Assembly: GCA_009929415.1 (NCBI GenBank)
Contig: SAAM01000005.1
Coordinates: 1 to 33,689 of the forward strand
Direction of reading: 5' to 3'
Source: Clostridia bacterium
Lineage (GTDB): Bacteria > Bacillota > Clostridia > Peptostreptococcales > Filifactoraceae
DNA: 33,689 nt
The notes beneath the pieces are model-generated. The model was not told where the DNA came from. It was given only the letters and a program-made list of their open reading frames with translations, and did not search any database. Both the position numbers and the translations under genes were made by a program. Of the stretch, positions 1-33,689 are shown piece by piece; positions within the stretch are counted from its first letter, which is position 1, and each line of letters starts with the position of its first letter.

Positions 1-321
1 ATCTCTGAGCATCCTGAGGAAATACAGAGCCTGCTAAATACCTTAAATGAAGTCATAAGCGAAGCTATACCTGATGCCGAAAAACGGATTTCATGGAAAA
101 TGCCTACCTTCTGGAAGCAGCATAACATAATCCACTTTGCTGCTTTTAAGAAGCATATTGGCCTGTATCCGGGAGACAAAGCAATACTTTATTTTGCAGA
201 AGAGCTAAAACCATATAAGACGAGCAAAGGTGCGATTCAGTTTCCATATGACAGTCAGCTGCCGCTTGAACTGATCGCGAAGATTGCAAAATGGTGCTAT
301 GAGACAGGAAATCATCACTGA
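1..321 (+). CDS. DUF1801 (YdhG-type) protein, C-terminal part
   Basis: The reading frame is open from the first base, so the gene begins upstream of the window. The 106 residues visible carry features of the DUF1801/YdhG family: a helical stretch ending in EAIPDAEKRISWKMPTFW, then HFAAFKKHIGLYP and a GAIQFPYD motif close to the C-terminus. Bacillus YdhG, a member, has been described as a frataxin-like iron chaperone, but many members have no known role. The product is small, soluble and has no membrane segment. A hairpin terminator follows at once, so the gene ends its own transcription unit. The family call is fairly sure; function is not. Confidence 0.75.
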   Translation: MSEHPEEIQSLLNTLNEVISEAIPDAEKRISWKMPTFWKQHNIIHFAAFKKHIGLYPGDKAILYFAEELKPYKTSKGAIQFPYDSQLPLELIAKIAKWCYETGNHH

Positions 322-330
322 TTCCTTTGA

Positions 331-378
331 AAAAGCTCCCGGAGACAATGATATCATTAACTCCGGGGGTTTTCTTTT
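331..378 (+). terminator. Rho-independent terminator after the DUF1801 gene
   Basis: The inverted repeat CCCGGAG (338-344) / CTCCGGG (361-367) can be extended outward through A/T pairs and is followed by a T-rich run (GTTTTCTTTT). It lies 10-50 bases after the stop codon. Confidence 0.8.
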
Positions 379-433
379 AGTCCTGATAATCCACAAAATT
401 CAGATAAATAATGCGATAATTGATATAAATTTA

Positions 434-462
434 TTGTATAACGATAAATGAGATGATATAAT
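434..462 (+). promoter_or_regulatory. Sigma-A-type promoter for the DUF2975/HTH pair
   Basis: TTGTAT (434-439) and a perfect TATAAT (457-462) are separated by 17 bases, about 40 bases ahead of the DUF2975 start. The surrounding sequence is very A/T rich and contains repeated CGATAA elements that might bind the partner HTH protein; that last point is inference. Confidence 0.55.
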
Positions 463-504
463 ATAATAATAGGACTATATTAAGATGATATGTGAGGTAT
501 ATTT

Positions 505-984
505 ATGAGACGAGAAACGATGTTTTTGAAGATTGCTGTAATTATGCTCGGAATTCCTGTTGCAGCCTTAAGCGTATTGCTGCTGCCGTGGATAGCAAGA
601 GATGCAGCGCAGAGCAGCATAAGGATGGCATATGTCATTTATGGAATCCTCATTCTCATGTATATATCGGTAGTACCATTTTTTGCGGCTCTTTATCAGG
701 GTTTCAGATTATTGGGCTACATAGATTCAAACAAGGCTTTTTCAGAGCTGTCACTAAAGTCGATTCAGAAAATCAGGAGCTGCGCGGCGGCGATAAGCAT
801 TATTTATCTGTTTGCCATGCCGCTGTTTTATATCGTAGCTGAAATTGACGATGCTCCGGGGGTGATTCTTGTAGGCATGATTTTCGTTTTTGCACCATTG
901 ACCGTGACTGTTTTTGCTGCAATACTTAAAAAGCTGCTCAAGAATGCCATAGATTTGAAAAATGACAATGAATTGACGATATGA
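505..984 (+). CDS. DUF2975 family membrane protein
   Basis: This 159-residue protein has four hydrophobic segments (about residues 7-27, 41-66, 92-112 and 118-143) and fits DUF2975 (Bacillus YoaS type) in length and topology. GAGGT lies just before the ATG. A small Cro/CI-type HTH gene follows 10 bases downstream, the usual partner of this family (compare YoaS-YozG), which supports the call. The biochemical role of such pairs is not established; a membrane sensor that controls or is controlled by the HTH protein is only a guess. Confidence 0.75.
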   Translation: MRRETMFLKIAVIMLGIPVAALSVLLLPWIARDAAQSSIRMAYVIYGILILMYISVVPFFAALYQGFRLLGYIDSNKAFSELSLKSIQKIRSCAAAISIIYLFAMPLFYIVAEIDDAPGVILVGMIFVFAPLTVTVFAAILKKLLKNAIDLKNDNELTI

Positions 985-994
985 GGTGAATAAA

Positions 995-1258
995 ATGGCA
1001 ATTATTGTAAATATAGATGTGATGCTTGCAAAAAGAAAGATGAGCGTCACAGAGCTTTCTGAGAAAGTTGGAATAACGATGGCGAATATTTCCATACTGA
1101 AAAATGGAAAGGCAAAAGCCATAAGATTTTCAACGCTCGAAGAAATCTGTAAAGTGCTGGACTGCCAGCCGGGGGACATACTGGAGTACAGGAAGGATAA
1201 CGAACATGATGGGAGGGAAGATAATAAGGACAAGGAAATACAAAATTATAAAGACTAA
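995..1258 (+). CDS. Cro/CI-family HTH regulator (YozG-like)
   Basis: This is a small DNA-binding protein of about 87 residues. MAIIVNIDVMLAKRKMSVTE opens the HTH_3/HTH_26-type fold, followed by helices containing LSEKVGITMANISILKNGKA and FSTLEEICKVLDCQPGDIL, the hallmark of the YozG-like family. I start it at the ATG at 995 because AGGTGA at 984-989 sits at the right distance; an upstream in-frame GTG at 986 lies inside that site. It is probably co-transcribed with the DUF2975 gene and autoregulatory. The C-terminal 20 residues are charged and probably disordered. Confidence 0.8.
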   Translation: MAIIVNIDVMLAKRKMSVTELSEKVGITMANISILKNGKAKAIRFSTLEEICKVLDCQPGDILEYRKDNEHDGREDNKDKEIQNYKD

Positions 1259-1586
1259 TTTTATAATTTTCATATCGATTCTTATTGTCCTGTCAGGCTC
1301 CTTATTTGACATAAAGGATTTTAAGCCCGAAATGGAAAGTGGCAGAGGTGCTGCATATGCGGCGGGCCTATACTTAAATAAGGATATTCCCGGCAGCTTT
1401 GGCACTCAGGGAGCATCATCTGAACTACTCAAGGGAAATGTCCTGGACAATCAGGATTTCTATGAGTTTATTGACATTGCAGTCATTAATGTAATTTTTA
1501 AGACAGGTTATAAATATTGTTTTTGTCATAGAAAGAAGATAAGGATCGTAGCTCCTTATAAAATTGAAGGATTATTGAGATATTAA
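1206..1586 (+). CDS. Doubtful small membrane-anchored ORF
   Basis: I do not recognise this 126-residue ORF. It begins with a basic stretch followed by a hydrophobic segment (about residues 17-33) that looks like a signal anchor, then a polar region, and a C-terminal part rich in Cys, Tyr and Lys. AGGAAGG lies about nine bases before the ATG, which favours translation. Against it, the first 53 bases overlap the HTH gene in another frame and the tail looks like read-through of A/T-rich intergenic DNA. It may be a real secreted or anchored small protein, or the front end of a decayed gene. Confidence 0.3.
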   Translation: MMGGKIIRTRKYKIIKTNFIIFISILIVLSGSLFDIKDFKPEMESGRGAAYAAGLYLNKDIPGSFGTQGASSELLKGNVLDNQDFYEFIDIAVINVIFKTGYKYCFCHRKKIRIVAPYKIEGLLRY

Positions 1587-1633
1587 TTTTATTTCTGTAA
1601 ATCATCAATTTTATAATTTGAAGGAGTGAATTT

Positions 1634-3118
1634 ATGGAAATAATAAAACAGAAGTTTTTTGAAGTTACAACTTCAGTGCTGCCAGTCACCTTGATTGCTC
1701 TAGTACTGAACTTTACGCTTACTCCGCTTGGCGGACCACTTACAGCTAGGCTTATCATAGGGGCAGCGCTTATCATCGCAGGCCTTACGATATTCCTTTT
1801 TGGAGTGGATCTTGGAATTACGCCGATTGGAAACCATATGGGGGAACTGATAACCAGGCCCAATAAAATAATTGTTATAACAGCGGCAGGACTTCTTCTT
1901 GGCTTCTTTGTCTCAATAGCCGAGCCGGACCTGCACATACTTGCCAGCCAGGTAAGCACGGTGACCGATGGAGCGATATCTAAATCAAGCATCGTGGTCT
2001 ACGTTTCTGTTGGAATAGCAGTGATGCTCTCAGTGGGACTTGTGAGAATAGTTTATAATATTTCTCTTTTTAAGGTACTTACAGTACTTTATCTGATTAT
2101 ATTTGGAATAGCTGTTATAACATCAAGGGAATTTCTGGCAATATCATTTGATGCATCAGGAGCGACTACCGGGGCACTTACCGTACCGTTCATCCTTGCG
2201 ATAGGCCATGGAGTGGCTTCTCTTAAGAAGGATTCAAAGGCATCAGAAAAAGACAGCTTTGGCCTTGTTGCCATTGCATCGACAGGAGCAATTCTTTCCG
2301 TGATGCTTATGAGCATACTTTCAAAAAGGCAGGAGCTTTCAGGAAGTCTTGACGTAGCAGTTGGAGCTGGTGACAGCATAATAGAGCCGTTTATTTCAAA
2401 AATCGGACATATAAATTATGAAGTCCTGCTGGCGCTTCTGCCTATACTTGTTCTTTATGTGAGCACAGTGCCGATTGCGAACCGTCTCAGGATAGTAACG
2501 GCAAAGTATGACTTTATAAGGATATGCAAAGGGGTGTTTTATACACATGTCGGACTTGTACTGTTCCTTACAGGCGTGAACGGTGGATTTCTGGACGTTG
2601 GGGTAATGATAGGATACAAGCTTGCATCTTATTCTTCGCCAATATACCTGATTGCCTCCGGCTTTATTCTCGGGCTGGTTACGATACTTGCAGAGCCTGC
2701 GGTATATGTGCTTACGAGGCAGGTAGAAGATGTTACAAGCGGCTATATAAAGAGAAAGGATATTACGCTGGCGCTTTCTCTGGGAGTAGGAATATCAGTT
2801 GCGCTTTCGATGCTGCGTATACTGGTTCCAGAGATACAGCTTTGGCATTATCTGCTTCCTGGGTATATTGTGGCTGTGGGGCTGATGTACATCGTTCCAA
2901 AGCTCTTCATAGGGATAGCATTTGACGCGGGTGGAGTTGCCTCGGGACCGATGACGGCAACCTTCATTCTGGCTTTTGCTCAGGGTGCGGCAGAAAGAAT
3001 AGATCATGCGAATGTGCTTGTAGATGGGTTCGGAATAATTGCAATGGTAGCAATGACTCCTATAATAACCCTGCAGCTGCTGGGGCTTATTTATAAGATC
3101 AAATCAGAAAAAATGTAA
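1634..3118 (+). CDS. DUF1538 family multi-pass membrane protein
   Basis: This 494-residue integral membrane protein has about a dozen hydrophobic segments and is built as a tandem duplication. The N-terminal half carries FGVDLGITPIGNHMGELI and IAEPDLHILASQV; the C-terminal half repeats the pattern with LDVGVMIGYKLA and LAEPAVYVLTRQVEDVT. Glycine-rich FDASGATTGALTVPF and FDAGGVASGPMTATF motifs close the two halves. This repeat with AEP motifs typifies DUF1538 proteins, which look like transporters; no substrate is established. AAGGAGTGA precedes the ATG. No terminator is evident after it and no neighbour hints at a substrate. Confidence 0.85.
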   Translation: MEIIKQKFFEVTTSVLPVTLIALVLNFTLTPLGGPLTARLIIGAALIIAGLTIFLFGVDLGITPIGNHMGELITRPNKIIVITAAGLLLGFFVSIAEPDLHILASQVSTVTDGAISKSSIVVYVSVGIAVMLSVGLVRIVYNISLFKVLTVLYLIIFGIAVITSREFLAISFDASGATTGALTVPFILAIGHGVASLKKDSKASEKDSFGLVAIASTGAILSVMLMSILSKRQELSGSLDVAVGAGDSIIEPFISKIGHINYEVLLALLPILVLYVSTVPIANRLRIVTAKYDFIRICKGVFYTHVGLVLFLTGVNGGFLDVGVMIGYKLASYSSPIYLIASGFILGLVTILAEPAVYVLTRQVEDVTSGYIKRKDITLALSLGVGISVALSMLRILVPEIQLWHYLLPGYIVAVGLMYIVPKLFIGIAFDAGGVASGPMTATFILAFAQGAAERIDHANVLVDGFGIIAMVAMTPIITLQLLGLIYKIKSEKM

Positions 3119-3225
3119 ATATTGATATTAAAAGTATCTGGAGGAATGAGATGAGAACATATTTTCAGAAGGAGCATACAAAACTACAATAAAGTAGTAT
3201 AATTATATTAGAGGAGGGATTATAC

Positions 3226-3384
3226 ATGTCAAATACAAATATCGAACAAATGAAAAAGTTGATAGAAGATAAGAAGAAAAAAGGTTCAAAACAAAGTGCG
3301 GTTGGTGGGGTTCAAAACAAGTTTAGCGCAAATCCAAGTAAAGGATTCAAAAACACTAAAAGATCCGGATCGTTAAATAAATAG
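3226..3384 (+). CDS. Small lysine-rich conserved-looking protein (52 aa)
   Basis: A 52-codon gene. Support comes from a very strong GAGGAGGG site at 3211-3218, a TATAAT at 3198-3203, and a terminator 24 bases after the stop, making it a self-contained transcription unit. The product starts MSNTNIEQMKKLIEDKKKKG, is rich in Lys, Asn and Ser, and ends FKNTKRSGSLNK. It has no hydrophobic segment, so it is a soluble basic protein that could bind nucleic acid. From memory, similar short proteins with an IEQMKKLIE start and an NTK..G.L.K ending occur in clostridia, but I cannot confirm that here. Function unknown. Confidence 0.65.
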   Translation: MSNTNIEQMKKLIEDKKKKGSKQSAVGGVQNKFSANPSKGFKNTKRSGSLNK

Positions 3385-3407
3385 GGCACAGTGATAATAA
3401 TGATAAG

Positions 3408-3441
3408 AATTCTCTCGAGTTAAATTTGAGAGAATTTTTTT
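3408..3441 (+). terminator. Rho-independent terminator after the 52-aa gene
   Basis: AATTCTCTC (3408-3416) pairs perfectly with GAGAGAATT (3428-3436) around an 11-base loop and is followed by a T run. It separates the small gene from the agmatinase-family block. Confidence 0.85.
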
Positions 3442-3475
3442 CAAAATAAATTAAGATGAACTTGAGGAGGATAAC

Positions 3476-4408
3476 ATGAGAACAACTGATGAAATGATTA
3501 AAAATGAAAGCCTCTGGGGAGGACTTTGCTCGGGCGCTCCAGACAGGGAGGATGAAAAAGAGGCTGATATTGTGGTCTTTGGGATTCCCTTTGATGGAAA
3601 CGTAAGCTACAGAGAAGGAGCAAAAGATGCTCCGGCGGCCATAAGAGAATCAACTATTCCCATACCGCCAACAACTGAATATTTCGAGGATATGTCTGGA
3701 AATACGGTGGCGGATATCGGAGATTTTACGGGAGGAGATTTTGAAGCCGTATATAATGATGTTGAGAAAAAAGTCAGCGATCTGGTGAAGCACAAGAAAT
3801 TCTTTACCATGATAGGCGGAGACCACTCGGTCACAATACCTGTACTCAGCGGCATAAACAGGGCTATTGATCATGAATTCGGAGTCATACACATAGATGC
3901 CCACTTTGACCTCTGTGACGAGCTCAATGGCAGCAGGCTGTCTCATGGATGCACTCAGAGAAGAGCGATTGAAATGGAAAATATAGGAAAGAGCGAGAAC
4001 ATATTCTTCATAGGGATACGTTCAGTTGAACCGGATGAACTTAAATACATAAGGGAAAATAAAGTAAATGTAATAAATGCGGCTGAATACGAAAGACTGG
4101 GTACTGAAAATGTAATAAAGGCTGTAAAAGATAAGATGTCACATCTTAAGAGCATATATCTGACAGTTGACATAGACTGCCTGGATCCGGCATATTCAGC
4201 AGGAACGGGAACTCCAAAATTCGGAGGACTTTCGTCGAGGCAGCTTCTGGATCTTCTGAGAGGCTTGTTTGATCTGCCGATAATAGGATTTGATGTAGTT
4301 GAGGTTGCGCCTTCACTTGATGCATCAATGACCTCTGTTTATGCAGGGCAGAGAGTGATAACTGAGTGCTGGGGACATCATCTTAGAAAGACAAAGGGCC
4401 TGAAATAA
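3476..4408 (+). CDS. Agmatinase/arginase (ureohydrolase) family protein
   Basis: Ureohydrolases use a dinuclear manganese site to hydrolyse guanidino compounds to urea and an amine. All signature motifs are present in this 310-residue protein: GGDHS (His117), DAHFD (Asp141, His143, Asp145) and DIDCLDP (Asp232, Asp234), plus GTGTPKFGG. The length matches agmatinase. The substrate cannot be fixed: agmatinase (speB), guanidinobutyrase and other guanidino hydrolases share these residues, and no arginine decarboxylase or other polyamine gene lies nearby. It is the first gene of a co-directional block reaching to 8790, with GAGGAGG before its ATG. Cytoplasmic. Confidence 0.85.
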   Translation: MRTTDEMIKNESLWGGLCSGAPDREDEKEADIVVFGIPFDGNVSYREGAKDAPAAIRESTIPIPPTTEYFEDMSGNTVADIGDFTGGDFEAVYNDVEKKVSDLVKHKKFFTMIGGDHSVTIPVLSGINRAIDHEFGVIHIDAHFDLCDELNGSRLSHGCTQRRAIEMENIGKSENIFFIGIRSVEPDELKYIRENKVNVINAAEYERLGTENVIKAVKDKMSHLKSIYLTVDIDCLDPAYSAGTGTPKFGGLSSRQLLDLLRGLFDLPIIGFDVVEVAPSLDASMTSVYAGQRVITECWGHHLRKTKGLK

Positions 4409-4438
4409 TATTTGAAAAGCTCATAGAAGGAGATAAAT

Positions 4439-4861
4439 TTGATAAGAAGATTTGAAAATAATGATCTTGCGCAAATCATGGATATATGGCGCGAAACCAA
4501 TATAAGAGCTCACAGCTTCATTGACCAGAAATACTGGGATGAGAATTTTGAGGCCGTAAGGGAGATGATTCCTGAAGCAGATGTATATGTTTTTGAGGAA
4601 TCGGGGGTCATAAAGGGATTCGCAGGGCTGAGCAGCAATTATATAGCGGGAATTTTTGTGGAGCATGAAAGTCAGTCCAGATCAATAGGAAGAATGCTTC
4701 TCAATCATGTAAAGAGCTTCAATTCATCTTTGCAGCTCAGTGTATACAGAAATAACGAAAGAGCTGTAAAGTTTTATTTAAGAGAAGGTTTTTCAGTTGA
4801 GGAAGAGAGTACAGATGAGAATACCGGCGAAATTGAATATTCTATGCGCTGGAGAAGCTGA
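4439..4861 (+). CDS. GNAT-family N-acetyltransferase
   Basis: A 140-residue acetyl-CoA-dependent acetyltransferase of the GNAT superfamily. It begins IRRFENNDLAQIMDIW, has the central VIKGFAGLS strand, then the acetyl-CoA loop region around ESQSRSIGRMLLNHV and the C-terminal LSVYRNNERAVKFYLREGF that marks motif B. The pyrophosphate loop is unusual: QSRSIG instead of the common Q/R-x-x-G-x-G/A. The pattern resembles E. coli YjaB. The start is TTG at 4439, chosen because AGAAGGAG precedes it and the protein begins exactly at the domain edge. Substrate unknown. It follows the ureohydrolase by 30 bases. Confidence 0.82.
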   Translation: MIRRFENNDLAQIMDIWRETNIRAHSFIDQKYWDENFEAVREMIPEADVYVFEESGVIKGFAGLSSNYIAGIFVEHESQSRSIGRMLLNHVKSFNSSLQLSVYRNNERAVKFYLREGFSVEEESTDENTGEIEYSMRWRS

Positions 4862-4872
4862 GGATTAAACTT

Positions 4873-5421
4873 ATGAAAAATGAAAACGATCTTGAAAGAC
4901 TTCTGGATATCCTGCAAAAAAGATTTGATTCAAACATGAATCGTCATGAAGGACTGAACTGGGAGAAGATAAAATCAAGGCTTGAAATCGACCCGAAGAA
5001 GCTCATGATCCTTGAGAAGATGGAAAAGAGCGGTGGGGAACCTGATGTAGTTGGATACGATGAGGCTGCCGGAGAATATATTATCTTCGATTGCTCGTCG
5101 GAAAGCCCTAAGGGCAGGCGAAGCCTGTGTTATGATGTCCAGGCGCTTGAGTCTAGAAAAAAACAGAAGCCAGACGGCAGTGCAATCGGAATGGCGAGCG
5201 AAATAGGTATAGACATCCTGAGCGAAAAAGAGTACAGATATCTTCAGACCCTTGGAAGCTTTGATGAAAAAACGTCCAGCTGGGTAAAAACCCCTGAGAA
5301 AATAAGAGCTCTGGGTGGAGCATTGTTTTGCGATCGCAGGTATGACAGTGTATTTGTTTATCACAATGGTGCAGAGTCTTACTATGCCTCACGAGGATTT
5401 AGAGGTTCGCTGAGAATATAG
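4873..5421 (+). CDS. DUF4256 family protein
   Basis: A 182-residue soluble protein matching DUF4256 in length and motifs: an N-terminal RFDSNMNRHEGLNWEKI segment, GGEPDVVGYDEAAGEYIIFDC, SPKGRRSLCYD, and a C-terminal GGALFCDRRYDSVFVYHNGA. The family has no known function; a DNA or nucleotide role cannot be claimed. It starts 11 bases after the GNAT gene, so co-translation in the same operon is likely. No membrane segment or signal peptide. Confidence 0.8.
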   Translation: MKNENDLERLLDILQKRFDSNMNRHEGLNWEKIKSRLEIDPKKLMILEKMEKSGGEPDVVGYDEAAGEYIIFDCSSESPKGRRSLCYDVQALESRKKQKPDGSAIGMASEIGIDILSEKEYRYLQTLGSFDEKTSSWVKTPEKIRALGGALFCDRRYDSVFVYHNGAESYYASRGFRGSLRI

Positions 5422-5451
5422 ATTATCATGATTTTTAGGAAAGAGGTATAT

Positions 5452-5586
5452 ATGGACAGTGAGATTTCATTTTCAAGAGCGGAGACTTGCCTGATTATGG
5501 AGCCTAGGCTGAGCAACCCTCACGGGACTGCTCATGGCGGAGAGCAGAAATATGTGGAGATTCAGTCAAAATATAAGAAAAAATAA
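5452..5586 (+). pseudogene. Truncated hotdog-fold acyl-CoA thioesterase fragment
   Basis: A 44-codon ORF preceded by AAAGAGG. Its first 31 residues match the start of hotdog thioesterases (YkhA/YciA type), which begin with a Ser-Arg-Thr-Glu-like strand followed by a conserved N-P-H-G-x-x-x-G-G-E active-site loop; here SRAETCLIMEPRLSNPHGTA leads into HGGE. After that loop the sequence diverges into a Lys-rich tail and stops, whereas a functional enzyme continues for over 100 residues. It is most easily read as a remnant left after loss of the rest of the gene. It lies in the operon gap between the DUF4256 and radical SAM genes. Confidence 0.6.
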
Positions 5587-5598
5587 TCGGAGTCGATA

Positions 5599-6483
5599 AT
5601 GGAATTAATTGAAGCCAGAACGATAATATCTTCACGCCCTGAAAACGGCCAGTGGTTTGGTATAAACTATAATATGAATATCTACAAAGGCTGCAGCCAT
5701 GGATGCATCTACTGTGACAGCAGAAGCGACTGCTATGGTGTAGAGGATTTTGACAGAGTGAGAGCAAAGCGGAATGCTCTGGAGATGATAAGAAGAGAGT
5801 TGAGTACTAAAAGAAAGAAAGGGGTCGTAGGCACAGGCGCCATGAGCGATCCCTACAATCCGCTTGAAAAAGAATACAATCTTACCAGAGGAGCGCTTGA
5901 GATAATAGACAGCCTTGGATTTGGAGCTGCGATCGCGACAAAGAGCTCGCTGATCTTGCGGGACACTGATATCCTCAGACAGATTGCCCTGCATTCCCCG
6001 GTAATCGTAAAAATCACTGTAACGGCGGCCAGAGATGAGCTCTGCAGAAAAGTGGAGCCTGGAGTATCGGTTTCTTCTGAACGTTTTCGCACTATAAAGG
6101 AACTATCAGATGCGGGGATATTTGCAGGCGTGCTTCTCATGCCTGTGCTTCCATTTATTGAAGATACAGAGGAAAATATATCGGAAATAATTGAGCTTGC
6201 TCACAAAAACGGAGCAAAATTCATTTATCCGGCCTTTGGAGTGACTCTTAGGAATAATCAGAGGGAGTGGTATTACAAAAAGCTGGATGAGAGATTTCCA
6301 GGGATCAAGGCGAAATATATAAGCACATATGGAAATTCATATGAATGCAGGTCACATAATTCAAAGAAGCTGTGGGCTCTGTTCAAGAGCAGGTGTGATG
6401 AATATGGAATTCTTTACAGGATGGAGGATATTATCAGGGAATATAAAAAACCCTATCAGGCGGAGCAGCTTTCATTCCTGTAA
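5599..6483 (+). CDS. SPL-family radical SAM protein
   Basis: A 294-residue radical SAM enzyme. The cluster-binding motif is CSHGCIYC (Cys32, Cys36, Cys39), followed by the SPL-family pattern GAMSDPYNPLEKEYNLTRGAL and a repeat of TIM-barrel strands. The family includes spore photoproduct lyase and many uncharacterised homologues (Rv2578c type). It probably cleaves S-adenosylmethionine reductively to act on an unknown substrate; the protein is shorter than true spore photoproduct lyase (about 340 residues) and I would not claim that activity. CGGAGT precedes the ATG. It sits directly before the DUF3841 pair. Confidence 0.85.
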   Translation: MELIEARTIISSRPENGQWFGINYNMNIYKGCSHGCIYCDSRSDCYGVEDFDRVRAKRNALEMIRRELSTKRKKGVVGTGAMSDPYNPLEKEYNLTRGALEIIDSLGFGAAIATKSSLILRDTDILRQIALHSPVIVKITVTAARDELCRKVEPGVSVSSERFRTIKELSDAGIFAGVLLMPVLPFIEDTEENISEIIELAHKNGAKFIYPAFGVTLRNNQREWYYKKLDERFPGIKAKYISTYGNSYECRSHNSKKLWALFKSRCDEYGILYRMEDIIREYKKPYQAEQLSFL

Positions 6484-6503
6484 AAACGATGGGAGGACTT
6501 CAA

Positions 6504-7061
6504 ATGGGAAGCATCAAAGTATGGACGAAGCAGAATGAAAATGTATTAAAGGAGCTTGAATCTAAAGGAAGATATACGGCGAAGAGGGAGTATATAATAA
6601 AGGACCTGGATGAGCATGCAAATCTTGTCCTTGAGGTCTATGACTGGCTGGTAAAAAATTCTCCAGGAGCTTTTCAAAAGCCTGCCGACGCTAATTATCC
6701 GATATGGGTATCCATGGAAAGAGAGGCGACGATGCTTCCCAGTCCGGGAACTGTGATAATTGAGCTCACGGTGGATCCGGATATCATAACCATGGTAAAC
6801 ATAGACAAATGGGGGACCATACTCAACTATTCCTATATACCCTCAGATGAGAAGGACAGGATGAGCCACAGAAAGTATCTGGAGCAGTATGGAACAAGCG
6901 ATGCGCAGGCCTATATGTCAAGGTTCTATCCACATATAAAGAGAAATATAATTGAAAGCTGGAGCAGGCTTTTTGATGATAGCATAATCCTTGGGAGCAG
7001 CAAATGCTATGGAAACATATGGGAGGTAAGAAAAGAATGGATATCAGAAATAATAAGGTAA
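6504..7061 (+). CDS. DUF3841 protein, first copy
   Basis: A 185-residue protein of the DUF3841 family. It starts MGSIKVWTKQNENVLKELES and contains the typical YDWLVKN (residues about 46-52), YPIWVSMERE, VNIDKWGTILNY and a C-terminal SWSRLFD...IWEVRKEWI pattern. The family is usually found as a single gene in Firmicutes and has no known function. I start it at the ATG at 6504, preceded by GGGAGGA at 6491-6497. The 3' end overlaps the next, paralogous gene by 25 bases. Confidence 0.78.
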   Translation: MGSIKVWTKQNENVLKELESKGRYTAKREYIIKDLDEHANLVLEVYDWLVKNSPGAFQKPADANYPIWVSMEREATMLPSPGTVIIELTVDPDIITMVNIDKWGTILNYSYIPSDEKDRMSHRKYLEQYGTSDAQAYMSRFYPHIKRNIIESWSRLFDDSIILGSSKCYGNIWEVRKEWISEIIR

Positions 7062-7615
7062 TCCTGTATTCATCTCAGGCAGAGGCGGTCCTGCAGATAA
7101 TTGAGCGTGACGGAGAGTGCTTTTCAAAGAGAAAATATGTTGAAGACAAGTATCAGGAAAGTGCGCCGATTTTTGTTTCGGCATACAGCTGGTTTGTCCA
7201 CGAGGCTGAAAAATATGTTGTGAGGCCTGAAAATGCAGAGTACCCTTACTGGGCTTTCAAGGATATTTACAGCGTAGAGGCATCGGGAGACAGCAGGATA
7301 ATAAAGCTTGAGGTTCCTGCAGATGAGGCTGTATTTTTTGACATGTATGACTGGAACAAGATACTCAGCCTGAAATACATAGGAGAGACCGAAACGGATG
7401 AACAGGAATTTAGAAAGATGCTGAGAGATTACGGAATCACGAGAGAAAGCGATGTCGTGCTCACGAATTTCTACCCAAATCTAAAGAGGCAGGTGCAGGA
7501 AAGCTGGAAAAGGCTCTTCAGGCATCATGAGGATATAATAAATGGGGAAAATCAAGGTATAGGAAGCATACAGGCAGGGCTTTGGACTATAAGGAAAGAG
7601 TGGATAGTGAAATGA
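7037..7615 (+). CDS. DUF3841 protein, second copy
   Basis: A 192-residue paralogue of the preceding protein: it shares YSWFVHEAEKY, YPYWAFKDI, YDWNKILSLKYI, NFYPNLKRQVQESWKRLF and LWTIRKEWI in the same order. The start at 7037 is supported by GGAGGT at 7021-7026. Identity between the copies is moderate by eye, so the duplication is old and both copies seem intact. Its last bases overlap the PucR gene start (ATGA), implying translational coupling. Function unknown. Confidence 0.78.
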   Translation: MDIRNNKVILYSSQAEAVLQIIERDGECFSKRKYVEDKYQESAPIFVSAYSWFVHEAEKYVVRPENAEYPYWAFKDIYSVEASGDSRIIKLEVPADEAVFFDMYDWNKILSLKYIGETETDEQEFRKMLRDYGITRESDVVLTNFYPNLKRQVQESWKRLFRHHEDIINGENQGIGSIQAGLWTIRKEWIVK

Positions 7616-8790
7616 TAACAGTATCGGAAGTCATCAAGAACAGTTGCCTGCGGAAATATCCAGTAACATGCGGGTTGAACGGTATTGATAACGAGGTCAT
7701 AAGATCAGGAATCGTAGATTATGAATTTTCAATAGAAGGCTACATCGAAAAAAATAATTCATTCAGAAAGGGTGATTTTCTAATATCTAGCCTTCTATTT
7801 ACGCATGGAGATGAAGAAAAGCTCCTTGATATGGTTCAAAAACTCGTAAATCTCGATGTTAGCGGCCTCGCTGTAAAAAACATCTTCTTTTCATCAATAC
7901 CGGACAGGGTCAGGAATTTCTGTGATGAAAATCAATTTCCTGTGGTCCTCTTTGACAATGATATATATTTTGAAGATATAGTCAGTGACATAGACGGCCT
8001 CCTTAAAATGTCAGACTGGGTGAATAAGGCTGAGCATCAGATAGGGATAATGCTGGGAGACCATCTTACGAGGTATGAAGTCGAAGCCTTAGCGAGAGAT
8101 ATGGGATTTTTTAAGGGATCAAATGCCAGAGTATACTGGATCAGGACTCAGCAGGCGCTCAGCCAGAACAGGATGAAAAAAACAGTAAAAGAATATGCAA
8201 ATTACTTTAAGGAAGACCGGAGGAGCTTTCTATTCAAGTACAGGCAGTTTTACGTATTTATGGTGATTCAGGATGATGAAAATAAAAAGGATTCGCAGGT
8301 ACTGCTTGAGGAAGCGCTGCGGCTTGCCGGCCATGACTTCATGCAGTGCGTCATCGGCGCAGGAGGAGTACATGACTCCATGTCTGAGCTTGATTTCTCA
8401 TTAAGGGAGGCAGCCTGGAGCTGCCAGGTTGCAACGCTGCTCAATAAAAGTATCATGAATTACCATGATATGGGAATCTGGTCAGTAGCGGCTGCTCACT
8501 GCAAATCACCATACATGATTGAGTATGCAGAGAGATATCTGAGCCCGCTTTTTTCGGAAAAATCTGATTCCACAAAAGATCTTCTTGAGACACTCATTAC
8601 CACAATCTTGTGCGAAGGCAATTCAAAGATATCTTCAAAAAAGCTCAACATACATGACAATACCTACAGATACCGTATGAACAAAATCAGAGAAAAGATA
8701 GATCCAAATGCAAGCGATTATATATTTTATGAGAATGCATCCATTGCTGTCAAAATATATCTGCTAAGGCATATGGACTGGAATATTTGA
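7612..8790 (+). CDS. PucR-family transcriptional regulator
   Basis: A 392-residue regulator. Residues 1 to about 120 form the PucR N-terminal domain (MITVSEVIKNSCL, then FLISSLLF, and FPVVLFDNDIYFEDI). The C-terminal part has the HTH_30 domain, SSKKLNIHDNTYRYRMNKIR, close to the end. PucR proteins control purine, amine or amino acid catabolism genes, often next door and often as activators. The ATG at 7612 overlaps the stop of the second DUF3841 gene (ATGA). A strong terminator follows and the ornithine-cyclodeaminase operon lies just beyond, so that operon is a candidate target; this is inference. Confidence 0.88.
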   Translation: MITVSEVIKNSCLRKYPVTCGLNGIDNEVIRSGIVDYEFSIEGYIEKNNSFRKGDFLISSLLFTHGDEEKLLDMVQKLVNLDVSGLAVKNIFFSSIPDRVRNFCDENQFPVVLFDNDIYFEDIVSDIDGLLKMSDWVNKAEHQIGIMLGDHLTRYEVEALARDMGFFKGSNARVYWIRTQQALSQNRMKKTVKEYANYFKEDRRSFLFKYRQFYVFMVIQDDENKKDSQVLLEEALRLAGHDFMQCVIGAGGVHDSMSELDFSLREAAWSCQVATLLNKSIMNYHDMGIWSVAAAHCKSPYMIEYAERYLSPLFSEKSDSTKDLLETLITTILCEGNSKISSKKLNIHDNTYRYRMNKIREKIDPNASDYIFYENASIAVKIYLLRHMDWNI

Positions 8791-8797
8791 TGCGAGA

Positions 8798-8840
8798 GAC
8801 CTTTATATTGTGAATAAACACAATATAAGGGTCTTTTTTT
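8798..8840 (+). terminator. Rho-independent terminator after the PucR gene
   Basis: A 15-base-pair stem, GACCTTTATATTGTG (8798-8812) with CACAATATAAGGGTC (8819-8833, one G-T pair), a six-base loop and then seven T. It is the strongest terminator in the window and ends the block that begins at 3476. Confidence 0.92.
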
Positions 8841-8906
8841 ATTTTTCGCTACAATGCAATTAACCGTGTATAAGCATATAATTGTATAAAAAGGAGGATT
8901 TGAGAT

Positions 8907-9899
8907 ATGAACAGTATTTATGTGTTATCAGAATCGGATACAATGGAATTATTAGAGATGGAAGAAGTGATTGAGGCGGTAGAAAACGTATACAGGGAAA
9001 AAACTCTTGGAAGCGGAAAGCTGTTTCCCATGGTATTTCATGAGTTTGAAAGCCAGGTCGCTGACATGGATATAAAGTCAGGAACACTTGATGACATGGG
9101 AGTATATGGACTCAAGCTCGTATCGTGGTTTGGCGAAAACAGGAAGAAGAATCTCCCGATGCTCTCTGGCGTGGTAATGCTGTTTGACAGAGAAACAGGT
9201 ATTCCTCTGGCGCTTATAAATGCAGAGCATATGACCGGAATGCGTACAGGCGCGGCGGGGGCAATAGGAGCCAGATATATTGCCCGCAGGGATTCTCAGG
9301 TAATGCTTATGGTCGGTGCAGGACATCAGGCAACATACCAGATACGTGCTATGCAGACTGTATTTCCAGCACTGAAGAAGGTGATGGTGTTTGATCCGGT
9401 CAATATGGACAATGCTTCAGTATTTGTGGATAATTTTGGGTACAAGAAAGAAAATACACAATACATCGCTGTAGAGAATATAGAAGCGGCTGCTGGGGAA
9501 GCGGATATAATAGTGACAGCTACTCCATCAAGAAAGCCAATGATCATGAAGGAGTGGGTAAAGCCAGGAACACACTTCAGCTGCATGGGTTCGGACATGG
9601 AAGGGAAACAGGAGATAGATCCTGAAATACTCGCTTCGGCAAGACTTGTTGCCGATGACATAAATCAATCAGTGAATGTGGGCGAATTCGAAAAAGGTAT
9701 AAAGGAAGGCATTATTTCGAAAGAAGACATAATCTGCGAAATCGGAGATGTGATTTCGGGCAGGAAAAAAGGAAGGATGTCTGAGGAGGAGATAACTGTC
9801 TTTGATTCCACAGGGCTCGGGCTTCAGGACATAGCAGTTGGGTATATGGCTGTAAAAAAAGCAGGACTTATGGATGATATTAAGAAGATGAATTTTTAA
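8907..9899 (+). CDS. Ornithine cyclodeaminase / mu-crystallin family enzyme
   Basis: A 330-residue NAD(P)-dependent enzyme of the ornithine cyclodeaminase / mu-crystallin superfamily. Visible motifs are YGLKLVSW (Lys70, the usual catalytic Lys), HMTGMRTGAAGAI (Arg113), the Rossmann GAGHQA (137-142) and DSTGLGLQD near the C-terminus (Asp300, Asp308). Members include ornithine cyclodeaminase, alanine dehydrogenase, ketimine or pyrroline-2-carboxylate reductases and opine-type enzymes, so the reaction cannot be decided. An aminotransferase 12 bases downstream suggests amino acid or cyclic imine metabolism. AAAGGAGG precedes the ATG, with a TATAAT-like box near 8875. Confidence 0.85.
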   Translation: MNSIYVLSESDTMELLEMEEVIEAVENVYREKTLGSGKLFPMVFHEFESQVADMDIKSGTLDDMGVYGLKLVSWFGENRKKNLPMLSGVVMLFDRETGIPLALINAEHMTGMRTGAAGAIGARYIARRDSQVMLMVGAGHQATYQIRAMQTVFPALKKVMVFDPVNMDNASVFVDNFGYKKENTQYIAVENIEAAAGEADIIVTATPSRKPMIMKEWVKPGTHFSCMGSDMEGKQEIDPEILASARLVADDINQSVNVGEFEKGIKEGIISKEDIICEIGDVISGRKKGRMSEEEITVFDSTGLGLQDIAVGYMAVKKAGLMDDIKKMNF

Positions 9900-9911
9900 A
9901 GGAGGATGCAG

Positions 9912-11057
9912 ATGAAGATACGTGATTTTGGAGTCGAGATGTGGATGGCCGAATATGAAAACGATGCAGTATATAACATAGCAGAAACATGTGTTGAGTC
10001 AATTACTGTAAATGAACTGCTTTCCATGGCTGATATGAAAACTGAGGCATTTGAAAGAATTGGCCAGATGAAGATGACTTATGGCGCCATAGAAGGTTCA
10101 AATGAGCTGAGAACGGAGATCGCAAAGCTTTATGACAGCGCTTCGGTTGAAAACATAACAGTTACACATGGAACGATTGGGGCCAATTCTCTGGTTTATG
10201 ATGTGCTTGTAGAACCGGGTGACCACGTGATTTCCGTACTGCCTACCTATCAGCAGCATTATTCGATCCCAGAGTCTCTTGGTGCAAGGGTGGATATACT
10301 TCCCTTAAGATGGGAGAATGAATTCCTTCCGGACCTGGATGAACTCAGACTGCTGATCAAGCCGGATACAAAGGTGATAAGCATAAACAATCCTAATAAC
10401 CCTACAGGAGCTGTAATGGGAAAAGAAATTTTGAACGGAATAATTGAAATAGCAAGATCAGTCGGCGCATATGTACTTTGCGATGAGGTCTACAGAGGGC
10501 TTGATCACGAGGAAGGCTTTACTCCTTCGGTATTCGATCTCTACGAAAAGGGCATAAGCACGGCAAGCCTCTCAAAGACATTCTCGCTTGCCGGCCTCAG
10601 GATTGGCTGGGTTGCAGGACCGAAGGATTTTATATCAAGAGCAAACAAGAGACGCGATTATAACATAATCAGCTGTGGCATGATAGATGATTATCTTGCG
10701 GGAATAGCGCTCAGGCACAAGGATAAGATTCTGGAGAGAAACCTGGCGCTTGTAAAAAGAAACGCAGACATCCTCGACAGATGGGTAAGCAATTCGGAGC
10801 ATGTGGACTATATAAAGCCAAAGGGAGGAACTACTGCGTTTTTAAGGTACAGCAATGACATGAAATCAGAAGAGCTCTGCAGGGATATCATGAAGAAAAC
10901 TGGAGTTATGCTGGTACCAGGGACCGCGCTTGACATGGAAGGTTTTCTAAGGATAGGATATGCAAACAACACAGAAATCCTCGAAGTAGGACTGAAGCGC
11001 CTTCAGGAGTATTTTGATGAAAACTGGGGAGGAAGCTGTGGAAAGAGCAGAGCTTAA
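9912..11057 (+). CDS. PLP-dependent aminotransferase (class I/II)
   Basis: A 381-residue fold-type I PLP enzyme. NNPNNPTG (159-166), DEVYRGL (191-197; Asp191 and Tyr194 contact PLP) and SLSKTFSLAGLRIGW with the Schiff-base Lys222 are all present, and the final Arg region (GFLRIGYANN) binds the substrate carboxylate. The opening FGVEMWMAEYENDAVYNIAE followed by TCVES is characteristic of a subgroup that also contains capreomycidine synthase-like proteins; most members are unassigned. I start at 9912 because GGAGG (9901-9905) is too close to the ATG at 9906. It probably acts with the cyclodeaminase-family enzyme; its 3' end overlaps the exporter by 20 bases. Confidence 0.85.
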   Translation: MKIRDFGVEMWMAEYENDAVYNIAETCVESITVNELLSMADMKTEAFERIGQMKMTYGAIEGSNELRTEIAKLYDSASVENITVTHGTIGANSLVYDVLVEPGDHVISVLPTYQQHYSIPESLGARVDILPLRWENEFLPDLDELRLLIKPDTKVISINNPNNPTGAVMGKEILNGIIEIARSVGAYVLCDEVYRGLDHEEGFTPSVFDLYEKGISTASLSKTFSLAGLRIGWVAGPKDFISRANKRRDYNIISCGMIDDYLAGIALRHKDKILERNLALVKRNADILDRWVSNSEHVDYIKPKGGTTAFLRYSNDMKSEELCRDIMKKTGVMLVPGTALDMEGFLRIGYANNTEILEVGLKRLQEYFDENWGGSCGKSRA

Positions 11058-11913
11058 GTCGCTTAAAGCAGTCTCGATTGCCGGACTTTTCCTTGTAGCT
11101 GTAATATGGGGATCTACTTTCACTGCAAACAAAATAGTGCTGGAGACACTGTCTCCCCTCAGTCTTATGGCAGTGAGATTTCTTATGGCATTTGCGGCAA
11201 TGGCCCTGATTTTCAGAAGGCGCTTTGCAGTGCTTACGACTGGTGCAGTCAAGGGCGGGATATTGTGCGGGATATCGCTGTTCCTGGCTTTTGTGCTCCA
11301 GACTTATGGACTGCTCTATACAGATGCAGGAAAGCAGGCATTTTTGAGCGGGGCATATGTAATTGCAGTTCCGTTTCTTACATGGCTTGCATTTCGGAAA
11401 AAACCCGGAGCAAAGGCATATCTGGGAGCTGCGCTGTGCTTTTCAGGAATTTCTCTGATATCACTTAATTCCGGATTCAGGATTGAGAGGGGAGATTTCC
11501 TTACTCTGATAAGTAGCTTCTTTTTTGCGGCGCAGATAGTAATTGCAGGGTATTATGTGAGAAATGAGGATCCTGCAGTAATATCCACCATACAATTTGG
11601 AGTCATGGGAGGGCTTTCGCTTCTGGGTACGCTTATAACTGGGGAGAGTGCATTTATGTCTATGGCTGGAAACTGGCTTACCGCAGGAGGAATATCGCTG
11701 ATATATCTTGGCATAATAGGAACGGCAGTCGCTTATTATCTTCAGATCCTGTGCCAGAAGCATGCAAGTCCTACGACTACTTCTATAATTCTCAGCCTTG
11801 AAGCTGTATTTGGATCTCTGCTTGCGGTACTGATCCTGGGAGAAACATTCACCCTGAGGATGATATCAGGGGCAGCCGCCATCCTCGTATCCATACTGAT
11901 TACTGAATCTTAA
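11038..11913 (+). CDS. EamA/DMT-superfamily transporter
   Basis: About 291 residues with ten hydrophobic segments arranged as two EamA repeats: the first opens VAVIWGSTFTANKIVLE, the second ends SIILSLEAVFGSLLAVLILG. Drug/metabolite transporters of this type commonly export amino acids or small metabolites across the cytoplasmic membrane. I choose the GTG at 11038 because GGGGAGG sits five bases upstream; a TTG at 11014 is possible. It overlaps the aminotransferase by 20 bases, so it likely exports the substrate or product of that pathway. A symmetrical terminator follows. Confidence 0.85.
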   Translation: MERAELKSLKAVSIAGLFLVAVIWGSTFTANKIVLETLSPLSLMAVRFLMAFAAMALIFRRRFAVLTTGAVKGGILCGISLFLAFVLQTYGLLYTDAGKQAFLSGAYVIAVPFLTWLAFRKKPGAKAYLGAALCFSGISLISLNSGFRIERGDFLTLISSFFFAAQIVIAGYYVRNEDPAVISTIQFGVMGGLSLLGTLITGESAFMSMAGNWLTAGGISLIYLGIIGTAVAYYLQILCQKHASPTTTSIILSLEAVFGSLLAVLILGETFTLRMISGAAAILVSILITES

Positions 11914-11916
11914 TCA

Positions 11917-11951
11917 AAACGAGCTGCCTCAATATGAGGCAGCTCGTTTAA
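11917..11951. terminator. Bidirectional terminator between convergent genes
   Basis: A perfect 15-base-pair stem, AAACGAGCTGCCTCA (11917-11931) with TGAGGCAGCTCGTTT (11935-11949) around a three-base loop. A and T runs flank it on both sides, so it can end the EamA transcript on the plus strand and the psuG transcript on the minus strand. Confidence 0.9.
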
Positions 11952-11972
11952 ACTGTGTGCAGGTGAAAAGGA

Positions 11973-12890
11973 TTACTTGAGCTTGCTTAGCTCTACTGCT
12001 ATTTTTGCTCCAAGCACAGCATTGTTGTAAACCAGCTGTATATTTGAATCAAGGCTTGAGCCTCCGGTAATCTCTTTTACCTTTGCAAGGAGGAATGGAG
12101 TGCTTTCTTTGCCTTTTATGCCTTTCAGATCGGCTTCTTTTACAGCTTCTGAGATGGCTGAATCTATTACTGCCGGATCCATTTCATACTCTGGAGGTAT
12201 CGGATTTGCGACAACCACGCCTCCTTCTATTCCTAAATCCCATTTTGTCTTAAGCGCTTCTGCAAGCTCTTCTGGAGTGTCGACTCTGTAATCTACTCCA
12301 AATCCGCTTTTTGAGGTGTAGAATGCAGGCAGCTCGTCTGTACCAAATCCAACGACAGGCACTCCCTGAGTTTCAAGATATTCAAGCGTAAGTCCTATAT
12401 CGAGTATTGATTTTGCGCCGGCGCATACTACGGCTACATCAGTATGAGCAAGTTCCTGCAGGTCAGCTGAGATGTCGAAGGTCTCCTGAGCTCCGCGGTG
12501 AACTCCACCTATTCCTCCTGTTGCAAAAACCTTTATTCCGGCCATGCTTGCAATCAGCATGGTGGAGGCAACTGTGGTAGCACCGTCAAGCTTCTTGGCA
12601 AGTATGAATGGAATGTCCCTGCGGCTGCATTTTATAGCATCAGAGCTTTTTCCAAGGGACTCTATCTCATCCTTGCTGAGCCCTACCTTGAGCTTGCCAT
12701 CCATGATGGCTATTGTTGCAGGGATTGCGCCGTTGTCTCTTATGATCTGCTCCACATTTAGAGCAGTCTCGACATTCCTTGGATAGGGCATCCCGTGTGA
12801 TATTATTGTAGATTCAAGGGCTACTACTGCTTTGCCTTCCTCGAGTGCTTTTTTGATTTCTGGTTTGATATCTAAATATTTTTCTAACAT
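11973..12890 (-). CDS. psuG: Pseudouridine-5'-phosphate glycosidase PsuG
   Basis: A 305-residue enzyme that splits pseudouridine 5'-phosphate into uracil and ribose 5-phosphate. The match to PsuG is strong along the length: ALESTIISHGMPYP (Glu26), IKCSRRDIP (Lys87), FATGGIGGVHRGA, and VVCAGAKSILD with Lys160, which forms the ring-opened ribose adduct in E. coli PsuG (Lys166 there). It overlaps psuK by seven bases, so the two are co-translated. No pseudouridine transporter gene is nearby; substrate may come from RNA turnover or a transporter elsewhere. Cytoplasmic, manganese-dependent in known homologues. Confidence 0.95.
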   Translation of the reverse strand: MLEKYLDIKPEIKKALEEGKAVVALESTIISHGMPYPRNVETALNVEQIIRDNGAIPATIAIMDGKLKVGLSKDEIESLGKSSDAIKCSRRDIPFILAKKLDGATTVASTMLIASMAGIKVFATGGIGGVHRGAQETFDISADLQELAHTDVAVVCAGAKSILDIGLTLEYLETQGVPVVGFGTDELPAFYTSKSGFGVDYRVDTPEELAEALKTKWDLGIEGGVVVANPIPPEYEMDPAVIDSAISEAVKEADLKGIKGKESTPFLLAKVKEITGGSSLDSNIQLVYNNAVLGAKIAVELSKLK

Positions 12891-13978
12891 AATCCTGTCT
12901 CCTTCATGGTTTTATTAATATTCTCTCTTGAGATATTCGGGTTTATGGTATCTTCGTGTCCGAGCGTGAGTATTGATGCCGCCATTGAAAAATGAGCGCT
13001 TTTTCTGATGTCATAATTGTTGAATCTGCTGAAAGCCAGTGCTGCAACGAATGCATCTCCGGCTCCGGTTGCATTCACCACATCCACTTTTGGATTTGGA
13101 ATAAGTTCGCTCACAGACCCATCGCTGTAGAAAACTCCTTTTGACCCCAACGTTATGAATACCCTCTGTACTCCCTTATCAAGGAAATAATCAGAAGCTC
13201 TCTCAAGGTCGTCCTGGGTCTCTATGCTTATGCCCGATAGAAGCTCAGCTTCGATCTTGTTTGGTTTTATGGTGTGGAAGCGGCCTATCTTGCTTATGAT
13301 CTTCTTCGCTTTTGTCGTCGAAACTGTGTCAAGGAAGAATTCGGTATTTCTGAAGCTGTCAAGTACATAATGTATCAGTTCCTCCGGCATGTTCGTATCG
13401 ATGACGCAGATTCTGGAGTTTTCGATTACCTGCCTCTTTTCCTGTATGAAATCAATGGACATTTCGTCAAATATATCCATGTGTGATATGGCTAAATTCA
13501 GGTCTCCTTTTTCATCGAGTATTGCCATGTATGTCGAAGTTGGCGTGCTGTTGAGCACGAGCGAGTTTTTCATGTCCATGCCTATTGTGTTGGCATGTTC
13601 AATAATCTTCCTGCCATGTATGTCTTCACCAACTGCTGTTATAAGTTTTGTTGAGACCCCAAGATGTACGAGGTTCTCTGCGATATTTCTGCCTACCCCG
13701 CCCAGAGAGATCTTTACTTTTCCGGGATTTGAATCTCCGGGAATCAGGCTTTTATTAGGGAAACCCGTAATATCTACGTTTGAGCCTCCTATAACCGTAA
13801 TGTAGTCATCCTGTCTGAAAATGTATCCTTTTCCAAGGATATATCCTTTTTTTGTAAGGTTTGTAATGTGTACCGCCACTGATGAACGAGTTATACCAAG
13901 CGCTGTGGCCAGATCGCTCTGGGAAATCGCCGGGTTCCTGCTTATCAGCTTAAGTATCTCTTCTTCTCTGTTAGTCAT
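12884..13978 (-). CDS. psuK: Pseudouridine kinase PsuK with N-terminal HTH domain
   Basis: A 364-residue fusion. Residues 1-55 are a winged helix: EEEILKLISRNPAISQSDLA, then LGITRSSVAVHITNLTKKGYI. Residues about 60-355 form a PfkB-type sugar kinase with GGSNVDITGFP, LGGVGRNIAENLVHLG and the catalytic NATGAGDAF (Asp308 as base). It phosphorylates pseudouridine, and PsuG then cleaves the product. The HTH domain suggests it also regulates transcription; a palindrome lies just downstream of its own promoter. GGAGGT precedes the ATG. Other PfkB kinases share the fold, but the psuG partner makes pseudouridine the likely substrate. Confidence 0.93.
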   Translation of the reverse strand: MTNREEEILKLISRNPAISQSDLATALGITRSSVAVHITNLTKKGYILGKGYIFRQDDYITVIGGSNVDITGFPNKSLIPGDSNPGKVKISLGGVGRNIAENLVHLGVSTKLITAVGEDIHGRKIIEHANTIGMDMKNSLVLNSTPTSTYMAILDEKGDLNLAISHMDIFDEMSIDFIQEKRQVIENSRICVIDTNMPEELIHYVLDSFRNTEFFLDTVSTTKAKKIISKIGRFHTIKPNKIEAELLSGISIETQDDLERASDYFLDKGVQRVFITLGSKGVFYSDGSVSELIPNPKVDVVNATGAGDAFVAALAFSRFNNYDIRKSAHFSMAASILTLGHEDTINPNISRENINKTMKETGLC

Positions 13979-13995
13979 ATCGACCTCCTAAACAT

Positions 13996-14014
13996 TAGTT
14001 TACAACATAAACTA
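13996..14014 (-). promoter_or_regulatory. Palindromic operator candidate of psuKG
   Basis: A perfect inverted repeat, TAGTTTA (13996-14002), five-base spacer, TAAACTA (14008-14014). It lies between the predicted transcription start (about 14020) and the psuK start codon, where a bound protein would block transcription. The HTH domain of PsuK is the obvious candidate ligand. Binding is inferred. Confidence 0.5.
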
Positions 14015-14026
14015 TAGCTTATAAAA

Positions 14027-14055
14027 ATTCTACCACAACTTATTATCAATTGCAA
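14027..14055 (-). promoter_or_regulatory. Promoter of psuKG
   Basis: Read on the minus strand: TTGCAA (14055-14050), 17-base spacer, TAGAAT (14032-14027). A 12-base direct repeat, ATAAAAATTCTA as written on the plus strand, occurs at 14021-14032 and 14057-14068, one copy overlapping the -10 box and the other just upstream of the -35. Confidence 0.55.
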
Positions 14056-14163
14056 CATAAAAATTCTAATTCGATAAATTCATCTGGCGCAGATCGATGA
14101 AAGTGTTGTCGCAACCTTGCCGATGGGTAAAAATAATTAAATGCAGGAAAAGGGGGAAAGAAT

Positions 14164-15471
14164 ATGGAGTCACATCAAAGAAAGATCATGAGGATTTCGG
14201 ATCAGCTCAGATTACGCGACAGCAATGAACCGCTTATTCTTATGAAGAAAGCAGTTTCACATCAGGTGCCTAAAGCGGATGGCAGAAAAGATCTGTATCA
14301 GAAGCTTGATGTCAGCGATCTTGATGAAATAATAGATATTGATGTTGAAAAAAGAATATGTACTGCTGAGCCTGGTGCAACCTTTGAAAAGGTAGTAGAG
14401 TCCACTTTGGCTTACGGACTTGTTCCGCTTGTGGTTCCAGAACTAAGGACGATTACGATAGGAGGAGCAGTATCAGGAGGATCCATAGAATCCATGTCAT
14501 ACAGATTTGGCGGATTTCATGACAGCTGCCTTGAATATGAGGTACTGACTGCAAAGGGAGACATTATCGTATGTTCTCCGGAAGGTGATGAAAGCCTTTT
14601 GTTCAATATGATGCACTGGTCTTTTGGGACGCTTGGGATAATAACCCTTATAAAATTCAGGCTTATTCCCGCAAAGCCTTACGTAAAAGTGACTTACGAG
14701 AAATACAGAAGCCTGGAGGAATACAATCGTGCAATATGGTCACATTATCTCAGCAGGGACATAGATTTTATGGATGGGATAATTCACTCTCCGGAGGAGT
14801 ATGTTCTCAGCTGCGGCAATTTTACAGATGACGCACCGTATACTCACAGATATGACTGGATGAGGATATATTACCTCAGTACAGCCAGCCGAAGGGAAGA
14901 TTATCTTAAGACATCTGATTATTTTTTCAGGTACAATAAAGGCGTGACCAATGTAAGACCGAAATCTTTTGCCGGAAGACTTCTTTTTGGAAGGTTGGTA
15001 AGCTCTGACATAACCTTGAGGATGGCGCACAGATTTGTAAAGGTATTGCCTGAAAAGGCTATACCGATAACTGTTGACACTTTCATACCGTTTTCAAAGA
15101 TGGGAGAATTCATGAAGTGGTATGAAAAAAATATAAATCACTTTCCACTGTGGTGCGTTCCATACAAAGTAGCACATAAATATGAGTGGCTTTCTGATGA
15201 GTTCGCAGAAGGCGTAAAGGATGAGCTTTTTCTTGACATAGCGATTTACGGAATGTACAGAGAAAACCCGGAAATATGGCACAGGCTGATTGAGGAAGAG
15301 CTCATGGATATAGGGGCAATAAAAACCCTCATATCATCAAACCATTACTCTGAAGAAGAATTCTGGAGCATTTTCAACAAAGAGAATTATGAGACAATAA
15401 AGCGCAGGATGGATCCGGACAATATACTGAGAGATATTTATAAAAAAACCTGTTTCAAAAGCCAGGACTGA
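14164..15471 (+). CDS. FAD-dependent oxidase/reductase, DHCR24-like
   Basis: A 435-residue flavoprotein of the PCMH/VAO type. The FAD domain is clear: AEPGATFEKVVES (68-80), VVPELRTITIGGAVSGGSIE (90-109), SMSYRFGGFHDSCLEYE and WSFGTLGIITLIKFRLIPA (152-170). The VPEL..T.GG...G.GIES pattern is that of the DHCR24 (24-dehydrocholesterol reductase) branch, which reduces side-chain double bonds in sterols; bacterial members have other, mostly unknown substrates. No signal peptide or membrane anchor, unlike eukaryotic DHCR24. GGGGGAAAG precedes the ATG at 14164. It is flanked by unrelated genes, so context gives no help with substrate. Confidence 0.82.
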   Translation: MESHQRKIMRISDQLRLRDSNEPLILMKKAVSHQVPKADGRKDLYQKLDVSDLDEIIDIDVEKRICTAEPGATFEKVVESTLAYGLVPLVVPELRTITIGGAVSGGSIESMSYRFGGFHDSCLEYEVLTAKGDIIVCSPEGDESLLFNMMHWSFGTLGIITLIKFRLIPAKPYVKVTYEKYRSLEEYNRAIWSHYLSRDIDFMDGIIHSPEEYVLSCGNFTDDAPYTHRYDWMRIYYLSTASRREDYLKTSDYFFRYNKGVTNVRPKSFAGRLLFGRLVSSDITLRMAHRFVKVLPEKAIPITVDTFIPFSKMGEFMKWYEKNINHFPLWCVPYKVAHKYEWLSDEFAEGVKDELFLDIAIYGMYRENPEIWHRLIEEELMDIGAIKTLISSNHYSEEEFWSIFNKENYETIKRRMDPDNILRDIYKKTCFKSQD

Positions 15472-15503
15472 TAGATTTTTTCGATATGATCTATAAGGCA
15501 TAC

Positions 15504-16015
15504 CTATTTGAATATGTGAGCTATGGCGTGAGACATGTGGGCAACCCAAGCTTCTGCTTATGGACGAGCCTCTCAGCAATCTGGATGCGTCGCTCAGGAT
15601 AAAGATGAGGCTTGAGCTGAAGAATCTTCAGAGAAAGCTGGGGATAACTATGATTCTTGTAACACATGATCAGGAGGAGGCACTCAGCATGTCGGACAAG
15701 ATAATTGTCATGGATAAAGGCGATATTCTCCAGACGGGATCTCCTCAGGACATCTATTTCAGGCCTCTAAGCAGGAAGGTATCATCCTTCATAGGGAGAG
15801 CGAATTTCGTTGATATAAATGGAAAGCATGAATTGATAAGGCCTGAGAACATAAAAATAATTCCTGATGACAAGGGTGATTACAAAATAAAGGATAAAAT
15901 CTTTATGGGGGCTAGAACAGAATATATAGTCTCAGATGGGAAAAATACGCTGGAGGTGGAAATGTCCGGAATCGCCGGCACTGCATTCGAAAAAGGCCAG
16001 ACTGTATCGATTTAG
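15504..16015 (+). pseudogene. Decayed ABC-transporter ATPase (CUT1/TOBE type)
   Basis: The C-terminal half of an importer ATPase. One frame from 15512 gives Walker B and D-loop ([16 protein letters not shown]), the H-loop ([20 protein letters not shown]), and a TOBE-like domain ([13 protein letters not shown] and after). Walker A, the Q-loop and the LSGGQ signature are missing. Just upstream in another frame, 15504-15533 reads [10 protein letters not shown], similar to the segment that follows the Q-loop in such ATPases, so the gene appears to have lost its front, an internal stretch with the signature, and the frame. No permease or binding-protein gene adjoins it. An ATPase of this form cannot hydrolyse ATP alone. 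Confidence 0.8.
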
Positions 16016-16026
16016 ATATAAAACAC

Positions 16027-16054
16027 TTGATTTATTGATAAATTATAGTATAAT
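16027..16054 (+). promoter_or_regulatory. Promoter of the thiamine operon
   Basis: TTGATT (16027-16032), 16-base spacer, perfect TATAAT (16049-16054). Transcription would begin close to 16061, just ahead of the riboswitch. Confidence 0.65.
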
Positions 16055-16064
16055 TAAGTTAAAT

Positions 16065-16152
16065 ACAAGGGGAGCTTGCGATCAGCAGGCTGAGAGTAAG
16101 CTGTATGCTTAGACCCGTAACCTGATTTGGATAATGCCAACGTAGGGATATA
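16065..16152 (+). promoter_or_regulatory. TPP riboswitch (THI element)
   Basis: The conserved parts of the thiamine-pyrophosphate aptamer occur in order: GGGGAGC at 16069-16075, GCTGAGA at about 16088-16094, GACCC, then AACCTGATTTGGATAATGCC and AACGTAGGGA. When TPP is bound, the downstream terminator hairpin should form and switch off thiM-thiE-thiD-thiC. The outer ends of helix P1 are approximate. Confidence 0.97.
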
Positions 16153-16162
16153 CTGAGCAGCG

Positions 16163-16202
16163 ACTGCATGTATACTTTTATTGGTATACCTGCAGTTTTT
16201 TT
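16163..16202 (+). terminator. Riboswitch-controlled terminator
   Basis: ACTGCA-T-GTATAC (16163-16175) pairs with GTATAC-C-TGCAGT (16184-16196), one mismatch, followed by a run of T. It lies directly after the TPP aptamer and before thiM, so it is the expression platform acting at the level of transcription. Confidence 0.9.
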
Positions 16203-16245
16203 ATGTTGACATTCCTTTTGGCTTGTATTTGAGAAAGGAGATAAT

Positions 16246-17067
16246 ATGTTAAGAAAATGCATGGAGAAAGTTCGAAAAAACTCACCTCTGGTTCATAACA
16301 TAACGAACTATGTGACTGTGAATGATGTTGCAAATGTGCTTCTTGCATGTGGAGCAAGCCCGATAATGGCAGATGACATGGAAGAAGTGGAAGAGATAAC
16401 ATCGATATGCGGGGGCCTGAATATAAATATTGGAACCCTCAACAGAGACACAATTCCGGCTATGGTGCTTGCAGGAAAAAAAGCCAATATGCTCGGACAC
16501 AAGGTGCTTCTAGATCCTGTGGGCGTCGGTGCGAGCAGTCTTCGCACTCAGACTGCGCTAATGCTCATGAAGGAAGTAAGCTTTGATGTCATAAGAGGAA
16601 ATGCCTCAGAAATAAAGACACTCTCTGGCGGAAGCGGTAGTACCCGAGGCGTAGATGCTGATATTGCAGATGCGGTGACTGAATCCGACATGGATGAATC
16701 GGTTTCGTTCATAAAAGATTTCTCAAGAAGATGCGGCTCTATAATTGTAATGACTGGTAGTACCGATCTTGTAACCGATGGTGAGAGGTGCTTTGCAGTG
16801 AGAAATGGAAGAAAAGAGATGGAAAGCATAACTGGAACCGGATGCCAGCTTTCAGCTCTCATAACTGCATTCATAACAGCAAACCCACAAAACTGCATTG
16901 AAGCAGCTGCGTCAGCTGTCTGCGCAATGGGGCTTGCTGGAGAGATCGCGTGGAATAATATGCAGCCTTCGGATGGAAACTCAGCATACAGGAGCAGGAT
17001 AATTGATGCTATATGTAACCTGGATGGGGAAAAACTGGAAAAAGGAGCGATTTATGAAATTAGATAA
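16246..17067 (+). CDS. thiM: Hydroxyethylthiazole kinase ThiM
   Basis: A 273-residue enzyme that phosphorylates 4-methyl-5-(2-hydroxyethyl)thiazole, the salvage route to the thiazole half of thiamine. Signature stretches are SPLVHNITNYVTVNDVANVL, GASPIMADDMEEVEE, LDPVGVGAS and SITGTGCQLSALITAF, whose GTGC contains the conserved active-site Cys. Length matches ThiM. GAAAGGAG precedes the ATG. It is the first gene after the TPP riboswitch, and its 3' end overlaps thiE by 14 bases. Confidence 0.96.
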   Translation: MLRKCMEKVRKNSPLVHNITNYVTVNDVANVLLACGASPIMADDMEEVEEITSICGGLNINIGTLNRDTIPAMVLAGKKANMLGHKVLLDPVGVGASSLRTQTALMLMKEVSFDVIRGNASEIKTLSGGSGSTRGVDADIADAVTESDMDESVSFIKDFSRRCGSIIVMTGSTDLVTDGERCFAVRNGRKEMESITGTGCQLSALITAFITANPQNCIEAAASAVCAMGLAGEIAWNNMQPSDGNSAYRSRIIDAICNLDGEKLEKGAIYEIR

Positions 17068-17692
17068 AAAAGACATGCTTCTTTATGCCGTAACAGACAG
17101 GTCATGGCTGGGCTGTGAATCTCTGAGCTTTCAGGTTGAAAAAATACTTGAGGGAGGGGTAACTCTCGTACAGCACAGGGAAAAGATGCTCAGGGCAGAC
17201 AGGTTTCTCGAAGAGGCAAGGACTTTAAAAGGAGTATGCGAGAAGTTTGGAGTACCGTTTGTCATAAATGACAATGTAGATATTGCGATTGCTTCAGGTG
17301 CGCACGGAGTCCATATTGGGCAGGAAGACATGGAAGCAAAAACCGTACGAAGGCTTATCGGCAAGGATATGATTCTTGGGGTATCTGTACGGAGCGTTGA
17401 GGAAGCGATTAGGGCAGAGCGGGACGGGGCTGATTATCTTGGGGCAGGGGCTGTATTTCATACGGATTCCAAATCCGATGCAAGCTATATAAGCCGTGAA
17501 GTTCTGAAAGATATATGCAGCGCAGTCAGTATTCCTGTAGTTGCAATCGGAGGAATAAATAAAGAGAATATAAAAGAGCTGTCGCAAAGCGGAATAAGTG
17601 GAGCAGCTGTAATAAGCGCGATATTTGCACAGGATGACTTGAAAAAAGCTGCAGCTGAGCTCAGAAAAGAAATAGAGGTGTGTCTTACATGA
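17054..17692 (+). CDS. thiE: Thiamine-phosphate synthase ThiE
   Basis: A 212-residue TIM-barrel enzyme that couples HMP pyrophosphate with thiazole phosphate to give thiamine phosphate. Motifs seen: LVQHREKML, FVINDNVDIAIASGAHGVHI, GQEDM, GVSVRSVEEA, GAGAVFHTDSK and PVVAIGGI. I place the start at 17054 (MKLDKKDMLLYAVTDR), preceded by AAAGGAGCG; the extra upstream frame belongs to thiM. It ends with an ATGA overlap with thiD. Confidence 0.96.
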   Translation: MKLDKKDMLLYAVTDRSWLGCESLSFQVEKILEGGVTLVQHREKMLRADRFLEEARTLKGVCEKFGVPFVINDNVDIAIASGAHGVHIGQEDMEAKTVRRLIGKDMILGVSVRSVEEAIRAERDGADYLGAGAVFHTDSKSDASYISREVLKDICSAVSIPVVAIGGINKENIKELSQSGISGAAVISAIFAQDDLKKAAAELRKEIEVCLT

Positions 17693-18486
17693 AGACAGCG
17701 CTTACAATTGCAGGGAGCGACTCAAGCGGAGGTGCGGGCATTCAGGCAGACATAAAAACCATGACCGCATATGGAGTGTATGCCATGAGCGCAGTTACTG
17801 CGCTTACTGCTCAGAACACCATGGGGGTATCAGCCGTGCTTGAGGTGGATCCCGTTTTCCTCTCGGCCCAGCTTGACAGCGTATTCACTGATATATACCC
17901 TGATTCGGTAAAAATAGGGATGGTATCTTCGGCGGATCTCATAGTTGTCATATCAGAAAAGCTGAGGGAATATAATGCGAGAAATATTGTAGTGGATCCT
18001 GTAATGATATCCACGAGCGGGTCTAAGCTTCTGAAAGAGGATGCGGTGGAGACCCTGAAGGCACGGCTTTTCGAGATGGCAGATGTAATCACTCCAAATA
18101 TTCCGGAAGCATCGATTCTCTCCGGAATAGAGATAAGAAGTGATAGAGACATGTTGAGAGCGGCAGGGCTCATTGGTGATTATCATGGATGCGCAGTGCT
18201 ATGCAAGGGAGGGCACAGCATAAATGATGCAAATGATGTTCTCTATTACAGAGGCCGTCACAGATGGTTCAGATCGGAAAGAATAGAAAACAGCAACACC
18301 CATGGAACGGGATGCACGCTTTCTAGTGCAATCGCGGCAGGGCTTGCAAAGGGAATGGATCTTGAGGACTCTATATGGAATGCAAAAGAGTATTTATCAG
18401 GATCGCTGAGAGCAATGCTGGATCTTGGAAATGGAAGCGGACCTCTCAATCATGCATGGAATATATCCGGAAAGGAAGAAATATGA
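17689..18486 (+). CDS. thiD: HMP/HMP-phosphate kinase ThiD
   Basis: A 265-residue ribokinase-family enzyme that phosphorylates hydroxymethylpyrimidine and HMP phosphate to HMP pyrophosphate. Typical motifs: [50 protein letters not shown] and [19 protein letters not shown]. Start at the ATG at 17689, which overlaps the thiE stop (ATGA) with GAGGTG upstream; a GTG nine bases earlier is possible. It also overlaps thiC by four bases. Confidence 0.96.
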
Positions 18487-19790
18487 ACAGAGAATATTCA
18501 ACACAGATGGAGGCAGCAAGAAAAGGAATAATAACTGAAGAAATGAAAACTGTTGCAAAAAAAGAGCAGATGCCGGAGGAAGAGCTTATGGCTCTTGTGG
18601 CGGAGGGCAAGGTAGTCATATGTGCAAACATAAACCATAAATGCCTGGATCCACAGGGGATAGGATCCATGCTCAAGACCAAGATAAATGTCAATCTCGG
18701 AGTTTCGAGAGACTGCAAGGATTATGATGAAGAAATGAAAAAAGTAATGGAAGCGGTCAGTATGGGGGCACATGCGATAATGGATCTTTCATCACATGGA
18801 GACACTTCACCTTTCAGAAGAAAGCTTACATCTGAGTGTCCCGCTATGGTTGGAACAGTGCCTGTGTATGACTCGGTAATTCATTATCAGAGAGATCTCA
18901 GTACGCTCAAAGCCAGAGATTTCATCGATGTCATAAGACTTCACGCAGAAGATGGCGTGGATTTCGTCACTCTCCACTGCGGAATAACCAGAAAAACCAT
19001 CGAACAGATAAAAAAGCATAAGAGAAAGATGAATATAGTCTCGAGAGGAGGCTCAATGGTATTTGCCTGGATGAGCATGACCGGGGAGGAGAATCCATTT
19101 TATGAATACTACGATGAGATACTGGATATATGCAGAGAATATGATGTCACGGTTTCATTAGGAGACGCATGCAGGCCTGGATGCCTTGCAGATGCTTCGG
19201 ATGTCTGCCAGATAGAGGAGCTTGTAAGGCTTGGAGAGCTTACATCAAGAGCCTGGGAAAAAGACGTACAGGTTCTTGTTGAGGGTCCAGGTCACATGCC
19301 TCTTGATCAGATTGAAGCAAATATGAAGCTGCAGCAGACAATATGCAAGGGTGCTCCTTTTTATGTACTGGGTCCGCTCGTTACTGACATAGCGCCAGGC
19401 TATGACCATATAACAGCAGCAATAGGAGGAGCTATAGCAGCAGCCTCCGGAGCGGCATTCCTGTGCTACGTTACTCCGGCTGAGCATCTTGCGCTTCCAA
19501 ATCTTGATGACGTGAAACAGGGGATAATAGCGTCAAAGATAGCAGCCCATGCGGCAGATATAGCAAAAGGCGTCAGAGGGGCGAGAGAGCTTGATGACAG
19601 GATGTCTGATGCAAGAAGGACATTTGACTGGGAAGCACAGTGGAAATGCGCGATCGATCCGGATACAGCAAGGCGCATAAGAGAGGAAAGAAAGCCTGAG
19701 CATGACGATTCATGTTCCATGTGTGGAAAGTTCTGCGCCATAAGGAGCATGAACAAGTCACTTTCCGGGGAACATATAGACATATTATAA
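18483..19790 (+). CDS. thiC: Phosphomethylpyrimidine synthase ThiC
   Basis: A 435-residue radical SAM enzyme that converts aminoimidazole ribotide to HMP phosphate. Motifs include [75 protein letters not shown] and [13 protein letters not shown]. It is the short form lacking the N-terminal extension of proteobacterial and plant ThiC. The C-terminal cluster site reads CSMCGKFC (Cys411, Cys414, Cys418), that is C-x2-C-x3-C, one residue shorter than the well-known C-x2-C-x4-C. Paralogues in anaerobic B12 synthesis (BzaA/B/F) are related, but the thiamine operon and TPP riboswitch argue for ThiC. The start overlaps thiD (ATGA). Confidence 0.94.
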
Positions 19791-19813
19791 TGATTTTATG
19801 TTATTGATTTTAA

Positions 19814-19846
19814 GGCACCATATCTTTTCAGGTATGGTGTTTTTAT
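19814..19846 (+). terminator. Rho-independent terminator of the thiamine operon
   Basis: CACCATA (19816-19822) pairs with TATGGTG (19833-19839), followed by TTTTT, 25 bases after the thiC stop. Confidence 0.82.
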
Positions 19847-19927
19847 GTTAAAATAATTAAATGTGAATGAATTTTCGAAAATAAAATCAATTTTGCAGTA
19901 GAGAATATTTATGATGGAGGATTAATT

Positions 19928-21886
19928 TTGAAAGAAAAAAGTAAAGATAGAGAAGATTTGAAATATACCTCGGATTTGATACTCAAGCAGCTGTTTGAGT
20001 TCAGAAAGGGACCGACTCCGTGGACGAAAGCTTTTTTTGCAGGGCTTTGTGCATCACTTCCACTTCTGGCCGGAATCCTCATGGGAGATTTTGGAATGGG
20101 ACTCCTTGGGGGCATCGGAGGGTTTACATATCTCTATGTATTCAATGAAACCTATGCAGTGAGAGCGAAGAAAATATTTCTGGTTGCACTAACTATAAGC
20201 TTTCTTGTCGGACTTGGCACAGTTGCAGCTCCCTATACCTGGCTTGTAATACTGATTCTTGGAATAATAGGATTTACAGCAACATTCATATTCGGTGTAT
20301 TTCGGATTCCAGGACCAGCTGCCATATTTTTTGTACTTAGCTTTACGATAACTACCAGCATGCCGGCAGATCCTTCACAGGCTCCTCTCAGGTTCCTTGT
20401 GGTATTTGCAAGCGGCATGCTTGCATGGGTGCTAAGTATGATTGGCTGGTTCAGAGAACCATATAAAGCAGAGATAAAGACAGTCGAAGATATATATGAA
20501 TCGCTCGCTTACTTCAGCGAAGCCAAAAATCTTGATGGCATTAATTCCAGAAGGCATTCCGTCGTGGAATATCTAAGGACCGGCAAGGAGATATTTTCCT
20601 CGGGTCCATTACTGAACAAGGACAAGGGCATGTATGACAGGCTTGCTATATTAAATCAGTATGCCGACGAGCTTTTTCTGGAGCTTTTAGAATCATACTT
20701 CAATAAAGGAGCAGGAATACCGGAGTCTTTTTCAAAGAGAATAAGACAAATCAAATTCAAGATAAGATCCGCCGAAACCAGTGAAGAGGGCCGCATCATG
20801 ATTGAACCGGCAGAAGCATGTCATAAGGAATATGAGAAATTATCAGGATGCATAAGAAAAATAGAAGATTTCCTCGATACACCGCTTGAAAATGTAGACC
20901 GTGAGATTATTTTAACATCAAAAACCTCTGGAAGGCTAAAGCTAACGAGCGCCTTTGACAAAAATTTCATCGTATTTGCAAACTCTCTCAGATACGCGCT
21001 GGTTCTTTCACTGTCAGCACTCATAGCTTTTACGCTTCCCTTCACAAGGCCCTACTGGGTCCCTCTTTCATGTGCAGCTGTGATGTTTGGGAGCACGATA
21101 ATGACCACATTCAACAGAGCAGTGCTTAGATCGGTGGGGACCATAATAGGTACCTTCATTGCGACAATTATTCTTTCATTTGAACCTGCAGGACTTGCGA
21201 TAGCAGCGATTAATATGCTGCTTACAATGATAACCGAGCTGGTAGTAGTCAGGAACTATGCGCTCGTAGCCATATTCATCACTCCCAATGCTCTCATGCT
21301 GGCGGATGCAGCCACAAAAAATGTATCAACTGCTCAGTTTGCAGGGGCCAGGATACTTGCAATAGCAGCTGGATCTCTGATCGGACTGGCAGGAACATTC
21401 ATAATAGGGAGAAAATCAGCTTCTAGCAGGCTTCCTGTACTTACATCAAATCTGATAAAAACAAGTATCGAATTATTTGAAAATCTCAAGTCGTCAGGCA
21501 GAGATTATGACCTTAGATCAATACTGCATCTAAAGGAAAGATTGGATATAGATCTTGAAAATCTGAGACTTGCTTACCGCACTGCTTTGGGAGAGATTCC
21601 TGTAAAAAAGGAAAGCCTTGAAATGATGTGGCCGATGGTATCATCACTTTCTCATATATGCTTCTTGCTTGAAAAGCTTGTAGAAAGAAATGATTTCATG
21701 AAAGTTCAGGATAAAGATATTACAAGCATAACGGAGGTGCTTTACTCAATAACGGAATCGGTAGAAGCTGATGAACTTCTTGCTGATATTAAACAGATTG
21801 ACATAGCTGAAATGCCAAAATTAAGCAGAGAAATGAATCATCTTCAGGAAATTATGAGCATGATAAAAATCAAGTCAGTTATATGA
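19928..21886 (+). CDS. FUSC-family membrane protein
   Basis: A 652-residue membrane protein with the FUSC/YccS layout: an N-terminal block of hydrophobic helices (about residues 35-175), a soluble helical region (about 180-350), a second block of helices (about 355-495) containing RPYWVPLSCAAVMFGSTI and LRSVGTIIGTFIATIILS, and a helical C-terminal domain. FUSC proteins, which include the aromatic acid exporter AaeB, are thought to be efflux or permease proteins; the substrate here is unknown. The start is TTG at 19928, chosen because GGAGG at 19916-19920 is well placed and no better ATG precedes the first helix. Transcribed alone, after the thiamine terminator. Confidence 0.82.
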   Translation: MKEKSKDREDLKYTSDLILKQLFEFRKGPTPWTKAFFAGLCASLPLLAGILMGDFGMGLLGGIGGFTYLYVFNETYAVRAKKIFLVALTISFLVGLGTVAAPYTWLVILILGIIGFTATFIFGVFRIPGPAAIFFVLSFTITTSMPADPSQAPLRFLVVFASGMLAWVLSMIGWFREPYKAEIKTVEDIYESLAYFSEAKNLDGINSRRHSVVEYLRTGKEIFSSGPLLNKDKGMYDRLAILNQYADELFLELLESYFNKGAGIPESFSKRIRQIKFKIRSAETSEEGRIMIEPAEACHKEYEKLSGCIRKIEDFLDTPLENVDREIILTSKTSGRLKLTSAFDKNFIVFANSLRYALVLSLSALIAFTLPFTRPYWVPLSCAAVMFGSTIMTTFNRAVLRSVGTIIGTFIATIILSFEPAGLAIAAINMLLTMITELVVVRNYALVAIFITPNALMLADAATKNVSTAQFAGARILAIAAGSLIGLAGTFIIGRKSASSRLPVLTSNLIKTSIELFENLKSSGRDYDLRSILHLKERLDIDLENLRLAYRTALGEIPVKKESLEMMWPMVSSLSHICFLLEKLVERNDFMKVQDKDITSITEVLYSITESVEADELLADIKQIDIAEMPKLSREMNHLQEIMSMIKIKSVI

Positions 21887-21985
21887 TAAAAGCGTGATAG
21901 ATAAAATATAGATTTAACAAAATTGTATTGCGCAATAATCATTTTATTAACAATTAATTATTTTGACATTTTTTAATTATAGGTG

Positions 21986-22015
21986 TAGACAATTTTCAGA
22001 CTATTGTGATATAAT
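21986..22015 (+). promoter_or_regulatory. Promoter of the short-chain dehydrogenase gene
   Basis: TAGACA (21986-21991), 18-base spacer, perfect TATAAT (22010-22015), 65 bases ahead of the start codon. Confidence 0.55.
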
Positions 22016-22033
22016 AACTCAAAATACTAGAAG

Positions 22034-22053
22034 TAAAATGAACAGTCATTTTA
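22034..22053 (+). promoter_or_regulatory. Palindromic operator candidate before the SDR gene
   Basis: TAAAATGA (22034-22041), spacer ACAG, TCATTTTA (22046-22053): a perfect 8-base inverted repeat just downstream of the -10 box. Its size and place suit a TetR- or MarR-type repressor. The repressor is not identifiable from the window; the nearby MarR protein has a different-looking box. Confidence 0.5.
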
Positions 22054-22079
22054 AATCGTGATTATTTAGGAGGTATCAA

Positions 22080-22820
22080 ATGAAACTGAAAGATAAAGTT
22101 GCAATTGTAACAGGGTCAACATCTGGCATGGGAAGAGCTACCGCTGAGCTTTTTGCAAAAGAGGGAGCAAGAGTCGTAGTTACTGGAAGAGATGAAAAAA
22201 GAGCGAAAGAAGTAGTAGATGGAATAAAGGCACAGGGCGGGGAAGCGATGTACGTGATCGTAGATGCTTCAAAAACTGAGGATAATAAAATACTTGTAGA
22301 TAAGACGATGGAAGCCTATGGCACTGTAGACATACTCTTTAACAATGCGGGAATGCTCAGTATGTCGTCCTTGATGGATGTATCGCTTGAGGAGTGGAAC
22401 AAGCTTTGGGCTGTAAACGTTACTTCGGCTTTATATCTTGCTCAGCTTGTTGCTCCGGAGATGAAGAAAAAAGGTAAAGGCGTCATAATCAATACGAGCT
22501 CTGTAGCAGGATTTGATGCACATCACGGATTCGTAGGATATATCACTACAAAACACGCTATGAATGGCCTGACAAAATCTATGGCGTGGGAGCTTGGGCC
22601 AGAGATAAGGGTAAACGCCATTGCACCGGGAGCGATCCATACAGCAATGGTTGACAGCATAGGAGGACCGGATGTACTTGGTGGCATGAAAGAAGGCTCT
22701 CCGCTAAAGAGGATAGGCCAGCCGGTTGATATTGCTACCGTAGCGCTTTTCCTTGCTTCTGACGAATCATCATTTGTAGATGGACAGATACTGAGAGTAG
22801 ATGGTGGAATCGAAATTTAA
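22080..22820 (+). CDS. Short-chain dehydrogenase/reductase
   Basis: A 246-residue classical SDR with TGSTSGMG (11-18) for NAD(P) binding, NNAG (88-91), the catalytic Ser about 140/141, Tyr154 and Lys158 (YITTK), and APGAIHTAM. The overall look is FabG-like, but the substrate is undefined; acyl-carrier-protein reduction is not implied, since no fatty acid gene lies near. TTAGGAGG precedes the ATG. It has its own promoter and terminator, is thus monocistronic, and lies directly upstream of the MarR-headed operon, possibly with a related stress role. Confidence 0.88.
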   Translation: MKLKDKVAIVTGSTSGMGRATAELFAKEGARVVVTGRDEKRAKEVVDGIKAQGGEAMYVIVDASKTEDNKILVDKTMEAYGTVDILFNNAGMLSMSSLMDVSLEEWNKLWAVNVTSALYLAQLVAPEMKKKGKGVIINTSSVAGFDAHHGFVGYITTKHAMNGLTKSMAWELGPEIRVNAIAPGAIHTAMVDSIGGPDVLGGMKEGSPLKRIGQPVDIATVALFLASDESSFVDGQILRVDGGIEI

Positions 22821-22854
22821 TACAGAAATTTGCATTTTAAAATATAGAACACTG

Positions 22855-22889
22855 ATCTCCAGCTGAATCAATCAGTTGGAGATTTTTTA
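22855..22889 (+). terminator. Rho-independent terminator after the SDR gene
   Basis: ATCTCCAGCTGA (22855-22866) pairs with TCAGTTGGAGAT (22872-22883, one G-T pair) and is followed by six T. Confidence 0.9.
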
Positions 22890-22932
22890 TAAACTGAAAA
22901 TAAATAAAATTCAAAAATCTTGAAAAAACCTC

Positions 22933-22961
22933 TTGCAATTTATCTCTAATTAGAGTAATAT
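22933..22961 (+). promoter_or_regulatory. Promoter with built-in operator, MarR/pirin operon
   Basis: TTGCAA (22933-22938), 17-base spacer, TAATAT (22956-22961). The spacer ends in a perfect 12-base palindrome, CTCTAATTAGAG (22944-22955), directly against the -10 box. With flanks it reads ATCTC-TAATTA-GAG, close to the B. subtilis MhqR box as I recall it (ATCTC-GAATTC-GAGAT). This points to repression by the MarR protein encoded just downstream. Confidence 0.7.
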
Positions 22962-23013
22962 GTGATTAAAGATAAAGTTGCTGACAAGTATTATTTGAAA
23001 ACGAGGTTGTTTT

Positions 23014-23448
23014 ATGAAAAAATCAGAACTTAAGATCTTCATTGGAATGAGCAGGGCTCTAAATGAAATAAACAGAGCTACTGGAAAGATACACAAGAAA
23101 TATGGGCTTACAAATGCGCAGTTTGCCGTACTGGAAGCTCTTTATCACAAAGGGGATCTGTCGATTGGTGAGGTTCAGGAAAAGATACTCAGTACCAGCG
23201 GAACAATACCTGTGATAGTCAAAAATCTTGAAAACGAAGGGCTTTTAACCAGAAATCAGGATCAGTCAGACAAAAGAAAGTTCATACTTCACATCACTGA
23301 AAAAGGAATAAGCCTAATGGACAGGGTATATCCTGAAAATGAGAAGATGATTATAGATATGATGAGCGTGTGGAATGACGAGGAGCAATTGAACCTTATA
23401 AATTATATGAGAAAATTTGGAGGTCTTGATAATGGAAAGAAAGATTAA
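23014..23448 (+). CDS. MarR-family regulator, MhqR-like
   Basis: A 144-residue winged-helix regulator. LTNAQFAVLEALYHKGDLSI leads into the recognition region (LSTSGTIPVIVKNLENEGLL) and the wing DQSDKRKFILHITEKG, all typical of MarR. The protein has no cysteine at all, so it cannot sense by thiol oxidation as OhrR or YodB do; direct ligand binding, as proposed for MhqR, is more likely. It lies first in an operon with pirin, nitroreductase and ring-cleavage-type genes, and a palindrome sits in its own promoter, so autoregulation of the whole operon is expected. Its 3' end overlaps pirin by 17 bases. Confidence 0.88.
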   Translation: MKKSELKIFIGMSRALNEINRATGKIHKKYGLTNAQFAVLEALYHKGDLSIGEVQEKILSTSGTIPVIVKNLENEGLLTRNQDQSDKRKFILHITEKGISLMDRVYPENEKMIIDMMSVWNDEEQLNLINYMRKFGGLDNGKKD

Positions 23449-24277
23449 AGAAAAGGTTACCGGGTTTAGAACAAAAGATGGAGCTGGAGTTAGTCTTGTA
23501 AGAGTTTTAGGTCATGATACTGTAGAGACTTTCGATCCTATACTGATGCTGGATTCGTTTGACAGTGAGAGACCGGATGATTATACCGCTGGATTTCCAC
23601 TGCATCCGCACAGAGGCATTGAGACCATAAGCCTTATAGTCAGTGGCAATATGGTTCACAGAGACAGTCTTGGAAATGAAGATGCAATTAGCGATGGAGA
23701 GGTTCAGTGGATGACTGCGGGATCCGGGATAATGCATGAAGAAAAGCTTCCTGCATCAGAAAGACTTCTGGGAGTTCAGCTTTGGCTTAATATGCCTCGA
23801 GAAAACAAGATGGCACCGCCTGAATATCACAGCATAAAAAAAGAAGATATAGAAGAAATTTCTGTAGACGGTGGATTATTAAGGCTTATAAGCGGAAAAT
23901 ACAAAGATCATGAGGGCTTCAGAGGGAAATATCTTCCTGTGGATTATTATGATATAAAGCTTGAGCCAGGAAAGAGCTTTACGATAGAAACGGATAAGGA
24001 AAAGTCAGTGCTTGTATTTACGCTTTCAGGCGCTGCAAGGATAGCAGGCGAGACAGTAGAAGAAAAGACTGCTGTAAAGCTGACAGAAGGAGATTCACTG
24101 GTTATAGAATCTCTTGAAAAAGAGGCAGAAATACTCTTTGTAAGCTCTGAGATGCTTAAAGAACCGGTTTCATGGGGAGGTCCTATCGTAATGAATACGG
24201 AGCAGGAGCTAAGACAGGCCTTTGCCGAACTGAGAACTGGGGAATTCTTAAAAGAAAAAGTTGAATATGATGTATAA
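23432..24277 (+). CDS. Pirin family protein
   Basis: A 281-residue bicupin of the pirin family (YhaK/YhhW type). Metal ligands of the N-terminal cupin are visible: LHPHRGIET (His58, His60) and GSGIMHEEKLP (His102, Glu104). The C-terminal pirin_C domain begins around residue 165. Some pirins are quercetin 2,3-dioxygenases; others are redox sensors, so the reaction is open. The ATG at 23432 is chosen because GGAGGT lies eight bases upstream. It overlaps the MarR gene, indicating coupling. Confidence 0.9.
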   Translation: MERKIKEKVTGFRTKDGAGVSLVRVLGHDTVETFDPILMLDSFDSERPDDYTAGFPLHPHRGIETISLIVSGNMVHRDSLGNEDAISDGEVQWMTAGSGIMHEEKLPASERLLGVQLWLNMPRENKMAPPEYHSIKKEDIEEISVDGGLLRLISGKYKDHEGFRGKYLPVDYYDIKLEPGKSFTIETDKEKSVLVFTLSGAARIAGETVEEKTAVKLTEGDSLVIESLEKEAEILFVSSEMLKEPVSWGGPIVMNTEQELRQAFAELRTGEFLKEKVEYDV

Positions 24278-24321
24278 AAATCATTAACATAAATTAATTT
24301 AATTAGAGAAGGAGAAAAAAC

Positions 24322-24894
24322 ATGAGAATATTAGAATCTTTAAAATCAAGAAGAACACATTATGACATTAACAGAGAGCTTCCAGTTGATGAGGCCAGGA
24401 TATTTGACCTTATAGAAAAAGCTACGGAGCTTGTGCCGGATGCATTCAATATGAAGAGCTCGAGAGTAGTAGTGGCGACAGGTGAAAAACAGGATCAGTT
24501 ATGGGATACTATATATGATGTGTTCGAAGGAAAAGTTGCAAGAGAGAAGATAGACAGCTTTAAGAATGGCTACGGAACAATACTGTACTTTTATGACCAG
24601 GCAGTCGTAAAAGGAATGCAGGATCAGTTCTCATTATACGCTGACAAATTCCCTGAATGGGCATCTCAGGCATCGGCAATGCTTCAGATAAGCATATGGA
24701 GCGGTCTTAAGGAGCTTGGAGCAGGAGCATCTCTTCAGCATTACAATCCTGTGATTGACGAAGCGGTAAAAAAACTGTTCGATCTTCCGGAAAGTTATGT
24801 TCTGAATGCGCAGATGCCATTTGGGGGCATCGGTTCACACCCAGACGAGAAACCGGCTGAGGATATATCCCAGAGAGTAATATTTGTAAAATAG
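24322..24894 (+). CDS. Nitroreductase-family protein (MhqN-like)
   Basis: A 190-residue FMN-type nitroreductase fold. It begins MRILESLKSRRTHYDINREL with the SRRT.Y phosphate-binding motif, has AFNMKSSRVVVATGEKQDQL, and closes with the LPESYVLNAQMPFGGIGSHP pattern seen in the short YodC/MhqN branch. MhqN is part of the quinone-stress operon in B. subtilis. Reduction of quinones or nitroaromatics with NAD(P)H is the likely role, based on family and context. AGAAGGAG precedes the ATG. A TAATTAGAG half-site (24300-24308) identical to half of the MarR palindrome lies just upstream. Confidence 0.85.
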   Translation: MRILESLKSRRTHYDINRELPVDEARIFDLIEKATELVPDAFNMKSSRVVVATGEKQDQLWDTIYDVFEGKVAREKIDSFKNGYGTILYFYDQAVVKGMQDQFSLYADKFPEWASQASAMLQISIWSGLKELGAGASLQHYNPVIDEAVKKLFDLPESYVLNAQMPFGGIGSHPDEKPAEDISQRVIFVK

Positions 24895-24912
24895 CAATAT
24901 AGTATAATTAAA

Positions 24913-24960
24913 GCCAGGGCCTCAAATGTAAACATAAATATGAGGTCTTGGCTGATTTGT
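24913..24960 (+). terminator. Weak hairpin within the MarR operon
   Basis: GCCAGGGCCTCA (24913-24924) pairs with TGAGGTCTTGGC (24941-24952) through 12 positions including two G-T pairs, but only a weak T-rich stretch follows. It probably attenuates transcription or stabilises the upstream message rather than ending the operon. A TATAAT at 24903-24908 could add an internal promoter. Confidence 0.4.
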
Positions 24961-24995
24961 ATATCATAATGAATTAATTTATCAGGAGGGTTACT

Positions 24996-25358
24996 ATGAA
25001 ATTTTGCTGGAGCACGCTGCACGTAAGGAACATGGAAGAATCGCTGAAATTTTACAAGGAAATAGTCGGGCTTGAAATCGACAGCAGATTTGCTGCAGGA
25101 CCAGGCGTGGAGATTGTATTTTTGGGGGATGGAGAAACGAAAATCGAACTCATATCTGGAGATGTTTCTGGAGATACCGCTATCGGAAAAGATATATCAT
25201 GGGGATTTAAGGTAGATTCTCTTGACGAAAAGCTTGATTTTGTAAAAGAAAAGGGTATAGATATTTTTGAAGGACCTTTTCAGCCAAATCCGGATACTAA
25301 ATTCTTTTATGTGCTTGATCCGAATGGACTTAAGATTCAATTTGTAGAAATGAGGTAA
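24996..25358 (+). CDS. VOC-superfamily (glyoxalase-like) protein
   Basis: A 120-residue vicinal-oxygen-chelate protein: STLHVRNMEESLKFYKEIVG at the start, GVEIVFLGDGETKIELI (Glu as metal ligand) in the middle, and FFYVLDPNGLKIQFVE at the end. The pattern fits lactoylglutathione-lyase-like or small ring-cleavage dioxygenase-like proteins. In this operon a role with quinone or aldehyde electrophiles is likely; the reaction is unproved. Its stop is two bases before the next start, a tight coupling. Confidence 0.85.
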   Translation: MKFCWSTLHVRNMEESLKFYKEIVGLEIDSRFAAGPGVEIVFLGDGETKIELISGDVSGDTAIGKDISWGFKVDSLDEKLDFVKEKGIDIFEGPFQPNPDTKFFYVLDPNGLKIQFVEMR

Positions 25359-25360
25359 TT

Positions 25361-26125
25361 ATGAAGCTGCCTGTACTTTTCGTGGGACACGGATCACCGA
25401 TGAATGCCGTTGAAGACAATGAATTCACAGACAAATGGAAAGCGCTTGGAAAATCTCTCCCAAGACCAAAAGCTATTCTGTCAGTTTCAGCTCACTGGTA
25501 TACTGCCAGCACGCGCACATCAGACACGAGGGAGCCAAGGATGATATATGACATGTATGGTTTCCCAAAGGAGCTGTATGATGTAAAATATCCTGTGGAA
25601 GGATCTCCTGAGCTTGCTGGAAAAATATCAGATCTGCTCAAAGAAGGCGTAATTACAGACAACAGGTGGGGCATAGACCATGGTACCTGGTCGGTGCTTT
25701 GCAGGATGTATCCTGATGCAGACATACCGGTCGTTCAGCTGAGCATTGATTTTAACGCAGCTCCGGAGGCCCACTTTGAGACAGGAAGAAAGCTCGCAGA
25801 ACTGAGAAAAGAAGGCGTACTGATAATCGGAAGTGGAAACGTGGTCCACAACCTTTCGCTGATAAACTGGGGAATGAGCGGTGGATTTGACTGGGCACAT
25901 GAGTTTGATGATTACGTTAAACAAAACATACTGAATAGAAATTTCGAGGCTGTAGTAAACTATGGCAAGGCTGGCAAATGCGCTGAGAAGGCATTCTATA
26001 CTCCGGATCATTTCTATCCTCTTCTGTATGTTCTTGGAGCCGCGGACGCAGAAGACGACATAGAAGTCTTCAATGATTCGTGCATAATGGGTTCTATGTC
26101 CATGACTGGATATTTATTTGGTTAG
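25361..26125 (+). CDS. DODA-type extradiol dioxygenase (LigB/YgiD)
   Basis: A 254-residue class III extradiol dioxygenase. Predicted metal ligands are His10 (GHGSP) and His45 (SAHWY), with His163 (VVHN) and His217 (TPDHFYP) completing or shaping the site, and IDHGTW (His107) as the acid-base region. E. coli YgiD and plant 4,5-DOPA dioxygenases belong here and open catechol rings using O2. Substrate unknown; a catechol or hydroquinone formed by the upstream nitroreductase is plausible. It starts three bases after the VOC gene. An O2-using enzyme is notable in a genome that looks anaerobic. Confidence 0.88.
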   Translation: MKLPVLFVGHGSPMNAVEDNEFTDKWKALGKSLPRPKAILSVSAHWYTASTRTSDTREPRMIYDMYGFPKELYDVKYPVEGSPELAGKISDLLKEGVITDNRWGIDHGTWSVLCRMYPDADIPVVQLSIDFNAAPEAHFETGRKLAELRKEGVLIIGSGNVVHNLSLINWGMSGGFDWAHEFDDYVKQNILNRNFEAVVNYGKAGKCAEKAFYTPDHFYPLLYVLGAADAEDDIEVFNDSCIMGSMSMTGYLFG

Positions 26126-26153
26126 ATCGAAGTTTTTGCCTGTGGAGGTTTAT

Positions 26154-27038
26154 ATGGAAGGTATTCGTAAAATCATGATTCACCTTTGGTTTGACACCGA
26201 AGCTGAAGAAGCCAGCGAGTTTTATAATAAGACATTCGAGAACAGCAGAATCCTCAGCAAGCGAGTGATACCAGGCACTCCTTCTGGCGACGTACAGAGC
26301 TTTACCATGGAAATTGAAGATATCAGCCTGATGCTTCTTTCGGCAGGGCCGTATTTCAAGCTTAACCCATCGATCTCATTCATGATCTCGTGTACAGACA
26401 AGGATGAGGTGAGGAAATACTGGAACGCCTTCATGGAAGGGGGAAAAGCCCTCATGCCGCTTGATACCTACGATTTCAGCGAGTTGTATGGCTGGGCTGA
26501 AGATAGATTTGGAGTCTCGTGGCAGGTAATGCATGTAAAAGAAGCGCAGATGGATATAAGGATAAGGCCGGCGCTTATGTTTACAGGAAAAAACTGTGGC
26601 CATGCCGAAGAAGCGATAGGCTACTATACGGGAATATTCAAAAACTCTGAAATAAAATCCGTATCCCGATATGGCGACAATTTCAAGCCCAATGAGCCGG
26701 AAATGCTTAATTTTGCGGAGTTTGTCCTGGAGGGGCAGAGCTTTTCAATAATGGACAGTGCATATGAGCATGGATTCGATTTTAATGAGGCCGTCTCATT
26801 CATAATAAACTGTGACACTCAGGAAGAAATAGATTATTACTGGGAAAGCCTGTCAGCAGTCCCGGAGGCTGAGCAGTGTGGATGGATAAAAGACAGGTAC
26901 GGAGTTTCATGGCAGATAACGCCATCTGTAATGAACGATATTATGCACGAAGCCGATGAAGAAACTATCGCGCGAATAACTGAGGCATTTCTCAAGATGA
27001 AAAAATTTGACCTGGCAGAAATCGAAAGATTCATGTAA
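26154..27038 (+). CDS. Double VOC protein (PhnB/3-dmu-9_3-mt type)
   Basis: A 294-residue protein with two copies of the domain long labelled 3-demethylubiquinone-9 3-methyltransferase (PhnB-like VOC fold). The first runs about 3-135 (KIMIHLWFDTEAEEASEFYN, WAEDRFGVSWQVM), the second about 140-285 (RPALMFTGKNCGHAEEAIGY, WIKDRYGVSWQIT). Despite the label, these are not methyltransferases; activity is unknown, though VOC folds bind metals and aromatic or thiol substrates. GGAGGT before the ATG at 26154 decides the start. It is the last gene of the operon and is followed by a strong terminator. Confidence 0.83.
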   Translation: MEGIRKIMIHLWFDTEAEEASEFYNKTFENSRILSKRVIPGTPSGDVQSFTMEIEDISLMLLSAGPYFKLNPSISFMISCTDKDEVRKYWNAFMEGGKALMPLDTYDFSELYGWAEDRFGVSWQVMHVKEAQMDIRIRPALMFTGKNCGHAEEAIGYYTGIFKNSEIKSVSRYGDNFKPNEPEMLNFAEFVLEGQSFSIMDSAYEHGFDFNEAVSFIINCDTQEEIDYYWESLSAVPEAEQCGWIKDRYGVSWQITPSVMNDIMHEADEETIARITEAFLKMKKFDLAEIERFM

Positions 27039-27060
27039 AAGCGTTATAATTCAAATATAT

Positions 27061-27102
27061 ATCCGTATGATTTGCAGCAATGTGACTCATACGGATTTTT
27101 TT
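27061..27102 (+). terminator. Rho-independent terminator of the MarR operon
   Basis: ATCCGTATGA (27061-27070) pairs perfectly with TCATACGGAT (27087-27096), followed by T7. Confidence 0.92.
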
Positions 27103-27113
27103 GTATCCTCATG

Positions 27114-27138
27114 GTTGATTTTGTTTCCGAAAATCAAC
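27114..27138 (+). repeat. Inverted repeat upstream of XRE operon
   Basis: GTTGATTTT (27114-27122), seven-base spacer, AAAATCAAC (27130-27138). It ends 11 bases before the -35 box of the XRE operon, where an activator or autoregulator could bind. No T-run follows, so it is not a terminator. Confidence 0.45.
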
Positions 27139-27148
27139 ATCAAATCCA

Positions 27149-27176
27149 TTGTATATGACAGAAAAAGAAGTATAAT
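27149..27176 (+). promoter_or_regulatory. Promoter of the XRE-CPBP-MerR operon
   Basis: TTGTAT (27149-27154), 16-base spacer, perfect TATAAT (27171-27176), followed by GAAGGAG at 27185-27191. Confidence 0.6.
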
Positions 27177-27203
27177 TAAATCTATGGAAGGAGATGAGAT
27201 TGA

Positions 27204-28310
27204 ATGAAGGATATAAACATATCAAAAATAATTTCAGACTGCAGGCGAAGAAAAGGGGTCACACAGGATCAGCTGGCAGAATATATTGGAGTGTCCAAAG
27301 CCTCCGTGTCTAAATGGGAAACGGGGCACAGCTATCCGGACATAACTTTTCTTGCGCCGCTTGCGACTTATTTCAACATGAGCATAGATGAACTCATGGG
27401 TTATTCGCCGCAGATGACTAAAGAAGAGATAAAAAGACTGTATCACAGGCTGTCTCGGGATTTTTCGACAAAGCCTTTTGATGAGGTTATTTCGCAATGC
27501 CGCAAAATCATAAAAAAATACTATTCCTGCTTTCCGCTGCTTATGCAGATGGCAGTGCTTCTCTGCAATCATCACATGCTTGCAGCAAAGCCTGATAATC
27601 AGATGGAGATATTGGAGGAAGCCGCGAGCCTGTGCAAAAGGATAGAAGATGAGAGCGAAGATATGTGGCTCGCCAGGGACGCAGTTTCTGTTGAAGCAGT
27701 ATGCTATCTGATGATGAGAAGGCCTGAAAAAGCGCGTGAGCTGCTGGGAGAAGATGTGAGGCCAGCTCCGGGTGATGATTCTGTCATTGCTCAGACATAT
27801 CTCATGGAAGGCAATATGACTAAGGCAGACAGGATTCTTCAGATAAGCGCATATCAGCACCTTATTTCACTTACAGGCTCACTGGCGTCTCTGCTTCAGC
27901 TTCAGAATGAGAAATTTGAAGAAATACTGCACAGGATATTTGCGGTCGACGCGGCATTTGAACTGTCAAAGCTGAATCCGAATATAATGGCGGTGACATA
28001 TCTGAATGCGGCCCAGGGCTACTGCATGCAGGGCAATAATGAAAAGGCACTTGAAATATTGAGAAAATACGCTGATCTCTGCATCAAAGATTTTTTCCCG
28101 TATTCGCTGCATGGGGATTCGTTTTTCAGTGAGCTTGGAACCTGGTTTGAAAACCTGGATCTGGGAAATGCTGCTCCAAGAAGCGAAGAAGTCATAAAGG
28201 AAAGCATAATCAAGTCGATTGAGGAAAACCCTGTATTCGATTCACTGCGCGGGGATGCCGAGTATCTTAGTATATTGCGACTGCTAAGGGAAAGCTTTGG
28301 AGGTAAGTAA
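27204..28310 (+). CDS. XRE-family regulator with helical-repeat (TPR-like) domain
   Basis: A 368-residue protein. Residues 5-60 form a Cro/CI HTH (ISKIISDCRRRKGVTQDQLA, VSKASVSKWETGHSYPD, LATYFNMSIDELMGY). The rest is all-helical with repeats that look like TPRs (for example AAQGYCMQGNNEKALEILRK), as in clostridial XRE proteins that bind peptides or respond to cell state. It likely controls its own operon, since CPBP and MerR genes follow immediately (one-base gap). Specific signal unknown. GGAGATGAG lies upstream of the ATG. Confidence 0.85.
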   Translation: MKDINISKIISDCRRRKGVTQDQLAEYIGVSKASVSKWETGHSYPDITFLAPLATYFNMSIDELMGYSPQMTKEEIKRLYHRLSRDFSTKPFDEVISQCRKIIKKYYSCFPLLMQMAVLLCNHHMLAAKPDNQMEILEEAASLCKRIEDESEDMWLARDAVSVEAVCYLMMRRPEKARELLGEDVRPAPGDDSVIAQTYLMEGNMTKADRILQISAYQHLISLTGSLASLLQLQNEKFEEILHRIFAVDAAFELSKLNPNIMAVTYLNAAQGYCMQGNNEKALEILRKYADLCIKDFFPYSLHGDSFFSELGTWFENLDLGNAAPRSEEVIKESIIKSIEENPVFDSLRGDAEYLSILRLLRESFGGK

Positions 28311-28311
28311 T

Positions 28312-29079
28312 ATGAAAAATATAATAAACCGCAGAAATCTGAAGATAAGCCTTTTATTTACAGCTGCAGGGATAGTCGCAAGCGCATTTGCCGCGATGTA
28401 TCAGCTGGATATGTTCAGTGATGAAATAAAGAACCAGATTATCCTGCAGCTGGGATCGACAGAGGCTCTCATAGCCATAGCGGCTGTTCAGGGCGGGATA
28501 ATCACTCTGATATCTTCATTTGCAGGGCTTATGCTTGCAGAAAAGGTAAATCTGAGGCTCAATTTCCGTTTCGACAAAAACTCGCTTATGGTTGCTATGG
28601 CGATTGGACTTTTGACGGCAGCTGTCATTGTGTTTTCAGACAGGCTGATCTTTGTGAGATATCTGCCTTCTGAAATTACGAATTATGAATTTTCGCTCCT
28701 GTATCTTGTCACAGGCATTCTATACGGTGGTATAATTGAAGAAATACTGCTGAGGCTTTTTGTGATGTCATTTTTTGTATTTGTGCTGTGGAAGCTTTGT
28801 TCAAGAGGCAGCGACAGGAAGAATATACCCGGATGGATATATATATCTTCAATCCTGATTTCAGCTGCACTTTTTGCGGCAGGGCATATTCCATTTACAG
28901 CACAGATCATAGGCTTATCCCTGCCGGTACTGGCAAGAACATTTCTTCTAAATGGCATAGGCGGCATTGGATTTGGGTATCTATACTGGAAGCGTGGGCT
29001 GGCATATTCAATGTGCGCTCATGCATTTACACATGTTTTCATTAACCTGATATCGGTACTATTTACTTTAGGGAGGTAA
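28312..29079 (+). CDS. CPBP-family intramembrane metalloprotease
   Basis: A 255-residue membrane protein with about seven hydrophobic segments. The CPBP (Abi) motifs are present: EEILLR (Glu143, Glu144, Arg148), a His at 192 (AAGHIP) and CAHAFTH near the end (His237, His241). Such proteins (Rce1/PrsW-like) cleave substrates in the membrane and occur in bacteriocin immunity and peptide processing systems. Here the natural substrate is unknown. GGAGGT at 28299-28304 supports the ATG at 28312. It sits between two regulators, so it could process a signal for one of them (inference). Confidence 0.85.
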   Translation: MKNIINRRNLKISLLFTAAGIVASAFAAMYQLDMFSDEIKNQIILQLGSTEALIAIAAVQGGIITLISSFAGLMLAEKVNLRLNFRFDKNSLMVAMAIGLLTAAVIVFSDRLIFVRYLPSEITNYEFSLLYLVTGILYGGIIEEILLRLFVMSFFVFVLWKLCSRGSDRKNIPGWIYISSILISAALFAAGHIPFTAQIIGLSLPVLARTFLLNGIGGIGFGYLYWKRGLAYSMCAHAFTHVFINLISVLFTLGR

Positions 29080-29088
29080 ATGCAACAA

Positions 29089-30351
29089 ATGAAAATTGGA
29101 CAGTTTGCAAAGCTTAATAATACAAGCATAGATACCATAAGGCACTATATGTCTCTGGGTCTCCTTCTGCCTGAAAAAGCAGGAAATCAGTATGAATTTG
29201 ACGAAAAATGCACGAGTGACTATATCGAGATCCAGAGATTGAAGCAAATCGGGTTCACGTTATCGGAGATTCAGCACCTCATGCTTTACAAAAAAATGGG
29301 AAAGATGACAGGATACCGGCAGAGGATTTCTTATCTGTCATACTTTGAAAACAAGCAAAGACAGGTGGCAGAAGAGCTTGAAAGACTCGAATCAATGAAG
29401 CTGCAGCTGGCTTCGTATATTGAGGAAATGAAGGGGATGACTGAATCTGATGAAGAGATTCACAGCTTGCCGGGCGTAAGGATGAGCACGCTGGATATGC
29501 TGTGCTGCAACAAATGCAAAGGGAATTATAACATAGAGAGTGGAAACATCATCAAGGGGGAGCTCTATGAAGCTGTTCTCAGGTGCGGATGTGGAAGCGA
29601 GCTTTTCATAGAAGACGGAATCATATTTGGAGAGGGCAGTATTTATGACAGTGAAAGAGCCTGCAGAGAAGAAATGAGTGGTTCATACAGCGAATTGTAT
29701 ATAGATGAATATATTAATACCACAGATATCAATTATCTTCATAAGCTCCAGTCCGGGCTTGAGTGGTCATTAAGGCATATACCTTTTGAAAAAGCATCCG
29801 ATGCAACGGCGCTTGAGCTGGGGAGCGGGCATGGATATTTCATGAGGCACGTGCTTGATTTATTTCCTGATTCATCTACTTATATTGCAGTAGATCATGA
29901 CAGGGTAAAGATGAAATGGCTCAGGAGAGTGATAGAGAAAAACAATCTAAAATGCAATGTTGTCTTCATATGCACGGATTTTGAAAATATACCCCTCAGA
30001 GATAATACCGTGGATATGCTTCTTGATATAGCGGGATCGAGCAACTATGCTTTTGAGAACAGGGAGTTCCTTCTGAGAAGAGTCGATCACCTCATGAAAA
30101 AAGGTGGATATCTTCATGGATCATACATACTTTTCAAGAATTTCAAGTCAAATTCGAAGATACCGCGTGAACTCAGGGTTAATTTCATGTTGGATCACGT
30201 CAAGAAGGAAATCGAAAATCTGAATTATTCATGCACGGACGAACACGTTTCATCTACGGTTGTCAAAGGGGGACCGATGGAGGACTATTTTGTAGAGGGA
30301 GAAGAGGTATATACTTATCAGTATACCGGAGTTAAAATTGAGAAACTATAG
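29089..30351 (+). CDS. MerR regulator fused to zinc ribbon and SAM methyltransferase
   Basis: A three-part, 420-residue protein. Residues 1-70 are a MerR HTH (MKIGQFAKLNNTSIDTIRHY, QIGFTLSEIQHLML) with a coiled-coil linker to about 118. Residues 136-180 form a zinc-ribbon of Trm112-like look (CCNKC at 139-143, RCGCG at 165-169, then IEDGIIF). Residues 195-375 are a class I methyltransferase: ALELGSGHGY (241-250) binds SAM, AVDHD (267-271) is motif II. The target of methylation is unknown: a small molecule, a protein or RNA. I choose 29089, where MKIGQFAK is the canonical MerR start; an ATG at 29080 is too close to GGGAGG. Confidence 0.83.
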   Translation: MKIGQFAKLNNTSIDTIRHYMSLGLLLPEKAGNQYEFDEKCTSDYIEIQRLKQIGFTLSEIQHLMLYKKMGKMTGYRQRISYLSYFENKQRQVAEELERLESMKLQLASYIEEMKGMTESDEEIHSLPGVRMSTLDMLCCNKCKGNYNIESGNIIKGELYEAVLRCGCGSELFIEDGIIFGEGSIYDSERACREEMSGSYSELYIDEYINTTDINYLHKLQSGLEWSLRHIPFEKASDATALELGSGHGYFMRHVLDLFPDSSTYIAVDHDRVKMKWLRRVIEKNNLKCNVVFICTDFENIPLRDNTVDMLLDIAGSSNYAFENREFLLRRVDHLMKKGGYLHGSYILFKNFKSNSKIPRELRVNFMLDHVKKEIENLNYSCTDEHVSSTVVKGGPMEDYFVEGEEVYTYQYTGVKIEKL

Positions 30352-30378
30352 GGCAGACCCCATGGTTTCGATTTTTTT
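30343..30378 (+). terminator. Rho-independent terminator of the MerR operon
   Basis: AAAC...GGG (30343-30353) pairs with CCC...GTTT (30358-30368) with one mismatch, loop CAGA, then seven T (30372-30378). The 5' arm overlaps the stop region of the MerR-methyltransferase gene. Confidence 0.75.
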
Positions 30379-30469
30379 GTGTAAAAATTTCTTATTTTCT
30401 GTGAAAAAACGGTATTGCCGTGGTCCTGACTCAACGTATTAAAGTATAACTATAGAGGAGGATAATATC

Positions 30470-31735
30470 ATGGAAAATAGAAATATATATCTTTTTGCTT
30501 CAGGCAAAGCCGTTTCAATTCTGGGTTCGAGCATATTTTCGTTTGCCATAGGGCTCTATGTGCTGAAACTTACGGGCTCCGCACTTAATTATGCCATGAC
30601 TCTCATGCTGAGCGTGATACCTATGGTAGTAATAAGCCCGATTGCAGGTGTAATAGCTGACCGGGTTTCAAAAAAATGGCTGGTTTCAGGAATGGATTTC
30701 ATAAACAGCATACTGTTTGCAGCCTTGTTCATCCTTAGTATATACAGGGAGCTGACACTTCCGGTAATATATATTGCTATAGTGCTCCTGAATGTATTCA
30801 CTACATTTTTCGGAATTGGGATAGAGACAGCCAAGCCTGCGCTTGTAAGCTCAGAGAAGCTTATAAGAATAAACTCACTGAGCAAGCTGATAGATTCGTC
30901 TGCGACTGTGCTTGGACCCGTAATAGGAGGGGTAGTATATGCTTTTGTAGACATAAGAGCCCTTATCTTATTCAGCAGCATTGCATTCATGATTTCAGCA
31001 GTTTCTGAGTGGTTCATAGACTATGAATTCAATCTGGAGAGAAGGCTTTATGAAAACCACGAAAAATCAGAAGAAAATAAAAGCATCCTGAGTGATATAA
31101 TAGAGGGATGGAAATTCTTTTCAGGAAACAGATCGCTGCTTCAACTGTTTTTCCTGTTTTTCATGCTCAATATGCTTATTGGGTTTTCTGTGAATGTTCC
31201 TCTGCCATATATAATAAATGAAGTACTGAGATTTTCTTCTAGCAGATTCGGGATGATAAATTCAATGTTCCCCATCGGGCTCATTATTGGTACTCTAACG
31301 GTCGAATATGTAATGAAGCGCATCGAGTTTAGAAAGCTGCTTATTCTGATGAACATACTGATTTCGATTATGGCATCAGTAATAGGCCTTCCTGTCATCC
31401 TTGGACTTGACTCTGGAATGAGCCTGGCTTTCTACTGCATTGTAAATATCATCATAGGGATAGCCATAGCCTATGTGGATGTTCCTGTTATGACGATACT
31501 GCAGAATGAGGTGCCAAGAGAGCTTCTGGGAAGGGTGCTGAGCCTGATTATGAGCCTTGTAAAGGCGATGCTTCCTGTGGCACTATTGTGCTCTGGAGCA
31601 CTCACCTCCAGAATGCCGGTGCAGCTGATTCCCGCAGCTGGAGCAGTAATACCATTCATATACAGTATATTTATGCTGAAGAAAAACTCTACGGAGCGTT
31701 TATTGAATAAAGAGACAGATTGCATTAGTATTTAA
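30470..31735 (+). CDS. MFS efflux transporter
   Basis: A 421-residue major-facilitator protein with twelve hydrophobic segments. Loop 2-3 has the motif-A sequence GVIADRVSKKW; a hydrophilic region of about 35 residues joins the two halves. It resembles the DHA3/MefA-like exporters that expel macrolides or siderophores, but the substrate is not readable. GAGGAGG precedes the ATG. A TATAAC box near 30446 gives it its own promoter. The next gene, an XRE/desulfoferrodoxin fusion, follows by 16 bases and may control it. Confidence 0.85.
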   Translation: MENRNIYLFASGKAVSILGSSIFSFAIGLYVLKLTGSALNYAMTLMLSVIPMVVISPIAGVIADRVSKKWLVSGMDFINSILFAALFILSIYRELTLPVIYIAIVLLNVFTTFFGIGIETAKPALVSSEKLIRINSLSKLIDSSATVLGPVIGGVVYAFVDIRALILFSSIAFMISAVSEWFIDYEFNLERRLYENHEKSEENKSILSDIIEGWKFFSGNRSLLQLFFLFFMLNMLIGFSVNVPLPYIINEVLRFSSSRFGMINSMFPIGLIIGTLTVEYVMKRIEFRKLLILMNILISIMASVIGLPVILGLDSGMSLAFYCIVNIIIGIAIAYVDVPVMTILQNEVPRELLGRVLSLIMSLVKAMLPVALLCSGALTSRMPVQLIPAAGAVIPFIYSIFMLKKNSTERLLNKETDCISI

Positions 31736-31751
31736 TAAGGGAGGTAGACAG

Positions 31752-32330
31752 ATGAACAATGAAAATACGGGAAAGCTCATACTAAGGCTGCGAAAGGAAA
31801 GCAACATGACTCAGAAACAGCTGGCTGATGCGATGAATATAAGCGACAAGACGATATCAAAATGGGAAAGAGGGCTTGGACTCCCGGATGTATCGCTTCT
31901 GCGTGAGCTTTCGGAAATACTGGGAATAAATGTCGAAAGGCTTTTATCCGGAGAACTTAAAGCAGAAGACAGAGATGGAGGAAATATGAAAAAAGTAAAA
32001 TTTTATGTATGCCAGGAGTGCGGCAATGTGATAACCGCGACTGGCGGTGGAGAAATATCCTGCTGTGGGCGTAAGCTGGCCGCGCTTACAGCAAAACCTG
32101 CAGATGAAAGCCACAGGCTGAATGTTCAGGAGATTGAGAACGACTACTATATAACCTTCAGCCATGATATGAGCAAGGATCATCATGTTGGCTTCGTAGC
32201 ATATGTCACATGGGACAGGGTGCTACTGATAAAGCTCTACCCTGAACAAAATCCGGAGGTTAGATTCCCGAGAATGCAGAAGGGCAAGATTTATTTCTAC
32301 TGCAGCAATGATGGTCTTTGGGTCAACTGA
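31752..32330 (+). CDS. XRE regulator fused to desulfoferrodoxin-like domain
   Basis: A 192-residue fusion. Residues 7-65 are a Cro/CI HTH (LRKESNMTQKQLADAMNISD, KTISKWERG). Residues 80-110 resemble the desulforedoxin Fe(Cys)4 domain: FYVCQECGNVI (Cys87, Cys90) and SCCGRKL (Cys104, Cys105). Residues 115-192 resemble the superoxide-reductase domain: ESHRLNVQE (His121), FSHDMSKDHHVGF (His138, His144/145) and YFYCSNDGLW (Cys184). In active enzymes the last ligand is a His three residues after the Cys; here that position is Asp187. It may sense redox state or metal rather than reduce superoxide. Likely regulates the MFS operon. Confidence 0.82.
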   Translation: MNNENTGKLILRLRKESNMTQKQLADAMNISDKTISKWERGLGLPDVSLLRELSEILGINVERLLSGELKAEDRDGGNMKKVKFYVCQECGNVITATGGGEISCCGRKLAALTAKPADESHRLNVQEIENDYYITFSHDMSKDHHVGFVAYVTWDRVLLIKLYPEQNPEVRFPRMQKGKIYFYCSNDGLWVN

Positions 32331-32354
32331 AGATAAGCAGGAACAAAATATGAA

Positions 32355-32396
32355 AACCAGACATGTCAGTTCATCAAGACTGTGCCTGGTTTTTTT
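32355..32396. terminator. Terminator between convergent XRE and azlD
   Basis: AACCAG (32355-32360) with its extension pairs with CTGGTT (32386-32391), one internal mismatch and an inner CAG/CTG stem, followed by T-rich sequence. It may serve both strands, since A-rich sequence lies on the other side. Confidence 0.75.
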
Positions 32397-32424
32397 CGTC
32401 TCCGGGTTGAAATACTGTAATGTG

Positions 32425-32760
32425 TTACGCAAATATAGTCTGAACAAGAACCATATATATCGCTGTTCCGGCGCCTATACTGAGAAGGGTATTGTCTTTC
32501 CAGATGTGAACAAGTACAATTGAAACTATTGAAATCATCTGTGATGCGATATAAGCGGCAGATGCAGACGGAGCATCCTTGAGACAGTACACTACAAGCA
32601 TACCGATAGCCGCATAAGGAAGGACCTGCCCCAGATAGCTTACATACTGGCTCTGAGAGTTGTTTCGCCTGAAAATGAGAAAAGGAAGGAATCTTGTTAT
32701 TATTGAGCTCAGAGCTACCATCAGGATTATAATAAAAGTCTGTAATGGCGTCAGAATCAT
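32425..32760 (-). CDS. azlD: AzlD-family small subunit of amino acid exporter
   Basis: A 111-residue protein with four hydrophobic segments. ALSSIITRFLPFLIF and VSYLGQVLPYAAIGMLVVYC are typical of AzlD, the small subunit that with AzlC exports branched-chain amino acids or analogues. The start overlaps the azlC stop (ATGA) with GGAGGATAA upstream, so translation is coupled. It has no recognisable azlB regulator beside it. Confidence 0.9.
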   Translation of the reverse strand: MILTPLQTFIIILMVALSSIITRFLPFLIFRRNNSQSQYVSYLGQVLPYAAIGMLVVYCLKDAPSASAAYIASQMISIVSIVLVHIWKDNTLLSIGAGTAIYMVLVQTIFA

Positions 32761-33482
32761 GATATTTTATCCTCCTTTGCTTTTAATGAATCGTTATTAT
32801 TAAGAGATCTTATCCATGATAAGGTAAGTACGAGGAGTATTGAAATCATTGCCGGAATAATGAAGCTGTCATTGCCAAATAGTTTTAAGCATATAAGCGA
32901 ACAGACAACGCCAGTAATTGCAGGTCTGTGATCTTTCTGTGATTTCCACTGAGCTGTAAATATGGTTACGAAAAGAGCTGTGAGCACAAAGTCAAGCCCA
33001 TCGGTATTAAAAGTAATAAAAGATCCAAGTATTCCTCCAAGAGCAGATCCAATTACCCAGTACATGTGATTTAGAAAAGTTATGTAAAAAACAAACATAT
33101 TTCTGTCTATGTCAACAGGAGGTTCTGCACTGCAAACTATGGAAAATGTTTCATCACAAAGACCAAATATCAGATATGGTTTGATTTTTCCTGTGTCCTT
33201 ATACTTGTCCAGCATGGAAAGTCCGTAAAAAAGGTGACGGGCATTTACTGTAAGAGCAACAAGAAGTGCATTCAAAGGATTGAAGATTGTTGTAAGAAAT
33301 GTTATCGATACATACTGCGATGAGCCGGCAAAAGCAACAAGGCTGAAAAAGACAGTCCATAACACGCTGTATCCTTTACTGTTCATCAGTATTCCATAAG
33401 CTATCCCCAAAAAAATGAAGCCTGTAAGGACAGGTACTGTATGAGGAAAGGCAGCTTTTAGAGCAGGTTTATTTATTTTCAA
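32757..33482 (-). CDS. azlC: AzlC-family large subunit of amino acid exporter
   Basis: A 241-residue membrane protein with the AzlC signature: FPHTVPVLTGFIFLGIAYGI near the start, AGSSQYVSITFL, LLVALTVNARHLFYGLSML and ICDET-like FGLCDETFSIV. With AzlD it forms a branched-chain amino acid exporter. The start codon is TTG (plus-strand 33480-33482), preceded by GGAGGTGA, which is well placed. It begins the two-gene operon; a promoter and palindrome lie just upstream. Confidence 0.9.
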   Translation of the reverse strand: MKINKPALKAAFPHTVPVLTGFIFLGIAYGILMNSKGYSVLWTVFFSLVAFAGSSQYVSITFLTTIFNPLNALLVALTVNARHLFYGLSMLDKYKDTGKIKPYLIFGLCDETFSIVCSAEPPVDIDRNMFVFYITFLNHMYWVIGSALGGILGSFITFNTDGLDFVLTALFVTIFTAQWKSQKDHRPAITGVVCSLICLKLFGNDSFIIPAMISILLVLTLSWIRSLNNNDSLKAKEDKIS

Positions 33483-33510
33483 ATGTTCACCTCCGAATAT
33501 TTATGAAGCG

Positions 33511-33541
33511 AGATTTCATTATTGTGAATTAAATGAAATCT
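33511..33541 (-). promoter_or_regulatory. Palindromic operator candidate of azlCD
   Basis: AGATTTCATT (33511-33520), 11-base spacer, AATGAAATCT (33532-33541): a perfect 10-base inverted repeat. One arm overlaps the azlC -10 box and the other lies downstream of the start site, a good place for a repressor. The repressor is not in the window. Confidence 0.55.
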
Positions 33542-33566
33542 TAACACAATTTTCGTTATGTGTAAA
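33538..33566 (-). promoter_or_regulatory. Promoter of azlCD
   Basis: Read on the minus strand: TTTACA (33566-33561), 17-base spacer, TAAGAT (33543-33538). The predicted start is about 50 bases before the TTG of azlC. Confidence 0.55.
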
Positions 33567-33689
33567 GGTTATTTTATTTAAAATAAATTGACTCATACTT
33601 CGCACATGAATATTATTCTATGAACCTTGAAAATTCAATATTTGACATGAATCAACTATCTTAGATACACAAACCAAGACACTTTTTCG
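33567..33689. other. A/T-rich end of window without a recognised gene
   Basis: About 120 bases upstream of azlC. I see no ORF with a ribosome binding site, no tRNA and no clear hairpin; it may hold the upstream part of a divergent promoter. Confidence 0.4.

Follow-up and report, generated by a model that had tools for sequence, protein, structure and literature searches.

Proteins that place an N-terminal helix-turn-helix (HTH) before a desulforedoxin-superoxide reductase (Dx-SOR) module were named HTH-Dx-SOR in SORGOdb, whose passage on them counts 19 and classifies them by domains (PMC3116461, 2011). Neither that passage (PMC3116461) nor literature searches offered an operator, a target or an Asp variant of HTH-Dx-SOR, and a literature search, its reach ending at subscription papers, returned no functional study of the class. 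The regulator described here lies in a window of 33,689 bp (contig SAAM01000005.1) and belongs to this already known class: it has the N-terminal HTH, a Cys4 centre (CXXC...CC) and a SOR domain, in the same order as the SORGOdb proteins, but with Asp187 its iron site does not follow the Fe(His)4Cys pattern. TrtA of Treponema denticola was considered as a characterised relative and rejected: this XRE protein has 104 aa, and no known protein matched its C-terminal part (PMC12724145). When one genome per GTDB species was scanned, the regulator had 306 relatives, of which the best 80 come mostly from Clostridia and Paenibacillus-type Bacilli; the nearest, with 95% protein identity, is found in Proteocatella sphenisci, of the same genus. 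Across public species genomes the class comprises some 300 proteins or more.

SoxR, a 2Fe-2S regulator of the MerR type, senses redox state through a metal centre and governs a small set of detoxification genes. The likeness of the present protein to SoxR would be one of analogy only, in metal-centre redox sensing and in a small detoxification regulon, whereas the DNA-binding and metal domains of the two are unrelated, and the SoxR operator sits at an elongated spacer while the operator predicted here overlaps the -35 box. Desulfoferrodoxins or 2Fe-SORs (Desulfoarculus baarsii, 2JI1; D. desulfuricans, 1DFX) share with the window protein the Dx centre, the SOR barrel, and three of the four His ligands plus the Cys. 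In contrast to them, the window protein has an extra HTH, Asp for the fourth His ligand and Ser for the Lys of the EKH motif, and its Dx-SOR part is about nine residues shorter.

Domain architecture and fold

The N-terminal part of the regulator matches the Pfam family HTH_3 (residues 11-62, 5.5e-15), and the remainder matches Desulfoferrod_N (residues 81-107, 7e-4, slightly below the curated cut-off) and the NCBIfam desulfoferrodoxin model TIGR00320 (residues 81-190, 1.2e-12). The latter match reaches 48.1 bits against a curated equivalog cut-off of 146.9, and by sequence the Dx-SOR part is a homologue of TIGR00320 desulfoferrodoxin, not an equivalog. In a phmmer search of PDB sequences the 2Fe-SOR of D. 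baarsii aligned at 4.8e-9, with His121, His138, His144, Cys184 and Asp187 facing the SOR ligand positions. An AlphaFold2 model of the regulator is confident (pLDDT 91.3), and its best Foldseek matches are solved 2Fe-SOR structures, the top ones being D. baarsii 2Fe-SOR (E 7e-10, TM 0.7 on target), D. desulfuricans Dfx and T. pallidum SOR. On profile, alignment and model evidence, whose agreement is far beyond chance, the regulator is an XRE helix-turn-helix joined to a desulforedoxin centre and a SOR barrel (Table 1).

These results bear out most of a sequence-only reading of the same DNA. The XRE-SOR fusion that it had recognised is upheld by Pfam, NCBIfam, the PDB sequence search and AlphaFold2/Foldseek alike, including the comparison with desulfoferrodoxin that it had proposed, and the pattern of Cys 87, 90, 104 and 105 is correctly numbered and forms a complete centre. 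Its list of SOR ligands stands for His121, His138 and Cys184, while the phmmer alignment settles its choice of His144 or His145 on His144 and discards His145. Asp187 does lie at SOR's fourth-histidine position in the alignments, so that of the four equatorial His and axial Cys of a SOR enzyme, three His and Cys184 align and the fourth His is Asp.

Table 1. Coordinates of the regulator, its predicted control region and the neighbouring genes in the window
Feature	Position	Strand	Basis
HTH-Dx-SOR regulator gene, 192 aa, ATG 31752, stop 32330	31752..32330	+	ORF, profile, sequence and fold matches
XRE (HTH_3) DNA-binding domain, residues 7-62	31770..31937	+	Pfam match
Recognition segment S31-G41 (SDKTISKWERG) within XRE domain		+	S36, W38, E39 near-invariant (127 homologues)
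Desulforedoxin domain (centre I), residues 81-107, Cys87/90/104/105	31992..32072	+	Profiles; homologue alignment
SOR domain, residues 108-190, centre II ligand positions H121, H138, H144, C184	32073..32321	+	Profile, PDB, Foldseek, homologues
Asp187 codon GAT, at SOR's fourth equatorial His position	32310..32312	+	Alignments; tree
MFS exporter; residues from about 406 encoded by operator/promoter DNA	30470..31735	+	Profile matches; homology end
MerR - Trm112-like - methyltransferase protein, conserved MFS neighbour	29080..30351	+	Profile matches; neighbourhoods
Predicted operator ACTCTACGGAGCGTTTATTG, 8-3-8 imperfect dyad, within MFS ORF 3' end	31686..31705	+	Exact pattern match
Predicted -35 box TTGAAT, overlapping operator	31703..31708	+	Upstream alignment
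Predicted -10 box TAGTAT, 17-bp spacer	31726..31731	+	17-bp spacer in 87/95 homologues

Iron-site ligands and position 187

Ligand conservation was counted over 127 distinct homologues. The four Dx Cys and His138 are present in every one (127/127), whereas 114 retain His121, 122 His144 and 123 Cys184, and we infer from these sequences that the Dx centre is indispensable and centre II tunable. At position 187 there are 106 His, 17 Asp, 2 Glu, 1 Lys and 1 Arg; the question raised earlier, whether Asp is conserved, thus has a divided answer, as Asp recurs but His prevails. In a tree of 109 proteins, built with column 187 left out, His and an acidic residue were exchanged about ten times (at least 10 by parsimony), and strongly supported branches require the Asp label to change 6 times. 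Asp187 is therefore a recurrent minority variant. Since replacement at 187 is almost wholly to carboxylates, a ligand swap or retuning is favoured over random decay, and the probable effect of Asp187 is to tune centre II or to disable it in part. It is not what makes the protein a regulator, because most HTH-Dx-SOR proteins retain His there.

The Lys of the EKH motif, beside the first His, is present in the full-length plain Dx-SORs compared and in 16 of the 127 homologues. SORs lacking this Lys exist in archaea, and its loss was therefore rejected as proof of enzyme loss.

In four homologues centre II is nearly gone, with three or four ligands lost and Dx intact. At these loci (L109, L110, L167 and L211) Cys184 is replaced by Ser, His144 by Asn or Asp, and His121 is also replaced, while all four Dx Cys are kept.

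A predicted operator shared by the family

Upstream of almost all homologues the DNA contains a conserved block, AACTCTACGGAGCGTTTATTGAA, which was reduced to the search pattern ACTCTACKNNNCGTNKATTG and corresponds to a 20-bp dyad with the consensus ACTCTACkNNNCGTNkATTG. At no more than two mismatches, ACTCTACKNNNCGTNKATTG occurs in 95 of 104 distinct homologue upstream regions, against 0.04 expected by shuffling, and in 91 of these 95 it ends 42-53 bp 5' of the start codon. Its arms, ACTCTACG and CGTTTATT, form an imperfect inverted repeat, and at five positions 83-94 of the 95 sites retain the pairing. The -35 box begins with the TTG that closes the operator, and a -10 box follows at 17 bp in 87/95. 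The site in front of the window's regulator is exact, and is the sole match in the window (at up to three mismatches) and in the assembly (at up to two). As judged from sequence, a dyad operator thus overlaps the regulator's own promoter, and the best reading is that the regulator is autoregulated through this predicted operator. Rfam gave no match to an RNA element at the regulator locus, and a literature text search returned no paper on the motif.

The motif also follows the regulator across genomes. In a DNA-only scan of 391 genomes of the taxonomic class, with HTH-Dx-SOR called at E <= 1e-17, the exact operator was found in 19, of which 18 encode HTH-Dx-SOR, compared with 78 of the 391 overall (Fisher p = 7e-13); a reversed-pattern control had 0 matches in the same genomes. 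Across 394 genomes of the order there were 50 operator sites against 1 for the control. The distinct exact sites number 65: an intact HTH-Dx-SOR gene follows 33 of them and a decayed or truncated one follows 4, while 20 precede other genes, namely CAT (4), GIY-YIG-like (13), DUF2087 (1) and FMN reductase (2); a further 2 precede other XRE genes and 6 are unexplained. At 4 of the 13 GIY-YIG-like sites an HTH-Dx-SOR gene lies further along the same stretch, and several genomes with the operator before other genes encode the regulator elsewhere, so that it would act in trans. The GIY-YIG assignment (0.0075) is below the Pfam cut-off. The CatA-like protein tested falls below the CatA resistance cut-off, and drug resistance is thus not claimed. 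In many genomes CAT genes also lie directly 3' of the regulator, often overlapping its end.

Some sites stand apart. The operators at L137, L163 and L251 precede truncated or decayed HTH-Dx-SOR genes and are remnants of lost regulators; at L251 a gene resembling a transposase comes next. At L243 and L245 the same operator lies upstream of an XRE gene with a membrane-like C-terminus in place of the SOR domain, possibly a shared operator or crosstalk. Two near-perfect palindromic versions, ACTCTACTACRCGTAGATTG (L187, L189), precede a gene that is possibly nuclease-like; no protein of that genome is convincing as an HTH-Dx-SOR.

Proposed function and alternatives

We consider it fairly probable that the regulator, a member of the HTH-Dx-SOR class, controls its own gene and acts as the iron-based redox sensor for a detoxification regulon. 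The sensor role proposed from the sequence alone fits, because the family carries its own conserved operator; the part of that proposal naming the MFS exporter as target is not supported (see below). In the mechanism that we envisage, an XRE-type regulator, probably a dimer, would receive its signal through a two-site desulfoferrodoxin-type iron domain and would bind the 19-20-bp dyad over its own -35 box, most likely as a repressor. The same operator in many species would govern redox or xenobiotic genes, encoding the CatA-like acetyltransferase, the GIY-YIG-like protein, DUF2087 and FMN reductase. The signal might be superoxide, NO, a redox-cycling compound or iron supply; once it had oxidised the iron sites or acted there by ligand binding, the DNA would be released and the genes expressed. 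Repression is favoured because the dyad covers the -35 box. Activation is possible as well, since the dyad centre lies about 43 bp upstream of the expected transcription start, and lambda cI activates PRM from such a position. The CatA-like targets point to a drug or metabolite as the signal no less than to superoxide, and the two XRE genes that bear the motif while lacking a SOR domain are a counter-point to the sensor reading.

More tentatively, and with the balance somewhat against it, the SOR iron centre may have been recruited into Bacillota XRE regulators as a genuine sensor with one operator and a small detoxification regulon, in which the repeated change of His to Asp or Glu would give a 3His-1carboxylate-1Cys site of altered reactivity. 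If true, superoxide-reducing iron sites would join the gene-regulatory redox sensors as a new kind. The predicted operator supplies an exact DNA probe, a promoter and a shortlist of targets, which makes the function, the signal and the significance of the Asp/His switch directly testable.

Other explanations deserve consideration. The iron centres could be structural or Zn-bound, with a small molecule such as a drug or metabolite sensed via the SOR barrel, which we regard as unlikely although several observations would suit it: a CatA-like acetyltransferase is among the targets, isochorismatase or nitroreductase genes adjoin some homologues (isochorismatase genes lie directly 3' of the regulator in Paenibacillus-type genomes), and centre II is degraded in four proteins that retain Dx. 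However, if the sites had no metal function, it would be difficult to account for the conservation of their ligands over most of the class. It is less probable still that the protein is a bifunctional enzyme, whose centre II is a working superoxide reductase and whose HTH adds only autoregulation. Most of the class does retain four His and the Cys, and the window's own genome (a MAG, 89% complete) gave no match to a separate SOR, but the EKH Lys is rare in the class and is Ser here, Asp stands for the fourth His in the window protein, four homologues have lost most of centre II, and in many genomes a plain Dx-SOR is present alongside the fusion.

The neighbouring exporter and the system in Proteocatella

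Control of the adjacent MFS exporter, which the sequence-only reading had advanced together with binding near 30430-30470, is very improbable: the two genes are on the same strand, 16 bp apart, and read-through transcription from MFS into the regulator is likely, but the MFS promoter bears no operator in the window at up to three mismatches, the sole site being downstream of that promoter, the adjacency of MFS and HTH-Dx-SOR is confined to Proteocatella, and the closest MFS relatives in five other genomes adjoin a relative of the MerR-Trm112-methyltransferase protein instead. The exporter was therefore rejected as a target, and is probably not one; nor does the sequence lend support to binding near 30430-30470. 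The homology of the MFS protein extends to about residues 402-414. The operator-encoded tail follows from there and overlies the regulator's operator and promoter, as if the two genes had been joined later. The MerR-methyltransferase/MFS cassette thus seems to have come to abut the regulator, so that the MFS ORF continues through the regulator's promoter. The MerR-methyltransferase and MFS pair (29080-31735) recurs in the order, in at least five further genomes, and may be a cassette for resistance or export that brings its own regulator.

In Proteocatella the output would consist of autoregulation plus targets not yet seen, as only the regulator's own site is visible there. The window's own genome gave no match to CAT or, in a weak test, to the GIY-YIG-like protein (MAG, 89% complete), and with its single site the window protein has no visible target but itself. 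In the P. sphenisci orthologue (L001, 302-892) the start codon is ATA, the Shine-Dalgarno sequence is weakened to GGGCGG and the operator is one base off, changes which suggest that the system may be decaying in Proteocatella. A dN/dS of 0.13 between the window and P. sphenisci regulator genes indicates that the protein is under selection now or was until recently.
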